From Salarchaeum japonicum (GTDB lineage Archaea > Halobacteriota > Halobacteria > Halobacteriales > Halobacteriaceae): DNA of 64,000 bases. The stretch lies in contig NZ_CP085324.1 in assembly GCF_020614395.1 (NCBI RefSeq), positions 248,001 to 312,000 on the forward strand, read 5' to 3'. The notes under the pieces were generated by a model, which was not told the DNA's origin, ran no database searches, and was given only the letters and a program-made list of their open reading frames with translations. The translations under genes were made by a program, and so were the position numbers. This document shows positions 1-64,000 of the stretch, in pieces. Within the stretch, counting starts at the first letter, position 1, and the number at the start of each line of letters is the position of its first letter.

Positions 1-500
1 ACGAGGAGGAAGGCCCCCCAGAGGAGGGTCGTGGTGTCGATGCTGGGCATCGAGAAATCGAGTGAATGCGCCGAGTTCGAACCGTCGTTCGCCGGGGGTT
101 CGTCGGTGGTGTCGTTCGGGGCGGGGTTCGGTGTCGTGTTCTCTCGTTGGCGGGCTAGTTCTTCCTGTGTCGGCATCTCGTCGCCTTCGCTGGATTGGTC
201 GTCGTTCTCGTCAGTCGATTCGTCGGGCGTCCCGGAAGCGTCAGTGGGAGTGGTGGAACTGTCGGAATCGTCGGAATCGTTGTCTCTCTCTGTCGATTCA
301 TCGATATCTGGTTCGTCGTTCGATTCGTCCTCGTGTTCGTCGTCTGTGTCGGCGGTGTCGAGTGGTTCGGGGGTGAGTTCGTCGAGGTCGTGGTCGCCGT
401 CGTCGGTCATCCGGATGTGCTGGGTGACCTGGGCGCGGCTCTTCTCGACGCCCTCTCCGAATTCGCAGTCGTCGACGGGGCACGTGTGGGGGTCTGTCAT
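1..500 (-). CDS. acidic low-complexity protein, C-terminus beyond window edge
   Basis: The minus-strand frame opens with ATG at 500 and stays open to base 1, so only the first 166 or so codons are visible. Near the N-terminus are two cysteines four residues apart (C7, C12) followed by histidines about 15 and 25 residues later, which resembles a small zinc finger. Residues about 35-115 are a disordered tract rich in Asp, Glu, Ser and Thr. The last visible residues turn hydrophobic (LLWGAFLLV), suggesting a membrane segment. The ATG overlaps the stop of the preceding 40-aa gene (ATGA), so it is the last visible gene of the operon starting at 1343. Function unknown; the finger-plus-linker-plus-membrane layout is inferred from composition. 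Confidence 0.7.
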   Translation of the reverse strand, partial: MTDPHTCPVDDCEFGEGVEKSRAQVTQHIRMTDDGDHDLDELTPEPLDTADTDDEHEDESNDEPDIDESTERDNDSDDSDSSTTPTDASGTPDESTDENDDQSSEGDEMPTQEELARQRENTTPNPAPNDTTDEPPANDGSNSAHSLDFSMPSIDTTTLLWGAFLL

Positions 501-619
501 TCGGGGCAGATGTAGCGGAAGACGTACTGGCCGTCTTCCTGGCGGGTGCGCTGGCGTTCGTGTTCGTAGGCGGGCCGCCCGCAGTCGTCGCAGGGTTCGT
601 CGGCGAGGCGGTCGCTCAT
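497..619 (-). CDS. 40-aa cysteine-containing small protein
   Basis: A 40-residue protein with a CDDC knuckle at residues 10-13, a histidine at 20 and a late cysteine at 38, which may form a minimal zinc site. Its ATG overlaps the stop of the upstream nuclease-like gene by ATGA (616-619), and its own stop overlaps the next ATG by ATGA (497-500). This double coupling is the main evidence that it is a real gene. I do not recognise a family; similar tiny zinc-finger proteins are common in haloarchaeal viruses and integrated elements. Confidence 0.65.
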   Translation of the reverse strand: MSDRLADEPCDDCGRPAYEHERQRTRQEDGQYVFRYICPE

Positions 620-1083
620 ACGTCGATGACGGTGTCGATTGGGAGCTTGTGCTGGTACTCGAACTCGGCGTGCCCGGCGTGGTTCCAGCCGCCGCGCTCC
701 TCGACGAGCCGGGTCACGGTCGGCGGCCTGCGGCGCTGGAGCGTGATCCGGTTCTCGTCCTCGTCGAAGAGGACGAAGATGTACCAGGCGGTCGCGTGGG
801 CGTTCGAGACGGTGAGGCTACGATGCTGGTCGCGACGAACGCGGAAGCGGCCGGCCTCCGGGTAACTGTCGCCGATGGTGCGGTGACAGGATTTCACTTC
901 GCCCTTCGTCGCGCGGTCGTCGTGCTCGTAGGCGCGGACATCGTACCAGAACTTTTCGTGGGCGGCGTGGGCGAGGCCGTACGCTTCGCTGGCGAGTTCT
1001 TCGGCGACTTCGCCGTGGTCGCCGCGACCGACCTTTCGGCGCTGGCCGCGCGTGAGGTCGTCGAACGTCCGGGTTCGGGTCAC
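616..1083 (-). CDS. probable PD-(D/E)XK-fold nuclease
   Basis: 155 aa. The layout fits a small PD-(D/E)XK nuclease: an N-terminal helix with a conserved-looking Glu (GEVAEEL, E25), a beta strand carrying Asp (YDVRA, D48), then GEVKS (E62 and K64), followed by a helix and a hydrophobic strand (WYIFVLFDEDE). RecB-, Hjc- and restriction-type nucleases share this order. It starts with GTG, which overlaps the upstream stop as GTGA (1080-1083), and ends in ATGA with the next gene. In a mobile island, roles in replication, resolution or defence are possible; none can be chosen from sequence. The fold assignment is motif-based. Confidence 0.75.
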   Translation of the reverse strand: MTRTRTFDDLTRGQRRKVGRGDHGEVAEELASEAYGLAHAAHEKFWYDVRAYEHDDRATKGEVKSCHRTIGDSYPEAGRFRVRRDQHRSLTVSNAHATAWYIFVLFDEDENRITLQRRRPPTVTRLVEERGGWNHAGHAEFEYQHKLPIDTVIDV

Positions 1084-1343
1084 GCTTCGACGGCGTCGGT
1101 GGCGGTCGTGGCGAGCTGGCGGACGTGCGATTCGGAGCGAAGCGCGGCGCGCGGCACCTGGACTTCGTGAACGAGGTGGGAGCCATCGTGGGTGCGTCCG
1201 AGGCGGACGCGCGCGCCCTGCGCGATGTTCTGGACATGGTCGGGCGCGATGTAGTCGTCCTCGATGGTCTCGAAGTCGTGTCCGTAGCGGATGGTGGCTG
1301 TCCAGAAGGTGCTGCCCTCCTGAATGCGTTTCACGTCAGGCAT
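1080..1343 (-). CDS. 87-aa protein of unknown function
   Basis: First gene of the left minus-strand operon, starting with ATG at 1343. The middle of the protein (IAQGARVRLGRTHDGSH) reads like a short beta-rich domain. No cysteines, signal peptide or membrane segment are seen. Its stop overlaps the GTG of the nuclease-like gene, so the two are probably made together; it could be a partner or accessory of that protein, but this is inference from position only. Family not recognised. Confidence 0.7.
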   Translation of the reverse strand: MPDVKRIQEGSTFWTATIRYGHDFETIEDDYIAPDHVQNIAQGARVRLGRTHDGSHLVHEVQVPRAALRSESHVRQLATTATDAVEA

Positions 1344-1462
1344 CGCTGGCGCGGGTGTCGTGGGTGGTTGTAGTGGGCGTCACACGCCGTAGAGGGGGTT
1401 CGTGAAAGCTAGTCCCTCGGAATATCGGGAGTGTGGTCTGGGGATGTTGTGACAGAACGGGG

Positions 1463-1470
1463 TTTTATGG
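1463..1470 (+). promoter_or_regulatory. TATA box of AbrB-like gene
   Basis: TTTTATGG centred about 29 nt before the ATG at 1497, the spacing expected for a leaderless haloarchaeal transcript. The interval 1344-1496 separates divergent genes; a weaker GATATTCC (minus strand, about 1419-1427) could serve the operon starting at 1343. Confidence 0.55.
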
Positions 1471-1496
1471 TATTATGCCGGGAAAGAACGGCTGTA

Positions 1497-1763
1497 ATGG
1501 CGATTAACTGCCTCGTGAATGTGGGGTCGAACTCGGCAGGGGTGACCTTGCCGAAGGACGATCTCCGCGAACTCGGTTTGATCGCGGAGGGCGGCTCCAT
1601 CGAGAGTTGTAGTCTACGTGTTGAATCAGTCGGAACCGGGGCGTGGGTCGTGACGGTGACGGACGAAGTCGGGCTCGACGAGTTCGCGCGACTGCGCGCG
1701 GCGGCCTCGATGTCCCTGCTCGACGATCCGGGTCACGAAAAACAGGAGGGTGCGGTCGCGTAA
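1497..1763 (+). CDS. AbrB/SpoVT-like DNA-binding protein
   Basis: 88 aa from the ATG at 1497. The first 35 residues contain the AbrB-like signature: a short strand, NSAGVTLPKDDLREL and a following GL, typical of the swapped-hairpin DNA-binding domain. An earlier in-frame start at 1431 exists, but the TATA box at 1463-1470 fits transcription starting at 1497. It is the only plus-strand gene of the island and is divergent from the nuclease operon, so it may regulate one or both operons, like a provirus repressor or an antitoxin. The C-terminal half is acidic and helical and not recognised. Confidence 0.75.
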   Translation: MAINCLVNVGSNSAGVTLPKDDLRELGLIAEGGSIESCSLRVESVGTGAWVVTVTDEVGLDEFARLRAAASMSLLDDPGHEKQEGAVA

Positions 1764-1777
1764 GGCCGCTCTTCTTC

Positions 1778-1906
1778 TCACGCGGTACGGCGGCGGAGGC
1801 GGGAGAATCGGCGGTGGTGTGTCCAGGCGCGGACATTCACGCCGCCGGCTCCGTACGCCCAGATGGTCGCGCCGAGCACGTGTTCGCGAGCGATAGAGCG
1901 AGTCAT
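1778..1906 (-). CDS. 42-aa basic small protein
   Basis: A 42-residue protein, unusually basic for a haloarchaeon (RRFSRLRRR near the C-terminus), with a glycine-rich centre. The ATG at 1906 overlaps the stop of the upstream 68-aa gene as ATGA (1903-1906). It is the last gene of the right-hand operon and is convergent with the AbrB-like gene, 14 bp away. The coupling supports translation; function unknown. Confidence 0.5.
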   Translation of the reverse strand: MTRSIAREHVLGATIWAYGAGGVNVRAWTHHRRFSRLRRRTA

Positions 1907-2109
1907 TGTGCCCCTCCCGCGTTGGACTCCTCAACGACGAGCGACCGAACCTTACTGTGGAGCGATTCAGCGGTCTCACGGCTGTCTCCGTACTGAACCT
2001 CCTCTTTACCGACCTCGCGCTTCATCATTTTCCAGAGGTAGGCGGCTTCGTCGTCAGTCAGATTCAGCGGGACGGGGCGTTCGGTTGCGTGGTCGAACTC
2101 TTCAGTCAT
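1903..2109 (-). CDS. 68-aa acidic helical protein
   Basis: 68 aa from the ATG at 2109, which lies inside the last codons of the RHH gene (8-bp overlap). An upstream in-frame start at 2151 would overlap the RHH gene further and is less likely. The sequence is helix-forming and charged (LTDDEAAYLWKMMKREVG), without cysteines or membrane segments. Position right after a regulator suggests an accessory or partner protein, but no family is recognised. Confidence 0.7.
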   Translation of the reverse strand: MTEEFDHATERPVPLNLTDDEAAYLWKMMKREVGKEEVQYGDSRETAESLHSKVRSLVVEESNAGGAQ

Positions 2110-2641
2110 CGGCCTGCCCTCGTGCTGGCGTCGCGTTTTCGAGGCGGCCAAGGGTTTCCTCGGGTGTCATGGATTCGAGTTCAGCGACGTACTCGGGGTC
2201 GTAGACTTCTGAGTACCGCCAGGCTCGCGGGTTCGCGCAGAGGGGCTTAATGCGCCAGAAGTCGGCATCGGAGCCGGAGCCGAGCGCGTCACCCATCTGG
2301 TGTTTCACGTATCCCTCGCGCTGGAGCGACACCAGGTAGCCGCGGAGCGCCGTTCCGGGGATTCCGGTCTCGGTCGCCATCTTGCTCTTGTGGAGGTCGA
2401 ACCGGAGCTGGTGCTGTTTCGCGTGGTCGACCGCGACGGTGTAGACGGTGTTCAGCGACGGGTCACTCGGTCGGTACTCGTCGTTGTCGTCGGGGAGGCG
2501 TTCACCGACTTCGGCCTCGATGAGCTCGACGATCTTCTCGCTACGACTCTTGTCTTCGGCTTCGGCGAGCGCGTCGAGTTCGTCGAGGGTGTCGTCGGGG
2601 ATGCCGGAGACGCTGACGCGGGAGGTCGGCGCGGATTTCAT
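2102..2641 (-). CDS. RHH / winged-helix transcriptional regulator
   Basis: About 179 aa. Residues 6-45 (RVSVSGIPDDTLDELDALAE, then SRSEKIVELI) match the strand-helix-helix of CopG/MetJ-type ribbon-helix-helix domains. Residues about 60-130 look like a winged helix (SKMATETGIP, then LVSLQREGYVKH). The ATG at 2641 is chosen; a GTG at 2650 is an alternative just after the stop of the 43-aa gene. A perfect 12-bp palindrome lies 30 bp upstream (2671-2682), which suggests autoregulation. Probably the operon's own DNA-binding regulator. Confidence 0.8.
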   Translation of the reverse strand: MKSAPTSRVSVSGIPDDTLDELDALAEAEDKSRSEKIVELIEAEVGERLPDDNDEYRPSDPSLNTVYTVAVDHAKQHQLRFDLHKSKMATETGIPGTALRGYLVSLQREGYVKHQMGDALGSGSDADFWRIKPLCANPRAWRYSEVYDPEYVAELESMTPEETLGRLENATPARGQADD

Positions 2642-2651
2642 ACGCCCCACG

Positions 2652-2783
2652 CTACAGACACCCCCGATTATTACGGCCGTAACACGGGGACGGGTCGAGG
2701 TTCGGCAGTATGTATGAAGCCCCCTCCCCTGTCGTGCTGCCAGACTCGTGCGCGGGCAGGTGTGCGCGTGCGAGGTCGGTCAT
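2652..2783 (-). CDS. 43-aa small protein
   Basis: A 43-residue frame whose ATG overlaps the SWIM gene stop as ATGA (2780-2783) and which ends just before the RHH gene. It has two separated cysteines near the C-terminus and no recognisable domain. The palindrome at 2671-2682 lies within its last codons, so this stretch may be both coding and regulatory. It is supported by coupling only. Confidence 0.45.
   Translation of the reverse strand: MTDLARAHLPAHESGSTTGEGASYILPNLDPSPCYGRNNRGCL
2671..2682. promoter_or_regulatory. 12-bp palindrome, candidate operator of the RHH gene
   Basis: TTACGGCCGTAA is a perfect palindrome 30 bp upstream of the RHH gene start. RHH proteins bind such palindromes as paired dimers. 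It sits at the only non-overlapping junction of this operon, so an internal promoter and autoregulation are plausible. Confidence 0.45.
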
Positions 2784-3226
2784 CGGCCCGTCCACCTCGG
2801 TTCGGTGCGGAGGTCGGCGGGCCGTTCGACGTGCTCGACGACGCAACCGCCGTCGGCGCGGGCTTCGGGTGTCGCGTCGGGCTGGTCGTTGGGGTCGTCG
2901 GTGGTTTCGGGAATGTGGACGTGGTTGCCGTGGATGTCGAGTCCTGCGGGGTCGCTGGGTTGGTGTTCGGCTGTCCAGTGGGCGCGTCTGAGGGCGCAGA
3001 GGTGGGCGCAGGGGCCGTCGTTGTATTCGTAGCCCTTGCAGTCGCAGGTGCCGAGCCATGCGCCGTGGTCGCGGTGGAGGCGTACGTCGTGGTACTCGCC
3101 GTTGGGGAGTTTCACGTCGTAGGTGTCGCCGAGTCGGGGGCGGATGACGGCGTGGAGGGGGTCGCTCCGCGCCCACGAGTCGGTCTCGTGGTCGCGTTCT
3201 CGCTCGAAGTCGAGCGGGCGCTTCAT
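2780..3226 (-). CDS. SWIM zinc-finger protein
   Basis: 148 aa from the ATG at 3226, chosen because it overlaps the upstream stop as ATGA; longer in-frame starts reach into the previous gene. The SWIM signature CxC...CxH is seen as C61, C63, C73 and H75, preceded by the usual strand with a Trp-Leu-Gly-Thr lead-in. The C-terminal half is disordered and acidic. SWIM domains bind DNA or protein and recur in haloarchaeal mobile elements. Its gene overlaps the 43-aa gene downstream. Exact role unknown. Confidence 0.85.
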   Translation of the reverse strand: MKRPLDFERERDHETDSWARSDPLHAVIRPRLGDTYDVKLPNGEYHDVRLHRDHGAWLGTCDCKGYEYNDGPCAHLCALRRAHWTAEHQPSDPAGLDIHGNHVHIPETTDDPNDQPDATPEARADGGCVVEHVERPADLRTEPRWTGR

Positions 3227-3342
3227 GGCCCTCTCCATGCGTCGTTCGTCTGTGGGGCGAGCATTGCACCGCAGCGGCCGCAGTAGGGTTGGTCGCGTTC
3301 GTCGTGCTGGCGGACGGGTGGGCCGTCGCAGCGGCACGTCAT
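3223..3342 (-). CDS. 39-aa zinc-knuckle small protein
   Basis: A 39-residue protein with CRC near the N-terminus (C3, C5) and CGRC at residues 21-24, four cysteines that can form one zinc site. Both ends overlap neighbours by ATGA. Such miniature zinc fingers are frequent in haloarchaeal viruses. Function unknown. Confidence 0.65.
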   Translation of the reverse strand: MTCRCDGPPVRQHDERDQPYCGRCGAMLAPQTNDAWRGP

Positions 3343-3452
3343 GGGCGGCACTCACCTCGTTCGAGGGCGGGGCAGAGTTGGGCGTCGTGTTCGATGTAGC
3401 CGCCGCAGTACCGACAGATGTCGCTGGTGTCGGTGGAGGTGTCGGCGCTCAT
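3339..3452 (-). CDS. 37-aa zinc-finger small protein, first gene of operon
   Basis: 37 aa with CRYC (C13, C16) and later C27 and C35, again a likely one-zinc finger. It begins with ATG at 3452 behind an inverted repeat (3456-3473) and a TATA box (3502-3508), and ends in an ATGA overlap with the next small gene. As the promoter-proximal gene it probably sets expression of the whole seven-gene operon running to 1778. Confidence 0.65.
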   Translation of the reverse strand: MSADTSTDTSDICRYCGGYIEHDAQLCPALERGECRP

Positions 3453-3455
3453 GCG

Positions 3456-3473
3456 CACCACCTCGTGGTGGTG
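3456..3473. promoter_or_regulatory. inverted repeat in the 5' leader of the island operon
   Basis: CACCACC-TCGT-GGTGGTG is a perfect 7-bp inverted repeat ending 4 bases before the first ATG of the operon. It lies downstream of the expected transcription start (about 3478), so it could be a repressor site or an mRNA hairpin controlling the first start codon. Confidence 0.45.
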
Positions 3474-3501
3474 AGAACCGGCGATTTAGGCCGTTTCTGC
3501 C

Positions 3502-3508
3502 TTAAATA
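3502..3508 (-). promoter_or_regulatory. TATA box of the island operon
   Basis: TATTTAA on the minus strand, about 25 nt before a likely start site near 3478. It lies immediately beyond the 3' end of tRNA-Pro, so the island's promoter begins exactly where the tRNA gene ends. Confidence 0.45.
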
Positions 3509-3512
3509 GTAT

Positions 3513-3584
3513 GGGACCGCCCGAATTTGAATCGGGGTCACGGGCACCCAAGGCCCGAAGTATACCAGGCTAACCCACGGTCCC
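3513..3584 (-). tRNA. tRNA-Pro (anticodon UGG)
   Basis: The minus strand folds as a full cloverleaf: acceptor stem GGGACCG/CGGTCCC, anticodon stem CGGGC/GCCCG around the loop CTTGGGT (anticodon TGG) and a T-arm with GATTCAAAT. CCA is not encoded. No intron is seen. The 3' end faces the accessory island, the usual arrangement for tRNA-targeted integration. Confidence 0.95.
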
Positions 3585-3640
3585 GCGTCCAGTTCTTGCC
3601 CTGGCTGGCGGTAAAGCGTTTCGTTGCGTGGTGAGTGGTT

Positions 3641-3648
3641 TCTTATTG
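3641..3648 (+). promoter_or_regulatory. TATA box of the SLC13-type permease gene
   Basis: TCTTATTG centred about 26 nt before the ATG at 3670; this spacing supports 3670 over the upstream start at 3628. Confidence 0.4.
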
Positions 3649-3669
3649 GGTGTGGTCGTAGCGGGGTGT

Positions 3670-5571
3670 ATGTCTCTCTGTCCTCTAGCGTTGCCGTTCG
3701 GGCTGACGCTCGATATGGCGGTGGTGTTCGCGTTGGTGGGGGTGGCGTTGGTGTTGTTCGCGACGGAGGCGTTGCCAGTGGACGTCACGGCAATGGTGGT
3801 GATGGTGGCGTTGATGGTGCTCGAACCGTGGACGCAGATTTCGGCGCGGGAGGGGATTTCGGGGTTTTCGAGTCCGGCGACCATCACGGTGTTGTCGATG
3901 CTGATTCTGTCGACGGGTATCAGTCGGACGGGCGTGGTGCAGCGGTTGGGGAATCGGCTCGCTGATTTCGCGGGCGACGACCCGTTCCGGCAGTTGGCGG
4001 CGACGGTCGGGGTGGCGGGGCCGGTGTCGGGGTTCATCAACAACACGCCGGTGGTGGCGATTCTGGTGCCGGTTATCTCCGATTTGGCGCACGAGGGGAA
4101 GACGAGTCCGTCGAAGCTGTTGATTCCGTTGTCGTTCGCGTCGATGCTGGGCGGGATGTTGACGCTCATCGGAACCTCGACGAACATCCTGGCGAGCGAC
4201 GTGGCGGCGCGGTTGGCGGAGCAACCGGAGTACGCGGGCCTGGGTCTGCGGGAGTTCTCGATGTTCGAGTTCACCCTGCTCGGGGTGGTGGTGCTCGTGG
4301 TGGGTATCGTCTACTTGATGACTGTGGGGTATCGGTTGCTGCCGGAGCGCGTGCTCCCCGAGGAGGACTACGTGGAGGAGTACGAACTCGAAGATTACCT
4401 GACGGAGGTGGTGGTGCGGGAGGACTCGCCGGTCGCGGGCGTGACGGTGGAGGACGTGGGCGCGCAGACGCCGCTCGATTTCGACATCCTCCAGATAGAC
4501 CGGGACGGCGAGTCGTTCGTCGAACCGCTCGATAAGAAGACGCTCCGGCCGGGCGACCTCCTGAAGGTGCGGACCGACCGGACGAGCCTCGAACGACTCA
4601 TCGACCTCGACGGCCTCGACCTCGTGGGGGCGATTACGGAGGACGAACTGGAGCAGGACGAGGAGGAGCAGGGGTTGGTGGAGGTCATCATTCCGGCGCG
4701 GAGCGGTCTCGTCGGGGAGACGCTGGCGAGTTCGACGTTCCGCGACCGATACGACGTGAACGTGCTCGCGTTCCGGTCGCGGGGCGAACTCGTGCGCGAG
4801 CGCATGGATCACACGCCGTTGAAGGTCGGTGACACCCTGCTCGTGCAGGCGACGACGGGGAGTCTCGACCGATTGAGTCAGAACCGGGACTTCATCGTCG
4901 CGCACGAACCCGACGACCCGGACTACCGGACGGAGAAGATTCCGCACGCGGTCGCCATCATCGCGGGCGTCATCGGGTTCGCGGCGATGCCGTGGGGCGT
5001 GTTCTCGGGCGTTCCGGTGCTCGACGCGCTGTCGGTGATTCCGACGTTCGACATCGTGACGACGGCGCTCGCGGGCGTCGTGGCGATGGTGTTGTTCGGC
5101 GTGCTCAAACCCCCCGAAATCTACGATTCGGTGGACTGGAACGTCATCTTCCTGCTCGCGGGCGTCATCCCGCTCGGCATCGCCATCGAGCAGACCGGGG
5201 GCGCGGAACTCCTCGGGAACGCGGTCGCGAGCACGGGCGAGTTCCTGCCGGTCATCGGCGTGCTCTGGGTGTTCTACGTCGCCACCGCCCTCCTCACGAA
5301 CGTCATCAGTAACAACGCGAGCGTCGTGTTGATGATTCCGGTGGCGGTGGAGTCCGCCCAGCAGGTCGGGTCGAACGCGTTCGCGTTCATCCTCGCCGTG
5401 ATGTTCGCCGCCTCGACGGCGTTCATGACGCCCGTCGGCTACCAGACGAACCTCTTCGTCTACGGGCCGGGCGGCTACAAGTTCAGTGACTTCTTCCGCG
5501 TCGGCGGCCCCCTCCAGTTACTCCTCTCCTTCGTCACCGTCGGCGGTATCGCGGTGCTCTGGGGCGTCTAG
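3670..5571 (+). CDS. SLC13/DASS-type permease with two TrkA-C domains
   Basis: About 633 aa. Membrane helices occur in two blocks, roughly residues 15-220 and 420-633, each with the family's re-entrant motif: NNTPVVAILVPV with GTSTNILAS in the first half and NNASVVLMIPVAVE in the second. Between them lie two soluble TrkA-C (RCK_C) domains (about 240-410). SLC13-like proteins move anions such as sulfate or dicarboxylates; TrkA-C domains usually sense small ligands. Substrate cannot be read from the sequence. The start at 3670 follows from the TATA box. The stop interlocks with the convergent zinc-ribbon gene by 4 bp. Confidence 0.88.
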   Translation: MSLCPLALPFGLTLDMAVVFALVGVALVLFATEALPVDVTAMVVMVALMVLEPWTQISAREGISGFSSPATITVLSMLILSTGISRTGVVQRLGNRLADFAGDDPFRQLAATVGVAGPVSGFINNTPVVAILVPVISDLAHEGKTSPSKLLIPLSFASMLGGMLTLIGTSTNILASDVAARLAEQPEYAGLGLREFSMFEFTLLGVVVLVVGIVYLMTVGYRLLPERVLPEEDYVEEYELEDYLTEVVVREDSPVAGVTVEDVGAQTPLDFDILQIDRDGESFVEPLDKKTLRPGDLLKVRTDRTSLERLIDLDGLDLVGAITEDELEQDEEEQGLVEVIIPARSGLVGETLASSTFRDRYDVNVLAFRSRGELVRERMDHTPLKVGDTLLVQATTGSLDRLSQNRDFIVAHEPDDPDYRTEKIPHAVAIIAGVIGFAAMPWGVFSGVPVLDALSVIPTFDIVTTALAGVVAMVLFGVLKPPEIYDSVDWNVIFLLAGVIPLGIAIEQTGGAELLGNAVASTGEFLPVIGVLWVFYVATALLTNVISNNASVVLMIPVAVESAQQVGSNAFAFILAVMFAASTAFMTPVGYQTNLFVYGPGGYKFSDFFRVGGPLQLLLSFVTVGGIAVLWGV

Positions 5572-5708
5572 AAGTCCCGGGGCGCGCCGATGTTGTTGAG
5601 TTCGCCGCCGCACTCACTGCAGGTGCGGCCGGACGGCGCGGACACGCGCGCGCCGCACGAGAAGCACTCGAACACGCCGCTCCCGTCCGCATTGTCAGTC
5701 GGTCGCAT
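5568..5708 (-). CDS. 46-aa rubrerythrin-like zinc-ribbon protein
   Basis: 46 aa with two knuckles, CFSC (C15, C18) and CSEC (C30, C33), the rubredoxin-like zinc ribbon found in many small haloarchaeal proteins annotated as rubrerythrin-like. It lacks the diiron domain of true rubrerythrin. It is too short for most gene finders. The TAG stop shares 4 bp with the permease stop on the other strand. Confidence 0.75.
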   Translation of the reverse strand: MRPTDNADGSGVFECFSCGARVSAPSGRTCSECGGELNNIGAPRDF

Positions 5709-5774
5709 ACGAGAAGGTTTAGCACGCCACGGTTTACGTTCGTCCCTAAAACCCCTAGAATCGGTTTAGAGACG

Positions 5775-7835
5775 CTAGATATCCTCGCCGTACAGTTCGA
5801 GTTCCGCGACAATCTCGAACGGCGTGCGCTCCTTCCGGACGCCGTCGAGAATCTGGAACGCCTCGTCCGGTTCGAGGAAGTGCGAGGTCACCACTTCGCC
5901 GAGCGGCGTCGGACTGAACCCGTCGATGAACTCGTACTGGAGCAGGCGTCCCAGCGCCTGCTTCGTCGGAATCTCGCCTATCATGCGGTCGTTCAGGCGC
6001 TTCGCGCCCTTCCCCGCGACGGTGACGTTCGCGAGCGTCTCCTCGACGGCGCTCGTCTCGTCGTACGTCGTCACCACGTCCTCCATCTCGCCCTTCAGGA
6101 GTTTGAACGCCACCTCGTCCTCCGTCATCTCCATGGAGTTGTGGTAGACGGCGTCCGGTTCGACGAGCATGTACACCTTCCCGCGGTCGTGGTAGTCGGG
6201 GCGGCCCGCGCGCCCGAGCATCTGCTCGAACTCCTGCACGCTGAGCCACTCGATACCCATCGCGAGCGAGTCGAACACCACCTGCGAGGCGGGGAAGTCC
6301 ACGCCCGCCGCGAGCGCCGCCGTCGTCACGACCGCCGCGAGGTCCTGGTTTCCGAACTCGCGTTCGACCTTCTTGCGCTTCCCGTAGTCCAGGCCCGCGT
6401 GGTACGCGCCCGCCGGATAGTCGAGCTTCCGCGCTATCTGGTGACAGCGCCGCCGACTGTTGGTGAACACGATGGTCTGCCCCCGATAGCCCTTCGAGGA
6501 CTCCTTGTCGAACTCCCTGCGCACGAGCTTGTTGATGATGCGCGGCTTCTCCTGGCCGTCCGCGAACGTCACGTGCCGCTCGATGGGCACCGGCCGCTCC
6601 TCGAACTCCACGAGGTTCGCGCGCAACCCCCGCGCGAGCGCGCCGGGGTTCCCGACCGTCGCGGAGAGGTAAATCCACTGCGCGCCCTCGTACTCGGCGC
6701 GCTCCCGCTCGCGTTGCTCGCAGTAGTACTTCAGGCGACTGATGAGGCCGTCGAGCCGGTGTCCTCGCTCCTCCTCTTGGAGCGTGTGCACCTCGTCGAT
6801 GACGACCGTCCCGATGTCGCCGAGGTCGCGGCCGGTGCGGAGCGCGTGGTCGATCCCCTCGTAGGTGCCGACGATGATGTCCGCGCTCGGGTCGAACGCC
6901 ATCCCGTCGTCCCGAATCCGCGACGACCCGACGCGGATGCTGACGTTCGCGATGTCGCCGTAGTCCTCCTCGAAGTCCTCGTGCTTCTGGTTCGCGAGCG
7001 CCACCAGCGGCACGAGAAACAGCATCTTCCCCTTCCCGGAGAGCATCCGATGGAGGCCCGCGATTTCGCCGATGAGCGTCTTCCCGGTCGCCGTCGCGGA
7101 CACCACGAGCTGGTCGTCGCCCTCGGCCAGCCCGTTCTTCGCCGCGAGCGACTGCACGGGAAGCAGCGTGTCGAAGCGGTCTTCCAGCCGGTCGCGCATC
7201 CCCGGATGGATGTCGAGGTCGCTCACCGGCACGGGGTCGATGTCGTCCGTGTTCGCGCTAATCTCGTCGAACTTCGTCAGGTCGGGGTCGAGCTGGCCCT
7301 GCAGGAGGCTCGTGATGCGGTCGAGGTCTTGTACCTCCAGCAGGAGGTCTTCGAGCCTGTCCTGGGCCGCGCCCGTCAGGTCGCCGTTGAACGCGAGTTC
7401 GCGCTCCAGCTCCTGTTTCGCGCAGTCCTGACAGATGTGCTCGCCGTCCGCCTCGATGGCCGTCTCGGTCGTGATGGGCGAGTACCGCCCCTGGTTCGCG
7501 CAGTACCGACACGTCCGCACCGCCTTCGCCTTCTCCGCGAGCTGGTACCCGGAGAGCATCTCTCGGAGTTCCTCGCGCTTCCCGCGCCGGGTCTGCTGGC
7601 TGATGCGGATGCGGGTCGCTCGGCGCGCTATCTCCACGAACTCGTCCGGCGGCCGCGGGTCTTCCGACGACCCGTCCTGCACGCGGAACTTCACGGGCCG
7701 CGGACCCGCCGCCTTCTCCGCGAGTTCGAGCTTCGCGCGGAACAGCCGCTCGTCGTCCCGCTCCGCCACCACGAGGTACTCGTCGCCGACCTCGTGGAAG
7801 AACAACGTATCCACGCGCTGAACCTGCGTCGCCAC
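5775..7835 (-). CDS. Ski2-like DEAD/DEAH-box helicase with N-terminal zinc finger
   Basis: 686 aa. An N-terminal haloarchaea-specific domain carries a four-cysteine zinc site (C109, C112, C135, C138). The helicase core follows: Walker A SATATGKT (246-253), DEVH box (347-350), YLSATVG (motif III) and QMLGRAGRPDY (motif VI). The C-terminus matches what I recall as DUF5814. Acts on RNA or DNA with ATP; the substrate is unknown. The GTG start at 7835 is supported by a strong AGGAGG 6 nt upstream. It lies 28 bp behind the oligopeptidase gene on the same strand, so read-through is possible. Confidence 0.92.
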   Translation of the reverse strand: MATQVQRVDTLFFHEVGDEYLVVAERDDERLFRAKLELAEKAAGPRPVKFRVQDGSSEDPRPPDEFVEIARRATRIRISQQTRRGKREELREMLSGYQLAEKAKAVRTCRYCANQGRYSPITTETAIEADGEHICQDCAKQELERELAFNGDLTGAAQDRLEDLLLEVQDLDRITSLLQGQLDPDLTKFDEISANTDDIDPVPVSDLDIHPGMRDRLEDRFDTLLPVQSLAAKNGLAEGDDQLVVSATATGKTLIGEIAGLHRMLSGKGKMLFLVPLVALANQKHEDFEEDYGDIANVSIRVGSSRIRDDGMAFDPSADIIVGTYEGIDHALRTGRDLGDIGTVVIDEVHTLQEEERGHRLDGLISRLKYYCEQRERERAEYEGAQWIYLSATVGNPGALARGLRANLVEFEERPVPIERHVTFADGQEKPRIINKLVRREFDKESSKGYRGQTIVFTNSRRRCHQIARKLDYPAGAYHAGLDYGKRKKVEREFGNQDLAAVVTTAALAAGVDFPASQVVFDSLAMGIEWLSVQEFEQMLGRAGRPDYHDRGKVYMLVEPDAVYHNSMEMTEDEVAFKLLKGEMEDVVTTYDETSAVEETLANVTVAGKGAKRLNDRMIGEIPTKQALGRLLQYEFIDGFSPTPLGEVVTSHFLEPDEAFQILDGVRKERTPFEIVAELELYGEDI

Positions 7836-7841
7836 GATATC

Positions 7842-7847
7842 CCTCCT
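7842..7847 (-). promoter_or_regulatory. Shine-Dalgarno site of the helicase gene
   Basis: AGGAGG on the minus strand, 6 nt before the GTG at 7835. A perfect Shine-Dalgarno is uncommon in this window and settles the GTG start; it also fits internal translation on a longer transcript. Confidence 0.65.
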
Positions 7848-7863
7848 ACTATAGCCGGCTATT

Positions 7864-9840
7864 TCAGGGGTTCGCCTCCGCGCCGAGGAACCCGTAGAGG
7901 AACGTCCACCGGTCGAGCTGTTCCTCCACCGCCATCGACATCGACTTCCCCGTTCCGTGCCCGGTGTCCGTCTTCGTCCGGCAGAGGAACGGCCCGCCCC
8001 GACCCTCCGACTGGAGGCGCGCGGCCATCTTCCGCGCGTGACTCGGATGCACCCGGGAATCCCCGACGGCGGTCGTGAACAGCGTCGGCGGGTACTCCCG
8101 GGATTCGACGTTGTGGTAGGGCGAGTACTCGCGGATGTACGCGAACGCCTCCGGGTCGTCGGGGTGGCCGTACTCCCCCGTCCACGACTCCCCGAGCAGG
8201 AACTCGTGGAACCGGAGCATGTCGAGCAGGGGGACGGCGGACACCACGGCCCCCCAGAGGTCGGGGCGCTGCGTGAGCACCGCGCCCGCCATCAGCCCGC
8301 CGTTGCTCCCGCCGACGACGCCGAGCTTCTCCGGGGACGTGTACGATTCGTCCACGACGTGCTCCGCGGCCGCGATGACGTCGTCGAACGTGTGCTGTTT
8401 GCGCTCGCGCATCCCCGCCTCGTGCCACTCCTCGCCGAACTCCGACCCGCCGCGCGCGCACACCTGCACGAACACGCCGCCGTCCGCGAGGAACGGCAGA
8501 CGGAACCGCGAGAACGAGGGCGTGCGGTTGATGCGGAAGCCGCCGTAGGCGGACAGCACCGCGGGCGTCTCCGCGTCCGGCGTCGTCCCGCGGGCGTGCG
8601 CGACGAACACCGGAACCATCGCGCCGCCGGTCGATTCGACGTACTCCTGGGTCACGTCCACGTCCACCTCGGTGTCGAGGCGCGGGGCGTCGAGCGTCTC
8701 CGTCTCCCGCGCGTCGAGGGCGCAGCGCGTCACCGTCGCGGGCGTGCCGAACGACTGCACGCGGTAGTGACACTCGTCGGCTTCGGTGTCGGCGTCGAGG
8801 CCGTCCACGCTCACGTAGTCCGGGAGCGGCACGTCGAACGCCGGCGCGCCCGCCCGGTCGTACACCGCGAGGTGGGAGTGCGCGTCCCGGTGTTCGTGCA
8901 CCACGAGGTGCGAGTCGGCGACCGCGACGCTCCGCACGACGCCCTCGCCCTCGGGGACGACGGTCTCGAAGTCGGGGTCGCCGGCGAGGAAGGCGTCCGC
9001 GTCCGCCCGCAACACCCGCCCCCGGGGCGCGTCCTTCTCGGTGCGGACGTAGGCGTCGTCCCCCGCGAACGACACGTCCGCCGCCGCGTCCCCGCCGTCG
9101 AACACCGTGACGAACTCGCCGTCGTCCAGCACCGCGAGTTCGGTGCCGCCGCTCATCTCGCTGAACGACACCACGAGGCGGCCGCGGTGGGCGTCCAGGC
9201 CCGGCCAGACGTGCTGGTCGTCGTGCGTCCCGACGACCGTCCGGTCGCCGTCGAGGGTTTCGTGCCGGAGCTCTTTCGCCATCTGCTCGCCCATCCCCCC
9301 GGTGGCGACGTAGTAGAAGCCGTCGTCCGCCCACGCGAACATCCCCGGATTGGTTCTCCCCACCTCCGCGACCTCGTGCACGACCTCGCCCGACGGCACG
9401 GCCGCGATGCGGAGGTCGTACTGCTCGTTCCCGCCCGTCGCGACCCCGTACGCGACGTGCTCGCCGTCCGGCGACGGCGTGAACCAGTCCATCGACGCCT
9501 CGCCCGCCCACGCGTTCGGGTCGGCGAGCACCGTCCGGTCGCCGCCCCCGCGGAGCGTCAACACCGGCCGCTCCTGGTCTGCGTCCCGCACCGACTGGAA
9601 CGCCCGCCCGCCCCGCGCCGTCACCGACCCGAACGACGGCACGTCCGCCAACGGCTCGAACGTCGGCTCCAGCGCCTCGCGCACGTCGTCGTCCAGCACC
9701 GAATCCACGTACTCGTTCTGCCGCTCCGTCCACGCCGCCACCTCGTCGCCGTCGCCCTCCAGCCACCGATACGGGTCTTCGACCCGCTCGCCGTGCAACT
9801 CCTCCACGACCGCGTCCCGCCGCGTCTCCGGAGAATCCAT
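7864..9840 (-). CDS. prolyl oligopeptidase family serine peptidase
   Basis: 658 aa from the ATG at 9840; a TTG at 9855 is in frame but weaker. The N-terminus has the PYRWLE signature of prolyl oligopeptidases, a seven-bladed propeller fills the middle, and the C-terminal alpha/beta hydrolase domain shows the triad S512 in GGSNGGLMAG, D594 in GDSRVHP and H628 in GHGTG. No signal peptide is seen, so it is probably cytoplasmic and cleaves short proline-containing peptides. Length fits the family. Confidence 0.93.
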   Translation of the reverse strand: MDSPETRRDAVVEELHGERVEDPYRWLEGDGDEVAAWTERQNEYVDSVLDDDVREALEPTFEPLADVPSFGSVTARGGRAFQSVRDADQERPVLTLRGGGDRTVLADPNAWAGEASMDWFTPSPDGEHVAYGVATGGNEQYDLRIAAVPSGEVVHEVAEVGRTNPGMFAWADDGFYYVATGGMGEQMAKELRHETLDGDRTVVGTHDDQHVWPGLDAHRGRLVVSFSEMSGGTELAVLDDGEFVTVFDGGDAAADVSFAGDDAYVRTEKDAPRGRVLRADADAFLAGDPDFETVVPEGEGVVRSVAVADSHLVVHEHRDAHSHLAVYDRAGAPAFDVPLPDYVSVDGLDADTEADECHYRVQSFGTPATVTRCALDARETETLDAPRLDTEVDVDVTQEYVESTGGAMVPVFVAHARGTTPDAETPAVLSAYGGFRINRTPSFSRFRLPFLADGGVFVQVCARGGSEFGEEWHEAGMRERKQHTFDDVIAAAEHVVDESYTSPEKLGVVGGSNGGLMAGAVLTQRPDLWGAVVSAVPLLDMLRFHEFLLGESWTGEYGHPDDPEAFAYIREYSPYHNVESREYPPTLFTTAVGDSRVHPSHARKMAARLQSEGRGGPFLCRTKTDTGHGTGKSMSMAVEEQLDRWTFLYGFLGAEANP

Positions 9841-9900
9841 GCCACTACTCGACAACCGTCCACCAAAAAACTCGGGAAGCCGGACATCCCGAAGCGTTCC

Positions 9901-10038
9901 GCGCGTCCGACCCCGCGACTTCCCCTACTCCACGAGGTGGATTTCGTCCATGGCCGCGAACCACGCGGTTCGCTGCATCGGCGCGCTTCGCGCGTCCGAC
10001 CCCGTGGTCGTCCTCACTCCACGAGGTGGATTTCGTCC
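9901..10038. repeat. partial duplication of the cupin gene 3' end, with hairpins
   Basis: Bases 9901-9949 and 9990-10038 are direct repeats 89 bp apart: a 14-bp identical block, a diverged 12-bp middle and a 23-bp identical block. The right copy includes the cupin stop codon and last residues; the left copy is non-coding. Between them are two hairpins, GCGAACC-ACGC-GGTTCGC (9956-9973) and CGCGC-TTC-GCGCG (9982-9994). Confidence 0.75.
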
Positions 10039-10379
10039 TCCCCGTGCGGCACGACGCAGATGAACGACCCGTCCGTCTCGCCCTCGTTCCGGTACCAGTG
10101 GACGACGCCCGCGGGGATGAGGAGGCTGTCGCCCGCCGCCACCTCGTACTCCTCGTCACCGATTCCGACGGTGTACTCGCCGGCGAGCACGTACTGCTCG
10201 TGTTCGACCTCGTTCGTGTGCTCGGGGACGCTCGCGCCCGCGTCGAGGACGAACCGCCGCATCGCGAAGTTCGGCGCGCCCTCCTCGACCCCGACGAGCA
10301 CGCCCTTGCGCATCCCCTCCGCGGCGTCAACGGTCTCGTACGATACGTCGTCCGCGCGTCGAACCACCGGCTCGGTCAT
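10014..10379 (-). CDS. small cupin-domain protein
   Basis: 121 aa. A single-domain cupin barrel with metal-binding motif 1 near HTNEVEHEQYVL (residues about 56-67, with G-rich turns) and motif 2 near the PAGVVHWYRN stretch. Such stand-alone cupins bind a divalent metal and may be isomerases, dioxygenases or sugar-binding proteins; the substrate is unknown. The ATG at 10379 is preferred to upstream in-frame starts that run into the divergent protease promoter. Its 3' end is partly duplicated downstream. Confidence 0.85.
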   Translation of the reverse strand: MTEPVVRRADDVSYETVDAAEGMRKGVLVGVEEGAPNFAMRRFVLDAGASVPEHTNEVEHEQYVLAGEYTVGIGDEEYEVAAGDSLLIPAGVVHWYRNEGETDGSFICVVPHGEDEIHLVE

Positions 10380-10426
10380 ACCCACGGGTTCGCGCTCCCC
10401 GGCGTAAAGCCTTCGCCGGCCACCTG

Positions 10427-10434
10427 CTTTTATG
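10427..10434 (+). promoter_or_regulatory. TATA box of the site-2 protease gene
   Basis: CTTTTATG about 28 nt before the ATG at 10459, supporting that start over the one at 10432 which lies inside the TATA element. Confidence 0.55.
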
Positions 10435-10458
10435 CGTATCTCGCTCCACTCCCCGGGT

Positions 10459-11613
10459 ATGCGCAGTTTCAAAATCGGGAGCGCGTTCGGCATCCCCATC
10501 AAGGTCGATTTGACGTTCCTCCTCATCCTCCCGCTCCTCGCGTGGATTATCGGCACGCAGGTCGGCGACTGGGTGACCATCCTCAACGGCGTGTTCGGCA
10601 CGAGCCTCGACCAGGCCGTGCTCACGCAGGACAGCCGCGAGTGGTACCTCGGACTCGCGGCCGCCGTCGGCCTGTTCGCCGGCGTCGTCCTCCACGAACT
10701 CGGACACTCCGTCGTCGCGATACGGTACGGCTACCCCATCGACTCCATCACGCTCTGGATTCTCGGCGGCATCGCCAGCCTCAGCGAGCAACCCGAGGAC
10801 TGGCGTCACGAGTTCTCCATCGCCATCGCCGGACCCATCGTCAGCATCGTACTCGGCGCGCTCTCCTGGGTCGTGCTCACGCTGTTCCCGCCGAGCCTCG
10901 ACCTCGTGCGGTTCGTGTTCGGCTACCTCGCGCTGATGAACTTCGCGCTCGCCGCGTTCAACCTCCTCCCCGGGTTCCCGATGGACGGCGGGCGCGTCCT
11001 CCGCGCGCTCCTCGCGCGGAACCGACCGTTCGCGCGCGCCACCCAGATGGCCGCCGAGGTCGGGAAACTGTTCGCCATCCTCCTCGGCATCGTCGGCCTG
11101 TTCGCGAACCTCTTCCTCATCCTCATCGCGTTCTTCATCTACATCGGCGCGTCCAGCGAGAGCCAGCGCACCACGATGACCGCCGCCTTCGAGGGCGTCA
11201 CCGTGGACGACGTGATGACGCCCGAGCGCGACCTGAAAACCGTCGCGAAGGACACCACGGTCGCCGAACTCATGGAGCGCATGTTCAGCGAGCGCCACAC
11301 CGGCTACCCCGTCACCGAGAACGGCCGCGTCGTCGGCATGGTCACCCTCGAAGACGCGCGGAACGTGAAGGAAGTCGAGCGGGACGCCTACACGGTCGGT
11401 GACGTGATGACGAACGACGTGTACACGATTCCGCAGTACGGCGACGCGATGAGCGCGCTCGAAGCGATGCAGGAACACGGCGTCGGCCGCCTCATCGTCG
11501 TGGACGCGAACGGCGACACCGTCGGCCTGGTCTCCCGCACCGACCTGATGACCGCGTTCAACATCATCCAGAACACGGGCCGGAAAGCCGAATCCCCCTC
11601 TCTGCGCACCTAG
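10459..11613 (+). CDS. site-2 protease family zinc metalloprotease with two CBS domains
   Basis: 384 aa. Zinc ligands are H79 and H83 in HELGH and D176 in the NLLPGFPMDGGR stretch, in hydrophobic segments, the hallmark of intramembrane M50 peptidases. Residues about 235-370 form two CBS domains (VDDVMTP, VGDVMTN), which often bind adenine nucleotides and gate activity. The likely role is regulated intramembrane proteolysis of an unknown substrate. The start is set by the TATA box. The stop interlocks with the convergent glycosyltransferase by 4 bp (CTAG). Confidence 0.93.
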   Translation: MRSFKIGSAFGIPIKVDLTFLLILPLLAWIIGTQVGDWVTILNGVFGTSLDQAVLTQDSREWYLGLAAAVGLFAGVVLHELGHSVVAIRYGYPIDSITLWILGGIASLSEQPEDWRHEFSIAIAGPIVSIVLGALSWVVLTLFPPSLDLVRFVFGYLALMNFALAAFNLLPGFPMDGGRVLRALLARNRPFARATQMAAEVGKLFAILLGIVGLFANLFLILIAFFIYIGASSESQRTTMTAAFEGVTVDDVMTPERDLKTVAKDTTVAELMERMFSERHTGYPVTENGRVVGMVTLEDARNVKEVERDAYTVGDVMTNDVYTIPQYGDAMSALEAMQEHGVGRLIVVDANGDTVGLVSRTDLMTAFNIIQNTGRKAESPSLRT

Positions 11614-12809
11614 TCGTCTAACTCCACGTCCAGTCCGTGGTTCTCCTCGATGACGTCCGCCAGGTCGACGGTCTGGTCTTCGTCCTCGGGGATGTCCTCG
11701 AACGCCACCTTCTCAGTCACCTCGAACGTCCGCGGCGGGAACAGCACGCCGTACGCCGCGCCGACCGAGTGCAGGAAGTTCGTCACCGGCGTCGCTACGA
11801 CCGCAAGTAGGGTCGTTTTGAGGTTCGCGCCGACCGCTCGCGCGCCGAGGAAACTCCACCCGAACAGGAATCCGAGCAGGCAGAGCGTCCCCAGCGTGTA
11901 CACGCGGGGGTAGGGGAGCGCGCCCGGTCGGAGGTAGGACACCACCGCGAAGACGGGGACGACGAGCGACAACCCCCACGCGGCGTTCCGTAGGCCGTAG
12001 AACAGCCAGTACCGGCGGGGGAGGCCGTGCGCGTCCTCGCGCGACCCCGACATCCACCGACGGCGTTGCTTCACGAGCGCCCGCAGGGAGGGCGGTGCCT
12101 GGTTCACGAACTGCCGGCGGAGCAATCGGAAGTCGAAGTCGGGCACGTCGGCGGCCTGCCACGCGAACTTCGTGTCCTCGATGAGCGTCCGGCGGTTCCA
12201 CGTCACTGCATCCTCGAACTCCCGGCGTACCGCGATACCGCCGCCCCACGCGTACAGCGGCACGGACAGCCGGTGGAACGCGCGCTGTTCGAGGTGGTAG
12301 CCCAGTCGGAACACGTCCGTGAGGTACGCGAGCCGCGACCCCGTGTTCACGGGGCGCTCCGAGAACTGCACGATGTCCGCGTCCGGGAACCCGTCCACGT
12401 CCGTGATGAGCGTGTCCTCGTCCAGGTACAGCACGAACTCGCGCTCGCACGGCACGTGCTGGCGCGCCCACTCCAACGCCCGGCCCTTCCGCTCCGCCAC
12501 GCACTCGAACTCCGCCGGAACCACGAACACGTCCGCGCCCGGCACGTCGATGTCCTCCTCCGCGATGACCTGCGGCCGCCCCATCTTCGCCGGCACCGCC
12601 TCCACCGTCCGCCGCACCACGTCCGTCGCGTTCACCGTCATAATCCGCACCCGCGCGTCCGACGCGTCGTACGGGAACTCGTCCGTCCGCCACCCCCGCG
12701 AGAACCACCCGACTTCCAGCCCCCACGACACCACCGACACCGCGTACAACACGAACACCGTCCAGAGCACCGCCGCCAACCCGGCGTCACCCAGCGCCCA
12801 CACGTCCAT
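11610..12809 (-). CDS. membrane-bound family 2 glycosyltransferase
   Basis: 399 aa. One N-terminal membrane helix (residues 12-32), a GT-A domain with DED metal motif (D130-D132) and the QRRRW signature (near residue 255) of processive GT2 enzymes, then several membrane helices (about 275-355) and an acidic tail. It resembles the egghead-like branch of GT2. It would transfer a sugar from a nucleotide donor at the membrane; donor and acceptor are unknown. A nucleotide-sugar pyrophosphorylase lies 3 kb away (15782) but not in the same operon. Confidence 0.85.
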   Translation of the reverse strand: MDVWALGDAGLAAVLWTVFVLYAVSVVSWGLEVGWFSRGWRTDEFPYDASDARVRIMTVNATDVVRRTVEAVPAKMGRPQVIAEEDIDVPGADVFVVPAEFECVAERKGRALEWARQHVPCEREFVLYLDEDTLITDVDGFPDADIVQFSERPVNTGSRLAYLTDVFRLGYHLEQRAFHRLSVPLYAWGGGIAVRREFEDAVTWNRRTLIEDTKFAWQAADVPDFDFRLLRRQFVNQAPPSLRALVKQRRRWMSGSREDAHGLPRRYWLFYGLRNAAWGLSLVVPVFAVVSYLRPGALPYPRVYTLGTLCLLGFLFGWSFLGARAVGANLKTTLLAVVATPVTNFLHSVGAAYGVLFPPRTFEVTEKVAFEDIPEDEDQTVDLADVIEENHGLDVELDD

Positions 12810-12911
12810 ACCACGCCCTCACGCCCCCGACAGTTCAAACCCACCGAACGACCCGCGACAGAACCGACGCGGACGGCTCTCAGCACTCGTCACGTTCGTT
12901 TCTCGGAGAAG

Positions 12912-12985
12912 GTCCAGGTGCGAGAATTGAACCCGCGTCTCAGCCTCCACAAGGCTGAAGGATAGTCCACTACCCCAACCCGGAC
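12912..12985 (-). tRNA. tRNA-His (anticodon GUG)
   Basis: Minus-strand cloverleaf with the extra 5' G (G-1, base 12985) opposite C73, acceptor TCCGGGT/ACCTGGA, anticodon stem CAGCC/GGCTG around TTGTGGA (anticodon GTG) and GGTTCAATTCTC in the T-arm. No intron and no encoded CCA are seen. Confidence 0.95.
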
Positions 12986-13013
12986 ACTGCACTCCTGGCT
13001 AGTCGCCGTGTGC

Positions 13014-13019
13014 AAATAT
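13014..13019 (-). promoter_or_regulatory. TATA box of tRNA-His
   Basis: ATATTT on the minus strand, about 30 nt upstream of the mature tRNA 5' end, the expected place for an archaeal tRNA promoter. Confidence 0.5.
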
Positions 13020-13029
13020 GCGTTACGAA

Positions 13030-13152
13030 TCAGCCGGGTGTGACGGCGGTGTCGCAGACGGGGCAGGCGGCGGTGTCGTCCGCGCCGTCGAGGTCGGTTT
13101 CGCGCCCGGTCCACCCGCAGGTCGGACACTGCACGTACTCGGTCGTCGCCAT
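13030..13152 (-). CDS. 40-aa zinc-ribbon protein
   Basis: 40 aa from the ATG at 13152, with CPTC (C9, C12) and CPVC (C30, C33), a standard two-knuckle zinc ribbon separated by an acidic loop. Length and composition match many stand-alone haloarchaeal zinc ribbons of unknown role. A longer frame starting at 13248 would overlap the divergent gene's promoter and is rejected. Confidence 0.7.
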   Translation of the reverse strand: MATTEYVQCPTCGWTGRETDLDGADDTAACPVCDTAVTPG

Positions 13153-13231
13153 ACCGGACGTGTGCCGGTGAAGCCCCGAAAACCCTGTGCCGAGGCAGTA
13201 CGCTTTTGGCTCGCGTCCCCCTATCGGGCGT

Positions 13232-13687
13232 GTGGCGTTCCCGGACAAGATCTACGTGAAGAACCACCGGCAGGTGGTGTCGCAGTTGGACGCGAACTTC
13301 CCGAAGGGCGCGTTCCACGGCGCGACCCTGGACGTGCTGTTCAGCGGGAGCAACCTCGATCAGTTGAACGAGGCGACCCAGGAGCGCGTGCTGGACTTCG
13401 CGAAGGACTTCCTCGACTGCGACTGCGAGTCGAACCCGTACTGCGGGCACCCGGAGCGGAAGTTCATCCAGTACGTGCTCGAACTCCGCGCGCAAGGCCT
13501 CGACCCCGAAGCCATCGTGGACGTGATGACGGAGGACTACATGGTGTACGCGTATCCCGGCGACGTGTACTCCTTCCTCGACAACGCCGTCCGCACGCTC
13601 GAAGCGGTCGAGGAACTCGCCGCCGTGGACGGGAATCCGGAGGCCGAGCGGCGGGCGGGCGAGAAGAAACGCGAACTCTCCGGCTAA
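13232..13687 (+). CDS. conserved haloarchaeal protein with cysteine cluster
   Basis: 151 aa from the GTG at 13232. A TTTTGG element at about 13203-13209 is 27 nt upstream, which supports this GTG rather than the start at 13187. The central segment has a dense cysteine cluster, CDCESNPYCGHPERK, likely to bind zinc or an Fe-S centre, followed by helical segments. I recall close relatives throughout haloarchaea without assigned function; co-occurrence with archaeal information genes is only positional. The stop interlocks with the convergent RHH-type gene by 4 bp. Confidence 0.8.
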   Translation: MAFPDKIYVKNHRQVVSQLDANFPKGAFHGATLDVLFSGSNLDQLNEATQERVLDFAKDFLDCDCESNPYCGHPERKFIQYVLELRAQGLDPEAIVDVMTEDYMVYAYPGDVYSFLDNAVRTLEAVEELAAVDGNPEAERRAGEKKRELSG

Positions 13688-14085
13688 CCCAACTGGTACG
13701 GCTCGTCGTCCTCGTCGTCGTCGAGGTCGTCCAGGTGAACGACGTCCTCCACGCCCTCCCTGTCTTCGAGTTCCGCGCGAAGCTGGGAGATGTACTGCTT
13801 GTGCTCGTCGAGCTGGTCGCGGAGGTGTTTCGCTTCGAGTTCGAGGCGTTCGTGCTCGCGCACGAAACTCTTCGACACCTCGACCGTCGGCGGGAACGCC
13901 GACTCGACCTCGGTCGTCTCGTCCTCGGGGACGACGCGAACCTTCCCGTCGTGTGCGACGAGCTGGTCGACGTAGTCGCGGAAGACGGCCGACAGGGAGA
14001 GGTCGCGCTCCTCCGCGATGTCGCGGAGTGCGTCGAACGTGTCCTCGTTCACGCGAAAGGAGACGGTCTTGTTCTTGTTCCCCAT
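13684..14085 (-). CDS. RHH-domain protein with C-terminal coiled coil
   Basis: 133 aa. Residues 5-45 fit a CopG-type ribbon-helix-helix (KTVSFRVNEDTFDALRDIAEE, then LSLSAVFRDYV). Residues about 75-112 form a coiled coil (LELEAKHLRDQLDEHKQYIS) and the tail is strongly acidic. Likely a dimeric DNA-binding regulator whose coil extends the dimer or binds a partner. No toxin-like partner lies next to it. Its stop overlaps the neighbouring convergent gene by 4 bp. Confidence 0.8.
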   Translation of the reverse strand: MGNKNKTVSFRVNEDTFDALRDIAEERDLSLSAVFRDYVDQLVAHDGKVRVVPEDETTEVESAFPPTVEVSKSFVREHERLELEAKHLRDQLDEHKQYISQLRAELEDREGVEDVVHLDDLDDDEDDEPYQLG

Positions 14086-14130
14086 CTCCCGCGTAACTGG
14101 CGCGTCCAGTTACTTAACTGATTCCCCGCC

Positions 14131-14724
14131 CTAGGCGGGCTGTTCGACCGATTCCTCCTCGTCGAGGCTCTCAAGGGCTTCGATAGCGCCCTCGGTGTAC
14201 CGCGCGAGCGGGAGGTCGTACTCCTCCTCGGCGCGGCGGGCGTACTCGTTGCCCTCGTCCTCGAACGCCTCGACGCGTTCGAGCGTTCGCTCGGCCGTCT
14301 CGACCACCCAGCGGTCGCGCACGTCGGCGGTGACTTCGGTGATGGATTCGGGCCGCACGGAGACGTTCACGGACCCGTCCTCGGTCTCGTACGTCCGTGG
14401 TTTCCCGACGATGGCGACGTAACTCGGCGTGTCGAGGTCGCGGAGCGCGGACGCGGCTTCCGGCTGGTACTGGCCGGCGTAGACGAAGAACGTCCCGGTC
14501 GGGTCGACGACCCGGCCGCGCCAGTACTCGGAGTCCTCGCCCACGTCCTCCGTCTCGGTGAGCGTGCCGACGATGAACACGCGGTTCGCGCGTTCTCCCG
14601 TGGGGAGGAGGCTGTAGACGGGCGCGCGCTCGTCGTCGGATTCCTTGAACGTGAACGTGGCGTCGTTGAACTCGGTGGCGAAGACGCGGCGGGCGACCTC
14701 GCGCGTGGGGGCACTCTGACTCAT
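14131..14724 (-). CDS. rpap3: RPA-associated protein (COG3390 type)
   Basis: 197 aa with an OB-fold core (VFIVGTLTETED ... WRGRVVDPTGTFFVYAG, residues about 45-85) and a helical acidic C-terminus. Haloarchaeal RPA genes are paired with such OB-fold RPA-associated proteins (Rpap). Length 197 and the pairing with a single-OB, zinc-finger RPA fit the rpa3-rpap3 operon known from Haloferax volcanii. It starts directly after the RPA stop with no gap. Likely binds RPA on single-stranded DNA during replication and repair. Confidence 0.85.
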   Translation of the reverse strand: MSQSAPTREVARRVFATEFNDATFTFKESDDERAPVYSLLPTGERANRVFIVGTLTETEDVGEDSEYWRGRVVDPTGTFFVYAGQYQPEAASALRDLDTPSYVAIVGKPRTYETEDGSVNVSVRPESITEVTADVRDRWVVETAERTLERVEAFEDEGNEYARRAEEEYDLPLARYTEGAIEALESLDEEESVEQPA

Positions 14725-15657
14725 TTACATCGACCTCGCTTTGATGAGAACCGCTTCGGCGTCGTCCGGCGCGGACAGTTCCTCGATGTCGTTCGCGAGT
14801 ACGTACCGGCCGAGCGTCGGACCCGTAACGCGGTAGTACCGGCCGAGCACGCGGTCACGCATCTCGTCCGCGACGACGGTGGTGTCGAGCGCGTCCTTCG
14901 CCATCTGCTTCGCCTCCTCCAGACCGATTCCGGTGAGGGACTCGGTGGACTCGTCGTTGAAGATGACTTCGTGCACGTCATCGCCGTCGTCCAGCACGCC
15001 CTTGATGCGGAGGTCGAACTCGCCCTCGACCTCGCCGTGCTCGCTACACCGGCCGTTCTGGAGGACGCGCGTGCAGTCCTCCTCCGGACAGCGCTTGATG
15101 AGGCCGCTCCCGGACTGGATGTCCACGAGCGCGCCCTCGACGGTCTCGTCGTTGTCGCCGACCTCAATGTCCTCGTCGAGTTCCTCGATGGTCGTCGTCC
15201 GGTTCAGTTTCACCGAGAACCGGCCCTGGTACTCGTCCGTCACGACGTTCCCGAACCGGTACACGGAGCCGTCTTCGAGTTCGGGGAGGTCGGACTTCGC
15301 CCACTTCGTGAACTTGATGGTTCCCGTGGGGTCGCCGAGCAGGCCGACCTGGCCGACGGAGTCGCTCCGGGGTTCCCAGAGGTCGACGACCTTCGCCGTG
15401 ATGTCCACCCACTGTTCCGCCTCGTCCACGTCCTCGACCTGCACCGTCTCGTTCCCGCCCCTGCTGCCGATGTCGTCGCGTTCGAGGCCGGCCTCGTCGA
15501 GGTAGTGGCTCTCGACGCTCCGCCGCGCCTCGCTCAGGGGGACTTTGTACTCGGAGACGAGTCTGTCGAGGCGCTCCTCGATTTCGTCTTCGGTGACGTC
15601 CACGTGATCCGAGAACTGTTCGTACAGGTCGCTCGCTGTCTGCTGTATGTCGCTCAT
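14725..15657 (-). CDS. rpa3: single-stranded DNA-binding protein RPA (Rpa3-like)
   Basis: 310 aa. An N-terminal helical region, an OB-fold at about residues 80-155 (VDITAKVVDLWEP ... GLLGDPTGTIKFTKW), a zinc finger with C190, C195, C204 and H207, and a C-terminal OB-like region ending in YYRVTGPTLGRYVL. This fits haloarchaeal Rpa3. It binds and protects single-stranded DNA. A TATA sequence (TTTATA, minus strand 15721-15726) lies 64 bp before the ATG, giving a leader of about 40 nt. Operon with the RPA-associated gene. Confidence 0.9.
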   Translation of the reverse strand: MSDIQQTASDLYEQFSDHVDVTEDEIEERLDRLVSEYKVPLSEARRSVESHYLDEAGLERDDIGSRGGNETVQVEDVDEAEQWVDITAKVVDLWEPRSDSVGQVGLLGDPTGTIKFTKWAKSDLPELEDGSVYRFGNVVTDEYQGRFSVKLNRTTTIEELDEDIEVGDNDETVEGALVDIQSGSGLIKRCPEEDCTRVLQNGRCSEHGEVEGEFDLRIKGVLDDGDDVHEVIFNDESTESLTGIGLEEAKQMAKDALDTTVVADEMRDRVLGRYYRVTGPTLGRYVLANDIEELSAPDDAEAVLIKARSM

Positions 15658-15720
15658 CGTTGGTTCCTGTCTCCGCGTGTGTGTTCGATGGGAGACACCA
15701 GTGGCTAGGCCGTCTTTCCG

Positions 15721-15758
15721 TATAAACCCTCGTCAACCGCGGTGAAAGTAGAGTTTAG
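15721..15758. promoter_or_regulatory. divergent promoter region of rpa3 and the nucleotidylyltransferase gene
   Basis: The minus-strand TTTATA at 15721-15726 serves rpa3; the plus-strand GTTTAG at about 15753-15758 lies 27 nt before the ATG at 15782. The two elements are back to back within 40 bp. Confidence 0.5.
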
Positions 15759-15781
15759 GGGATGGCGACAGACCACCCGGT

Positions 15782-16774
15782 ATGGACACCGTCGCGCTCC
15801 TCCTCGCGGGCGGCACGGGCACTCGACTGTACCCCGCGAGCCGGAGCGACCGCCCGAAACAGTTCCTCGCGCTCGACGGCGAGCGCTCGCTCCTCCGACA
15901 GACCGCCGACCGCGTCGGGTTCGCAGACCACGTCTACGTCGCCACCCGCGAGGCGTACGCCGACCGCGTCCGCGACATCGTCCCCGAGGCGGGCGTGCTC
16001 GTCGAACCCGCGGCGAAGGACACCGGGCCCGCGCTCGCGTACGCCACCCACCGCGTCCGCGACCAGGTCGGCCCCTGCGCGATGCTCTGCCTCCCCAGCG
16101 ACCACCGCGTCCGGGGCGACTTCGAACCAACCGCGGAAACCGCGCTCGCCGCCGCCCGCGACGGCTTCCTCGCGACCGTCGGCGTCGAACCGACCCGGCC
16201 CGCCACCGGCTACGGCTACATCGAACCCGGCCCCGACCTCGGGGACTACCGCGAGGTCGCCGCGTTCCGCGAGAAACCGGGGGAGGAGGCCGCCCGCGAG
16301 TACGTCGAACGCGGCTGGCTCTGGAACGCCGGCATGTTCGCGTGGACGCCCGACGCGTTCCTCGACGCCGCCCGCGACGGCCCGCTCCGCCCGCTCGGGG
16401 ACGCGCTCGACGCCGGCGACCCAGAGCGCGGATTCGAGCGCGTGGACGCCGTGAGCGTGGACTACGCCGTGATGGAAGACACCGAGAACGCCGTCGTCGT
16501 GCCCGCGGGCTTCGACTGGGACGACCTCGGGTCGTGGGACGCGCTCGCCCGCGTCCTCGACGCCGACGCCGACGGGAACGCCGTGCTCGGGGACGCGCTC
16601 GCAATCGACACCGCGGACTCCGTGCTCGCGAGCGACGACACACACGTCACCGCCATCGGCGTCGAAAACCTCGTCGTCGCGGCCTACGACGACCGCGTGC
16701 TCGTCGTCCCGCGTGAGAAGAGCCAGCGCGTCCGCGACGCCGTACGCGCCCTCCGCGAGGACGGCCTGTTCTAG
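15782..16774 (+). CDS. mannose-1-phosphate guanylyltransferase family protein
   Basis: 330 aa. The N-terminus has the nucleotidyltransferase signature LLLAGGTGTRLYPASRSDRPKQF in two parts (LAGGTGTRL, then RPKQFL), and later PATGYGYIEPG and FREKP, as in GDP-mannose pyrophosphorylases. It lacks the C-terminal cupin isomerase domain of bifunctional bacterial ManC. Catalyses sugar-1-phosphate + NTP to NDP-sugar + PPi, probably making GDP-mannose for glycosylation. Leaderless start predicted at 15782. The stop interlocks with tfx by CTAG. Confidence 0.88.
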   Translation: MDTVALLLAGGTGTRLYPASRSDRPKQFLALDGERSLLRQTADRVGFADHVYVATREAYADRVRDIVPEAGVLVEPAAKDTGPALAYATHRVRDQVGPCAMLCLPSDHRVRGDFEPTAETALAAARDGFLATVGVEPTRPATGYGYIEPGPDLGDYREVAAFREKPGEEAAREYVERGWLWNAGMFAWTPDAFLDAARDGPLRPLGDALDAGDPERGFERVDAVSVDYAVMEDTENAVVVPAGFDWDDLGSWDALARVLDADADGNAVLGDALAIDTADSVLASDDTHVTAIGVENLVVAAYDDRVLVVPREKSQRVRDAVRALREDGLF

Positions 16775-17229
16775 TCGGGCGCGACCCGCACCCGCACGTC
16801 CCCCTCACGGGTCACGCCCACCAGCATCGTCGTCTTGACCTCGCGGCCGACGACCGCGTCCCCCGCCGCCTCGCTCACGCGCGTCATCATATCCACGCCG
16901 GAGTACGCGACCTTCACGCCCGCCTCGTCGCACGCGTCGAACACGGCCTCCGGCACGTCGTAGAGGTCGGTGCCCGCCTCGACCTCCACCTGCACCGGCG
17001 CTTCCAGCGCCTCCACGAACGCCACCGTCTCCCGCGCCTTCGCGACGTTCTCCCGCGCCGCCGCCTCCACCTTCGAGATGTTCGCGCGGGACGTCCCGAG
17101 CGAGTCGGCGACGTCCGCCTGCGACAGCCCTCGCTCGCGGAGCGCCAACACCTCCGCCTGCCGGCGCGTCAACGCGCTCTCCGACGCGTCGAACCCCGCC
17201 CGCGCCAGCACGTCCTCGACGTCGCTCAA
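16771..17229 (-). CDS. Tfx-family DNA-binding protein
   Basis: 152 aa. Residues about 18-62 form a helix-turn-helix (LTRRQAEVLALRERGLSQAD, then LGTSRANISKVE) typical of Tfx, first described in methanogens as binding near a formylmethanofuran dehydrogenase operon. The C-terminal domain is the Tfx-specific alpha/beta fold, possibly ligand binding. The start is a TTG at 17229 that overlaps the TRAM gene stop as TTGA, which explains why no ATG is present. Targets unknown. Confidence 0.85.
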   Translation of the reverse strand: MSDVEDVLARAGFDASESALTRRQAEVLALRERGLSQADVADSLGTSRANISKVEAAARENVAKARETVAFVEALEAPVQVEVEAGTDLYDVPEAVFDACDEAGVKVAYSGVDMMTRVSEAAGDAVVGREVKTTMLVGVTREGDVRVRVAPD

Positions 17230-17666
17230 CTCCCCCAGAAGTTCTCCCGACTCCCCAGCCGCGGATTGTCCTCCTCCGCGTCCTCCGCGCCCGACTCGTC
17301 GCCCTCCGCCTCCTCGTCCTCCGACGGCTCCTCGGGCAGTTTCTCGACGAGGTCGGCGCGAGCGTAGTTCGACTTCACGTTCGTCACCTTCGCCCGCACG
17401 CGCGCCGGCGGCAACACGCCGTCCACCATCACGATGAACCCCGTCCCCTCGTGACGGCCCACGCCCGCACCCGACTCGTGCATGTCGTCCACCTCGATGA
17501 CGACCTCCTCCCCCGGAACCACCGGCGCAGTCTTCAGCTCCTCTATCGGCTGATTGTAGTGATTACACCACTCCTTCCCGCCTCTGTCCCCGTAATACTG
17601 ACACCCCATCCCCTCGATACGCTCCGAGAAGCTCGGGCACTCGTCCGCGATTGGACACTCGGCCAT
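17226..17666 (-). CDS. TRAM-domain protein with N-terminal cysteine cluster
   Basis: 146 aa. Residues about 45-105 form a TRAM/OB-like RNA-binding domain (GEEVVIEVDDMHESGAGVGR ... VRAKVTNVKSNYARADLVE). The first 35 residues hold four or five cysteines (C4, C10, C22, C34), a possible zinc site. The C-terminus is acidic and disordered. Small TRAM proteins act as RNA-binding or chaperone-like proteins in archaea. It is the first gene of a two-gene unit with tfx, linked by a TTGA overlap. Confidence 0.85.
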   Translation of the reverse strand: MAECPIADECPSFSERIEGMGCQYYGDRGGKEWCNHYNQPIEELKTAPVVPGEEVVIEVDDMHESGAGVGRHEGTGFIVMVDGVLPPARVRAKVTNVKSNYARADLVEKLPEEPSEDEEAEGDESGAEDAEEDNPRLGSRENFWGS

Positions 17667-17711
17667 ACCACATACTGGCGGCGGCCGCTCTAAAAGCGTT
17701 CCTCACCCACC

Positions 17712-17813
17712 TTTTTACTCTGCGGGTCGCCGGAGGCGACCCCTTGAGTAAAAACCTGGAGGGAAAAAGCCGCTCGCCGGAGGCGAGCGGTGAACCTCGC
17801 GCAGAGCGCGAGG
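17712..17813. repeat. cluster of perfect hairpins with 3-nt loops
   Basis: Three perfect inverted repeats with purine triloops: GGGTCGCC-GGA-GGCGACCC (17724-17742), CCGCTCGCC-GGA-GGCGAGCGG (17770-17790) and CCTCGCGC-AGA-GCGCGAGG (17795-17813). The first is nested in a further 9-bp stem, TTTTTACTC/GAGTAAAAA (17712-17720 and 17746-17754). They lie in the 241-bp gap between divergent genes, so they are not ordinary terminators. Confidence 0.8.
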
Positions 17814-17907
17814 ACAAACTGTTTCCGCGCCGCCCCGCTCCGCTCGTGTTCGTCTCGCCCGCTGACACGACACAAGACTCATACGCGCGCCGGACAACCG
17901 AGTTGGC

Positions 17908-20151
17908 GTGGAGTTCACCCCAGTCGTCGCGTGGCTGGGGGTCGTCCTCGCACTCGCCGCCGCTGCCCTCCCCATCGCCGACCGCGTGTTCCGCGGGTTC
18001 CCCGACAGCGGCGCGTCGTTCGCCCCGGCGACGGCCCTCGCCACCGTCACGGTCTCCGCGTACTGGCTCGGCCACCTCGCCTACGGCCGGTTCGTCAGCC
18101 TCGCCGCCGCCGGCGTGTTCGTCCTCGCCGGCGTCGCGCTCTGGGGCTGGCGACGCCCCCGTCTCGCCCGCGCCCGCCTCCCGCTCGCCGTCTTCCTGCT
18201 CGCGTTCACCTTCCTGGTGGTCGTGCGCGCGTACGACCCCGGCATCCACCCGGCGGGCGGCGAGAAGTTCCTCGACTTCGGCCTCCTGAACGTCATCCTG
18301 CGCGCGGACTACCTGCCCCCCGAGGACGTGTGGTTCGCCGGCGAGCGCCTCCGATACTACTACGGCGCGCAACTCGCCACCGCGACGCTCGTCCACCTCA
18401 CCGGCGTCACGCCGAGCGTCGCGTACAACCTCGCGCTCGCCACCTTCTACGCCACGCTCGTCACGGGCGCGTTCGGCCTCGCGCGCGCCGCCGCCACCCA
18501 CGCCGACCAGAACGGAACGCTCGCCGGCGTCCTCGCCGCGTTCCTCGTCGGCCTCGCGGGCACGCTCGCCACGCCGGTTCGCTTCCTGCTCGCGAATCTC
18601 GCGCCCGGGTTCGCGGCCGACCACGCCGCGTTCGCATTCACCGGCATCCGCACCACGATTCCGAACGCCGTCGAAGCCGTCGCCGCCGACTGGTCGTACT
18701 GGCTCGGCCGCTACGTCATCGACGGCACACTGACCGTCTCGCCGTTCTGGGCGTACCTCAACGGCGACCTGCACGCGCACGTCGTCGCCGCGCCCTTCCT
18801 CGTCCTCGTCGCCGCGCTCGCCTACACCGTCTTCCGCGCCCGCGGCCGCGCCCGACTGATTCGTCTCGCCTGCCTCGGCGTCGCCGGCGGCTTCCTCACC
18901 CTCGTCAACACGTGGGGCCTCCCCACCACCGTCGGCATCGCGACGCTCGCGCTCGCGTTCTCCCCGCACACGCCCAGCCCCCGCCGATTCGCGCACCCGG
19001 TCGTTGACGAACTCGCGCGGTACGCCAGCGCCGCCGCCGGCGCGCTCTGCGTCGCCGCGCTCGCCGTCACCACCGCCGCGCCCTTCCTCCTCTTCCACAC
19101 GCCCGTCAACCGCGGCGTCGGCTTCCTCCCGCCCCGCACCGCCCTCGGCCCGCTCCTCCTCGCCTACGGCGTCTTCCTCGCCGCCTTCGCGCTCGCCGTC
19201 CGCCGCTACGACGTCCCGCTCCCCGGCCCCCGGGCTTCGTTCGCCCTCGGCGTCCTCGCGGTCGCGCTCGCGGGCGTCCTGCTCGCGCTCGACCTCGCCG
19301 CCGTGCTCGTCGTCGCCCCGCTCCTCGCCGCCGCCTGGTACGTCCTCCGCCGCCGCACGCCCGCGTTCTGGCTCGTGCTCTGCGTCGCCGGCGCGGGCCT
19401 CGTCCTCGCCGTCGAGTTCGCGTACGCCCGCGTCTACCCGTTCAGTCCCGCCGTCCCCCGCTGGAACACCGTCTACAAGGTCTCCATGCAGGTCTGGGTG
19501 CTCTGGGGAATCGGGGCCGCCGTCGCCGCCGCCGCCGTCCTCGAACACGCCGTCCGCCGCGCCCGCGAACGCGCGCCCTCGCTCGCCGCCGCACGCGCCC
19601 TCGCACCCGCCGCCGTCGTCGCCGTCCTCCTCGTCGGTGCCGCCGTCTTCCCCGCCGCGGCGCTCGTCCAACACCACAACCTCGCCGGCGACGACCCCTC
19701 CCTCGACGGCACCCGCTACGTCGAAACCACCCATCCCCACGAAGCCGCCGCCATCGACTGGCTCGACAGCCAGGTCACCGGCACGCCCGTCCTCCTCTCG
19801 AAACCCGGCCGCACCACGTACACCTGGGTCAACGCGCCGTCCAGCCTCACCGGCATCCCTACCGTCGCCGGCTGGACGCACGAGAAGGGCTACCGCGGCA
19901 CCGACGCCTACGACGCCCGCGCCACCGACGCCGCCTACATGCTCGACGCCGACTGGGACTCCGCCGCCCTCCTCCTCGACTACTACGACGTCCAGTACGT
20001 CTACTACGGCCCGAACGAACGCGCCGCCTACGGCCCCAGCATCTACGACAACCGCACCGGCGTCACCGTCGCCTACCAGAACGAGCAAGTCACCATCTAC
20101 GAAATCGACGCCGACGAAGCCTGCGCCGCCGTCCGCGACACCTGCCCCTGA
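17908..20151 (+). CDS. DUF2298 multi-pass membrane protein (YYY motif family)
   Basis: 747 aa with roughly 14-16 hydrophobic helices and a soluble C-terminal domain (about residues 590-747). The motif LRYYYGAQLATATLVHL matches the YYY signature of the archaeal/Chloroflexi DUF2298 family, which resembles GT-C type glycosyltransferases in layout. A role in lipid-linked sugar transfer or surface polymer synthesis is a family-level guess. It starts with GTG at 17908, after the hairpin cluster. No operon partner on the same strand. Confidence 0.88.
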   Translation: MEFTPVVAWLGVVLALAAAALPIADRVFRGFPDSGASFAPATALATVTVSAYWLGHLAYGRFVSLAAAGVFVLAGVALWGWRRPRLARARLPLAVFLLAFTFLVVVRAYDPGIHPAGGEKFLDFGLLNVILRADYLPPEDVWFAGERLRYYYGAQLATATLVHLTGVTPSVAYNLALATFYATLVTGAFGLARAAATHADQNGTLAGVLAAFLVGLAGTLATPVRFLLANLAPGFAADHAAFAFTGIRTTIPNAVEAVAADWSYWLGRYVIDGTLTVSPFWAYLNGDLHAHVVAAPFLVLVAALAYTVFRARGRARLIRLACLGVAGGFLTLVNTWGLPTTVGIATLALAFSPHTPSPRRFAHPVVDELARYASAAAGALCVAALAVTTAAPFLLFHTPVNRGVGFLPPRTALGPLLLAYGVFLAAFALAVRRYDVPLPGPRASFALGVLAVALAGVLLALDLAAVLVVAPLLAAAWYVLRRRTPAFWLVLCVAGAGLVLAVEFAYARVYPFSPAVPRWNTVYKVSMQVWVLWGIGAAVAAAAVLEHAVRRARERAPSLAAARALAPAAVVAVLLVGAAVFPAAALVQHHNLAGDDPSLDGTRYVETTHPHEAAAIDWLDSQVTGTPVLLSKPGRTTYTWVNAPSSLTGIPTVAGWTHEKGYRGTDAYDARATDAAYMLDADWDSAALLLDYYDVQYVYYGPNERAAYGPSIYDNRTGVTVAYQNEQVTIYEIDADEACAAVRDTCP

Positions 20152-20166
20152 CTCTCCGCAGAAAAC

Positions 20167-21162
20167 TCAGGCGAGCGGCGTGCGCTCGACGACCTGGCCG
20201 TCGTAGGTCGGGTACTGCTCGACGATTTCGCCGTCCTCGACGTCGCCGTCCTCGATCATCTCTTCGAGCAACCACCACGCGACCTCGACGTGGTCGGACT
20301 TCGCGGTGTAGAACTCGTCGGGGACGCCGAGTTCCTCGAAGCGCTCGCGGTCGGCGTACGTCTTCCCGTAGACGAGCGTGCCGTCGTCCGTGACTTCGTC
20401 GAAGTCCCGGCGGATGTTCTCCGCCATGCGCTTCAGGCGGTTGCGGTGCTGGGCAGCGTCCTTGAACACGCTCGTGCAGAAGTACACCTTCTCGTGGCCC
20501 GCCATCTCCTCCAATATCGCGTCCTTCGAGCCGTCCACGGCGCTCATGTGGCCGTCCTGAAGCTCGTAGCCGGCGTCCTGCATGCGCTCGTAGTTCCCCT
20601 GACTCATCTCGAACTCGTTGACGTTACAGAAGTCGGCCGCGCCCTCGTCGAGGAAGTCGAGGAACTCCTGTTCCGCGCGGATGCCCGGAATCTCGAACGC
20701 GGGCGTGAGGCCCTCCTCGCGGGCGATGTAGAGGATGTCCTCCCACTCGGTGCCGTGGAGGTCGCCCCACAGTTCGTACGGCGGGTGGAACCGAATCTCG
20801 TCCAGGCCGGCCTCCGAGAGCCGCCGCATGTTCTCGCGGCCGCCCGTGATACCCGTGTAGAGGTGGGTGTGGTGGTCGTCGCCGAACTCCTCCTTGAGCA
20901 GGCGGAGATACCGGCAGGTCTTGTCCAGCGCCTCCTGCGGTTCGCCGCCCGTGATGGACGTGCCGAGCGCGTCCATCTTCTTCGCCTCCCGGATGATTTC
21001 CTCGTCGTTCTCGACCGGACGCTCGTTCGCGTACGTCTGCGTGACGTTCTTCCGGTTCTCGCCGAGCGGGCAGTAGAAGCAGTCGCGCTGGTCGCAGTAG
21101 CCGTAGACGAACAGCACCATCTTCCCTCCTTTCGCGCACTGCTCACAGCCCTTCGATATCAT
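20167..21162 (-). CDS. radical SAM protein with CX4CX2C cluster motif
   Basis: 331 aa. The cluster cysteines are C23, C28 and C31 (GYCDQRDCFYCPLG), spaced CX4CX2C instead of the canonical CX3CX2C. The GGEPQ motif (SAM binding) follows near residue 72. An extra pair, C6 and C9, sits at the N-terminus. It belongs with the COG2108-type archaeal radical SAM proteins, function unassigned. It would reduce SAM at a [4Fe-4S] cluster to start a radical reaction. Monocistronic; divergent from the DUF373 gene. Confidence 0.9.
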   Translation of the reverse strand: MISKGCEQCAKGGKMVLFVYGYCDQRDCFYCPLGENRKNVTQTYANERPVENDEEIIREAKKMDALGTSITGGEPQEALDKTCRYLRLLKEEFGDDHHTHLYTGITGGRENMRRLSEAGLDEIRFHPPYELWGDLHGTEWEDILYIAREEGLTPAFEIPGIRAEQEFLDFLDEGAADFCNVNEFEMSQGNYERMQDAGYELQDGHMSAVDGSKDAILEEMAGHEKVYFCTSVFKDAAQHRNRLKRMAENIRRDFDEVTDDGTLVYGKTYADRERFEELGVPDEFYTAKSDHVEVAWWLLEEMIEDGDVEDGEIVEQYPTYDGQVVERTPLA

Positions 21163-21277
21163 TCGTTGTCCACGTTACTGCGTGAAGCGTCAAAAGCCGT
21201 GCGCTCCCGCCTCGCGCGTGCCACCGCGTCCCGCGTCTCCCGAAAGTCCTTAACCCTCACCGGCGTACCTATCGCTG

Positions 21278-22357
21278 ATGCTGCTCGTTCTCTGCGTCGA
21301 CCTCGACGACGACCTCGGCCGGAAGACCGGCCTTGACACGCCGGTCGTCGGCCGGGACGCCGTGGAGGACGCCGCCGTCTCCCTCGCCACCGCAGACCCC
21401 GAGGACTCGGACGTGAACGTCCTCTTCGAGGGCGTCCACCTCCACGACCGCCTCGACGCCGACGAGCGCGTGGAGGTCGCGGCGGTCACGGGCGTCGAGT
21501 CCGGCGGGGTCGCCGCGAACCGCGAGGTCGGCCGCGAGGTGGACGAAATCCTCGCCGGCCTCCAGACGAGCGACCCCGTCCGCGCCATCGTCGTCACCGA
21601 CGGCGCGCAGGACGAGTCCGTGGTTCCCGTCATCCGCTCCCGCGTCACCATCGACGGCGTCCGCCGCGTCGTCGTCCGGCAGGCCCAGGATCTCGAATCG
21701 ATGTACTACACCATCAAACAGGTCTTGAACGACCCCGAGACCCGCGGCACGCTCCTCGTCCCGCTCGGCGTCCTCCTCCTCATCTACCCCCTGACCGTGC
21801 TCGCGAACGCCGTCGGCCTCCCCGGTACCGTGCTCGGCCTCGCGTCCGCCGTCCTCGGCCTCTACGTCCTCTTCCGCGGCCTCGGCCTGGAGGACGCCGT
21901 GGACTCCGCGGTCGACCGCGCGCGCAACGTCCTCTACACCGGCCGCGTCACCATCATCACGTACGTCGTCGCCGCCGCCCTCCTCGCAATCGGCGGCATG
22001 CAGGGCGTCACCCACCTCCAGACCGTCCGCGACGCCGCCCCCGACCCGGACGCCGCGACCATCGTCGCCGCGCTCCTCTTCGGAGCCGTCCGCTGGTTCG
22101 CCGCCGCCGGCCTCACCAGCAGTCTCGGCCAGATCACGGACGAGTACCTCGCCGGCCGGTTCAAGTGGCGCTACCTGAACGCGCCCTTCTACGTCCTCGC
22201 CATCACCGCCGTCCTGCACGCGCTCAGCGCGTACGTCCTCGGCTACGTCACCCTCCCCCTGCTCGCGCTCGTGCTCACCGCCGGAACCATCCTCAGCGTC
22301 GTCAGCACGCTCGCGTTCGCCGTCGTCGAGAGCCGCAGAAACCCCGCCCAGGGTTAG
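21278..22357 (+). CDS. DUF373 family membrane protein
   Basis: 359 aa. The N-terminal half is soluble (CVDLDDDLGRK start, a Rossmann-like region through about residue 140), followed by about six membrane helices (residues 155-350). This is the DUF373 layout found in most archaea. The conserved acidic DLDDD suggests metal binding or catalysis, but no function is established. The stop interlocks by 4 bp (TTAG) with the convergent prenyl synthase gene. Confidence 0.88.
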   Translation: MLLVLCVDLDDDLGRKTGLDTPVVGRDAVEDAAVSLATADPEDSDVNVLFEGVHLHDRLDADERVEVAAVTGVESGGVAANREVGREVDEILAGLQTSDPVRAIVVTDGAQDESVVPVIRSRVTIDGVRRVVVRQAQDLESMYYTIKQVLNDPETRGTLLVPLGVLLLIYPLTVLANAVGLPGTVLGLASAVLGLYVLFRGLGLEDAVDSAVDRARNVLYTGRVTIITYVVAAALLAIGGMQGVTHLQTVRDAAPDPDAATIVAALLFGAVRWFAAAGLTSSLGQITDEYLAGRFKWRYLNAPFYVLAITAVLHALSAYVLGYVTLPLLALVLTAGTILSVVSTLAFAVVESRRNPAQG

Positions 22358-23193
22358 CGTTCGCGCTCGACGACGAACGCCGCGAGTTCTTCGAGGTAGG
22401 TGCGGGCGTCGCCGTCCACGAGGTCGAGGCTCTCCAGGGCCGCCCGCGCCTGCCTGCTCTCCGCGTCCGCGAGGTCGTTCACCTCTGCCACGGGCCGGTC
22501 GGTCACCCGAACCACCGAGGGGCGCTCCATCACCTCGTCCTGGCCCGCGGGCTTCCCGAGCGCCGCGGTGTCCCCCGTGGCGTCGAGCACGTCGTCCCGA
22601 ATCTGGAACGCCACCCCGACGTGCTCCGCGTACTCCCCCACGGTCTCCACCGCGGTCTCGTCCGCGCCCGCCGCGATAGCGCCGAGTTCGGCCGCCGCGC
22701 GGAACAGCGCGCCCGTCTTCCGGCGCGCAAGCGTCATGTACTCGTCCTCCGTCTCGGGACGGTCGACGAGCTCCATCGCTTCGCCTTCGCCGAGTTCGAC
22801 CATCGCGTCCGCCACCGCGCTCATCGCGCGCGGGTCGTCGAACAGCGCGAACGCCTCCCCGAGCAGGCCGTCCGACGCGACCAGCGCCGGCCCGTATCCG
22901 GCCGCCGCCCACGCCGACGGCTCCCCCCGCCGCAGTTCCGAGCGGTCGATGATGTCGTCCACCACGAGCGACGCGTTGTGCACGAGTTCGATGCCGACCC
23001 CGAAGTCGAGCGCATCCTCGGGGTCGCCCCCCATCGCCTCACACACCAACAGCGTCAACGTCGGGCGCACCCGCTTCCCGCCCGCGAGCACGGCGTCCGC
23101 GAGCTGGTCGGAGAGCTCCACGGGGTCGACGCGCGCCACCACCTCCGCAAGCCGCTCCTCGACGCGCTCGCGCCGCGCCTCGACGTACTCCAT
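22354..23193 (-). CDS. polyprenyl (geranylgeranyl) diphosphate synthase
   Basis: 279 aa from the ATG at 23193. The first Asp-rich motif is DDIID (79-83) and the second is DDVLD (200-204), with GGKRVRP (38-44) and an RRG after the first motif, all standard for trans-prenyltransferases. It condenses IPP with allylic diphosphates, probably making GGPP for archaeal membrane lipids or quinones. Slightly shorter than typical GGPP synthases (about 330 aa), so it may be the short paralogue group. Confidence 0.9.
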   Translation of the reverse strand: MEYVEARRERVEERLAEVVARVDPVELSDQLADAVLAGGKRVRPTLTLLVCEAMGGDPEDALDFGVGIELVHNASLVVDDIIDRSELRRGEPSAWAAAGYGPALVASDGLLGEAFALFDDPRAMSAVADAMVELGEGEAMELVDRPETEDEYMTLARRKTGALFRAAAELGAIAAGADETAVETVGEYAEHVGVAFQIRDDVLDATGDTAALGKPAGQDEVMERPSVVRVTDRPVAEVNDLADAESRQARAALESLDLVDGDARTYLEELAAFVVERER

Positions 23194-23275
23194 TACCACT
23201 TCGTCGGGGCTTCACGCATTTCACTCCCTCGGAACGCCCCGTCAACGTTACGTGCCAGCGGCCGTCTCTCGACGT

Positions 23276-23572
23276 ATGGCCGGGCTCGTGGAGGTACTCG
23301 GGGAGGGAATCGTTCACTTCGAACTCGTCTGTTACACGCTCAGCACCGCGTTTTCGTTGCTCGCCTACCGCGAGTACCGCGGCACCCCCTGGGGGAGCGT
23401 CGTCGCCGCCGTCACCGTCTTCTCCGGCACCCTCCTCGCGTGGACGTTCGGCGTCCAGTTCCTCGACACCCTCCTGTTCAGCGCGCTCGCGTGGTTCACC
23501 GCCTCCCTCGCCGTCGCGTACGCCGCCGTCCAGTACTACCGCATCGGCACCGGCCGGGTGGTCGTCCGATGA
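23276..23572 (+). CDS. 98-aa small membrane protein
   Basis: 98 aa with about three membrane helices (residues 11-30, 40-58, 64-86). No charged catalytic motif is evident. The stop overlaps the next ATG (ATGA at 23569-23572). It is the first gene of a three-gene unit. I recall similar gene sets in haloarchaea without function. Probably one half of a two-protein membrane unit with the following gene, since both are short and hydrophobic. Confidence 0.8.
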   Translation: MAGLVEVLGEGIVHFELVCYTLSTAFSLLAYREYRGTPWGSVVAAVTVFSGTLLAWTFGVQFLDTLLFSALAWFTASLAVAYAAVQYYRIGTGRVVVR

Positions 23573-23922
23573 GCGCGCTCGACGCCCTCGCCCGCGCCCT
23601 CATCGGCGTCTCCCTCGTCGTCTTCGTCACGGCGAGCCTCGTCGGCATCTACGTCAGCACCCGCTACCGGGACGCCCTCCACTACCGCGACGGCGTCGAA
23701 GCCATCGGCTACGGCGTCCTCCTCTTCACCGCGTCCGCGGTTCTCCAAACCCTCCACTTCTGGGCGGGCGTCGGAACCGACCTCCTCGTCGCCGCGTCCT
23801 ACCTCGTTCACGGGTTCGCCGCGCTCGCGTTCGCCGTCGGCGCGTGGTACCTCGTCCGCGACCTCATCGTCACCGACCGCGACGACCCCTTCGCCGCACT
23901 CGACGAGGGCCGCGATGAGTGA
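23569..23922 (+). CDS. 117-aa small membrane protein
   Basis: 117 aa with three hydrophobic helices (about residues 8-28, 46-65, 72-96) and a short charged tail (DRDDPFAALDEGRDE). It overlaps its upstream neighbour by 4 bp and its downstream neighbour by 8 bp, so all three genes are translationally coupled. Function unknown; the tail could bind the soluble RecA-like protein encoded next. Confidence 0.8.
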   Translation: MSALDALARALIGVSLVVFVTASLVGIYVSTRYRDALHYRDGVEAIGYGVLLFTASAVLQTLHFWAGVGTDLLVAASYLVHGFAALAFAVGAWYLVRDLIVTDRDDPFAALDEGRDE

Positions 23923-24436
23923 CGACCCTTTCGCCGGCGTCGCACCCGGCACGCAACTCCTCGTCTCCCAGACCAACCACGCCGCCGACATCGCCCCCCT
24001 CCCGACGGACGCCGACCGCCTCCTCGTCGCCACCTACCGCGACACCCCGAACCGGCTCGAACGCCGCCTCCGCGACCACGGCATCGACCCCAGTACCGTC
24101 ACCGTCGTCCCCGTCTCCAGCACCAGCATCGACTACACCGGCCCCCTCACCGTCACCGACCGCGTCGCCCCCAGCGACCTCACCGGCCTCGGCATCCGCC
24201 TCGCCACCGCCCTCGATGACCTCGACGCCGGCGACTGGCTGTACGTCCGCGGCCTCTCCGCCGCACTCATGTACGTCACCCCAGACCGCCTCTACCGCTT
24301 CCTCGACTTCCTCACCCGCGCCGCCAGCGAACGCGACCTCCGCGGCGCCTACGAGTTCTACCGACCCGCCCTCAGCGACACCGTCCACGCCCGCTTCCGC
24401 AGCCTCTTCGCCGACGAAGTATCCACCAGCACTTAG
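23915..24436 (+). CDS. soluble RecA/KaiC-like protein without Walker A
   Basis: 173 aa. The alternating strands and helices (QLLVSQTN, ADRLLVATYR, VTVVPVSS, WLYVRGLSAALMYV) resemble the RecA/KaiC-like haloarchaeal family I recall as DUF7504. No Walker A GxxxxGK[ST] is present, so ATP hydrolysis is unlikely. Its start lies inside the preceding membrane gene, indicating a coupled product. Such proteins often sit near sensory and phosphotransfer genes, but none is seen here. Confidence 0.7.
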   Translation: MSDDPFAGVAPGTQLLVSQTNHAADIAPLPTDADRLLVATYRDTPNRLERRLRDHGIDPSTVTVVPVSSTSIDYTGPLTVTDRVAPSDLTGLGIRLATALDDLDAGDWLYVRGLSAALMYVTPDRLYRFLDFLTRAASERDLRGAYEFYRPALSDTVHARFRSLFADEVSTST

Positions 24437-24499
24437 CCACCACAAAACCACGCCACGCTACGCAGGAACCACGACACCGCAAAAATCGGGGAGACCGCT

Positions 24500-25471
24500 C
24501 TATACGTCGGGTGCGTCGCCGCCGAACTCCTCGATGAGGGCGGGGACGACGTCGAAGAGGTCGCCGACGACGCCGTAGTCCGCGATGTCGAAGATGGGGG
24601 CGTCGGGGTCGGTGTTCACGGCGATGATGGTCTCCGCGCCCTTCATCCCGGCGACGTGCTGGACCGCGCCGGAGATACCGATGGCGAGGTAGACGTCGGG
24701 GGTCACCTGCTTGCCGGACTGGCCGACCTGGCGGTTCTTCGGGAGCCAGCCGTTGTCCACGATGGGGCGGCTGGACGAGAGCGTCGCGTCCGTCGCCTCG
24801 ACGAGCGCTTCGATGAGCGGGAGGTTCTCCTCCTCCTCGATACCGCGGCCGATGGAGACGAGGAACTCGGCCTCGCTGATGTCCACGTCGCCCGCGCCGA
24901 CCTCCTCGAAGCCGGTGACGGTGGAGCGGATGGCGTCCTCGTCGAAGTCAACGTCGAACGCCGAAACGTCGGCGTCGCCGACGCCTTCGGCGGCCGGCCA
25001 CTCGCCGCCCCGGATGGAGACGGCGTACGGGCCCTCCGCGACCTCGATGGTCGTCTCGACCTTCGACCCGTACATCTCGCGGGTCGCCGTGAGGCTGCCG
25101 TCGTACTCGACGTCGACCGCGTCGGAGACGTAGGGGAGACCGAGTTTGTTCGCGATGGCGGGCGCGTAGTCGAGGCCGTTCACGCTGTTCGGAACCACGA
25201 GGAACTCGGGGTCGAGGTCGCCGAACAGGGCTTCGGTGGCCTGCACGTACACGTCGTGGTTGAACTCCTCGCCGTACTCGACGGCGTGGAGTTGATCGAC
25301 GCCCTCGCGGTTCAGCGCGTCCGCGAACGAGTCGGTGTCGCCGCCGACGACGGCGACGTGGAGGTCGCCGCCCGTGGCGTCCGCGAGCTCGCGGCCCGCG
25401 GTCACGAGTTCGAAGGACACGTCGCGGAGTTCGCCGCGGCGGTGCTCGGCGACGGCGAGAACGTCACTCAT
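24500..25471 (-). CDS. etfA: electron transfer flavoprotein alpha subunit
   Basis: 323 aa. The C-terminal FAD-binding domain is clear (GRGI, LSSSRPIVDNGWLPKNRQVG, ISGAVQHVAGMKG, IIAVNTDPDAPIFDIADYGVVGD in pieces), and the N-terminal half is the ETF alpha/beta core. With the beta subunit it forms a soluble FAD heterodimer passing electrons from dehydrogenases (for example acyl-CoA dehydrogenases) to the quinone pool. The ATG overlaps the etfB stop by ATGA. No fixABCX partners are seen nearby. Confidence 0.94.
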   Translation of the reverse strand: MSDVLAVAEHRRGELRDVSFELVTAGRELADATGGDLHVAVVGGDTDSFADALNREGVDQLHAVEYGEEFNHDVYVQATEALFGDLDPEFLVVPNSVNGLDYAPAIANKLGLPYVSDAVDVEYDGSLTATREMYGSKVETTIEVAEGPYAVSIRGGEWPAAEGVGDADVSAFDVDFDEDAIRSTVTGFEEVGAGDVDISEAEFLVSIGRGIEEEENLPLIEALVEATDATLSSSRPIVDNGWLPKNRQVGQSGKQVTPDVYLAIGISGAVQHVAGMKGAETIIAVNTDPDAPIFDIADYGVVGDLFDVVPALIEEFGGDAPDV

Positions 25472-26268
25472 CCGTCCACCACCCCCTTCTCGCGGAGCAC
25501 GTCAGCGAGCTGTGCGGCCTGCTCGCTCGCGTCGCCTTCGAGGTACTGGGCGTCGCTCTCGGTTTCGGGTTCGTACATGTCGGTGAGTTCGAGCGCGCTG
25601 TCCGCGACGCTCGCGTCGAGACCGAGGTCGTCGAACGACTTCGGCGCGATTTCCTTCGACTGCGCCTGCCGGATGCCGCGCAGGCTCGCGTACCGGGGTT
25701 CGTTGATACCGGTCTGGATGGTGAGCACGGCCGGGAGTTCCACGTCCGTGAGCTCCTCGACGCCGCCTTCGAGCTCGCGGTGGACGGACGCGACGCCCTC
25801 GTCGAGCACTTTCTCGGTGTCGAGCGCGTTCACGACCGCCGCCCACTCGAACCCGACCTCCTCGGCGAGCGCGACGCCGGTGCCGCCGAACGCGTCGTCC
25901 GCCGCCTGCACGCCGGAGAGCACGATGTCGGGGTCTTCCTCCTCGACCACGGCGGCGAGGATGTCGGCCTTCGCCTCCACGTCGAGGATGTCGGCGTCCT
26001 CCAGGGCGTCGTCCCACACGCGGACGGCGCGGTCTGCGCCCTTCGCGAGCGCCATCCGAATCGTCTCCTCGGAGCGCTCGGGGCCGATGGTGACCGCGAC
26101 GACTTCCACGTCGTCGCCGGCCTCCTGAAGCTGGACGCCCTCTTCGACGGCGTAGTCGTCCCACTCGTTGAGGTCGTAGTCCAGGTAGGTCTCCTCGATC
26201 TCGCCGTTCGAGATCTCGAAGTCCTCCTCGACTTCGGCCACCTCCTTGACGGTGACGAGAACTTTCAT
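25468..26268 (-). CDS. etfB: electron transfer flavoprotein beta subunit
   Basis: 266 aa from the ATG at 26268 (a TTG two codons earlier is in frame but unneeded). It begins MKVLVTVKEVAEVEEDF and has the AMP-binding-region signatures of ETF beta (VTIGPERSEETIRMALAKGADRAVRV, and LPAVLTIQTGINEPRYASL in part). First gene of the etfBA pair. Between it and the upstream gene lies a small palindrome TTTCGAAA (26302-26309), possibly regulatory. Confidence 0.94.
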   Translation of the reverse strand: MKVLVTVKEVAEVEEDFEISNGEIEETYLDYDLNEWDDYAVEEGVQLQEAGDDVEVVAVTIGPERSEETIRMALAKGADRAVRVWDDALEDADILDVEAKADILAAVVEEEDPDIVLSGVQAADDAFGGTGVALAEEVGFEWAAVVNALDTEKVLDEGVASVHRELEGGVEELTDVELPAVLTIQTGINEPRYASLRGIRQAQSKEIAPKSFDDLGLDASVADSALELTDMYEPETESDAQYLEGDASEQAAQLADVLREKGVVDG

Positions 26269-26317
26269 CGTCAATTACTGCTGTCGCATCGACGTAAACG
26301 CTTTCGAAACGCTTCGC

Positions 26318-27400
26318 CTACGACTCGTCGTTTTCTCCGGGGAGCGAGATGAGGTTCTCCCGGCCGATGCGGAGCTTCTCCACCCGGCCCTCCTCGGCCA
26401 TCGAGGAGAGCAGTTGGGAGACCTTCGCGTTCGACCACCGCGTCTCCTCCACGATTTTCGCCTGCTTCATCCGCCCGCCGTGCTCTTCGAGGAGGCGTTC
26501 GACGCGCTCCTCGTCGCTCAACAGCTCCTCCGCGGCCGCCTCGTCCGCCTCGGACTCGGCGTCGGTCGCGCCCGCGGCGTCCGTCGCGTCGTCACCGGGC
26601 GCGTCGTCCGGCGGCGTCCCCGCGGCGGCATCGCTCGATTGCGACGCGGTCGCGTCCTCGCGGTCCGGGAGAATGGCGTCCCGGATGCTTCGGTCTTTCC
26701 AGACGTAGACGACCGCCGCGCCGACGACCAGCGCGACCACCGCCGCGCCCGCGACGAACAGCCACGGGACGCCCGCGCCGGACGGCCCGCTCTCGGTGAA
26801 CGTCATCGACGGCCCGCTCTCGAACGACTGCGGGCCCGCCCACTGGAGCGCGCCGTTCACCAGTCCGGTCTCCGGCACCGCCGTGTCCGGCGAGTAGCCG
26901 TCCGGCGCGTAGACGAGCAGTTCCTCGCCGTCCTCCAGGCTTCCGAACCAGCCGCCGTCGAACACGTCGGCGACGCGCAGGCTGTCGTTCTCCACCACGC
27001 CGAAGTCCGTCCACGTGAAGGAGAGCGTGAGCACGCCGGTCGTGTTCCCGTCCGACTCCCGCACGGCACCGGTTCGTTCGACCTGCCGAATCGTCATCTC
27101 GCGGCCGACGCGCTCGGACTGCTCCGCGACCACGGTCTCGAACACGTCCACCGTCGGCCCGACGTCGGCCCCGTTCTTGTAGTCCGCGAGCATCGACTCG
27201 AACGCCGCCGTCTCGTTCGCGTCCGAGAGCGCGTACCGCACGGAGACGTTCCAGCGCGCGTCACCGTCCGCCTGGAGGTGGACGGCGACGGTCGTCCCCG
27301 ACGGTTCCGGGGTCGCGGACTGCGCGCCGGCGACACCGCTGACTGCCGCAGGCGCGACGAGGAGGGCGACGAGGGCGAATATCAGGGCGGCCTGCCGCAT
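26318..27400 (-). CDS. membrane-anchored helix-turn-helix protein with secreted N-terminal domain
   Basis: 360 aa from the ATG at 27400. A signal peptide (hydrophobic residues 4-20, then Ala-rich cleavage region) is followed by an extracellular beta-rich domain (about 30-210), one membrane helix (about 217-237), an acidic linker and a cytoplasmic winged helix (about 295-350; QAKIVEETRWSNAKVSQLLS). This DUF7345/DUF7343-like layout suggests a one-component surface sensor that regulates transcription at the membrane. Divergent from a secreted-protein gene, a plausible target. Confidence 0.85.
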   Translation of the reverse strand: MRQAALIFALVALLVAPAAVSGVAGAQSATPEPSGTTVAVHLQADGDARWNVSVRYALSDANETAAFESMLADYKNGADVGPTVDVFETVVAEQSERVGREMTIRQVERTGAVRESDGNTTGVLTLSFTWTDFGVVENDSLRVADVFDGGWFGSLEDGEELLVYAPDGYSPDTAVPETGLVNGALQWAGPQSFESGPSMTFTESGPSGAGVPWLFVAGAAVVALVVGAAVVYVWKDRSIRDAILPDREDATASQSSDAAAGTPPDDAPGDDATDAAGATDAESEADEAAAEELLSDEERVERLLEEHGGRMKQAKIVEETRWSNAKVSQLLSSMAEEGRVEKLRIGRENLISLPGENDES

Positions 27401-27496
27401 GAACACTCCCGAGTGGTTGTCGTGACGGCAAAACGCTTTCCATCATTCGGACAGGTCTCGCGTGGGTTTTTGTAGACCGCGCTCCACCACCCGCGT

Positions 27497-28723
27497 ATGT
27501 CCCGCGTTTCGGCCTCGCTCGCGCTCGCCGCGCTCCTCCTCCTCGCGACGCCGCTCGCCGTCGCCGCCGCGGACGACCCCGCGCTCGCGGAGTCGTCCAC
27601 CGCGGACGCGCAGACCGCCGCGACGGTCGTCGGCCTCTCCGAGAACACGAGTCGCGTCCTCGCCCTCCCCGACGCCCAGCGCTCGAACTTCACCACGCCC
27701 GACGCGTCCGTGATGGCGTCCCTCCGCATGGACACCGCCGCCGCCACGTGGACGCTCTCCCGCGAATCCCTCGCGCAAAAACTCGCCGCCGCGGGGACGC
27801 AAGCCGAACGCCAGCGCGTCCTCGAAAACGCCACCGAGAACGCCGCCGCCGCCGTCGATAGGCTCCTCGAACGCGAACGCGCCGCCCGACAGGCCTACCT
27901 CGACGGCGACAGCACCGCCGAACGGTACGCCACCACGCTCGGCGAACTCCAGACCCGCGCCGACGCCCTCCTCTCCTACATCGGCCCGCGCAACGACCCC
28001 GCGCCGAACTCCCTCCTCTCCTACGCCGACCGCGGCTCCGACCTCCGCTCCACCCTGTTCGCCCTCCAGGCCGAAGTGACGCCGCTCGTCACCGACCCCG
28101 GCGCGAGCGCGGCGCGCGCCGTCCGCGGCGGCCTCGGCGACCGGCTCTCCGTCCTCGCCGCCCCCAGCGGGTTCGCGCTCTCCACCATCGCGGACGGCCT
28201 CTACCAGCGCACCGTCTACCGCACCGACCTCCTCGACGAGAACGGCGCGCGAGAAGTCAGCTCTTCCGAGCTCGACAGCATCCTCGACGCCCTCTACCCG
28301 TGGGCGCGCGGTGGTGACGGCTTCGTTAGCTCCGGCCGGTATCAGTTCGGCGGCTACGCGTACCGTGCCCGCATCACGCACTTACACGGTACAATTCTCT
28401 CCTACATGGACGCGAGTAGTGGCCAGCCCTACCACGAGACCCGGGAAACCGCGCTCTCCGTCGTCGCGACCGACCCCGGGTGGACGAACGCAAGCGGGAA
28501 CTACACGCTCGCGGTGAACCGGTCTTATCCCGGCGGGCCGCTCCGCGTGAGCGTCACGCACGACGGCTCCGCGGTGAGCGTGCCGATAACCATCGACGGT
28601 GAGCGCGTCGGCACGACGGGCGTCGAGGACGGCGTGCTGTGGACGCTCGCGCCCCGCGGCGAGTTCGCGGTGACGACGACCGTGGCCGGCGAGGAGCTGC
28701 GCGTGAACGCGACCGCGACTTGA
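27497..28723 (+). CDS. secreted or surface protein (DUF7096-like)
   Basis: 408 aa. A clear signal peptide (residues 1-24, ending in AVAAAD) is followed by a helical, Ala-rich region with coiled-coil character (about 75-170) and a beta-rich C-terminal domain (about 290-408). It has several N-glycosylation sequons (NFT, NAS, NYT, NRS). I recall DUF7096 for such haloarchaeal proteins. It precedes a pilin-like gene by 27 bp on the same strand and is divergent from the membrane HTH gene. Confidence 0.8.
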   Translation: MSRVSASLALAALLLLATPLAVAAADDPALAESSTADAQTAATVVGLSENTSRVLALPDAQRSNFTTPDASVMASLRMDTAAATWTLSRESLAQKLAAAGTQAERQRVLENATENAAAAVDRLLERERAARQAYLDGDSTAERYATTLGELQTRADALLSYIGPRNDPAPNSLLSYADRGSDLRSTLFALQAEVTPLVTDPGASAARAVRGGLGDRLSVLAAPSGFALSTIADGLYQRTVYRTDLLDENGAREVSSSELDSILDALYPWARGGDGFVSSGRYQFGGYAYRARITHLHGTILSYMDASSGQPYHETRETALSVVATDPGWTNASGNYTLAVNRSYPGGPLRVSVTHDGSAVSVPITIDGERVGTTGVEDGVLWTLAPRGEFAVTTTVAGEELRVNATAT

Positions 28724-28750
28724 AGTAGGAAGCCGCCGCCAGCCGGTGGC

Positions 28751-29569
28751 GTGTCCAGTCGTGCGCTCGCGCCCGTCGTCGGCGTCGCGCTGTTCGCCCT
28801 GCTCACCGTCCTCCTCGCCGCGACCGTCGCCGGACTCGCGGTGTCGGTGACGCCCGCAGACCCGGCGGTCGTCTCGCTCGACGCGAACGCGGACGGCACG
28901 CTCACGTTCCTCCTCGTCTCGGGGTCGCTCGACGCCAGCGACCTCACGCTCGCCGTGCGCGTGAACGACCGGGCGCTCGCCCACCAGCCGCCGGTGCCGT
29001 TCTTCTCGGCGCGCGGGTTCCGGAGCGGCCCCACGGGGCCGTTCAACAGCGCGTCCGACCCCGCGTGGTCGGCGGGAGAACGCGCGTCGTTCCGCATTGC
29101 GGGGACGAACGCGCCGGTGCTGGCCGTCGGCGACGACGTGGAAGTGACGGTGAGAACGAGCCGTGGCGTGGTCGCGGTCGCGTCAGCCGTCGTCGGGAAC
29201 GCGGCCGAACGACACGATGGCTCGCGGCCGGTTCGGTTCCGCCTGCAGGACGCGGTGCTCGACGTCCACGAACCCGGCGTCCCGGAACATCCGGTCGGCC
29301 TCGGCCTCGTCGTAGAACAGCATGATGGCGTCCGCGACCTTCTGCATGACCGTGGAGTCCGGGTAGTCCGGGCCGACGACGAGCACTTTCCCGCCGGGGC
29401 GGACGACCCGTCGGAACTCGCGGAGCGCGAGGTGGGGGTTCGGCCAGTACTCGATGGAGCCGGACGACCAGATGGCATCGAAGGAGTTCGTCGCGAACGG
29501 CAGGCGTTCGGCGTCCCCGCGCGTGAAGTCCACGTCGTCGGTGCCGAGTTTCGCGATGGCCTTCTCTAG
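28751..29569 (+). CDS. pilin-like protein, reading frame runs on antisense to the methyltransferase gene
   Basis: The GTG at 28751 opens SSRALAPVVGVALFALLTVLLAATVAG, close to the archaeal type IV pilin N-terminal signature (class III signal peptide-like with a single helix, residues about 7-28). A plausible domain ends near residue 150 (about 29200), but no stop occurs there; the frame continues 387 bp antisense to the methyltransferase gene and stops at 29569. The last 120 residues look like antisense translation. Either the stop has been lost by frameshift or mutation, or the extension is real. Cotranscribed with the secreted protein gene. Confidence 0.6.
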   Translation: MSSRALAPVVGVALFALLTVLLAATVAGLAVSVTPADPAVVSLDANADGTLTFLLVSGSLDASDLTLAVRVNDRALAHQPPVPFFSARGFRSGPTGPFNSASDPAWSAGERASFRIAGTNAPVLAVGDDVEVTVRTSRGVVAVASAVVGNAAERHDGSRPVRFRLQDAVLDVHEPGVPEHPVGLGLVVEQHDGVRDLLHDRGVRVVRADDEHFPAGADDPSELAEREVGVRPVLDGAGRPDGIEGVRRERQAFGVPAREVHVVGAEFRDGLL

Positions 29570-29806
29570 CTGGTGTTCGGACTGGTCGAGGCCCGTCACG
29601 TCGTCCGTGTACCGGAGGAGTCCCTCGGTGCCGAACCCGGTGCCACACCCCACGTCGAGCACGGAGTCGTCGGAACCGAGGTCGAACCACTCCAGGGTCT
29701 CGTCCCGCATCTCCTCGGTCCAGATGAACGCGTTCACCTCGTCGTACACCTTCGAGAGGTACTTGTAGAAGACGCGCGCCCGGCCTTTGTCTTCGAGGAC
29801 TCCCAT
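29183..29806 (-). CDS. SAM-dependent methyltransferase resembling quinone methyltransferases
   Basis: 207 aa, class I Rossmann fold: motif I VLDVGCGTGFGTEG (residues about 48-61), LDQSEHQL acidic loop, GDAERLPF and GSIEYWP. The LDQS-HQL, GDAE-LPF and GSIEYWP combination closely resembles the MPBQ/MSBQ (VTE3-like) branch of UbiE-type methyltransferases that methylate quinone rings. A menaquinone or related lipid-quinone substrate is a reasonable inference. It is divergent from the ATP synthase operon and its 3' part overlaps the pilin-like frame on the other strand. Confidence 0.85.
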   Translation of the reverse strand: MGVLEDKGRARVFYKYLSKVYDEVNAFIWTEEMRDETLEWFDLGSDDSVLDVGCGTGFGTEGLLRYTDDVTGLDQSEHQLEKAIAKLGTDDVDFTRGDAERLPFATNSFDAIWSSGSIEYWPNPHLALREFRRVVRPGGKVLVVGPDYPDSTVMQKVADAIMLFYDEAEADRMFRDAGFVDVEHRVLQAEPNRPRAIVSFGRVPDDG

Positions 29807-29860
29807 TACGTCGGCGTTCGGCCGGACGCGCCATAGTTCGCTCGGTTCTTTCGCAACTAC

Positions 29861-29868
29861 CTTATACG
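29861..29868 (+). promoter_or_regulatory. TATA box of the ATP synthase operon
   Basis: CTTATACG centred about 34 nt before the atpH ATG at 29898, predicting a short 5' leader of about 8 nt. No other good promoter is obvious inside the closely packed operon, so it probably drives all nine genes. Confidence 0.6.
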
Positions 29869-29897
29869 CGCTCGCTCAATATTTCGCCCGTTAGCCC

Positions 29898-30230
29898 ATG
29901 GCGAGGCCAGAGGTTCTCACACGACTAAAGGAGGCGGAGTCCGACGCCGACGACATCATCGCGGAGGCGAAGGAGGCGCGCGAACAGCGCATCTCCGAGG
30001 CCCGCGAGACTGCGGAGGACATCCGTCAGGAGGCCGAGGAGGAGGCGGCCGAACTCAAGGAAGAACGCCTCTCCGAAGCCCGCGAGGAGATACAGAAAGA
30101 GAAAGAACGCATCCTCGAAGAGGGCGAGGCGGAGCGCGAGGCGTTGCTCGCGACGGCCGCCGAGAACGAGGATGACGCGGTGACGTTCGCCCTCGACCGG
30201 TTCACGGAGGCGGTGCATGCTCAGACCTGA
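29898..30230 (+). CDS. atpH: A-type ATP synthase subunit H
   Basis: 110 aa, almost wholly a charged coiled coil rich in Glu, Arg and Ala (residues 5-95). Subunit H (AhaH) forms part of the peripheral stalk linking the membrane arm to the catalytic head, usually paired with subunit E. First gene of the operon; its end overlaps the start of atpI by 14 bp. The mostly helical composition makes family assignment depend partly on context. Confidence 0.9.
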   Translation: MARPEVLTRLKEAESDADDIIAEAKEAREQRISEARETAEDIRQEAEEEAAELKEERLSEAREEIQKEKERILEEGEAEREALLATAAENEDDAVTFALDRFTEAVHAQT

Positions 30231-32349
30231 GCGAATGAGCAAGGTGTCCGTCGTGGGCACCAACCGAGTCGTGCAGGACGTCATCGAGGCGGCGCACGAC
30301 CAGAACGTCCTCCACTTCAGCGACTCCAGCGGCGACGTCGGCGTCGAGGGGTTCGACGCCGGAAACCCGCTCGACGGCGCGGACGACGCCTCGGACAAAC
30401 TGGTGACGGTTCGGTCGCTCCTCTCCATCCTCGGCGTCGAGGAGGAGGACGCCGGCCCCACCCGCATCGTCACGGACGACGCGCTCGAAAACGAGTTCGC
30501 GGACATCCGCGACGAGGTCAACGAACTCGACGAGCGCCGCACCGAGGTCGAAGACCGACTGAGCGAACTCGAAGACCGCGTCGCCGCGGTCGAACCGTTC
30601 GTCACGCTCGGCATCGACCTCGACCTCCTCCAGGGGTACGACACCGTGGAGGTCGCGGTCGGCGAGGGCGACACGGACGAAATCGAGCACGCGCTCGCCG
30701 ACGAGGGCGACGTGCGGTCGTTCGAGACGTTCAGCGAGGACGGCGTCGTCGCCGTCTTCGCGTACCCGAGCGGCGACGCGACGGATGTCCTGGAGGACGC
30801 GCTGGTCGGCGTGGAGTTCGTCGAACACGAGATTCCGTCGGGTAACGGCAGTCCCGACGACTACCTCGACTCGCTCGAACACAAGCGCCAGAAGCTCGAA
30901 TCGGAACTCGCGACCGTCGAGAACGAACTCGAAGGACTCCGACTCGAACACGCTGGCTTCCTCCTCGCCGCCGAGGAGAAGCTCAACATCGAAGTGCAGA
31001 AGGCCGAAGCCCCGCTCAACTTCGCGACCACGGAACACGCGTTCGTCGCGGAGGGCTGGGTTCCGACCAGCGAGTACGCCGAGTTCGCGTCCGCGGTGCA
31101 GGACGCCGGCGGCGACGGCGTGGACGTTGAGGAACTCGAACGCGCCGAGTACGAACCGCCCGAGCACGAAATCGGCCACGGCGAGCAGGGAGCCGCGCCC
31201 GACGGCGGCACCGCGGAACAGCCGCCGGTCGTGCAGGACAACCCCGGGCCGGTGAAGCCGTTCGAGATGCTCGTCCGCGTCATCAACCGCCCGAACTACT
31301 ACGACCTCGACCCGACGATCATCCTGTTCCTCACGTTCCCGGCGTTCTACGGGTTCATGATCGGGGACGTCGGGTACGGCGTCATCTACGCCGCGGTCGG
31401 CTGGTGGATGTACACCACCCTCGACTCGGACGCGCTCGCCGCGCTCGGCGGCGTCGCCGTCCTCTCCGGACTCGCGACAATCGTGTTCGGGTTCCTGTAC
31501 GGCGAGATATTCGGCTTCCACCTCATCGGCGAGTACCTCTGGAACGGCAGCCCGCCGCTCCACAAGGGCCTGAAGCCCGGGAACGCGGACTGGGCGCGCC
31601 TCTGGCTCGTCGTCTCCGTGCTGGTGGCGCTCGGCCACCTCACGCTCGGGTACGCCATCGACACGTACAAGCGGATGCGTCACGGCGTCTGGGACGCGCT
31701 CACCGAGGGTGCGTCGTGGGCGATTCTGATGGTCGGGCTCTGGGTGTGGATCTTCAGCCACGCGCTCGGCGGCGCGAAACCCGACCTCCTGTTCACCGCG
31801 CTCTCCGGTCAGCCGCTCGGCTTCACCGGATTCGGCGCGACGGTGGGCTGGGCGGCGCTCGCGGTCGGTCTCGTCGGGTACGCGCTCCTCATCTACGCCG
31901 AGGGCGCGGTCGGCGGCATCGAGGGCGCGCTGAACTCGCTCACGCACGTCCTCTCGTACACGCGGCTCGCCGCCGTGATGCTCGCGAAGGGAGGAATGGC
32001 GTTCGTCGTCAACCTCCTCTTCTTCGGCGCGTACGAGACGCAACCCAACGACCCCGAGAGCGGGGAGTTCCACTTCATGCTCGAACACGACTGGAGTTAC
32101 GTACAGACACACTACCCCGAGGCCGAACTGATGTTCGGCGGCCTCGTGCACGGCCCGATCACGGCCGTGCTCGGCGGCATCCTCATCTTCGTCCTCGGTC
32201 ACCTCTTAGTGCTTGCCCTCGGCGTCACGAGCGCCGGCCTACAGGCCGTTCGCCTGGAATACGTCGAGTTCTTTGGGAAGTTTTATGAAGGTGGTGGGAC
32301 GAAATACGAACCGTTCGGCTACGACCGATCCTACACGACCCAAGACTAA
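30217..32349 (+). CDS. atpI: A-type ATP synthase subunit I (subunit a)
   Basis: 710 aa. An N-terminal cytoplasmic region with coiled coils (about residues 85-130 and 220-260) and a C-terminal membrane domain of about seven or eight helices (from about residue 365), including GAALNSLTHVLSYTRL-like and FGFLYGEIFGFH motifs. The membrane arginine of the TRLAAVMLAKGG stretch is part of the proton or ion path. ATG at 30217 (MLRPERMSKV) is chosen because haloarchaeal homologues share this N-terminus. Confidence 0.94.
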   Translation: MLRPERMSKVSVVGTNRVVQDVIEAAHDQNVLHFSDSSGDVGVEGFDAGNPLDGADDASDKLVTVRSLLSILGVEEEDAGPTRIVTDDALENEFADIRDEVNELDERRTEVEDRLSELEDRVAAVEPFVTLGIDLDLLQGYDTVEVAVGEGDTDEIEHALADEGDVRSFETFSEDGVVAVFAYPSGDATDVLEDALVGVEFVEHEIPSGNGSPDDYLDSLEHKRQKLESELATVENELEGLRLEHAGFLLAAEEKLNIEVQKAEAPLNFATTEHAFVAEGWVPTSEYAEFASAVQDAGGDGVDVEELERAEYEPPEHEIGHGEQGAAPDGGTAEQPPVVQDNPGPVKPFEMLVRVINRPNYYDLDPTIILFLTFPAFYGFMIGDVGYGVIYAAVGWWMYTTLDSDALAALGGVAVLSGLATIVFGFLYGEIFGFHLIGEYLWNGSPPLHKGLKPGNADWARLWLVVSVLVALGHLTLGYAIDTYKRMRHGVWDALTEGASWAILMVGLWVWIFSHALGGAKPDLLFTALSGQPLGFTGFGATVGWAALAVGLVGYALLIYAEGAVGGIEGALNSLTHVLSYTRLAAVMLAKGGMAFVVNLLFFGAYETQPNDPESGEFHFMLEHDWSYVQTHYPEAELMFGGLVHGPITAVLGGILIFVLGHLLVLALGVTSAGLQAVRLEYVEFFGKFYEGGGTKYEPFGYDRSYTTQD

Positions 32350-32355
32350 TTAGTC

Positions 32356-32634
32356 ATGTTTGAATTCGTTATCGCGTTCGTCAACGCTATCGCACCGCTC
32401 CTGAACAACGCCGCTCTCGCCCCCGCTGAACTCACCGGAAACATCGCCACCGCCGGCGCCGCGCTCGGCGTCGGTGTCGCCGCGCTCGGTGCCGGTGTCG
32501 CGGAAGGCGGAATCGGTGCCGCGGCCGTCGGCGCTCTCGCCGAGGACGAGGAGTTCTTCGGGAACGCGATCCTGTTCACGGTTCTCCCCGAGACTCTCGT
32601 CATCCTCGCGATCGTCGTCATCTTCATCATCTAA
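32356..32634 (+). CDS. atpK: A-type ATP synthase subunit K (rotor ring)
   Basis: 92 aa with two membrane hairpin helices (about residues 26-50 and 70-92) joined by a polar loop near AEDEEFFGN, plus a hydrophobic N-terminus (VIAFVNAIAPLL). The carboxylate in the second helix (E in LPETLV) is the likely ion-binding site. Six bases after atpI and one base before atpE. Subunit K rings turn the central shaft. Confidence 0.93.
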   Translation: MFEFVIAFVNAIAPLLNNAALAPAELTGNIATAGAALGVGVAALGAGVAEGGIGAAAVGALAEDEEFFGNAILFTVLPETLVILAIVVIFII

Positions 32635-32635
32635 G

Positions 32636-33220
32636 ATGAGTCTGGACACGGTAGTCGAAGAGATCCGCGAGGACGCCCGGGAACGGGCCGACGAAATCCG
32701 CCAGGAGGGCGAGGAACGCGCCGACGACATCGTGTCGGCCGCCGAGTCCGAGGCCGACGACATCCGTGAGGAGGCCGAGGCGGAGGTCGAGCGCGAAATC
32801 GAACGCGAGCGCGAACAGGCGCTCTCCAGCGCGAAGCTCGACGCGAAACACGAGCGAATGAGCGCGCGCCGCGACGCCCTCGAATCCGTCCGCGAGGAAG
32901 TCGAGAACCGAATCGCGGGCCTCGACGGCGACGAGCGCGAGGAACTCACGCGCGCTCTGCTCGACGACGCGCTCGACTCGTTCGACGAGGACGAGCAGCT
33001 CGCCGTCCACTACGCGTCCGGCGACGAGGAACTCCTCTCGGACATCCTGGACGATTACACGCACGTCTCGCTCGCCGGCGAGTACGACTGCCTCGGCGGC
33101 GTCGTCGTCGAGAGCGAGTCCTCGCGAGTGCGCGTGAAGAACACGTTCGACTCGGTGCTCGACGACGTCTGGGAGGACGACCTCAAACAGATCAGTAACC
33201 GGCTCTTCGACGAACAATGA
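32636..33220 (+). CDS. atpE: A-type ATP synthase subunit E
   Basis: 194 aa from the ATG at 32636. The N-terminal two-thirds is a long charged helix (residues 1-100) and the C-terminus a globular domain (GGVVVESESSRVRVKNTFDSV), the standard peripheral-stalk E layout. It pairs with H to resist rotation of the head. Its stop overlaps the atpC start by ATGA. Confidence 0.93.
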   Translation: MSLDTVVEEIREDARERADEIRQEGEERADDIVSAAESEADDIREEAEAEVEREIEREREQALSSAKLDAKHERMSARRDALESVREEVENRIAGLDGDEREELTRALLDDALDSFDEDEQLAVHYASGDEELLSDILDDYTHVSLAGEYDCLGGVVVESESSRVRVKNTFDSVLDDVWEDDLKQISNRLFDEQ

Positions 33221-34272
33221 ACGTCATCAGCCGCGACGCATCGAACTACGCGTACGTCAACGCCCGCGTGAAGTCGCGGCGTGCCGTCCTCTTCGACGAG
33301 GACGACTACCGGACGCTGATGCGGATGGGGACGAGCGAAATCGCTCGGTTCCTGGAGGAGTCCGAGTACGAGGCGGAAGTGAACGACCTCGGCTCGCGGT
33401 TCTCGGGCGTCGACCTCGTCGAGTACGCGCTGAACCGAAACCTCGCGAAGCACTTCGACGACCTCCTCCAGTGGTCGCAGGGGACGCTCCGCGACCTCCT
33501 CGTCCGCTACTTCCGGAAGTTCGACGCGTGGAACGTCAAGACGGCGCTTCGCGGCGTCTACGCGGACACCGATCCGGCGGAGATCGAGCAGGACTTCATC
33601 CGAGCGGGCGAGCTCGACGACGACACGCTGTCGGTGCTCGCCGAGGCGGACGAGGTTCGGACGGTCGTCGACGCGCTCTCCGAGACGCTGTTCGGGGACG
33701 CGCTCGACGACGCGTACGGCGAGTACGAGGAGACGAACTCGCTCGTGCCGCTGGAGAACGCGGTCGACCTCGCGTTCTACGACCGCCTCCTGAAGCAAGT
33801 GCAGGGCACGTCCGCGGGCACCCGCGAGTTCGTGAAGTTCCTGCAGGCCGACATCGACTTCCGGAACGTCCGGAACGCGGTTCGCCTCGCGCGAAGCGGC
33901 GCGAACCTCGACCCCGCCGAGTACTACATCGAGGGCGGTCGGCTGTTCGAGCCGTCCGAACTCGACGCGCTCGCGGACAACTGGAACGAGCTCGTCGCCC
34001 GACTGCGGGACAGCCACTACGGGAACGAGTTGGCGGACGAACTGGACGAACTGGACGAAGCGGGCAGTCTCATCGCGTTCGAGCACGCGCTCGACGCCGC
34101 GCTCCTCTCCTACTCGAAACACCTCTCGCACGTGTTCCCGCTGTCCGTGTGTCCCGTGCTCGGGTACGTGCTTGCGAAGGAGCGCGAAGTGGACAACGTC
34201 CGCGCCATCGCGCGCGGCCGTGAGGTCGGTCTCACGGAAGAAGAGATCGAGGAGGAACTCGTCATCCTATGA
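33217..34272 (+). CDS. atpC: A-type ATP synthase subunit C
   Basis: 351 aa, all helical and acidic, starting YAYVNARVKSRRAVLFDEDDY and with three repeated helical domains typical of subunit C (V-type d), which couples the central shaft to the rotor ring. It overlaps atpE and atpF by 4 bp (ATGA at each end). Length and order match the haloarchaeal operon. Confidence 0.93.
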   Translation: MNVISRDASNYAYVNARVKSRRAVLFDEDDYRTLMRMGTSEIARFLEESEYEAEVNDLGSRFSGVDLVEYALNRNLAKHFDDLLQWSQGTLRDLLVRYFRKFDAWNVKTALRGVYADTDPAEIEQDFIRAGELDDDTLSVLAEADEVRTVVDALSETLFGDALDDAYGEYEETNSLVPLENAVDLAFYDRLLKQVQGTSAGTREFVKFLQADIDFRNVRNAVRLARSGANLDPAEYYIEGGRLFEPSELDALADNWNELVARLRDSHYGNELADELDELDEAGSLIAFEHALDAALLSYSKHLSHVFPLSVCPVLGYVLAKEREVDNVRAIARGREVGLTEEEIEEELVIL

Positions 34273-34610
34273 GTCAGGAAATAGCCGTCGTCGGGAGCGC
34301 CGAATTCACCACGGGTTTCCGACTGGCTGGCGTACAGACGTTCGAGAACGTCCCCGACGACGAGAAACCCGAGGAGCTCGACGAGGCCGTCGAAGGCGTG
34401 CTCGCGAACGACGATGTCGGTATCGTCGTGATGCACGCGGACGACCTCGACTACCTCTCCCGGCAGACCCGCCAGAACGTGGAGACGAGCGTCGAACCGA
34501 CGGTCGTCACCATCGGGAGCGGCGAGGCGGGCGGGAGCGGCCTCCGCGAACAAATCAAGCGCGCCATCGGTATCGACCTGATGGCGGAAGAAGACGGTGA
34601 GAACGAATGA
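34269..34610 (+). CDS. atpF: A-type ATP synthase subunit F
   Basis: 113 aa with a Rossmann-like fold ([18 protein letters not shown], then [13 protein letters not shown] and PTVVTIGSG), matching subunit F of the central stalk. It overlaps atpC and atpA by 4 bp. Regulates coupling in the stalk. Confidence 0.93.
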
Positions 34611-36364
34611 GTCAGGCAGAAACAATCACTGATTCCGGCGAAATCGAGAGCGTGAGCGGTCCCGTCGTGACCGCCACGGACCTCGACGCCCAGATGAACG
34701 ACGTCGTGTACGTCGGTGAAGAGGGGCTGATGGGTGAGGTCATCGAAATCGAAGGCGGCGTGACGACCATCCAGGTCTACGAGGAGACGTCCGCGGTCGC
34801 ACCCGGCGAACCCGTCGAGAACACGGGCGACCCGCTGACCGTGGACCTCGGGCCGGGCATGCTGGACTCCATCTACGACGGCGTCCAGCGCCCGCTCGAC
34901 GTGCTCGAAGACGAGATGGGTGCCTTCCTCGACCGTGGTGTCGACGCACCGGGTATCGACATGGAGAAGGAGTGGGAGTTCACGCCCACCGTCTCCGAGG
35001 GCGACGTCGTCGAACCTGGCGACGTCGTCGGTACGGTCGACGAAACCGAGAGCATCGAACACAAGGTTCTCGTCCCGCCCCGCCACGAGGGTGGCGAGGT
35101 CACGAGCGTGAGCGAGGGCGAGTACACCGTCACAGACCCCGTGGTCGAACTCGACTCGGGCGAGACGGTGACGATGCACCAGGAGTGGCCGGTTCGCGAA
35201 GCCCGACCCACGGTGGACAAGCACACGCCCGAGACGCCGCTCGTCACGGGTCAGCGCGTCCAGGACGGCCTGTTCCCGCTCGCGAAGGGTGGGACGGCGG
35301 CGATTCCGGGGCCGTTCGGATCCGGGAAGACCGTCACTCAGCAACAGCTCGCGAAGTGGTCTGACGCGGACATCGTCGTCTACATCGGGTGCGGCGAGCG
35401 CGGAAACGAGATGACGGAAGTCATCGAGGACTTCCCCGAGCTCGAAGACCCCAAGTCGGGGAACGCGCTGATGGCGCGCACGTGCCTCATCGCGAACACC
35501 TCGAACATGCCGGTCGCCGCACGCGAGTCCTGCATCTACACGGGCGTCACCATCGCGGAGCACTACCGCGACATGGGGTACGACGTCGCGCTGATGGCCG
35601 ACTCCACCAGCCGGTGGGCGGAGGCGATGCGCGAAATCAGCAGCCGGCTCGAAGAGATGCCGGGCGAAGAGGGCTACCCCGCCTACCTCGCGAGCCGTCT
35701 CGCGCAGTTCTACGAGCGCGCGGGCCTGTTCGAGAACCTCAACGGCAGCGAGGGCTCCGTCTCGGTCGTGGGCGCGGTCAGCCCGCCGGGCGGCGATTTC
35801 TCCGAGCCGGTCACCCAGAACACGCTCCGCATCGTGAAGACGTTCTGGGCGCTCGACTCCGACCTCGCGGAACGCCGGCACTTCCCCTCGATTAACTGGA
35901 ACGAGTCCTACTCGCTCTACAAGGATCAGCTCGACGACTGGTGGCGTGAGAACGTCGCCGAGGACTGGCCGGACGAGCGCCAGTGGGCAGTGGACGTGCT
36001 CGACGAGGAAGCCGACCTCCAGGAGATCGTGCAGCTCGTCGGCGAGGACGCGCTCCCGGACGACCAGCGCCTCACGCTCGACGTGGCGCGCTACATCCGG
36101 GAGGCGTTCCTCCAGCAGAACGCGCTCCACGACGTGGACACGTACTGTCCGCCCGAGAAGACCTACCTCATCCTCACCGCCATCCACCACTACAGCGAGG
36201 AGGCGTTCCGCGCGCTCGAAGCGGGCGTCCCCGTGGAGGAAATCACGGACGTCGACGCCGCGCCCCGTCTGAACCGGCTCGGCACGACGCCGGACGACGA
36301 GACCGAGGCGGAGGTCGAGGAGATCAAAGAACAGCTCACCGAACAGCTCCGGGAGAAGTACTAA
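34607..36364 (+). CDS. atpA: A-type ATP synthase subunit A (catalytic)
   Basis: 585 aa. P-loop GPFGSGKT at residues 235-242, the A-subunit-specific non-homologous insert at about 115-195, and the catalytic region [12 protein letters not shown] and [14 protein letters not shown]. No intein or frameshift seen. Three copies with three B subunits form the catalytic head. ATGA overlap with atpF. Confidence 0.96.
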
Positions 36365-37800
36365 TGAAAGAGTACCAGACCATCACCGAAGTCAGCGGCC
36401 CGCTGGTCTACGTCGAGACCGACGAACCGATCGGGTACGACGAGATCGTCGAGATCGAAACCCCGAGCGGCGAGACCAAGCGCGGTCAGGTCCTCGAATC
36501 CAGCGACGGACTCGTCGCGATTCAGGTGTTCGAGGGCACGGAAGGTATCGGTCAGGACGCCTCGGTGCGGTTCCTCGGCGAGACGATGAAGATGCCCGTG
36601 ACCGAGGACCTCCTCGGTCGCGTGCTCGACGGCTCCGGGAACCCAATCGACGGCGGTCCCGACATCGTGCCGGACGAGCGCCGCGACATCATCGGCTCCG
36701 CTATCAACCCGCACGCCCGCGAGTACCCCGAGGACTTCATCCAGACGGGCGTCTCGTCCATCGACGGGATGAACACGCTCGTGCGCGGCCAGAAACTCCC
36801 CATCTTCAGCGCGTCCGGCCTCCCGCACAACGACCTCGCGCTCCAGATCGCGCGTCAGGCCGAGGTGCCGGAGGAGGGCGACGAGGACGACGACACGGAG
36901 TTCGCGGTCGTGTTCGGCGCGATGGGTATCACGCAGGAGGAGGCGAACGAGTTCATGGACGACTTCGAGCGCACCGGCGCGCTCGAACGGTCCGTGGTGT
37001 TCACGAACCTCGCCGACGACCCGGCCGTGGAGCGGACGATTACGCCGCGGCTCGCGCTCACCACCGCCGAGTACCTCGCGTTCGACAAGGACTACCACGT
37101 TCTCGTCATCCTCACGGATATGACGAACTACTGTGAGGCGCTGCGCGAAATCGGCGCGGCGCGCGAGGAAGTCCCGGGCCGCCGTGGCTACCCCGGGTAC
37201 ATGTACACCGACCTCGCGCAGCTCTACGAGCGCGCGGGCCGCATCAAGGGCCGGGAGGGCACGGTGACGCAGCTCCCCATCCTGACGATGCCGGGTGACG
37301 ACGAGACGCACCCGATTCCCGACCTCACGGGCTACATCACGGAGGGCCAGATCATGATGGATCGCGACCTGAACAGTCAGGGCGTCACGCCGCCCGTGGA
37401 CGTCTCCCCCAGCCTCAGCCGGCTGATGGACGACGGTATCGGCGAGGGTCTCACCCGCGCCGACCACGGCGACGTGGCCGACCAGCTGTTCGCCGCGTAC
37501 GCGGAGGGGAAAGACCTCCGCGACCTCGTGAACATCGTCGGGCGGGAAGCGCTCAGCGAGCGCGACAACAAGTATCTCGACTTCGCGGACGCGTTCGAGT
37601 CCGAGTTCGTCGACCAGGGCTTCGACACCGACCGCAGCATCGAGCAGACGCTCAGCATCGGCTGGGACGTGCTGTCGATGCTCCCGAAGGAGGAGCTCAA
37701 CCGCCTCGACGAGGAGCACATCGAGCAGTACTACACGGAGGACGTGGAGGTCGAGACGGACTCCGAGGAGTCCGACGACTCACCCGTCAGCGCGGACTAG
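36364..37800 (+). CDS. atpB: A-type ATP synthase subunit B (regulatory)
   Basis: 478 aa starting [17 protein letters not shown] at 36364. It has the nucleotide-binding subunit fold without a canonical P-loop ([20 protein letters not shown] in its place), and [12 protein letters not shown], as in non-catalytic B subunits. The start shares one base with the atpA stop (TAATG). Confidence 0.96.
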
Positions 37801-37804
37801 AACG

Positions 37805-38461
37805 ATGGCAGGAGACGTCAAACCCACGCGCAAGAACCTGATGGAGATCGAGGAGCGCATCGAGTTCTCCGAGAGCGGGCACGACACGCTCGAACAGAAG
37901 CGTGACGGCCTCATCATGGAGTTCATGGACATCCTCGACACCGCGCAGGACGTGCGCTCCGACCTCGAAGACGACTACGAGGACGCGCAGAAGAAGATCA
38001 ACATGGCGCGCGCGATGGAGGGCGACGTCGCCGTTCGCGGGGCTGCGGCCGCCTTGAAGGAGGAGCCGGAGCTCAGCGTGGAGTCGAAGAACATCATGGG
38101 CGTCGTCGTCCCCCAGATCGAGTCCTCGAAGGTGAAGAAGAACCTCGACGAGCGCGGGTACGGCGTCATCGGCACGTCCGCGCGCATCGACGAGGCCGCG
38201 GACGCCTACGAGGAACTCCTCGAATCCATCATCCTCGCGGCCGAGGTGGAGACGGCGATGAAGAAGATGCTCGAAGAGATCGAGCAGACGAAGCGCCGCG
38301 TGAACGCCCTCGAATTCAACATCCTGCCGGAACTCCGGGAGAACCAGGATTACATCGAGCAGAAGCTCGAAGAGCAGGAGCGCGAGGAGACGTTCCGCAT
38401 GAAGAAAGTGAAGAACAAGAAGGAAGAAGAGGCGAAGCAGGCGCGCGAGGCCGAGACGTAG
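37805..38461 (+). CDS. atpD: A-type ATP synthase subunit D
   Basis: 218 aa, two long helices at the ends (residues 3-60 and 130-200), the coiled-coil central rotor shaft, with a short globular middle. N-terminus [18 protein letters not shown] is diagnostic. Last gene of the operon, 4 bp after atpB. Confidence 0.95.
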
Positions 38462-38506
38462 CCCGCGCAACGCCACCTACATCCGTTCTCACCGCGTTTT
38501 CGACGT

Positions 38507-38902
38507 ATGCCGTGTGCTCTCTGTGACGGCGACCAGCTCTCCTTTCCGGTGCCCGACGCGGCGGGCGAGCACCTGCCGGACGACCGGCCGGGTGCGGCGC
38601 TCTGCACGCACTGTCTCGCGGTCGAACCCGTGGACGACCCGCCATCGGCGTATCCCGCGTTCTCGGAGTCGATTCCTGGGTTTCCCGACGGCGAGGCGGG
38701 CGCGGTAGTCGCGTGCGTGTTCGCGCTCGTGGACTCGCTCGCGCTCTACCGCGCGGAGGTATCGGCGCTCGCGGACGCGGCGGAGCGCCGGGGCGTGGAC
38801 GTTCTCCTCCTCATCGACCGCCTTGCCGCGACCGACGGCGTGGAGCCGTACTTCGACGTGTCCCGGCGGGGTACGCAGCTCGAACAGCTCCTCTACGAGT
38901 AG
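38507..38902 (+). CDS. haloarchaeal protein with N-terminal CX2C (DUF6276-like)
   Basis: 131 aa. CALC at residues 3-6 and CTHC at residues 34-37 form a probable zinc ribbon; the rest is helical with conserved FALVDSLALYR. I recall DUF6276 for this family, function unknown. It lies 45 bp after atpD, so it may be read on the end of the ATP synthase transcript, but nothing in the sequence ties it to that enzyme. Confidence 0.8.
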   Translation: MPCALCDGDQLSFPVPDAAGEHLPDDRPGAALCTHCLAVEPVDDPPSAYPAFSESIPGFPDGEAGAVVACVFALVDSLALYRAEVSALADAAERRGVDVLLLIDRLAATDGVEPYFDVSRRGTQLEQLLYE

Positions 38903-38944
38903 CGCGCCCCTGACACTTATTCTGGTTCGGGACGACTGACGGGT

Positions 38945-40498
38945 ATGGATACCGCCTGGGCGAACCCCGACCGGCTGGCGGCGTTGCGCGAGGGCCTCAC
39001 GCGAGTCGGCGACCGACCGACGTTTCCCGTGGAAGCGCCGTTCACGGGCGAGCGTATCGCGGACGTGCCCGCGTGCATCGCGGCGGACGTGGACGCGGCC
39101 GTCGCGCAGGCGCGGGAGGCGGGCACGGCGTGGGCCGCCCGTCCGGTGGCGGAGCGCGCGGACGTGCTCTCGGACTTCCACGATATCGTGCTCGACCGCC
39201 AGGACGACCTGCTGGACGTGATGCAGCTCGAAACCGGGAAGACGCGGCGGGACGCGTTCGAGGAGGTGTTGGACGTGGCGGCGACGGCCCAGCACTACGC
39301 GACACGCACCGACCTGCTCGCGTCTGAGCGCCGCGCGGGCGCGCTCCCCGGCCTCACGAAGACGGTCGTCCACCGCCACCCCGTCGGCGTCGTCGGCCTC
39401 ATCACGCCCTGGAACTACCCGCTCACGCTCACCGTCTCGGACGCCCTCCCGGCACTCCTCGCGGGCAACGGCGTCGTCCTGAAGCCCGACGAGTCCACCA
39501 CGCACACCGCGTTGCTCGCCCGCGACCTCCTCGAAGACGCCGGCCTCCCGCCCGGCCTCCTCCAGGTCGTCTCGGGAGACGGTGCCGACCTCGGCGAACC
39601 CCTGATTTCGCGCGTCGACCACATCGGATTCACGGGTTCGACGGCGGTCGGACGGGAGGTCGGCGCGCTCGCGGGCGAACACCTCACCGACGTGTCGCTC
39701 GAACTCGGCGGGAAGAACCCCCTGCTCGTGCTGGACGACGCCGACCCCGAGAAGGCGGCGGCGGGCGCGGTTCGAGCGTCGTTCGCGAACGCCGGTCAGC
39801 TCTGCATCTCCACGGAACGCCTCTACGTCCACGCCGACGCCTACGACGAGTTCGTGGACGCGTTCGTCCGCGAGACCCGGAACCTCGCGCTCGGCGCGGG
39901 GTTCGAGTACGGCCCCGAGATGGGGAGCCTGCAGTCCGAACAGCAACTGGAGAAGGTCGCGGCGCACGTCGAGGACGCCGTGGCGCGCGGCGCGACCGTG
40001 CTCGCCGGCGGCCGCGACCGCCCCGACCTCGGCCCCTACTTCTACGAACCCACGGTTCTGGAGGACGTGACCGCGGAGATGACGCTCTCCGGCGAGGAGA
40101 CGTTCGGGCCCGTGGTCGCGCTCTACGAGGTCGATTCCGTCGAGGAGGCGGTCGAGCGCGCGAACGACTCCCCGTACGGGCTGAACGCGTCGGTCTGGAC
40201 GACGGACACCGACCGCGGGGAGCGGGTGGCGGAGCGCATCGAGTGCGGAACGGTGAACGTGAACGAGGGGTACGCGGCCGCGTGGGCGTCCATCGACGCG
40301 CCGATGGGCGGGATGAAGGACTCCGGGGTCGGTCGCCGGCACGGCGACGAGGGCCTCCTGAAGTACACGGAGTCCCAGACGGTCGCGACCCAGCGCGGCG
40401 TCCGCATCGACCCCGGGCCGCTCCCGCAGTCCCTCTGGACGGCCGGTCTCACGCTCGGCCTGCGCGCGCTGAAGCGCGTCTCGGGGTGGGTGCGGTGA
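38945..40498 (+). CDS. NAD(P)-dependent aldehyde dehydrogenase (succinate-semialdehyde type)
   Basis: 517 aa. Rossmann cofactor motif FTGSTAVGREV (229-239), general base E253 in LELGGKN and catalytic C287 in NAGQLC. The region PWNYPLTL binds the coenzyme. The N-terminus and substrate loop resemble succinate-semialdehyde dehydrogenases, but aldehyde range is uncertain. The stop overlaps the GTG start of a reductase-like SDR (GTGA), so the two act together, perhaps in aldehyde and alcohol or acyl conversion. Confidence 0.9.
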   Translation: MDTAWANPDRLAALREGLTRVGDRPTFPVEAPFTGERIADVPACIAADVDAAVAQAREAGTAWAARPVAERADVLSDFHDIVLDRQDDLLDVMQLETGKTRRDAFEEVLDVAATAQHYATRTDLLASERRAGALPGLTKTVVHRHPVGVVGLITPWNYPLTLTVSDALPALLAGNGVVLKPDESTTHTALLARDLLEDAGLPPGLLQVVSGDGADLGEPLISRVDHIGFTGSTAVGREVGALAGEHLTDVSLELGGKNPLLVLDDADPEKAAAGAVRASFANAGQLCISTERLYVHADAYDEFVDAFVRETRNLALGAGFEYGPEMGSLQSEQQLEKVAAHVEDAVARGATVLAGGRDRPDLGPYFYEPTVLEDVTAEMTLSGEETFGPVVALYEVDSVEEAVERANDSPYGLNASVWTTDTDRGERVAERIECGTVNVNEGYAAAWASIDAPMGGMKDSGVGRRHGDEGLLKYTESQTVATQRGVRIDPGPLPQSLWTAGLTLGLRALKRVSGWVR

Positions 40499-41556
40499 GC
40501 GTCTTCCTCACGGGCTTCCCGGGCTTCCTCGGGTCGGCGCTCGTCGAACGCCTCCGCGACCGCACTGACCGCATCGACTGCTTGATTCAGTCCCGGTACC
40601 GCGAACAGGCCGAAACGCGCGGCGAAGCCATCGCCGGCGACGACTGGCGGGAGACCATCGCACTCCACGAGGGCGACATCACGCAGTCCCACCTCGGCCT
40701 CGGCCCCGACACCTACGACCGCCTCCAGGCGGACGCCGACGAGGTGTTCCACCTCGCCGCCGTCTACGACCTCGCCGTCGAGCGCGAGGTCGGGATGGCA
40801 GTGAACGTCGAGGGCACGGAGCGCGTCCTCGACTTCGCCGCGGACGCCGACCTCCGCCGCCTCCAGTACGTGAGCACGTGCTACGTCTCCGGCCGCCACG
40901 ACGGCGTGTTCCGCGAGACCGACCTCGACGTGGGCCAGTCCTTCAACAACCACTACGAGGAGACGAAGTTCCTCGCCGAACGCGCCGTCCAAGCGCGGAT
41001 GGACGAGATTCCCACGACCGTCTATCGGCCCGCCATCGCCGTCGGCGACTCCGCGACGGGCGAGACCCAGAAGTACGACGGCCCCTACTTCGTCCTCCAG
41101 TGGCTCCTCCGCTGTCCCGGTATCGCGCCCGTCCCGTTCATGCCGGGGTCGCTCGACACCGAACTGAACGTCGTCCCCCGCGACTTCGTCGTGGACGCCA
41201 TCGACGAACTCAGCCGACTGGAGCGCTCCTCGGGCACCGTCTACCAGCTCTGCGACCCGAACCCGCCGACGATTCCCGAACTCACCGCGTTACTCGCGGA
41301 CGCCGCCGACACCCGCACGCTCCCCGTCCCGAGCACGCGCGGCCTCACGAAACGCCTCCTCCGCACCCGCCTCGGCCGCGAAACCGGCATCCTCCCGGAG
41401 TCCGTGGACTACTTCACGCACCCGACGACGTACGTCTGCCCGAACACCCGCCGCGACCTCGAACACGCCGCGTGTCCGCCGTTCGAGAGCTACGTCGACA
41501 CGCTCGTCGACTACGTCAGAGAACACCCGGAGATAGACTCGAACGCGATGGTTTAG
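40495..41556 (+). CDS. NAD(P)-binding SDR resembling acyl/thioester reductases
   Basis: 353 aa, starting with GTG at 40495 inside the aldehyde dehydrogenase stop. Rossmann motif TGFPGFLGSALV (residues 5-16), YVSTCYVSG and YEETKFLAER (YxxxK), as in the extended SDR/NAD_binding_4 group that reduces fatty acyl or carrier-bound thioesters to aldehydes. Coupled with an aldehyde dehydrogenase it could supply or remove aldehydes. The stop interlocks with prf1 by 4 bp (TTAG). Confidence 0.88.
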   Translation: MSVFLTGFPGFLGSALVERLRDRTDRIDCLIQSRYREQAETRGEAIAGDDWRETIALHEGDITQSHLGLGPDTYDRLQADADEVFHLAAVYDLAVEREVGMAVNVEGTERVLDFAADADLRRLQYVSTCYVSGRHDGVFRETDLDVGQSFNNHYEETKFLAERAVQARMDEIPTTVYRPAIAVGDSATGETQKYDGPYFVLQWLLRCPGIAPVPFMPGSLDTELNVVPRDFVVDAIDELSRLERSSGTVYQLCDPNPPTIPELTALLADAADTRTLPVPSTRGLTKRLLRTRLGRETGILPESVDYFTHPTTYVCPNTRRDLEHAACPPFESYVDTLVDYVREHPEIDSNAMV

Positions 41557-42809
41557 ATTCCGGTGTCGTACCGGAGGAGACCCGCGATACCGCCGAACGC
41601 CGTGAGGAGCTGTTCGCCCTTCTCGAAGTCCGTGCTGATGAAGTGCGTGTCCGTCCCGCGCTGGTCGGCGATCTCCATCAGGAAGTCGATGACGTCCTCG
41701 CGCTCGCCGTCGTCCGCCGCGACCGTCGCGTCGCAGTCCGTGCAGTCGTGACTCGGCGTGGACGCGCGCCGGTCGACGACCTCGTACTCCTCGTGGCCGT
41801 TCTCGCACTCGTAGACGACCACGTCCTTCCGCAAGTCCTCGCTCAACAGGAGCCTATCCACGGACCCCATCACGAGGTTCTGGCGGGTCGGCTCGAACCC
41901 GTACGTGGCGAGGCCGCCGCCCTGGAGTTCCGAGAAGAACTCGTTCATGTCGTCCTTGTCCTGCATCAACTCCGCCTCGGAGAGCGCCTCCGACCCCGCG
42001 TCCACGAGGTCGCTCAGCCCGGACTCGTCCGTGTACGAGACGTCGAACTTCCCGAGCACCTTGTCCTGGAGTTCGTGGTGGAGGTAGTCGCCGTCGAGGA
42101 ACTCGTCCTTCGTCGGACTCGGGCCGCCCACCAGAATCCCGTCGAGTTCGTGGCGCTTCGCGACGAACAGGTCGTTCGCCATCCCCGCGACCTCTTGGTA
42201 GAAGTTGTCGATAGCCTCCAACCGCAGTCGCGCGAACCGCTGCGCTGACTGTCCACCTTTCCGCTGCTTCCCGGGGACGAGCGAACTCGCGGACTTCACG
42301 GGCTCCACGCGCTTGCCCTTCAGCCACCCGACGTTCGCCTCCCGCCGGTCGAGCACGATGAGACCGTACAGGCCCTTGTCCGCTAGCATGTGCTCCAGCG
42401 GCTCCGTCAGGAACTCGCTGTCGCAGTGGTAGCGGAACGACTCCACCGGCTGCGGCGGATTCTCCAGCACCTCCGTCACCATCTTCGTCTGCCCGCCGCC
42501 CGAATCCACCGCGCCCGAGAACAACACCATCCCGTTCTCCGGCGGGAACGTATCGTAGTACCGCAAGCGGTCTTTGATAGACGTCAGGGCGTCCTGCACG
42601 TTCGTCCGCGTCTGCTTCGACTTGATGTTCGACGCCTCCGAGTGCTCCTGCGTGACGTGCGCCACCACGTCAGAAATCTGGCGATCCGGCGGAATGTAGA
42701 TAGTGACGAGCTGCGTCCCCGAACCGGAGTACTCCTTCAGCTCCTCGATGAGCTTCCGGAACTCGTACTTCTTCCGGTCTTCGGACTGCTCCTCCTGCTG
42801 TTCACTCAT
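41553..42809 (-). CDS. prf1: archaeal peptide chain release factor 1
   Basis: 418 aa. NIKS stop-codon recognition loop at residues 61-64, the GGQ peptidyl-hydrolysis motif at 185-187 (KQRKGGQSAQR) and the C-terminal L7Ae-like domain with a CDATV-containing mini-ribbon. It reads all three stop codons. TATA-like TTACTTA (minus strand, about 42835-42841) lies 26 nt upstream of the ATG. The 5' flank borders a hairpin array. Confidence 0.95.
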   Translation of the reverse strand: MSEQQEEQSEDRKKYEFRKLIEELKEYSGSGTQLVTIYIPPDRQISDVVAHVTQEHSEASNIKSKQTRTNVQDALTSIKDRLRYYDTFPPENGMVLFSGAVDSGGGQTKMVTEVLENPPQPVESFRYHCDSEFLTEPLEHMLADKGLYGLIVLDRREANVGWLKGKRVEPVKSASSLVPGKQRKGGQSAQRFARLRLEAIDNFYQEVAGMANDLFVAKRHELDGILVGGPSPTKDEFLDGDYLHHELQDKVLGKFDVSYTDESGLSDLVDAGSEALSEAELMQDKDDMNEFFSELQGGGLATYGFEPTRQNLVMGSVDRLLLSEDLRKDVVVYECENGHEEYEVVDRRASTPSHDCTDCDATVAADDGEREDVIDFLMEIADQRGTDTHFISTDFEKGEQLLTAFGGIAGLLRYDTGI

Positions 42810-42920
42810 TACGCCGAACTAGCCCGCGAAACGGTAAGTAACCTTTGACACTCCCAGCACGCCCACACGCGGCCGCTGCGCACCCGACACACACCCCGCG
42901 CCGGCCACTCCTCCGCGTCC

Positions 42921-43143
42921 GCTCACGGGTCACTCGCGTTCCCCGCTCGCTCGTTCAGCGGACACGGAGTGTCCGCTCACGCCTCACTTCGTTCAGCGTT
43001 CGCTCGTTCGGGCAACTCTCCGAGTCGCCCTGCTCGCGGGTCGTTCCTCTCCGCTCGCTACTTCCGGGAAATCGAAGATTTCCCGTCCTACTCACGGGTC
43101 GTTCCTCCCCGCTCGCTCGTTCGGGCAACTCTCCGAGTTGCCC
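42921..43143. repeat. tandem array of four linker-plus-hairpin units
   Basis: Four units of 53-58 bp. Each has a conserved linker ending in GCTCGCTCGTTC or close to it, then a 9-bp stem with a 3-nt loop: AGCGGACAC-GGA-GTGTCCGCT (42957-42977), GGGCAACTC-TCC-GAGTCGCCC (43010-43030, one mismatch), CGGGAAATC-GAA-GATTTCCCG (43065-43085) and GGGCAACTC-TCC-GAGTTGCCC (43123-43143). The last ends 2 bases from the argS stop. The remaining 42810-42920 shows only the prf1 promoter. The array fills the 336-bp gap between prf1 and argS. Confidence 0.85.
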
Positions 43144-43145
43144 TG

Positions 43146-44897
43146 CTACATCGACTCGGGCGCTTCCACACCCAGGAGGCCGAGGCCGGTGTCGAGGGCT
43201 TCGCGGGCGGCGTTGACGACTGCGAGCCGCGCGTCCCGCACGTCGTCGTCCACGTCGTCGGCGAGGACGGGGCACTCGCGGTAGAACGTGTTGAAGTCGT
43301 CGGCGAGGTCGCGGACGTAGGTCGCTATCTGGTGGGGTTCGAGTTCGTCCGCGCTGCGTTCGACGACGACGGGGAGGCGGGCGACGGACCGCACGAGCTG
43401 GATTTCGGCGTCCTCGGTGAGGAGGCCGGCGTCGATGTCGTCGGGGACGGTCTGGCCGTCGAGAATCCCGCAACTGCGGGCGTGGGCGTACTGGACGTAG
43501 GGCGCGCTCTGCCCCTCGAAGTCGAGGGCGTCGTCCCAGTCGAACGTGATCGACTTCTGCGGCTGTTTCGCGACGATGTCGTAGCGCACCGCGCCGATAC
43601 CGACCTGGCGGCTGATGCGTTCGATGTCGTCCTCGGTGAGGTCGTCCTCGCGGATGCGGTCGTCGAGGCGTTTTTCCACCTCGTCGCGGGCGCGCGAGAC
43701 GGCTTCGTCCAGGAGGTCGTCCATGTCCACGCCGGTGCCGGCGCGCGTGCTCATCGACTCGCCGCCCGGGAGGTTCACCCAGCCGTAGAACAACTCCTGG
43801 AGCTGGTCGGTGTCGTTCCCGAGGATGTCGAGCGCGGCGCGGAGCTTGTTCGCGTGGAGCTCCTGGTCTTCGCCGAGCACGGTGACCGCGCGGTCGAACT
43901 TCTCGAACTTCCACTCGTGGTGCGCCAAGTCCCGGGTCGTGTAGAGGGTCGTGCCGTCCGAGCGCAGGAAGACGAACGACTGCTCGATGTCCCAGTCGTC
44001 GAGGTCGAGTTGCCACGCGCCCTCCTCCTTGTACGCGTACTCGGCGTCCTTCAGGCGTTCCGTGACCTCGTGGGTGGACTCGTCCTGGAGGAATCGAGTC
44101 TCCTTCACGAACTCGTCGAACTCCGCGGGCAACCGCGAGAGCGTGTCCGTCATCCCCTCCAAGACCTGGTCGACGACCTCGCTCACGCGCTCGTACGTCT
44201 CCTCGTCGCCGCTGTCGAGGCCTTCGATGATGTCCGCGATTTCGTCCTCGGCGGCCGCGACCTCGTCCTCGTCGCCGTTTTCGAGGAAGGCGTTCCCCTT
44301 CCGGTAGTACCGGACGAGGTCGTAGTCGGGTTTCTCGCGCTCGGGACTGGGGAGGTCGGACTCGTCGAACGTCTCGTACGCCCACGTGAACACGGCCATC
44401 TGGCGGCCGGCGTCGTTCACGTAGTACTCGCGGGTCACGTCGTTGCCGGCGTAGTCGAGCACGCGCGCCGTCGCGTCCCCGATGATGGGGTTGCGGGCGC
44501 GCCCGACGTGCACGGGTCCGGTCGGGTTCGCGCTCGTGTGCTCCACGACCACGTCGTCGCCGGTGTCGGGGAGGCGGCCGAACTCCGCGGACTGGGTCGC
44601 GGCGAGCGTGTCCGCGTCGTACTGCCGGGTGACCTCGAAGTTCACGTACGGCCCCTGGGCGGTCGCGTCCCCGAGGTAGTCGTAGCCGTCCGTGTCGAGT
44701 TCCGCGACGATGTCGGCGGCGACGCTGGCGGGCGCGGCCCCCACTTCGCTGGCGAGGCGGAACGCGACGCTCGATGCGAGCACGGCGGGCACGTCCTCGG
44801 GGGGTTCTTCGAGGCCGAGGTCGTCGGTCGGGAGGTCGAGGGTCGAGAGCGCCCCGGTGAGGGCGTCTTCGACCTCCGCGCGAAACGCTAGGAACAT
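43146..44897 (-). CDS. argS: arginyl-tRNA synthetase
   Basis: 583 aa. The HIGH-like motif is HVGR (130-133) after [11 protein letters not shown], the KMSKS region is the degenerate GESMSTRAG, and an anticodon-binding domain ends the protein. It charges tRNA-Arg. It starts at ATG 44897. The 3' end runs straight into the hairpin array, so the mRNA tail is highly structured. Confidence 0.96.
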
Positions 44898-44987
44898 ACG
44901 GATTCGTGGGGTGTCGCCGCCTAAAGGCGTTGTGAGTTACGCGGGCCACCACGCATAACAGGCGTCCGCCGGTAGGCCGTGGATGCC

Positions 44988-45233
44988 ATGTCCGACGACA
45001 CGACTGCCGACGTGACCGACCGCGAACCGGACGTCGAGGACGACGACGGACACGGCGTCACCGTCGACGGCGGCGGTGACGCGGGCGCGTCAGCACCCGA
45101 AGCCACCGAGGACGTGGCCGCCGACCGCCCCGAGGACGCGGAACTCGGGGCGCGAGACGACGTGCGGGAGAACGAGGCCGCGGACGCCGAGAACCCGGAC
45201 AACCACCGGGACGGCGAGCCGTTCGAGTCCTAG
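44988..45233 (+). CDS. 81-aa highly acidic disordered protein
   Basis: About 81 aa from the ATG at 44988 (a GTG at 44979 is in frame). Nearly half of the residues are Asp or Glu, with no hydrophobic core, so it is predicted to be unstructured. Similar acidic peptides occur beside argS in haloarchaea without known function. Existence rests on composition and on the 4-bp stop interlock (CTAG) with the convergent gene. Confidence 0.55.
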   Translation: MSDDTTADVTDREPDVEDDDGHGVTVDGGGDAGASAPEATEDVAADRPEDAELGARDDVRENEAADAENPDNHRDGEPFES

Positions 45234-46138
45234 GCGACCCGTCGCGCCACCCGCCGCGCGTCCGCTTTCTCCGGCGTCTCGAACGCCTCCGGATGCAGGC
45301 ACCACGCGAGCAGTTCGAGCGTGTCCACCAGCCGCGGCCCCGGCCGATTGACGTAGTGGTGGCCGTCCACCGCGAACACCCGGCCTGACTCGACCGCGGC
45401 GAGGTCGCGCCAGCCCTCGCGCTCGCGGAGTTCGTCGAGGTTGTCGAGCGTCTGTTCCATTCCGAACCCGCAGGGCGCGGCGACGAACACCTCCGGGTCG
45501 AACGCGACGACGTCCGCCCAGTCCTCGTACTCGCTGTACGCGCCCGGCGCGGCGAGTCCGTACTCGCCGCCCGCCGTCTCCACGAGTTCGGGCACCCAGT
45601 GGCCCGCTATCATCGGCGGACTCATCCAGTCGCACACGAGCGTCCGCGGGCGCTCGCCGTCCGGCACGCGCTCCGCCACCGCCCGCACGCGCGCTCGGAG
45701 GCGTTCGACCAGTTCGGCCGCGCGCTCGTCCCGGCCGACCGCCGCGCCGATGCGTTCGATGTCGCCGAACACGTCGTCGAGGTGGTGGGGGTCGGTCGTC
45801 ACCACCTCGCAGTCCAGTCCGAGGTCGCTGACGGCGTCCGCGACGAGGACTTCGTCCACCGCGCACACGTCGCAGACGCCCTGCGTCACCACCACGTCCG
45901 GGTCGATGGCTTCGAGCACGTCCCGCCGTATCTCGTACACGTCGCTCGCGCCCTCCAGCTGGTCGTTTATCTCCTCGCTGGACACGTCGGGGTCGATGAG
46001 GAGGCGGTTCGCCGCGGGTTTCTCCGCCGCGTCGGGCGGGTAGTCGCACTCGTGGGAGACCGCGGCGGGCTCGCAGGCGAGCGCGTACAGGATTTCGGTC
46101 GCGGAGGGGAGGAGGGAAACGACGACTGGGTCGCTCAT
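45230..46138 (-). CDS. BtuF-like cobalamin/iron-siderophore binding protein
   Basis: 302 aa, type III periplasmic-binding-protein fold (VVSLLPSATEILYALAC ... VVVTQGVCDVC ... DVVAFDPEVFVAAPCG). It has no signal peptide or lipobox, unlike transporter-associated BtuF, so it is probably cytoplasmic. Haloarchaeal relatives are linked to cobalamin salvage; no BtuCD permease genes are seen nearby. Binding ligand uncertain. Confidence 0.82.
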   Translation of the reverse strand: MSDPVVVSLLPSATEILYALACEPAAVSHECDYPPDAAEKPAANRLLIDPDVSSEEINDQLEGASDVYEIRRDVLEAIDPDVVVTQGVCDVCAVDEVLVADAVSDLGLDCEVVTTDPHHLDDVFGDIERIGAAVGRDERAAELVERLRARVRAVAERVPDGERPRTLVCDWMSPPMIAGHWVPELVETAGGEYGLAAPGAYSEYEDWADVVAFDPEVFVAAPCGFGMEQTLDNLDELREREGWRDLAAVESGRVFAVDGHHYVNRPGPRLVDTLELLAWCLHPEAFETPEKADARRVARRVA

Positions 46139-46175
46139 ACCGGGGGAGACGGACTGCGAGTCCTAAAGCGCTCGC

Positions 46176-46349
46176 CTACTCGCGGTCGAGGTAGCCGTTG
46201 ATGGCGAGCGGAGCGAGGATGCCGACGCCGAACAGCACGGCGGCCGCCGCGAGGTCGGAGTTCGTGGACTCGGTGACGACGTACCAGCCCGTGAGCGCGA
46301 CGACCGCACACGCCGTTATCACCTGGTTCTCGCGGGAGAATTCGACCAT
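46176..46349 (-). CDS. 57-aa small membrane protein
   Basis: 57 aa from the ATG at 46349, with two membrane helices (residues 9-26 and 31-50). Longer in-frame starts extend into the intergenic region and are unlikely. Conserved small haloarchaeal membrane protein; function unknown. Confidence 0.6.
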   Translation of the reverse strand: MVEFSRENQVITACAVVALTGWYVVTESTNSDLAAAAVLFGVGILAPLAINGYLDRE

Positions 46350-46459
46350 ATCGTCCGGACGAACGCCCCGTAGAAGAGCGTTCCCCTCGGTTTCGCGCAG
46401 GGAAACCGCGGCGCGGGGAGCAACGACTACTTGACCCGGGAGCGTGTGCACTCCCGGTA

Positions 46460-47401
46460 ATGAGCGAGTCGGACGGGCCGAAGCAGGTGTCCTCGCCGGA
46501 GTATCACAGCGAGAACCACACCGCGGCCCAGACCTGCGGCTGGACGGCGAACTCGCTGCGCGGCGAGGGCACGTGCTACAAGTACGCGTTCTACGGGATT
46601 CGCTCTCATCGCTGCATCCAGATGACGCCCGTCGTCCGGTGCAACGAGCGCTGCGTGTTCTGCTGGCGCGATCACGCCGGCCACACGTACGAACTGGACG
46701 GCGTGGAGTGGGACGACCCCGAGGCGGTCGTGGACGCCTCCATCCGTCTCCAGAAGAAACTCCTCTCCGGGTTCGGCGGGAACGACGACGTCCCCCGCGA
46801 GCGCTTCGAGGAGGCGATGGATCCCCAGCACGTCGCCATCAGTCTGGACGGCGAACCCACGCTCTACCCGCACCTCCCCGAACTCGTGGAGGCGTTCCAC
46901 GACCGCGGGCTGACGACGTTCCTCGTGTCGAACGGCACGCGGCCGGACGTGCTCCGGGAGTGCGAGCCGACCCAGTTGTACGTCTCGGTGGACGCGCCGG
47001 AGCGCGCGACGTTCGAGGACGTGGTGGGCGCGATGGAGGCGGACGCGTGGGAGAAACTGGTCGAGACGCTGGACGTGCTGGCCGGGAAGGACTGCCGGAC
47101 GACGCTGCGGACGACGCTCGTGAACGGCGAGAACATGCAGAACCCGGACTGGTACGCCGGCCTCTACGGGCGCGCCGACCCGGACTTCGTGGAGTTGAAG
47201 GCGTACATGCACGTCGGGCACTCGCGGGGCCGCCTCGACCGGTCGGCGATGCCGCGCCACGAGGACGTGCTCGACTTCGCGCGCGAGGTGCAGTCCCACC
47301 TGCCCGAGCACTCCGTGCTCAAAGACCAGGAGCAGTCGTCGGTGGCGTTGCTGGCGCGCGAGGAGGACACGTGGGTGGAGTCGCTGAAACACCCCTCGTA
47401 G
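46460..47401 (+). CDS. twy1: 4-demethylwyosine synthase TYW1
   Basis: 313 aa radical SAM enzyme. The SAM cluster is C61, C65, C68 (CNERCVFCW); a second [4Fe-4S] cluster is expected on C26, C39 and C52, the same residues as in studied archaeal TYW1. It forms the tricyclic base at position 37 of tRNA-Phe from pyruvate, part of wyosine synthesis. The flavodoxin domain of eukaryotic TYW1 is absent, as usual in archaea. A TACTTG-like element lies 29 nt upstream. Confidence 0.95.
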
Positions 47402-47463
47402 GCCGTAGCAAAATTGAGAGGCTTCCCAAAACCATTATAGCCTGCGGCGGGTTAGTGAACTCC

Positions 47464-48165
47464 ATGTCGAACACCACGCGGACGGCGGTCGGCTCCGACG
47501 AGCTGGCCGTCCTCAAACTCCTCGCCCTGGACGGCGCGCGCCGCGGCGAGGTGAAGGTGTCCTGCGCGAACCTCGCCGACCGGCTCGACGCCTCCAGCCA
47601 GACCGCGTCCCGCCGCCTCCAGTCCCTCGACGAGGGCGGTCTCGTCGACCGCGACCTCGTCAGCGACGGCCAGTGGGTGCAGGTCACCGCGGACGGCGAA
47701 CGCCTCCTCGAAAGCGAGTACGAGGACTACCGCCGCATCTTCGAGGAGTCGAACGACCTCTCCCTCACCGGCACCGTCACCGGCGGGATGGGCGAGGGCC
47801 GCCACTACATCAGCCTCCCGGGCTACAAGCGCCAGTTCGCGGAGAAACTCGGCTACGAGCCGTTCCCGGGCACGCTCAACGTCTCGCTCTCCGCGCAGAG
47901 CCGCCGGGAACGCGCCGCGATGGAGGCGCTCGACGGCGTCCCCATCGACTCCTGGGAGGACGACGAGCGCACGTACGGGAGCGCGACCTGCTACCCGAGC
48001 GCGCTCGAAGCCGACTCCGGCACGTACGAACCCGTCCACGTCATCGTCCCCGACCGCACCCACCACGACGAAGACCAGCTCGAACTCATCGCGCCCGACC
48101 GACTCCGCGACGAACTCGGCCTCGACGACGGCGACGACGTGGTCGTGCACGTGGAGGGCGAGTGA
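47464..48165 (+). CDS. rbkR: CTP-dependent riboflavin kinase with N-terminal HTH (RbkR)
   Basis: 233 aa. Residues about 1-85 are a winged helix ([23 protein letters not shown]) and 100-233 a CTP-dependent riboflavin kinase ([29 protein letters not shown]). This fusion, RbkR, both makes FMN and represses riboflavin genes in archaea. TATA CATTATAG (about 47433-47440) is 27 nt upstream. It precedes ribB with TGATG overlap, so it likely controls its own operon. Confidence 0.93.
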
Positions 48166-48818
48166 TGCCCGCGCTCGACACCTCCGTGGACGCCGCCATC
48201 GACGCGTTCCGCGACGGCCAGCCCGTCCTCGTCCACGACTTCGCCGACCGCGAGGGCGAAGTAGACCTCGTCTACCCCGCGACCGCCGTCACGCCCGCGG
48301 ACGTGGCGCGGATGCGCACCGACGCAGGCGGCCTCATCTGCGTCGCGCTCTCCCACGAGGCCGCGGCCGCGTTCGACCTCCCCTTCCTCGTGGAGGAACT
48401 CGACCACCCCGCCGCGGACGGCGGCGACCTCGGATACGACTCCCGGTCGTCCTTCTCCCTGCCCGTGAACCACCGCGACACCTACACCGGCATCACGGAC
48501 GACGACCGCGCGCGCACCATCACCGAACTCGGGCACGCCGCCGCCGACCCCGACGGCACGGACTTCGCCGCGGAGTTCCGCGCACCCGGCCACGTCCACG
48601 TCCTCCGCGCCGCGCCGTCGCTCGCCCACCGGACGGGCCACACCGAACTCGGCGTCGCGCTCGCCGCCGCCGCCGACCGCGAACCCGCCGCCGTCGTCTG
48701 CGAGATGCTGGACGCCGAAACCGGGGGCGCGCGCTCCGTCGCGGACGCTCGCGCGTACGCCGACCGCCACGACCTCGCCTTCGTGGAGGGCGCGGCGCTC
48801 GTGGACGAACTCGCCTGA
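48165..48818 (+). CDS. ribB: 3,4-dihydroxy-2-butanone 4-phosphate synthase
   Basis: 217 aa. Motifs DFADREGEVDLVYPA (acidic metal-binding loop), AGGLICVALS and HVHVLRA with RTGHTELGVALA match RibB. It makes the four-carbon precursor of riboflavin from ribulose 5-phosphate. Start ATG at 48165 shares a base with the rbkR stop, so the two are coupled. No GTP cyclohydrolase is fused. Confidence 0.94.
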   Translation: MPALDTSVDAAIDAFRDGQPVLVHDFADREGEVDLVYPATAVTPADVARMRTDAGGLICVALSHEAAAAFDLPFLVEELDHPAADGGDLGYDSRSSFSLPVNHRDTYTGITDDDRARTITELGHAAADPDGTDFAAEFRAPGHVHVLRAAPSLAHRTGHTELGVALAAAADREPAAVVCEMLDAETGGARSVADARAYADRHDLAFVEGAALVDELA

Positions 48819-48888
48819 CCCCGCCGCTCGCGGCCGTCCGGGTGCCGAACTGACAACCTCTATTACGGGGGCTTTCGATTTCTCGGGT

Positions 48889-49824
48889 ATGGCTGGCTTC
48901 GACGAGATGGAAGGCTCCGGTACCATCTGGATGAACGGCGAGTTCGTGGACTGGGACGACGCCCAGATTCACGTGCTCACGCACGGCCTCCACTACGGCA
49001 CGGGCATCTTCGAGGGCGTTCGCGCCTACGACACCGACGAGGGCACGGCTATCTTCCGCTGGGAGGAACACCTCGACCGCTTCTTCGCGTCCGCGAAGCC
49101 CTACGACATGGACATCGACTTCACGCGCGAGGAACTCACCGAGGCGACGCTCGAACTCCTCGACCGCAACGACCTCGAATCCGCCTACATTCGGCCGCTC
49201 GCCTACTACGGCTACGATTCGCTGGGCGTCAGTCCGAAGGACTGCCCGACGGACGTGGCGCTCGCGGCGTGGCCGTGGGGCGCGTACCTCGGCGAGGACG
49301 CGCTCGAAAACGGCATCGAGGTCATGGTGTCCTCGTGGCGCAAGCACGCGTCCAGTCAGGTTCCGACGAACGCCAAGACCACGGGATTGTACGTGAACAG
49401 CCTGCTCGCGGGCGAGGAGGCGCGCCGGAACGGCTACGCGGAAGCCATCGTCCTGAACAAGGAGGGGAACGTCGCGGAAGGCCCCGGCGAGAACATCTTC
49501 CTGGTGCGGGACGGCGAGATTTTCACGCCCGGCCTCAGCGAGTCCATCCTCGACGGCATCACCCGGAACACCGTCATCGAACTCGCGGAGGAGCGCGGCT
49601 ACGAGGTTCACGACAACGTCTCCATCTCGCGGGGCGAACTCAACACCGCCGACGAACTGTTCTTCACCGGGAGCGCCGCGGAAGTCACGCCCATCCGTCA
49701 GGTGGACAACGTCACCATCGGCGAGGGCACGCGCGGCCCCGTCACCGAAGAACTCCAGACCGCCTTCTTCGACCTCGTCGAACGGAAGACCGACGACCAC
49801 GACGAGTGGTTCACGTACGTCTAA
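48889..49824 (+). CDS. ilvE: branched-chain amino acid aminotransferase
   Basis: 311 aa, fold-type IV PLP enzyme. Catalytic Lys163 in TNAKTTGLYVNS, GTGIFEGVRAY near residue 37, and EGPGENIF. Converts branched-chain keto acids to Val, Leu and Ile using glutamate. TATA-like TATTACG lies 27 nt before the ATG. Interlocked stop with DUF502 gene. Confidence 0.94.
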   Translation: MAGFDEMEGSGTIWMNGEFVDWDDAQIHVLTHGLHYGTGIFEGVRAYDTDEGTAIFRWEEHLDRFFASAKPYDMDIDFTREELTEATLELLDRNDLESAYIRPLAYYGYDSLGVSPKDCPTDVALAAWPWGAYLGEDALENGIEVMVSSWRKHASSQVPTNAKTTGLYVNSLLAGEEARRNGYAEAIVLNKEGNVAEGPGENIFLVRDGEIFTPGLSESILDGITRNTVIELAEERGYEVHDNVSISRGELNTADELFFTGSAAEVTPIRQVDNVTIGEGTRGPVTEELQTAFFDLVERKTDDHDEWFTYV

Positions 49825-50402
49825 TCGACTAGTTCTTCCACGTCGTCGTCGTGCGCTTCCCCGAACCCGGCGGAGAGCACGCGCGTCAGGGCGTCCTCGG
49901 TGGACTCGTCGAGTTCCTGGATGTCCTCGGGTTCCGCCTCGACGACGAACCCCGTGGTGATGTTGGGGCTGGTGGGGATGAAGACGATTTCGCGGCCGTC
50001 GTCGGTGCTCTTCCCGGTCTTGAACGCGGTCATGCGGAGGCCGTCCCAGGTCTCGACCTTCACGGGTTTCTGGAACTCGCCCGTGCCGCCGGAGAGCACG
50101 GTTTCGACGCCCATCTTGGAGGCGTTGTAGACGACGCGCAGGCCGGGGAGGCGGTTGATGGTGTCGTCGATGTAGCCCTCGGCGACGCTCCCGACCGCGG
50201 TTCGCATCAGGTAGCCAACGGCGAACACGAGGCCGACGAACACGACGACGGCGAGCGCGACCCGGAGCGCGGGCGGGTCGATAGCGCCGAGCAGGCCGAA
50301 GTTCGCTATCTGCGAGTAGATCCAGTACACCACGAACAGCGTCAGGAGAAGGGGGACCAGTACGACGAGGCCGCTCGCGGCGTCCCGTTTCCACGTTGCC
50401 AT
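49821..50402 (-). CDS. DUF502 membrane protein
   Basis: 193 aa. Two membrane helices (about residues 9-28 and 44-66) followed by a soluble domain with GLRMTAFKTG, FIPTSPNITTGF and acidic tail. This is the DUF502 family found across bacteria, archaea and plants (the plant member is linked to membrane trafficking/ COV1). No enzymatic role is known. Confidence 0.9.
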   Translation of the reverse strand: MATWKRDAASGLVVLVPLLLTLFVVYWIYSQIANFGLLGAIDPPALRVALAVVVFVGLVFAVGYLMRTAVGSVAEGYIDDTINRLPGLRVVYNASKMGVETVLSGGTGEFQKPVKVETWDGLRMTAFKTGKSTDDGREIVFIPTSPNITTGFVVEAEPEDIQELDESTEDALTRVLSAGFGEAHDDDVEELVD

Positions 50403-50440
50403 CGCCCGAACAAACAGGACGAGCGACTATCAGCCTTCTC

Positions 50441-51277
50441 CTACCGGCCCAGGACGGCGCGCAGCGCGAACAGGAGGTTCTCCTTGCGCTCCATCGCGCG
50501 CCGGTAGAAGTAGGAGAACCACTTCCCGCCGTACGGGACGTACTGGTAGACCTCGTAGTCGTCGGCGAGGTCGAACTGAGCGTCCTCCCGCACGCCCATC
50601 AGCATCTGGAGTTCGAACTCGGTGCCGTGCTCCTCGTGGAGGTCGGTCGCGTAGTCTATCATCGCGGGGTCGTGGCTGCCGACCGCGATACCGCCCTCGA
50701 AGTGCTCGAACATGTAGTCGAGGTACTCGCGGTACGCCTCGTTCACGCGCTCTTTTTTCTTGTACGCGAGTTCTCGGGGTTCGTCGTACGCGCCCTTCAC
50801 GAGCCGCACCTTCCCCGGGAGCGGCGCGAGGCGTTCGAGGTCGTCGCGCGTGCGCTTGAGGTTCGCCTGCACGCAGACGCCGACGCCGCCGTCGTACTCG
50901 GTCGCGAGGCGCTCGTAGGCGTCGAGCGTCACGTCCGTCGTCTCGTGGTCTTCCATGTCTATCCAGCAGAACACGCCGTGCTCGTCGGCCGCCGACGCGA
51001 TGCGCTCGATGTTCTCCTCGAACACCGCGTCCTCGACGCCGAGACCGATTTGGGAGGGCTTCACGCTGATGCAGGCGTCCACGTCGCTGTGCGCGATGTC
51101 CGCCACGAGGTCGACGTAGGCGTCCGCGTCCGCGTCCGCCGGCCCGCGGTCGTGGTAGTGCTCGCCGAGCAGGTTCACGATGGCGTTCACGCCGCCGTCG
51201 TTCAGCTCCGCGACGTGGTCGAGGGCTTCCGCCGGCGTCTCACCCGCGACGAACCGGCTCGCGATGGGTGGAATCAT
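50441..51277 (-). CDS. proline dehydrogenase
   Basis: 278 aa. TIM-barrel PutA-type proline dehydrogenase: SVKPSQIGL, FCWIDMED, VCVQANLKRT, KVRLVKGAYDEP and the C-terminal YRRAMERKEN. Binds FAD and oxidises proline to pyrroline-5-carboxylate, feeding electrons to quinone. Length matches monofunctional haloarchaeal enzymes; no P5C dehydrogenase domain is fused. Confidence 0.93.
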   Translation of the reverse strand: MIPPIASRFVAGETPAEALDHVAELNDGGVNAIVNLLGEHYHDRGPADADADAYVDLVADIAHSDVDACISVKPSQIGLGVEDAVFEENIERIASAADEHGVFCWIDMEDHETTDVTLDAYERLATEYDGGVGVCVQANLKRTRDDLERLAPLPGKVRLVKGAYDEPRELAYKKKERVNEAYREYLDYMFEHFEGGIAVGSHDPAMIDYATDLHEEHGTEFELQMLMGVREDAQFDLADDYEVYQYVPYGGKWFSYFYRRAMERKENLLFALRAVLGR

Positions 51278-51328
51278 ACCCCAAGATTTGCCGGTGACCG
51301 GCTTAACTTCCCTGCTCTCGACCCCGGC

Positions 51329-51337
51329 CGTTTATGG
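51329..51337 (+). promoter_or_regulatory. TATA box of carS
   Basis: CGTTTATGG about 28 nt before the GTG at 51361. It contains the alternative ATG at 51334, which argues against that start. Confidence 0.55.
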
Positions 51338-51360
51338 CTCGCGCGCGCCGAGACTGGCGT

Positions 51361-51906
51361 GTGAGTCTCTACGCGACGGTCGTGACCGCGATGTGGGTGA
51401 TGCTGCCCGCGTACGTCCCGAACAACGCCGCCGTGCTCGCGGGCGGCGGCGCGCCCATCGACGGCGGCCGCACCCTGAACGGGAAACGCGTCCTCGGCGA
51501 CGGAAAGACGTACCGCGGCACCCTGTTCGGCGTCCTCGCCGGGTTCGCCGTCGCCGCCGCGCTCGACGTCCTCCAGCTCGACGCTACCGGCCTCCTCGGC
51601 GTCTCCGTCCCCTGGTTCCCCTTCGAAGCCATGGTCGCGCTCCCCGCGGGCGCGATGCTCGGCGACATCCTCGCCTCGTTCGTCAAGCGCCGCACCGGCC
51701 GCGAACGCGGCGCGTCCTTCCCCCTCCTCGACCAGCTCGACTTCGTCGTCGTCGCCCTCGCCCTCACCGCCCTCGTCGACCCCGCGTGGTTCGGCCGCTA
51801 CTTCACGCTCGACGTGCTCCTCGCCATCCTCGTCCTCACCCCCCTCCTCCACCTCGCCACCAACGGCATCGCCTACCAGCTCGGATTGAAGGACGAACCC
51901 TGGTAG
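51361..51906 (+). CDS. carS: CDP-archaeol synthase
   Basis: 181 aa from the GTG at 51361. Several membrane helices and the family signature [18 protein letters not shown], then [13 protein letters not shown], are those of CDP-2,3-bis-(O-geranylgeranyl)-sn-glycerol synthase, which activates the archaeal lipid core with CTP. The TATA box sets the start. 49 bp upstream of pyrE on the same strand. Confidence 0.93.
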
Positions 51907-51955
51907 TGCGGGCAACGCGAACCGTTTTTCACCCGTCCTCTCGACGTTCTCCGTA

Positions 51956-52483
51956 ATGGCGAACGACGACCTCATTCGGGCGTTGCGGGACGCCGACTCG
52001 GTGCAGTTCGGGGAGTTCGAGCTGTCGCACGGCGGCACCTCGGAGTACTACGTGGACAAGTACCTGTTCGAGACCGACCCGGGGTGTCTGCGGCTCATCG
52101 CGCGGGAGTTCGCGAGCCTCGTCGAGGACGAGAAACTGGGCGGGGTCGCGCTCGGCGGCGTGCCGCTGGCGGCGGTGACGAGCGTGGAGACGGACAACCC
52201 GTACGTCATCGCGCGCAAGCAGGCGAAGGAGTACGGCACCGGGAACCGCATCGAGGGCCGGCTCTCGGAGGGCGAGGAGGTCGTGATTGTGGAGGACATC
52301 GCGACGACGGGGCAGTCGGCGCTCGACGCCGCCCAGGCCCTCCGCGAGGCGGGTGCGGAAGTGAACCGCGTGCTGGTCGTCGTCGACCGCGAGGAGGGCG
52401 GGAGCGAACTGCTCGCGGAGCACGACCTCGAACTCGAAGCGCTGGTGACGGCCGAGGAACTGCTCGCCGACGCCGACCGGTAA
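51956..52483 (+). CDS. pyrE: orotate phosphoribosyltransferase
   Basis: 175 aa. PRPP-binding loop [13 protein letters not shown] (about residues 103-115), N-terminal [16 protein letters not shown] and the flexible loop [16 protein letters not shown]. Converts orotate to OMP in pyrimidine synthesis. Starts at ATG 51956 with the carS gene upstream, so partial cotranscription is possible. Confidence 0.94.
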
Positions 52484-52524
52484 GCGCGCGGACGTGCCGC
52501 TTTCTCCCCTGAACGAATCCGAGT

Positions 52525-52561
52525 TATTCATACTTGTGGAATCGTGAATAGGGGTATGAAT
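52525..52561 (+). promoter_or_regulatory. inverted repeats over the gfcR promoter and start codon
   Basis: ATTCATAC (52526-52533) and GTATGAAT (52554-52561) are perfect inverted repeats 20 bp apart; TATTCA/TGAATA (52525-52530 and 52545-52550) add a second, nested pair. The left arm sits where the TATA box is expected and the right arm contains the ATG at 52556. This fits an autoregulatory operator. Confidence 0.55.
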
Positions 52562-53272
52562 CGCGCCGAGAAGGCGACCCTCCAGTTGCAGGCGGTATCG
52601 GTTCTCCGAACGCTGAAGGAGACGCGGACGTACGACGAACTCGCGGCGGAAACTGACCTCCCGGCCGGCGACCTGAACCGGTACGTGAACGGCCACGTCC
52701 TCCCGAGCGCCGACCGCGCCCGCGAGGTCGTCGAGGGCGTCGGGACGGAGACGCTCCGCGACGAACTCGAAGCCCGGGTCTCCGTGGACGACGAGGGCTA
52801 CGTGGACAACTCCGGCGTCGTGTTCGACCAGTCCTTCCTCGACCTCGTCGCGCCGGTCGCGGCGGAGTCCTACGACTTCGGCCAGCCGGACGTGGTGCTC
52901 ACCGCGGCGACGGACGGCATCACGCTCGCGGCGGCGCTCGCCTCGTACTTCGACGCGCGGTGTGCGTACGCGAAGAAGTCGAAGGAGACGGCGGTGGACG
53001 AGTTCATCGAGGCCCGCCAGCGCCTCGACTCCGGCATCGAACTCACGTACTACCTCCCGGAGTCCGCGCTCTCCGCGGGCGAGTCGGTGCTGGTCGTGGA
53101 CGACCTCATCCGGTCCGGCGAGACGCAGGAACTCCTCCTCGACATCGCGACGACGGCGGACGCGGACGTTGCGGGCGTGTTCACGCTCATCGCGGTCGGC
53201 GACGAGGGTGTCGGGCGCGCCCGCGAGCGCACCGACGCGCCGGTCGGCACCCTCGCCGAGTTCGAGAAGTAG
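52556..53272 (+). CDS. gfcR: GfcR-type regulator (HTH plus phosphoribosyltransferase domain)
   Basis: 238 aa from the ATG at 52556. An N-terminal winged/HTH region (TYDELAAETDLPAGDLNRYVNG, in two parts) precedes a phosphoribosyltransferase-like domain with PRPP motif VLVVDDLIRSGET (about residues 180-192). This matches GfcR, formerly misread as a second PyrE. In Haloferax it is tied to sugar-catabolism genes; here it lies beside pyrE and a nucleobase permease, so a PRPP-linked purine role is also possible. Inverted repeats overlap its promoter. Confidence 0.88.
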   Translation: MNRAEKATLQLQAVSVLRTLKETRTYDELAAETDLPAGDLNRYVNGHVLPSADRAREVVEGVGTETLRDELEARVSVDDEGYVDNSGVVFDQSFLDLVAPVAAESYDFGQPDVVLTAATDGITLAAALASYFDARCAYAKKSKETAVDEFIEARQRLDSGIELTYYLPESALSAGESVLVVDDLIRSGETQELLLDIATTADADVAGVFTLIAVGDEGVGRARERTDAPVGTLAEFEK

Positions 53273-53284
53273 GCACGAACGTGC
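53273..53284 (+). terminator. hairpin after gfcR
   Basis: GCACG-AA-CGTGC directly after the gfcR stop, followed by a pyrimidine run (TTCTTCT). A likely transcription end signal before the permease promoter. Confidence 0.4.
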
Positions 53285-53379
53285 TTCTTCTGGGGTAGTA
53301 TGAGTCAATTATTGCACGACTAGCACAACTGTGTGGTAACGTTTAAGTAAAGTCTGTCGTGTACGCTCGAACGTGCATC

Positions 53380-54816
53380 ATGGGACTCGCTGATACCCTC
53401 GCCGACTACTTCGGGTTCGACGAACACGACACCGACCTCAGGACAGAGACCGTCGCGGGAATCACCACGTTCCTCGCGATGAGCTACATCATCGTCGTCA
53501 ACCCCGCCACGCTCGCCAAACAGGGCGACGAGTTCGGCGGGTTCGTCGTCGAGGGCTACACGTACGCCGAGACGGTGCAGATGCTCGCCGTCGTCACCAT
53601 CCTCGCGTCCGCCGCGGCGATTCTGGTGATGGCGTTCTACGCCAACCGGCCGTTCGGCCTGGCACCCGGCCTCGGCCTGAACGCCTTCTTCGCGTTCACC
53701 GTCGTCGGCGCGCTCGGCGTCCCCTGGCAGACCGCGCTCGCCGCCGTCGTCGTTGAGGGCGTGCTCTTCATCGTCCTCACCGCAATCGGCGCGCGCGAGT
53801 ACGTCATCAAACTGTTCCCCGAACCCGTGAAGTTCGCCGTCGGCACCGGTATCGGGCTGTTCCTCGCGCTCATCGGCTTCCAGGCGATGGGCGTCGTCGT
53901 CACCGACACCGCGACCGCCGTCTCCCTCGGCAACCTCGCGCAGAACCCCGTCGCCATCCTCGCCATCGTCGGCCTGTTCTTCACGCTCGCGCTCTACGCC
54001 CGCGGCGTCACCGGAAGCATCATCATCGGCATCCTCGGCACCACCGTCGCCGGCGTCGCGCTCACCCTCGCCGGCTACGGCGGCGGCAACCTCGCCGCGG
54101 ACTTCGTCACCACCTCCGGCTTCCAGTGGAGCGAACTCCCCGACGCCCAGTACGACATCACGCCGCTCGCCGGCGCGTTCATCGAGGGCTTCCAGAACGT
54201 CGAAGCCCTGAGCTTCGCGCTCATCGTCTTCACGTTCTTCTTCGTGGACTTCTTCGACACCGCGGGAACGCTCGTCGGCGTCGGCCAGGCGGGCGGATTC
54301 CTCGACGAGGACGGCGACCTCCCCGACGCCGACAAACCCCTGATGGCGGACGCCATCGGCACGACCGTCGGCGGGATGCTCGGCACGTCCACCGTCACCG
54401 CCTACATCGAATCCGCCGCCGGCGTCGAGGAAGGCGGCCGCACCGGCATGACCGCGCTCGTCATCGCCATCCTCTTCCTCGTCTCTCTCGTCTTCGTCCC
54501 GCTCGCCGCCGCCATCCCCCAGTACGCGAGCCACATCGCGCTCGTCGTCATCGGCGTCATCATGCTCGGGAACGTCACCGGCATCGACTGGAACGACCTC
54601 ACGTACGCCATCCCCGCCGGCCTCACCATCCTCGTCATGCCGTTCACCTACTCTATCGCGTACGGCATCGCCGCCGGCATCGTCTCCTACCCCATCGTCA
54701 AGACCGCCGTCGGCGAGTACGACGAGGTCAGCGTCGGGCAGTGGCTGCTCGCCGCCGCCTTCGTCGTCTACTTCTTCGTCCGCACCAGCGGAATCCTCCA
54801 GAGCACCGTCGCGTAA
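53380..54816 (+). CDS. NCS2 nucleobase permease (AzgA-like, hypoxanthine/guanine type)
   Basis: 478 aa from the ATG at 53380, with about 12-14 membrane helices. The N-terminal signature ETVAGITTFLAMSYIIVVNPATL is characteristic of the AzgA-like branch of NCS2 permeases for purine bases, and later FVDFFDTAGTLVGV matches the substrate site. TATA TTTAAGTAA (53342-53350) is about 34 nt upstream. Adjacent to gfcR and pyrE, consistent with nucleobase salvage. An in-frame start at 53359 is not needed. Confidence 0.92.
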   Translation: MGLADTLADYFGFDEHDTDLRTETVAGITTFLAMSYIIVVNPATLAKQGDEFGGFVVEGYTYAETVQMLAVVTILASAAAILVMAFYANRPFGLAPGLGLNAFFAFTVVGALGVPWQTALAAVVVEGVLFIVLTAIGAREYVIKLFPEPVKFAVGTGIGLFLALIGFQAMGVVVTDTATAVSLGNLAQNPVAILAIVGLFFTLALYARGVTGSIIIGILGTTVAGVALTLAGYGGGNLAADFVTTSGFQWSELPDAQYDITPLAGAFIEGFQNVEALSFALIVFTFFFVDFFDTAGTLVGVGQAGGFLDEDGDLPDADKPLMADAIGTTVGGMLGTSTVTAYIESAAGVEEGGRTGMTALVIAILFLVSLVFVPLAAAIPQYASHIALVVIGVIMLGNVTGIDWNDLTYAIPAGLTILVMPFTYSIAYGIAAGIVSYPIVKTAVGEYDEVSVGQWLLAAAFVVYFFVRTSGILQSTVA

Positions 54817-54862
54817 CGCCCCTACCCCACCGCTCTTTGTTCTCCGCGCTCTCCGTCCGGGT

Positions 54863-55108
54863 ATGAGCACGCTCACGCTCTACAACCTCCCCGGCTGCCC
54901 GTACTGCGCGAAAGTCAAGGACACGCTCGCGGAGCTCGACCTCGACTACGAGCAGATCGACGTGCCGCGCGCGCACTCCGAACGCACCGAGGTCGAGGAG
55001 GTCAGCGGCCAGACCGGCGTCCCCGTTCTCGTCGACCCCGAGCACGGCGTCGAGGGAATGCCGGAGTCCGACGACATCGTCGAGTACCTCGAAGAACAGT
55101 ACGCTTAG
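54863..55108 (+). CDS. glutaredoxin-like thiol-disulfide protein
   Basis: 81 aa thioredoxin fold. Active-site CPYC at C12 and C15, cis-Pro in GVPVL and C-terminal ESDDIVEYL. Reduces disulfides using glutathione-like thiols; haloarchaea use gamma-glutamylcysteine. ATG at 54863. Stop interlocks by 4 bp with the convergent regulator. Confidence 0.92.
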
Positions 55109-56064
55109 GCTTCGCTCGGCTCGCCGCGCTCCTTGAGGAGGTCGCGGAACTCCTCGGGGTCGTCCATGTCCTCGACCTCGCTGCGCTCGATGATGGCGGT
55201 GCCGTCGATGGACGTCTGCTTGGACTTATCCACGAAGTAGACGGAGCGGGTGTGGGTGACGCGGCCGACGCTCGCCATGATTCGCGCGCGCTTCACCGCC
55301 GCCTCCGTCAGGTCTGAGTTCCCGGTGAGGAGGCTGGGTTCGCGCTCGTCCTCGCTCACGGCCTTGAACGGCGCGCGCGTCGTCGGGTGCACGTCGAACC
55401 CGACGCGGGTGAGCACGGTGAGCACGGGCTGGTCGGCGGGGTCGACGTCCGGGTCTTCCGGGGTTGGGTCGGCGTCCCGCACGTCCTCCGCGCCGTCCAT
55501 CACGTTCACGGGACTCGTGAGCGAATCCCCGAACAGCTCTTCGAGCTGGACGGCCACGTCGATGCTCGCGTTCATGCCGTCCTCGTACTTCGAGACGGTG
55601 CGCCGGGAGACGCCGAGCTCCTGGGCGAGCTGGCCGAGGCTCAAGCCCTGTTCTTCGCGTTCGTCCGCGAGCACGTCGCCGTCGATGTTCACGTAGAGAC
55701 CGCCGGGCGCGGCGTAGATGAGCGGCGGGACGCCGTCGAGGAAGTAGTCGAGCGCGGTGTCCGGGCTGATGGCGGGGACGCCGTGCCGGAAGTAGACCAC
55801 GCCGTGCTCCAACTCCTCGTCGCGACTGCGCAGGCCGATGACGAGCGGGGTGGCGTTCAGGTAGTGGCCGAGCCGCCGCATCTCCGCCCCGGTGGGTGCG
55901 TCGAACGCGTCGATGTTCGCGAGTATCTTGAGCAACACGACGTCCTCGCCGCGGCGCGCGGCGACGTCGAAGCTCTTCGGTCGGATGGTGGCGCGGTCGC
56001 TCACCGAAAACCCGGCGTCCGCGAGCATCGCGGTGACGTTCTCGATGAGAGCCGACCGTGACAT
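55105..56064 (-). CDS. COG1395-type HTH regulator
   Basis: 319 aa. An N-terminal alpha/beta domain (residues 1-120), a Cro/C1-type HTH (about 137-190; [23 protein letters not shown]) and a C-terminal domain (about 205-300). This is the widespread archaeal putative regulator family of unknown targets. Convergent with the glutaredoxin gene and divergent from tiaS. Confidence 0.9.
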
Positions 56065-56154
56065 AACCGGAGATAAGCCGCTAGGCGCATATATGCGTTG
56101 TGCCGGCGGGAGAGCGTCCGAAAGCTGTTAATCCGCCGCGAGAGAACGGTGCGT

Positions 56155-57411
56155 GTGACTATCGTCGGCCTGGACGACACGGACTCCCGGGAGCGCGGGA
56201 TGTGCACGACGTACGCCGCCCACGCGGTCGCGGAACGCCTCGACTCCGCCGGCCACGGCGTCGAACGCGTCCTGCTCGTCCGCCTGAACCCCGCCGCGCC
56301 GCACAAGACGCGGGGGAACGCCGCGCTCGCGATTCATACGGACGCCGACCCCGACTCGGCGTTCGACGCCGCCAGCGCCGTGGTGAGCGACGCGGCCGCG
56401 GTCGAGGACTCGAACACTCAGCCCGGCGTCGTGGTCGCGCCCGACGACGGCGCGGGCGCGAGCGAGTTCGCGTGGACGGCCGTCCGCGACCTCCTCGACC
56501 TCGACGACGCGCTCGCGCTCGCCGACGACCTGGACTATCGCCACGAGGGCTGGCGGGGCGGCCGCGGCCGCATCGGCGCGCTCGCCGCCGTCGGCGCGTG
56601 GACTGCCTTCTCGGACTGGACGTACGAACGCATCTCGTACCGCGAGCACGAGCGCCGCGGCACTCCCCGCGAGTTCTCCCACGAGTCCGTGTTCGCCGCC
56701 GCCGACGAGGGCTACCCCGACGTCTGGGACACGGTCGATAGGGGCGAGGGCGAGGCCGTTTGCGTGCCGCACACGCCCGGCCCCGTCCTCCACGGGATTC
56801 GCGGCGACAGTCCGGACGCCGTCCGCGCGGTCGCCGACGCCATCGAGTCCGAACCCGTGTACGCCGCGCGCACGTTCGTCACGAACCAGGGAACCGACGC
56901 CCACCTCCGGGACGCCGCGCTCACCGAAGTCGCAGACGGCGGCGCGTACCGCGTCGCGGGCACCGTCGCGTCGGAACCCGAGACCCGGCGGGGCGGCCAC
57001 GTCTTTCTCACGCTCGAAGCCGACGGCGACACCCTGGATTGTGCGGCGTTCGAGCCGACGAAGCGCTTCCGCGACCGGGTGCGCGCGCTCCGGCCCGGCG
57101 ACCGCGTGCTGGCGTGCGGCGAGGTGAGCGAGGGAACGCTCAAACTCGAAAAGCTCCGCGTGGACGCGCTCGCGTCCGTCGAGCACGTGACGCCGACGTG
57201 TCCCGACTGCGGGACTCGCATGGAGTCCGCGGGCCGCGACCAGGGGTACCGGTGTCGGGACTGCGACACCGCCGCGCCGGGGAAGGTCGAGCAACCGCTC
57301 CGCCGCGACCTCTCGCCCGGGTGGTACGAGGTGCCGCCGTGCGCGCGCCGCCACGTCTCCAAGCCGCTCGTCCGCGGCGGGTTCGACGCGCCGACCCATC
57401 TGGAGGGATAG
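56155..57411 (+). CDS. tiaS: tRNA(Ile2) 2-agmatinylcytidine synthetase
   Basis: 418 aa from the GTG at 56155; TATA CTGTTAAT (56125-56132) is 27 nt upstream. GLDDTDSRERGM near the N-terminus is the TiaS signature, followed by catalytic domains, an OB-fold (about 275-345) and a C-terminal zinc ribbon with CPDCGTRM and CRDC. It attaches agmatine to C34 of tRNA-Ile2 so it reads AUA. Earlier in-frame starts are rejected by the TATA position. Confidence 0.95.
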   Translation: MTIVGLDDTDSRERGMCTTYAAHAVAERLDSAGHGVERVLLVRLNPAAPHKTRGNAALAIHTDADPDSAFDAASAVVSDAAAVEDSNTQPGVVVAPDDGAGASEFAWTAVRDLLDLDDALALADDLDYRHEGWRGGRGRIGALAAVGAWTAFSDWTYERISYREHERRGTPREFSHESVFAAADEGYPDVWDTVDRGEGEAVCVPHTPGPVLHGIRGDSPDAVRAVADAIESEPVYAARTFVTNQGTDAHLRDAALTEVADGGAYRVAGTVASEPETRRGGHVFLTLEADGDTLDCAAFEPTKRFRDRVRALRPGDRVLACGEVSEGTLKLEKLRVDALASVEHVTPTCPDCGTRMESAGRDQGYRCRDCDTAAPGKVEQPLRRDLSPGWYEVPPCARRHVSKPLVRGGFDAPTHLEG

Positions 57412-57414
57412 ACG

Positions 57415-57522
57415 CGATGTTGACGAACATCGAGTCCACTCCGGAGCGGTTTCGACATATATGTCCTCGGGCCGACTTCGGACGGGGTTTGTATGCTTTC
57501 GATTTTAATTTCGGGACGAAAT
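57415..57522. repeat. four palindromes in the tiaS downstream region
   Basis: Within the 195-bp gap: CGATGTT-GACG-AACATCG (57415-57432) 3 bp after the tiaS stop, CTCCGGAG (57439-57446), GACATATATGTC (57454-57465) and ATTTCG-GGA-CGAAAT (57508-57522). The first may terminate tiaS; the rest may be operators or hairpins for the DUF7511 gene. The rest of the gap holds only a TATA box. Confidence 0.55.
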
Positions 57523-57531
57523 AGGTGGGTG

Positions 57532-57537
57532 TAAATA
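57532..57537 (+). promoter_or_regulatory. TATA box before the short leader ORF
   Basis: TAAATA, about 30 nt before the ATG of the 14-codon leader at 57565, so the predicted transcript starts close to that ATG. Confidence 0.5.
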
Positions 57538-57564
57538 CCGGGGGTGCGTAGTATGGGATAGCCG

Positions 57565-57609
57565 ATGCGCGATTCGACTGTCGCACACACGGCGGAGGTG
57601 GCCGCATGA
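57565..57609 (+). CDS. 14-aa leader ORF overlapping the DUF7511 gene
   Basis: ATG at 57565 opens 14 codons ending in a stop that overlaps the next ATG as ATGA (57606-57609). The TATA box at 57532-57537 places the transcript start close to this ATG. It may help translation of the downstream gene by reinitiation. It is too short to recognise and could be chance. Confidence 0.35.
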   Translation: MRDSTVAHTAEVAA

Positions 57610-57827
57610 GCGGCACCGACGCCCACGACGCTGCGACGTGCGCCGAGCGCGGCGAACTACCCCGCGCGAGCCAGCGCTGGCCGCGATTCCAGCTCGACTG
57701 TCGCGTCGAGTCCTATCCGGGCGGCGACGAGTGCACGGTGTACCCCGCCGACGCCCCCGAGGATGACGTGACGACGTGGCTCACCGCGAAAGGAGAGGCG
57801 TTCGTCTCGCTCGCAGACTGCCGCTAA
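57606..57827 (+). CDS. DUF7511-like small haloarchaeal protein
   Basis: 73 aa, acidic, with C11 and C32 and a short beta-rich core (RVESYPGGDECTVYPADAP, then TTWLTAKGEAFVSLA). I recall DUF7511 for this family; members are widespread in haloarchaea and often regulated by stress, but no function is known. Its stop abuts the convergent threonine synthase stop with no gap. Confidence 0.7.
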   Translation: MSGTDAHDAATCAERGELPRASQRWPRFQLDCRVESYPGGDECTVYPADAPEDDVTTWLTAKGEAFVSLADCR

Positions 57828-58895
57828 CTACGTTTTCAGTCCGCTCCCCGTGAGCGGCACCACCACGTCCTCGCCGTCCCTGATTTCGCCGCGTTCGCGG
57901 TACGCGCGGAGGCCGGCGGGCGCGACGGCGCTCGTCGGCTCGCAGTAGAACCCGCGGTCGTGCAGGCGCTCCAGTTCGTCGCGGGTGGTGTCGGCGTCGA
58001 GCGCGATGGCGTCGCCGCCCGTGGCGTCGATGGCGTCGAGAATCTGGTCGGCGCGCGCGGGGTCGGCTATCTGGATGCCGTCCGCCACGTCGTTCTCCCC
58101 GTCGCCGTCCGCGTGCAGGCGGTTCGCGATGGGAGCGACGCCCGCCGCCTGGACGCCGTACAGCCGCGGAATCGAGTCCGTCCAGCCGGCGTCGCGGAGC
58201 CGCCTGAACCCGCGGTACGCGCCGAGGAAGAGCGTGCCGTGGCCGAGCGGGAGCACGACGGCGTCCGGCACGTCCATGTCGCGCTGGACGGCGAGTTCGT
58301 ACGCGAACGTCTCCGTGCCCGCGTAGAACGCGGGGTTCCAGGCGTGACTCGCGTACCAGCCGTCGCCCGCCGCCACCGCCTCGACGCACGCCTCCGTCAC
58401 GTCGCCCCGCGTCCCCTCGATTCTGACCGGCGTCGCGCCCGCGGCCTCGATGGCGCGGAGTTTCGAGGGTTTCGCGTCCGCCGGCACGTAGATGTCCGCG
58501 TCGATGCCGGCGCGCGCGGCGTACTGCGCGACGGCCGCGCCCGCGTTCCCCGAGGAGTCCTCCAGCACGCGCTCCACGCCGAGTTCGGCCGCGCGCGACA
58601 GCAGGACGGTCGCGCCGCGGTCCTTGTAACTCCCCGAGGGGAAGACGAAGTCGAGTTTGAACTCGGCGTCCCACGCGGGCGCGTCGGTCAGCGGCGTGAA
58701 CCCCTCGCCGAGCGTCACCGCCGGGGTCGCGGGGAGGAAGTCAGCGAACGCCCACAGCCCCCGAGAGGCGTCCACGTCGCGGGGTTCGGGGAGCGCGCGC
58801 TCCGCGAAGTCGAGCGCGTGCCCGCACTCGCAGCGCCACGGCTCGTCGGGGCCCGCCGCGTACGTCGCGCCGCACGCGCCGCACTCCAGGGTCAT
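57828..58895 (-). CDS. threonine synthase-like PLP enzyme
   Basis: 355 aa from the ATG at 58895, which overlaps the upstream stop as ATGA. An N-terminal zinc-ribbon-like region with CGAC and CECGH (residues 5-27) precedes the fold-type II PLP domain with the Schiff-base Lys in SGSYKDRGA and SSGNAG. Fits threonine synthase, though related PLP beta-subunit proteins share the features. Its coupling with an aspartoacylase-like gene is unusual for threonine synthesis. Confidence 0.85.
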   Translation of the reverse strand: MTLECGACGATYAAGPDEPWRCECGHALDFAERALPEPRDVDASRGLWAFADFLPATPAVTLGEGFTPLTDAPAWDAEFKLDFVFPSGSYKDRGATVLLSRAAELGVERVLEDSSGNAGAAVAQYAARAGIDADIYVPADAKPSKLRAIEAAGATPVRIEGTRGDVTEACVEAVAAGDGWYASHAWNPAFYAGTETFAYELAVQRDMDVPDAVVLPLGHGTLFLGAYRGFRRLRDAGWTDSIPRLYGVQAAGVAPIANRLHADGDGENDVADGIQIADPARADQILDAIDATGGDAIALDADTTRDELERLHDRGFYCEPTSAVAPAGLRAYRERGEIRDGEDVVVPLTGSGLKT

Positions 58896-59848
58896 GCGGT
58901 GTCGATGTTCGTGCCGACGGAGCAGACGTACTCGCCGGTCGCCACCTGGGGGAGTCGCCGCGACCGCCAGAAGACGCCGTCGCCGCGCGCCGCGACCTCC
59001 GCCTTCAGCGACCCGAACACGTCCGTCACGCGGAACAGCACGTCGCCCGCGGACACCTCGTCCCCGAGTTCGGCCTCGAAGTTCACGATACCGCCGGCGG
59101 GCGCGCCGTACCGGTCGAAGCGCTTCGCGCGCGTCTGCGACTCCGGCTCCGCGTCGCCCTCGACGAACCCGTAGTGTTCGAGGACGTTCCAGACGCCGCG
59201 GACGCCGTACTCGATGGACTCCTCGTCCCAGCCGACCGCGCCGCCGAGTTCGGGGTCGATGGTCGGGATGCCCTCGTCGGGCGCGGCGCGCGCGAGCTGG
59301 CCGTCCGGCCCCTTCTGGTCGAGGACGTGCCCGCAGTCGAACACCTTCGCGAGTTCGAGACACTCGTCGTGGAGGCGGTGGCGGCGGCCGCACCGCACCC
59401 GCACCTCGTTCAGCATCCGGCTCGTCGAGCCCTGGTGGAGGTCGAGCACGAGGTCGGCGCGCTGCGCGGCCTCGAACGTCGCGTGCGCGACGCGCTCCGA
59501 CGAGGAGCCGTTCGCGTCCCCGGGGTACGCGCGGTTCATCTTCGTGTCGTCGATGGGGTTGCGGTGCTCCGCGACCTGGAACGCGTGCCAGTTCGTGATG
59601 CCGACGACGAGCACCGTCCCCGAGAGTTCCTGGGGGTCGAGCTGGGGGACGACGCGGTTCACGACGCCGACGCCGTTGAGTTCGTCGCCGTCGCTCGCCG
59701 CCTGCACGTACAGCGTCTCTCCCTCGTCAGCGCCGTTGATGACGGCGACGGGGAGTCCGATGGTGGTTCCGTCCCGCGTCTCGCCGACGTCGAGGCGGCC
59801 GAACCCGGCCTCCCCCGGCTCGGCGCTCGCGGAGCCCAGCGTGGTCAT
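58892..59848 (-). CDS. succinylglutamate desuccinylase/aspartoacylase family protein
   Basis: 318 aa. The M14-like zinc site region reads SDGDELNG where most relatives have HGDE-NG, so the usual His is replaced by Asp; a second zinc ligand is in DLHQGS and the C-terminus has a biotinyl/lipoyl-like hammerhead (VSAGDVLFRV). Would hydrolyse an N-acyl amino acid or remove a carboxyl-linked group, but the substrate is unknown. First gene of a coupled pair with the PLP enzyme. Confidence 0.82.
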   Translation of the reverse strand: MTTLGSASAEPGEAGFGRLDVGETRDGTTIGLPVAVINGADEGETLYVQAASDGDELNGVGVVNRVVPQLDPQELSGTVLVVGITNWHAFQVAEHRNPIDDTKMNRAYPGDANGSSSERVAHATFEAAQRADLVLDLHQGSTSRMLNEVRVRCGRRHRLHDECLELAKVFDCGHVLDQKGPDGQLARAAPDEGIPTIDPELGGAVGWDEESIEYGVRGVWNVLEHYGFVEGDAEPESQTRAKRFDRYGAPAGGIVNFEAELGDEVSAGDVLFRVTDVFGSLKAEVAARGDGVFWRSRRLPQVATGEYVCSVGTNIDTA

Positions 59849-59913
59849 TACCTACAATCCGCCGCTGGAAGGTATTGATTGGTTCGGTCCCGGAGAATCC
59901 CCGGAGAGCGCGG

Positions 59914-61104
59914 TCACGCGGACGCGAGCGCGTCGAGGCGTTCCGCGCCGGCGCGGGTGCCCTTCGCGAGCAGTACGTCGCCCGCGCGGAGGTCGGTGTC
60001 GGGGCCGGGTTGCACCACCCACTCGTCGTCCGTGTCCGGCCGCCGCACCGCGATGACGCGCATCCCCGTCTCGGTCTTCACCGCGCGCTCGCCGAGCGTC
60101 GCGCCGTCGAGGGCGCTGTCCGCTTCGACCGTCTGCCGGACGATGACCTCGTCGGACTCCTCGACGGCCTCCTGCACGACGACGTGCGTGTCCAGTCCGC
60201 GGAGGACGCCCTCGCTGATTTCGAGCGCCGCGTCGCTGATGACCTCGGTCGCGGTCGCGAGGTGCATCAGGCCGCGCAACCGGACTGGGTCGGGGACGTC
60301 CGCCGCCGCGCGGAGCGTCCACGCCTCGAAGCGCGACTTCAGCGCGTCCACCTCGGCTTCGAGTTCCACGACCTCCTCGGCTATCTCCGCGGAGTCGAAC
60401 AGCACGCTCCCGTACGCGAGGTCCACGGCGAGCTCGCTCATGTTCTTCATCAACACGAGCGAATCGACCGCGCGTTCGAGGTCCGTGATGTCCGGTTCCG
60501 CCGGCGCGGGCGGGGCGTACGGCTCGCCCGTCGCGGCCTCCACCACGTCCCCAATCGTCTCCTCGGGGCCGCGCAACAGGAGTACGTCGCCCGCCTCGAA
60601 CGCCGTCTCCCGGTCGGGGTTGAGGAGCCAGTCGCCGCCGCGCCGCACGGCGATGACGCGCACGCCCGTCTCCGTTTCGAGGTTCACGTCGGCGAACGTC
60701 CGGCCCGCGTACGCGGAGTCCGCGGCGAGTTCCGCGCGCACCAGCGTCTCCACGGCCTCCGGGAGCGCCGCTCGAATCGCCTCCGGCAGGCCGATGTCTT
60801 CGAGGACGACCTTCGCGATGTCGCCGGCGGCGTCGCTCACCTTCTCCGCCGCGCCCGTGATGCCGAGTACGGGCGCGAGCGACTCCACCTCCTCGGGGTT
60901 GCGCGCCGCCAGCATCACGCTCATCCGCGCCCGCATCTGCAGGACGTCCATGCGCTCCTCCAGCGCGAGCACTTCCTGCGCCACGTCGTCGCTCCCGTGG
61001 AGCACCGCGGAGTACGAGAGGTCGATGAGGAGTTCCGCCGTGTCCTTCATCTCCGCGAGGAGGGCTTTCACGCTCGCCGGCTCGTACTCCACGCGGCCAC
61101 TCAT
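59914..61104 (-). CDS. tandem PhoU-like / TrkA-C protein
   Basis: 396 aa from the ATG at 61104. Two repeats, each a helical PhoU-like module (about 5-95 and 205-300) followed by a TrkA-C (RCK_C) domain (about 110-190 and 315-390; TETGVRVIAVRRG, AGDVLL in both). No membrane helix is present. Such proteins are thought to regulate potassium or other ion transport by ligand binding. Frame continues open upstream only antisense to citrate synthase, hence the trimmed start. Confidence 0.85.
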   Translation of the reverse strand: MSGRVEYEPASVKALLAEMKDTAELLIDLSYSAVLHGSDDVAQEVLALEERMDVLQMRARMSVMLAARNPEEVESLAPVLGITGAAEKVSDAAGDIAKVVLEDIGLPEAIRAALPEAVETLVRAELAADSAYAGRTFADVNLETETGVRVIAVRRGGDWLLNPDRETAFEAGDVLLLRGPEETIGDVVEAATGEPYAPPAPAEPDITDLERAVDSLVLMKNMSELAVDLAYGSVLFDSAEIAEEVVELEAEVDALKSRFEAWTLRAAADVPDPVRLRGLMHLATATEVISDAALEISEGVLRGLDTHVVVQEAVEESDEVIVRQTVEADSALDGATLGERAVKTETGMRVIAVRRPDTDDEWVVQPGPDTDLRAGDVLLAKGTRAGAERLDALASA

Positions 61105-61161
61105 GCGTCCGGGTTCAGCGCCCGCGAACAAAAACCCTCGCGCGCTTCCTAATAGACAATC

Positions 61162-61169
61162 CTTTTGAA
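61162..61169 (+). promoter_or_regulatory. TATA box of the citrate synthase gene
   Basis: CTTTTGAA about 27 nt before the ATG at 61192. This fits a leaderless transcript and rejects the upstream in-frame TTG at 61165, which is part of the element. Confidence 0.6.
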
Positions 61170-61191
61170 AGACCGCGAAGAACCCCTGGCT

Positions 61192-62343
61192 ATGGCAGAC
61201 GAACTTCACAAGGGGCTTGAAGGCGTGCTCGTCGCCGAGTCCTCGCTGAGTTACATCGACGGAGACGAGGGCAAACTCGTCTACCGTGGATACACCATCG
61301 AGGACCTCGCCGAGAACGCGAGCTACGAGGAAGTCCTCTACCTCCTCTGGCACGGCGAACTCCCCACCCGGGCGGAACTCGACGCGTTCGAGTCCGAGAT
61401 GGCCGCAGAGCGCGACATCGACGACGCCGTCGTCGACCTCCTCCGCGACCTCGTGGACGCGGACGAGGATCCGATGAACGCGCTCCGCACCGCCGTCAGC
61501 CAGCTCTCCGCGTACGAACCCGAGGACGACGCCGACCCCGAAGACCTCGACGCGAGCCTCCGGAAGGGCCGCCGCATTACCGCGAAGATCCCCACGATTC
61601 TCGCGGCCTACGACCGCCTCCGCCGCGGCGAGGACGTCGTGGAACCCCGGGAAGACCTCGGGCACGCCGCGAACTTCCTCTACATGTTCACGGGCGAGGA
61701 ACCCGACGACGTGGCCGCGGAGACGTTCGACATGGCGCTCACGCTCCACGCCGACCACGGCCTGAACGCCTCCACGTTCACGAGCATGGTCATCGCGTCC
61801 ACGCTCGCGGACATGTACTCCTCCGTCACCGGCGGCATCGGCGCGCTCTCCGGCAGCCTCCACGGCGGCGCGAACCAGGACGTCATGGAACTCCTCGTGG
61901 AAGTCGAGGAGTCCGGCAAAGACCCCCTCCAGTGGGTGGACGACGCCATCGCTGACGGCCTCCGCGTCCCCGGCTGGGGCCACCGCGTCTACAACGTCAA
62001 AGACCCGCGCGCCGTCATCCTCGAACGCAAGTCGAAGGACCTCGGGAACGCGAGCGGCGAGAAGAAGTGGTACGACATCGCCCACGACATCGAACAGTAC
62101 CTTATCGATGAGAAGAACTTCGACGAGAAGGGCCTCGCCCCGAACGTCGACTTCTACTCCGGCACCGTCTACTACCAGCTCGGCATCCCCCTCGACCTCT
62201 ACACGCCCATCTTCGCGATGAGTCGCGTCGGTGGCTGGGTCGGTCACGTCCTCGAATACCAGGAGGACAACCGCCTCATCCGGCCGCGCGGCCGTTACAT
62301 CGGCGACGAGTCCAACGACTGGACGCCCATCGACGAGCGGTAG
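61192..62343 (+). CDS. gltA: citrate synthase
   Basis: 383 aa. Catalytic histidines lie in LHADHGLNASTFTS and GSLHGGANQDV, and the Asp region is in the C-terminal GLAPNVDFYSG. N-terminus GLEGVLVAESSLSYIDGDEG is typical of archaeal and dimeric bacterial enzymes. Condenses oxaloacetate and acetyl-CoA in the TCA cycle. Divergent from the PhoU/TrkA-C gene, sharing an 87-bp promoter region. Confidence 0.96.
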   Translation: MADELHKGLEGVLVAESSLSYIDGDEGKLVYRGYTIEDLAENASYEEVLYLLWHGELPTRAELDAFESEMAAERDIDDAVVDLLRDLVDADEDPMNALRTAVSQLSAYEPEDDADPEDLDASLRKGRRITAKIPTILAAYDRLRRGEDVVEPREDLGHAANFLYMFTGEEPDDVAAETFDMALTLHADHGLNASTFTSMVIASTLADMYSSVTGGIGALSGSLHGGANQDVMELLVEVEESGKDPLQWVDDAIADGLRVPGWGHRVYNVKDPRAVILERKSKDLGNASGEKKWYDIAHDIEQYLIDEKNFDEKGLAPNVDFYSGTVYYQLGIPLDLYTPIFAMSRVGGWVGHVLEYQEDNRLIRPRGRYIGDESNDWTPIDER

Positions 62344-62386
62344 ACGCCGTTTCTTTTCGGGCGGTTTCGTTCGTTAGTGTGGTCGG

Positions 62387-62593
62387 TCAGTCGGTGGTGG
62401 CGCGTTCGTCCATCCTGTCGGCGGCGCGCGCGGCCCAGTCGCCGTCCCGGAACCCCCAGGCGGCGACGGGGCTGAACGTCGCGGTGACGACGATGTCCAC
62501 CGCCCGCATCAGCGTGCGGAGCGTCTGCTCGCTCATCACCGGCCACGCGAGCGAGAGGACGCGCGTCCAGACCGCGCGGTGAGAGCGCACCAC
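62387..62593 (-). pseudogene. truncated MATE efflux transporter (N-terminal remnant)
   Basis: The first 40 codons (TRVLSLAWPVMSEQTLRTLM ... TFSPVAA) match the N-terminal helix of haloarchaeal MATE transporters, which are normally around 450-500 aa. The remaining 25 codons are unrelated and a stop follows; no other MATE sequence is nearby. Most of the gene appears deleted. The GTG at 62593 would start it. Confidence 0.65.
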
Positions 62594-62859
62594 GTCCAGC
62601 GACAGGGCCGAGCGTGTTCACCGTACCGGAACCGACAGCCCGACCCCGGTGAAACTGAACGCGACCGGAGAAACGCTCGAAAACGACACACTGGGGGTTC
62701 AAGGGGCGGATTCCGTTCTCTATGAGAACGCCGCCCGGTTTCACTTTCACTCCGCTTCCCGCGGGTTTATGATTCGAGCGCTCGTCGGGTCGAGTGGAGT
62801 CACACGCTCCCCCTCTGCGACATCGCTATTCTTACTGTAGCCCCTGCTCTCTCCCCGGT
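62594..62859. other. intergenic region with an extended hairpin
   Basis: No convincing gene. It contains an imperfect hairpin at 62704-62736 (GGGCGG ... GTTCTC-TAT-GAGAAC ... CCGCCC) with a 3-nt loop, and a weak TATA-like CTATTCTTA at 62826-62834 for the next gene. A 63-codon frame at 62649 is dismissed. Confidence 0.5.
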
Positions 62860-64000
62860 ATGCTCGAACTCGCGGACGTCCTCGAAGCCGAGGACCGCGT
62901 GAGCGACGTCGCCCGCCACACGCCGCTCGACTACTCGCACACGTTCTCGGACATCACCGGCGCGGAAGTCCACCTGAAACTGGAGTGCTTCCAGCGCACC
63001 GGGTCGTTCAAGATTCGGGGCGCGGCGAACCGCATCCGCACGCTCTCCGACGAGGAGGCGGCCGCGGGCGTCGTCACCGCCAGCGCGGGCAACCACGCGC
63101 AGGGCGTCGCGCTCGCCGCCAGCCGGTCGGGCGTGGACGCGAAGGTCGTGATGCCCGAGACCGCGCCCATCTCGAAAATCAAGGCGACGCGGAGTTACGG
63201 CGCGGAGGTCGTCCTGCACGGCGTGGACTACGACGCCGCCCAGGAGCGCGCGCACGAACTCGAACGCGAGGAGGGCCGGACGTACGTCCACGCGTTCGAC
63301 GACGAGACGGTGATGGCGGGCCAGGGCACCATCGGCCTCGAAATCCTCGACCACCTCCCCGAGGTCGAGACCGTCGTCGTCCCCATCGGCGGCGGCGGCC
63401 TCATCTCCGGCATCGCCACCGCCATCAAGGCCCGCAGCCCCGACACGCGCGTCGTCGGCGTGCAGGCCGACGGCGCGTCCACCGTCGCGCAGTCCCTCCG
63501 GAAGGGAAGTCCGGAGGCCATCGACGCCGTGGACACCATCGCGGACGGCATCGCCGTGCGGCGGGTCGGCGAGCAGACGTTCCCCGTCATCCGCGAGCGC
63601 GTGGACGACGTGGTCACCGTCACGGACGACGAAATCGCGAGCGCCGTCACGATGCTCCTCGAACGCGGGAAGACGCTCGTCGAGGGCGCGGGCGCGGTGC
63701 CGCTCGCCGCGCTCCTCGAAGGCAAGTTCGTCTACGAGAAGGACGAGGTCATCGTCCCCGCGCTCTGCGGCGGGAACATCGACCTCAACCTCCTCACCAC
63801 CGTCATCACGCGCGGCCTCGTCGCCAGCGGCCGCTACATCAAGATTCGCACCGTCCTCAAGGACCGGCCCGGCGCGCTCGACGACCTCATCGAGGTGCTC
63901 AGCGACGCCCGCGCGAACATCTACGCCATCCAGCACGACCGAACCAACCGCGACATCGCGATGAACGCCGCCGAGGTCGAACTCGACCTCGAAACCCGGG
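62860..64000 (+). CDS. ilvA: threonine ammonia-lyase, C-terminus beyond window edge
   Basis: The frame runs from ATG at 62860 off the right edge (380 codons seen). Schiff-base Lys in RTGSFKIRGA, phosphate loop GGGGL and ASAGNHAQG mark a fold-type II PLP dehydratase; an ACT domain starts near residue 327 (IKIRTVLKDRPGALDDL). Converts threonine to 2-oxobutanoate for isoleucine synthesis. The ACT domain suggests feedback control. Could also act on serine. Confidence 0.93.
   Translation, partial: MLELADVLEAEDRVSDVARHTPLDYSHTFSDITGAEVHLKLECFQRTGSFKIRGAANRIRTLSDEEAAAGVVTASAGNHAQGVALAASRSGVDAKVVMPETAPISKIKATRSYGAEVVLHGVDYDAAQERAHELEREEGRTYVHAFDDETVMAGQGTIGLEILDHLPEVETVVVPIGGGGLISGIATAIKARSPDTRVVGVQADGASTVAQSLRKGSPEAIDAVDTIADGIAVRRVGEQTFPVIRERVDDVVTVTDDEIASAVTMLLERGKTLVEGAGAVPLAALLEGKFVYEKDEVIVPALCGGNIDLNLLTTVITRGLVASGRYIKIRTVLKDRPGALDDLIEVLSDARANIYAIQHDRTNRDIAMNAAEVELDLETR

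Follow-up and report, generated by a model that had tools for sequence, protein, structure and literature searches.

A structured haloarchaeal repeat with T tracts on both strands as a candidate two-way terminator between divergent genes

Why do three perfect hairpins stand between two divergent genes of Salarchaeum japonicum? The original prediction, made on the window (the whole 64,000-nucleotide stretch of DNA analysed here), described stems of 8–9 bp with GGA, GGA and AGA loops, placed them between two promoters rather than downstream of genes, and proposed a regulatory or RNA role. The hairpins are real, and the placement is true of this copy. When the window was shuffled 200 times under a first-order Markov model, no shuffle had three stems of at least 8 bp with 3-nt loops within 102 bp; the maximum was one such stem in 190 shuffles, two in 2 and none in 8.

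Architecture and neighbourhood of the window copy

In order, the element consists of P1 (CCA/TGG), T5, hairpin 1, A5, linker, A5 and hairpin 2; a third hairpin may follow (Table 1). The additional stem around the first hairpin and the resulting 43-bp core, both already proposed, are found at 17712–17754, interrupted by a 3/3-nt internal loop (TGC/CTT). The CCA/TGG pairing and the second A5 (17764–17768) had been missed. Hairpin 2, the following C and a T5 resemble, on the minus strand only, a hairpin-plus-T-run terminator. For P1 of this copy the folding program picks another register, CCC.CC/GG.GGG. The fold z-scores of the 118-nt stretch are -8.28 for plus-strand RNA, -5.94 for minus-strand RNA and -8.15 for plus-strand DNA. 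We also considered a putative U.A-U triple helix on the minus strand, which would engage two T5 and one A5. An Rfam search up to E = 10 returned two sub-threshold matches, neither overlapping the element. Inspection of 17707–17813 by eye revealed neither a GTAG nor a CGTC tag on either strand, and no target-site duplication at the flanks of this copy.

Table 1. Coordinates of the element and of the surrounding genes in the window
Feature	Position	Strand	Remarks
P1 5′ arm CCA	17707–17709	+	partner TGG 17757–17759 (can pair); basis: matched changes in 75 aligned copies, permutation tests, fold
CC spacer	17710–17711	+	3′ of the P1 5′ arm
T5 tract	17712–17716	+	first + strand T5 past the end of the manC-like gene (16774)
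Hairpin 1	17717–17749		outer stem ACTC...GAGT, internal loop TGC/CTT, then GGGTCGCC-GGA-GGCGACCC
Hairpin 1 inner stem GGGTCGCC-GGA-GGCGACCC	17724–17742		8 bp
Outer stem TTTTTACTC / GAGTAAAAA	17712–17720 / 17746–17754		
Inner A5 (- strand T5)	17750–17754	-	pairing with 17712–17716 possible (fold)
Linker CCTGGAGGG	17755–17763		contains TGG 17757–17759, the P1 3′ arm
Outer A5 (second - strand T5)	17764–17768	-	1 base from hairpin 2
Hairpin 2 CCGCTCGCC-GGA-GGCGAGCGG	17770–17790	-	9 bp; GGA loop on +; on - followed by C-TTTTT
TGAA connector	17791–17794	+	commonest type where hairpin 3 adjoins hairpin 2 (10/24)
Hairpin 3 CCTCGCGC-AGA-GCGCGAGG	17795–17813		8 bp; optional in the element family
manC-like gene	15782–16774	+	
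tfx gene	16771–17211	-	convergent with the manC-like gene
TRAM-domain protein gene	17226–17666	-	start codon 45 nt from T5
DUF2298 membrane protein gene	17908–20151	+	divergent from the TRAM gene
Gene 20167–21120	20167–21120	-	radical-SAM-like protein by reading

The genes around the element form two outer convergent pairs that leave no room for a T5: the manC-like and tfx genes, whose 3′ ends share 4 bp (16771–16774), and the DUF2298 gene and its convergent neighbour, which are 15 nt apart. No T5 lies on the plus strand between 16774 and 17712 or on the minus strand between 20167 and 17768, so any read-through from either side would find its first T5 in the element before reaching a promoter; promoters at this site are assigned by position alone. 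Three of the eight runs of at least five T or A outside called genes in the 64-kb window fall in the element.

Another hairpin cluster of the window, at 42957–43143, comprises three perfect 9-bp triloop hairpins, together with repeats of CGGGTCGTTCCTC. It lies within the gap 42810–43145 between two minus-strand genes, and the scan of T and A runs in the window lists no T5 tract for it.

Among the 20 copies in the own genome, only the window copy has gene starts on both sides. In a survey of 26 family genomes, three of them unreadable at this site, the element occupies the TRAM promoter in G000, G001 and G021, with a different linker in G001 and G021; in 20 of the 23 readable genomes no element was seen by eye directly upstream of the TRAM gene (up to 320 nt). 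Farther out from this gene, genome G010 carries a T4 variant.

Copies in haloarchaeal genomes and their positions

Within the own genome (2.34 Mb) a DNA search yielded 12 matches including the window copy, and their reading gave the plan CCACC-T5-hairpin 1-A5-CCTGGAGGG-A5-hairpin 2. The fixed form CCACCTTTTT-N14..44-AAAACCTGGAGG occurs nine times in this genome, three times in the congener, and in 15 of 391 genomes and 4 of 86 genera of the class, with no match for the backward control. A longer form, searched across 84,980 species genomes (a collection from which the own-genome records may be absent), returned 22 stretches, whose titles name only Haloferax, Halobellus or Halospeciosus. With the linker left free, the strict pattern T5-N14..44-A5-N7..10-A5 gives 23 matches in the own genome, which reduce to 20 elements after discarding an AT-rich match and two that were counted twice. 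Similar elements thus exist elsewhere in the genome, contrary to the refuting condition of the original prediction. NGA loops do not define them, as loops differ among copies (TGC, TTC, TCC, GGA and others).

The strict pattern misses copies with T4 or A4 (L002, L003, L004, L006 and others). It matches 24 of the 26 family genomes and all seven genera, with no control match; in the class it matches 117 of 145 genomes and 52 of 58 genera, and the backward control gives 22 matches in 17 genomes. Some single-match genomes may reflect chance (the match in G136 is AT-rich), and in G064, G070, G110 and G136 control matches equal or exceed pattern matches. Tandem copies about 100–180 nt apart are present at L060/L074, L274, G057 C1:919916-920281 and G075 C2:2825416-2825836; at L060 the gene end is repeated as well. 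Among the titles and abstract openings returned from the open-licence literature none describes the element, and we do not claim it as undescribed.

Positions were read for 166 distinct copies with readable flanks, a subset of all matches drawn from the searches and from 80 fetched regions (mostly the first-listed ones of G012, G011, G009, G003, G002 and G007) and including orthologous copies from related genomes. The T5 begins 1–11 nt past a stop codon in 107 of them, a stop being counted when it is the in-frame end of an open frame whose codon use is haloarchaeal. A wider test (stop -3 to 25 nt before the T run) is passed by 110 of 166 copies versus 91 of 3000 random points, and by 8 of 165 on the outer A5 side. 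The stop codons vary (TAA, TAG or TGA). In the own genome the T5 lies 1–9 nt after a stop in 14 of 20 copies. Across the family, T5 stands at gene 3′ ends, as in T-tract terminators; the window copy adjoins no gene end.

Stable-RNA-like ends precede 11 of the 166 copies by script. Two copies (L137 and L152) lie 6 nt behind tRNA genes, for tRNA-Arg and tRNA-Pro, and two more, from two genomes (L133 and L158), 8 nt behind RNase P RNA. Nine copies follow a stretch repeating a tRNA end, with a complete tRNA upstream in six. In these nine (L134, L178, L193, L229, L263, L268, L269, L272 and L278) the stretch of about 110 nt is a direct repeat of the tRNA T arm and acceptor end, is preceded by an inverted T-arm-like copy and is closed by the element; it is possibly a tRNA-linked RNA.

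A minus-strand gene start 35–65 nt away, as at the window copy, was scored by script for 23 of 166 copies in a weak test, which 349 of 3000 random points pass versus 22 of the 56 copies lacking a stop. Of the 110 copies that follow stops, 39 also have a possible gene start 10–80 nt away. Copies L061, L062, L064 and L135 are promoter-side copies before a gene of about 415 codons; for the first three, the encoded protein is GatD-like by reading. The script left 25 of the 166 copies in no position class, and by eye some of these are missed stops (L005, L098) or tRNA-linked (L134).

Pairing, exchange of cassettes and alternative readings

Ahead of the spacer and T tract lie 3–4 nt that are complementary to the linker; the two sides change together, producing the matched types CCA/TGG, GGA/TCC, GCA/TGC, GTA/TAC, GAA/TTC, CCAT/ATGG and CCGT/ACGG. 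At least 3 bp can form in 102 of 114 distinct flank-linker pairs, compared with a mean of 36.6 and a maximum of 54 in 1000 permutations. In an alignment of 75 selected copies, with no linker represented more than four times and hairpin length limited, the three P1 pairs are formed in 92.9% of cells versus 63.1% when shuffled and 25–37% when slid. Cells changed on both sides number 62 (shuffled mean 22.5), and covariation scores 0.671 versus 0.168, with none of 500 shuffles as high; two of the five measures, pairs changed on both sides and pair types, are no higher than in shuffles. These matched changes support the predicted flank-linker pairing. As the search pattern itself fixes T5 and A5, their constancy is no evidence, and pattern matches are uninformative about T5:A5 pairing. 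Among non-pattern copies, L006 and L025 display a matched change (GTTTT/AAAAC), and L022 combines GTTTT with an unmatched A6. Hairpin 2 is present in 109 of 166 copies versus 126 of 830 shuffles, at most 4 nt from the outer A5 in 48 of 166, and hairpin 3 adjoins it in 24 of 166 by script.

The cassette was followed between related genomes by pairing 28 own with 21 congener loci through their flanking proteins. Ten of the resulting 14 pairs were kept; L003/L192 was left out for a weak protein match, and L007/L200, L167/L025 and L086/L191 for having one locus without an element by pattern. Three of the ten orthologous pairs (L002/L187, L008/L201 and L173/L199) carry different cassettes: the whole block of P1, hairpin 1 and linker is different, and the preceding stop codon and following hairpin 2 are alignable by eye. 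The other seven have one flank type. Within these, the window site (L001/L022) has linker CCTGGAGGG here versus TCTGGACC in the congener, L176/L197 and L178/L193 differ in hairpin 1 and share the linker type, and the remaining pairs are alike or nearly so. An identical hairpin 1 is found at two different own loci, L094 and L097. We tentatively propose that P1-T5-hairpin 1-A5-linker-A5 might be a portable terminator cassette, copied between gene ends within haloarchaeal genomes by gene conversion or another route, with several types side by side and with long arms selected as a structure working on both strands, perhaps a DNA cruciform forming a two-way barrier; taken as a whole, this proposal is doubtful, with some chance of being right.

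Spread of this kind could also be the work of a transposase, the element then being a functionless REP-like repeat or miniature mobile element. The dispersal of copies, their inverted-repeat ends, the hairpin 1 shared by L094 and L097, the three of ten site pairs with different cassettes and the tandem copies would all fit. However, position follows gene ends and not one target sequence, as the varied stop codons indicate, and the window copy by reading lacks a target duplication and both GTAG and CGTC, which leaves this account very unlikely. Nearly wobble-free arms invite another explanation, in which a mutational process, namely template switching that would make inverted repeats perfect, and not structural selection keeps the arms and only the T tracts matter. 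Hairpin 2 has 961 Watson-Crick, 1 G.T, 3 A.C and 8 other pairs, and P1 has 480 Watson-Crick, 0 G.T, 7 A.C and 11 other. Nevertheless, specific internal-loop mismatches recur across many copies, and the P1 arms are just 3–4 nt long and about 40–60 nt apart; we regard a purely mutational origin as most improbable.

A small RNA or structured 3′ UTR, whose hairpins would act in stable RNA (for example in 3′ end protection) chiefly on the minus strand, draws on strand asymmetries. Predicted RNA energy is lower on the minus strand for hairpin 1 in 108 of 166 copies (plus strand, 55), for hairpin 1 with P1 in 119 versus 45, and for the hairpin 2 stretch in 111 versus 49. Internal-loop mismatches on the plus strand are CT 157, CC 77 and TT 52 versus AG 13, GG 16 and AA 3, that is, pyrimidine-rich there and hence purine-rich on the minus strand. 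The seven A.C of P1 on the plus strand, which correspond to G.U on the minus strand, with no G.T, show a slight minus-strand preference. Hairpin 1 wobble, on the other hand, is symmetric (42 G.T versus 43 A.C on the plus strand) and shows no strand preference, a disagreement with the folding energies that we have not reconciled. Together with the lack of an Rfam match over the element and the presence of copies behind many different genes and RNA genes, this makes a stable RNA unlikely.

Proposed two-way termination and known systems

We consider that the element is probably a two-way T-tract terminator, used at the window site as a barrier between divergent promoters. Most copies lie right after stops and a few after tRNA or RNase P RNA, which favours a boundary role over regulation of a particular gene or a small RNA. 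The regulatory or RNA role first proposed is partly supported, and the location given with it is correct. A polymerase arriving from the left would reach the T5 at 17712; one from the right would meet a GC-rich hairpin, then the T5 at 17764–17768 and then a second T5 at 17750–17754. Read-through from the outer convergent genes would be stopped before either promoter. The long hairpin between the T tracts would probably hold polymerases that pass the first tract, either as a nascent RNA hairpin or as a DNA cruciform. For Salarchaeum japonicum we infer the termination itself, the read-through and the protection of promoters.

Some findings count against the terminator reading. The promoter-side class of copies is weak, 20 of the 23 readable genomes show no element directly upstream of the TRAM gene, and 25 copies fall in no position class. 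In either direction hairpin 1 comes after a T5, a placement that no terminator model known to us requires. In one Haloferax genome (G056) a T5C tract, behind a gene that we take to be ftsZ2, is without the element. Judged by G056, the one relative in which this stretch was read with a T5, the published T5C example would not belong to the family. In a second genome (G253) the ftsZ2-like stretch has only T4. In favour of termination, the available text of PMC7237163 reports for Haloferax volcanii that a T5C tract stopped 95% of transcripts and that intergenic transcript ends carry a T stretch.

We propose that the element is terminator-like, a variant of the known T-tract terminator that is widespread and structured in haloarchaea. 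It would be an annotatable mark of transcription-unit ends in haloarchaeal genomes, with possible uses as a two-way terminator part and as a natural test set for the contribution of hairpins to archaeal T-tract termination.

Bacterial Rho-independent terminators combine a GC-rich hairpin with a T run directly behind it on that strand. The element is like it on the minus strand (hairpin 2, then C-T5), whereas on the plus strand its T5 precedes the hairpin. REP elements reportedly bear a GTAG or CGTC tag at one end, and this tag is placed at the foot of the palindrome. With REP elements, as treated in the accessible text of a survey (PMC12306157) whose main text contains no term starting with "halo", the family shares dispersed extragenic palindromes in many copies; unlike them, the window copy has no GTAG or CGTC tag, and the position of the element is tied to gene ends. 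Like the T-tract terminator of archaea (T5C of Haloferax volcanii, PMC7237163), the element has a T5 in intergenic DNA behind genes; in the text available, the motif of that study is a T stretch, with hairpins upstream of 503 sites according to a clustering program. As far as the available text goes, archaeal intergenic terminators have so far been T tracts, to which a composite structured element with interchangeable types would be added. Compared with T5C, the element adds possible T5/A5 pairing around a long hairpin, a further helix that covaries and, on the opposite strand, another T5.

Follow-up and report, generated by a model that had tools for sequence, protein, structure and literature searches.

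Rickettsia palindromic elements (RPEs) are short, multi-copy palindromic repeats of ~100–150 bp that lie between genes and, in frame, inside unrelated housekeeping genes; they fold stably, carry no transposase of their own, and are constrained in orientation and frame where they occur within genes (properties taken for comparison from a review, PMC10969869, and from general background). In the haloarchaeon Haloquadratum, PATEs and other small mobile repeats are short, palindromic and transposase-free, and have moved without an evident enzyme; PATEs have near-terminal palindromes, are in some cases as small as 52 bp, resemble IS605-type ends, and are described as causing no target duplication (PMC3119063). 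REP/BIME elements form arrays of alternating palindromic modules, often near the 3′ ends of genes, and bear a GTAG/CGTC tag, while in CRISPR arrays each tandem unit has one conserved and one variable portion.

An array of hairpins between argS and prf1 of Salarchaeum japonicum resembles each of these systems in part. It lies in a window of 64,000 nucleotides (contig NZ_CP085324.1, positions 248,001 to 312,000; coordinates below are window positions unless prefixed), and its units consist of a variable hairpin (A) followed by a conserved one (B). By analogy, and with no claim of membership, the unit appears to work like an RPE, including the constraint within genes (37/37 copies in sense), but it is shorter (~45–65 nt), has two hairpins with G·A and GNA features, forms tandem arrays, resides in an archaeal host and, in the clearest cases, draws part of its variable stem from target sequence. 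It departs from PATEs in its hypervariable stem A, its class-wide core, and a copy number that does not track Y1 transposases. In contrast to REP/BIME, hairpin B contains tandem G·A mismatches, the units are often intragenic and in frame, and the genome has no Y1/RAYT-type transposase. An IS200/IS605- or RAYT-driven REP was rejected on the absence of PF01797 here and the lack of correlation, within the family, between Y1 presence and unit number. A CRISPR-like array, which an earlier note on this DNA had likewise set aside, was also rejected because the variable parts are palindromes rather than unique non-palindromic spacers, and units are also scattered singly through genomes. The array probably represents four copies of a short palindromic element (~45–65 nt) that is dispersed and spreading among the genomes of haloarchaea in an RPE-like manner.

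Two-hairpin units between argS and prf1

On the minus strand, the array (42921–43143) repeats a ~55-nt unit four times, head to tail. It is flanked by two genes of that strand, argS (arginyl-tRNA synthetase, 43146..44897, homologous to argS of 73 haloarchaeal loci) upstream and prf1 (aRF1, peptide chain release factor, 41553..42809) downstream, and is read in the direction argS to prf1. Judged by prf1, the genome is Halarchaeum-like. Hairpins A and B alternate along this strand. Hairpin A has a variable 9-bp stem and a 3-nt loop, mostly c-GNA-g. Hairpin B had been regarded as a conserved linker; the conservation holds, but the linker is itself a minus-strand hairpin, GAAC-NNNC-GA-GCGGG-GA-NN-GNA-NN-GA-CCCGY-GA-GC, whose stem is interrupted by two 5′-GA/5′-GA tandem mismatches and capped, in a typical copy, by a GNA-type triloop.

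Unit 1 (42921..42977), the 3′-most on the minus strand, scores 4.7e-10 with the covariance model R1 described below; its hairpin A (42957–42977) reads AGCGGACAC-TCC-GTGTCCGCT, then GAACGAGC, and its hairpin B (~42921–42950) has inner AC/GT pairs and a GCGA loop. In unit 2 (42975..43030; R1 6.5e-13), hairpin A (43010–43030) is GGGCGACTC-GGA-GAGTTGCCC, with one G·T pair, and hairpin B (~42975–43003) combines ACGCT/GGCGT with an inner AC-GAA-GT. Unit 3 (43032..43085; R1 8.4e-8) carries CGGGAAATC-TTC-GATTTCCCG as hairpin A (43065–43085) and has its hairpin B at ~43032–43058. Unit 4 (43090..43143; R1 7.0e-13), which starts 3 nt past the argS stop codon, carries GGGCAACTC-GGA-GAGTTGCCC as hairpin A (43123–43143), then the GAACGAGC linker and hairpin B at ~43090–43116. 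All units and their hairpins lie on the minus strand; the triloops read GNA on that strand in two of four cases and on the plus strand in the other two. ViennaRNA returned the complete two-hairpin fold for unit 2, whereas in unit 4 the predicted cap is shortened.

Much of the earlier description is borne out, including the four units, the 53–58-bp spacing of the hairpins, the linker ending in GCTCGCTCGTTC or nearly so, and the contact of the last hairpin with the argS stop. Its statement that stems differ in sequence while keeping a 9-bp, 3-nt design needs qualification: the design is kept and the stems do vary, but stems 2 and 4 are near-copies of one another, and only the hairpins at 42957–42977, 43065–43085 and 43123–43143 are perfect.

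A two-hairpin family across Halobacteria

On the 2.2-Mb chromosome, perfect 9-bp stems exceed expectation at a few odd loop sizes only, most strongly at 3 nt (93 observed vs. 54 in an order-4 Markov simulation). For 8-bp stems the excess lies in the loops cGGAg (38) and cGAAg (19), which also rank foremost at 80 other haloarchaeal loci, and intergenic regions contain 68 of the 87 cGNAg hairpins that have at least 7 bp. Internal loops were scanned using a design of four outer pairs, a 2×2 internal loop, two inner pairs and a triloop. GA/GA ranks first among 2×2 loops in the S. japonicum genome (63 vs. 19 simulated) and just under the top rank in other haloarchaea (41 vs. 13 simulated); GA/GA with a GAA loop is the most frequent combination in both (12 and 17, respectively). 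Because the scan scores a strand together with its complement, it necessarily gives GA/GA and TC/TC the same count; of the two readings, GA/GA is physically favorable. GNA triloops and sheared tandem G·A pairs are exceptionally stable in DNA, and tandem G·A pairs are stable in RNA too. Predicted stability is higher for the GA strand than for its complement in 41 of 42 units using RNA parameters, and in 40 of 42 using DNA parameters. In near-perfect cGNAg stems, G·T mismatches outnumber A·C mismatches 13:3 in this genome and 7:4 in other haloarchaea, small numbers that conform to expectation if the GNA-bearing strand folds.

Pair counts reveal two-sided changes at 14 of 18 pairs, and helix B is 97% paired, among copies picked by structure; because of that selection, a structure-blind control was run. 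The sequence-only motif GAAC-N4-GA[AG]CG[GC] occurs at 204 sites, of which 14 have a flush hairpin A (plus 4 with a long loop), 16 a closed hairpin B, and 10 both A and B, whereas eleven permuted tetramers yielded A and B together once in 2137 sites. This shows that the hairpins are no artefact of choosing copies by structure.

The earlier note had called for a genome-wide covariance model. R1, built from 13 A+B units that were themselves chosen by structure and giving rough E-values, finds 32 copies in the S. japonicum genome at E≤0.01, and matches 238 of 292 Halobacteria genomes and 68 of 77 genera, with per-genome copy numbers to be read as at least those counted. Of 120 genomes drawn across the phylum, 13 have matches at E≤1e-4, every one a haloarchaeon, with no R1 match listed for a non-haloarchaeal genome at that threshold. 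The suggestion that the hairpins form a family therefore holds genome-wide, and indeed class-wide, with strong covariation among copies; the proposed link to sites at 10 kb and 57.5 kb of the window was not confirmed, no triloop hairpin being found in the ranges searched there. Rfam 15 provided no credible match (best E 7.1, none at the gathering threshold), and term- and sequence-based searches of open-access papers turned up no account of this family.

Copies within genes and empty sites

Genes were called with a simple, trained, home-made gene finder. By these calls, 18 of the 32 S. japonicum copies overlap a gene, all in sense orientation, as do all 19 gene-overlapping copies in other haloarchaea. 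Some merely touch or cross a stop codon; the remainder are internal, open and in frame, and mainly use one of the two sense frames. In-frame inserts occur in genes for ArgRS, GluRS, TrpA, TrpB, Kae1, CobN and LysX. Ten host proteins were confirmed by Pfam: an AhbA/NirDL-like protein, a LysX-type ATP-grasp protein, GluRS, a PLP enzyme (TrpB-like), TrpA, two ArgRS, CobN, a LarA-like protein and Kae1. Stop-free frames are commoner in antisense (116/120 vs. 76/120 in sense), where they encode basic peptides with few acidic residues; that the sense rule holds despite more open antisense frames therefore points to protein-level selection or strand-specific insertion.

Comparison of filled and empty sites reveals clean insertions of 51–66 nt, some with short direct repeats that contribute one arm of stem A. 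The AhbA/NirDL-like gene contains the unit in genomes G000, G001 and G035, and lacks it in 13 other genomes of the family. The sequence CGGGAG, found once in many of the empty genes, flanks the S. japonicum unit on both sides; here the target-derived GGAG forms the outer arm of stem A, and the complementary CTCC lies within the insert. In Halorarius halobius ArgRS, a 51-nt insert lies between two copies of GACGAGGC, which is single in many relatives; that of Halopiger goleimassiliensis (locus L198) has a clean 51-nt insert relative to its relatives, without a direct repeat. Flanking repeats of ≥7 nt were observed at 4 of 47 single copies vs. 0.73 expected (permutation p 0.002), a significance that holds for the set as a whole and not for individual copies; in the clearest cases they start 2 nt ahead of stem A. 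Because most copies show no flanking repeat, target duplication and target-templated stems are proposed here tentatively. An exact ~18-nt target duplication at loci L231/L232 was ruled out, the repeats being just 6 nt and 15/18 nt. One site carries the unit in different genera (G000/G001 and G035), which may reflect vertical descent followed by precise loss, or horizontal transfer. Empty sites could also be produced by the repeat-mediated deletion that has been described in Haloquadratum (PMC3119063).

In a predicted ArgRS model, the L198 insert falls at approximately residues 483–499, where a helix end runs into a low-confidence loop, a placement that is suggestive only. The ArgRS inserts of Halorarius (L132:8346–8393) and Halopiger (L198:7515–7562) are both in frame, apparently independent, and at nearly the same place, beside HARCCGIL. 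A near-identical in-frame unit also occupies the same position (SAARSAAEQSSGE..DPRD) in the CobN genes of G023 and G030 (loci L248 and L257), members of two families; an old insertion, a recurrent target or horizontal transfer are alternative explanations.

Lability and origin of the array

In the sister genome G001, whose flanking genes are 92% identical to those of S. japonicum, the same gap contains the same kinds of module in a different order, and AGCGGACAC-TCC-GTGTCCGCT is replaced by AGCGGACAC-GGA-GTGTCCGCT: the palindrome is inverted, or copied from the other strand. The array is kept at argS–prf1 in G000 and G001 only, and is absent there from Halarchaeum rubridurum and other genera. 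Being shuffled in G001 and missing at this place elsewhere, it is young and labile. Over 400 kb, a G000–G001 indel scan yielded one relevant copy-number difference, near C1:1916853, and no new single copy that was cleanly inserted. At C1:1916936–1917103, S. japonicum has an array whose A stems are identical (CGCGACGC); its counterpart in G001 is much shorter. Dense hairpin arrays upstream of prf1 also occur in Haloarcula and in a Halobacteria archaeon (loci L176, L190 and L193); in these, variable outer stems carry the cap GA-NN-GNA-NN-GA.

The pattern of conserved linkers and varying, complementary stems had been read in the earlier note as looking like selection on structure. The pattern alone does not sustain that reading at argS: each unit is a copy of a dispersed repeat, the sister species has the array rearranged and one of its loops inverted, the insertion site supplies one arm of stem A in two clear cases, and tandem intergenic copies, in this genome and other haloarchaea, are just mildly biased in orientation relative to genes (20 sense, 12 antisense). 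Selection on RNA structure is not needed to explain the array. A more specific proposal, that tandem 3′-UTR hairpins stabilize or terminate the argS mRNA or regulate prf1, would account for several features, since the GA strand, strongly favored in predicted RNA folding, is the mRNA strand at argS, the first hairpin adjoins the argS stop, and several other copies start within a few nt of an upstream stop codon. We nevertheless consider it quite improbable, as neither the limited conservation of the array nor its shuffled modules and inverted loop suit a cis-acting RNA, many copies lie in divergent gaps, copies inside genes cannot act in a 3′ UTR, and adjacency to stops may arise because the element provides the stop upon sense insertion; the orientation counts likewise weaken a purely sense 3′-UTR element.

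The Haloquadratum precedent raises a different prospect, in which the unit is a PATE composed of IS200/IS605-type transposon hairpin ends fused together, and a Y1 (HUH) transposase acting in trans mobilizes it as single-stranded DNA. The size class, the lack of terminal inverted repeats, and the prediction that chiefly one strand folds all agree with this. It is nonetheless rather unlikely: Y1_Tnp (PF01797) is absent from the S. japonicum genome, in a search that detected it in control genomes, and from the unit-rich genomes G023, G094, G127, G245 and G039, while G018 has Y1_Tnp but no unit matches; stem A is hypervariable, and direct repeats flank some copies (L198 has none), whereas PATEs are described as causing none (PMC3119063). 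Mutational patterning alone, with template switching at quasi-palindromes perfecting and inverting hairpins in the absence of mobility or selection, would explain the loop inversion and module shuffling between sisters and the arm formed by target sequence at filled sites, and stable GNA triloops would favor snap-back. It cannot by itself explain a GAAC-B module conserved across 68 genera, or clean insertions in unrelated genes, and we regard it as an unlikely full account; template switching may be part of the insertion mechanism.

For a spreading RPE-like palindromic element, the preferred explanation, insertion would occur in intergenic DNA and, on the sense strand and in frame, within protein-coding genes as well. 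Copies would arise via a folded single-strand intermediate, which could be DNA or RNA, and the complementarity of stem A would be kept because, at each insertion or template switch, one arm is templated by the other and partly by the target. The argS array would then have grown through local unit duplication and reshuffling. No transposase or other mobilizing enzyme for the element was identified. It is conceivable, although we put this forward as a doubtful extension, that this is a transposase-free mobile element of Halobacteria in which sheared tandem G·A pairs and GNA triloops hold the folded strand, the variable hairpin is partly written from the target at each insertion, and recurrent insertion, always in frame and in sense, has given core translation and metabolic enzymes extra peptides. 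If the preferred explanation is right, a class-wide family of tiny elements has been entering essential genes of haloarchaea in frame and giving proteins such as ArgRS and GluRS hydrophilic segments. The family would be the archaeal equivalent of RPEs, one for which no enzyme is known, and would explain some of the puzzling palindromic DNA between haloarchaeal genes. The GA/GA plus GNA rule is usable for searching, and the reading is testable in genetically tractable haloarchaea.

A site at 17.7 kb of the window, which the earlier note had grouped with the array, does contain GGA-triloop hairpins (17707–17790), but these belong to a different, T-tract-flanked family. This second GNA-triloop family, arranged as CCCACCTTTTT-hairpin-AAAAACCTGGAGGGAAAAA-hairpin and present at ~16 places in the genome, often lies ~20 bp past stop codons and looks like a (bidirectional) terminator element.
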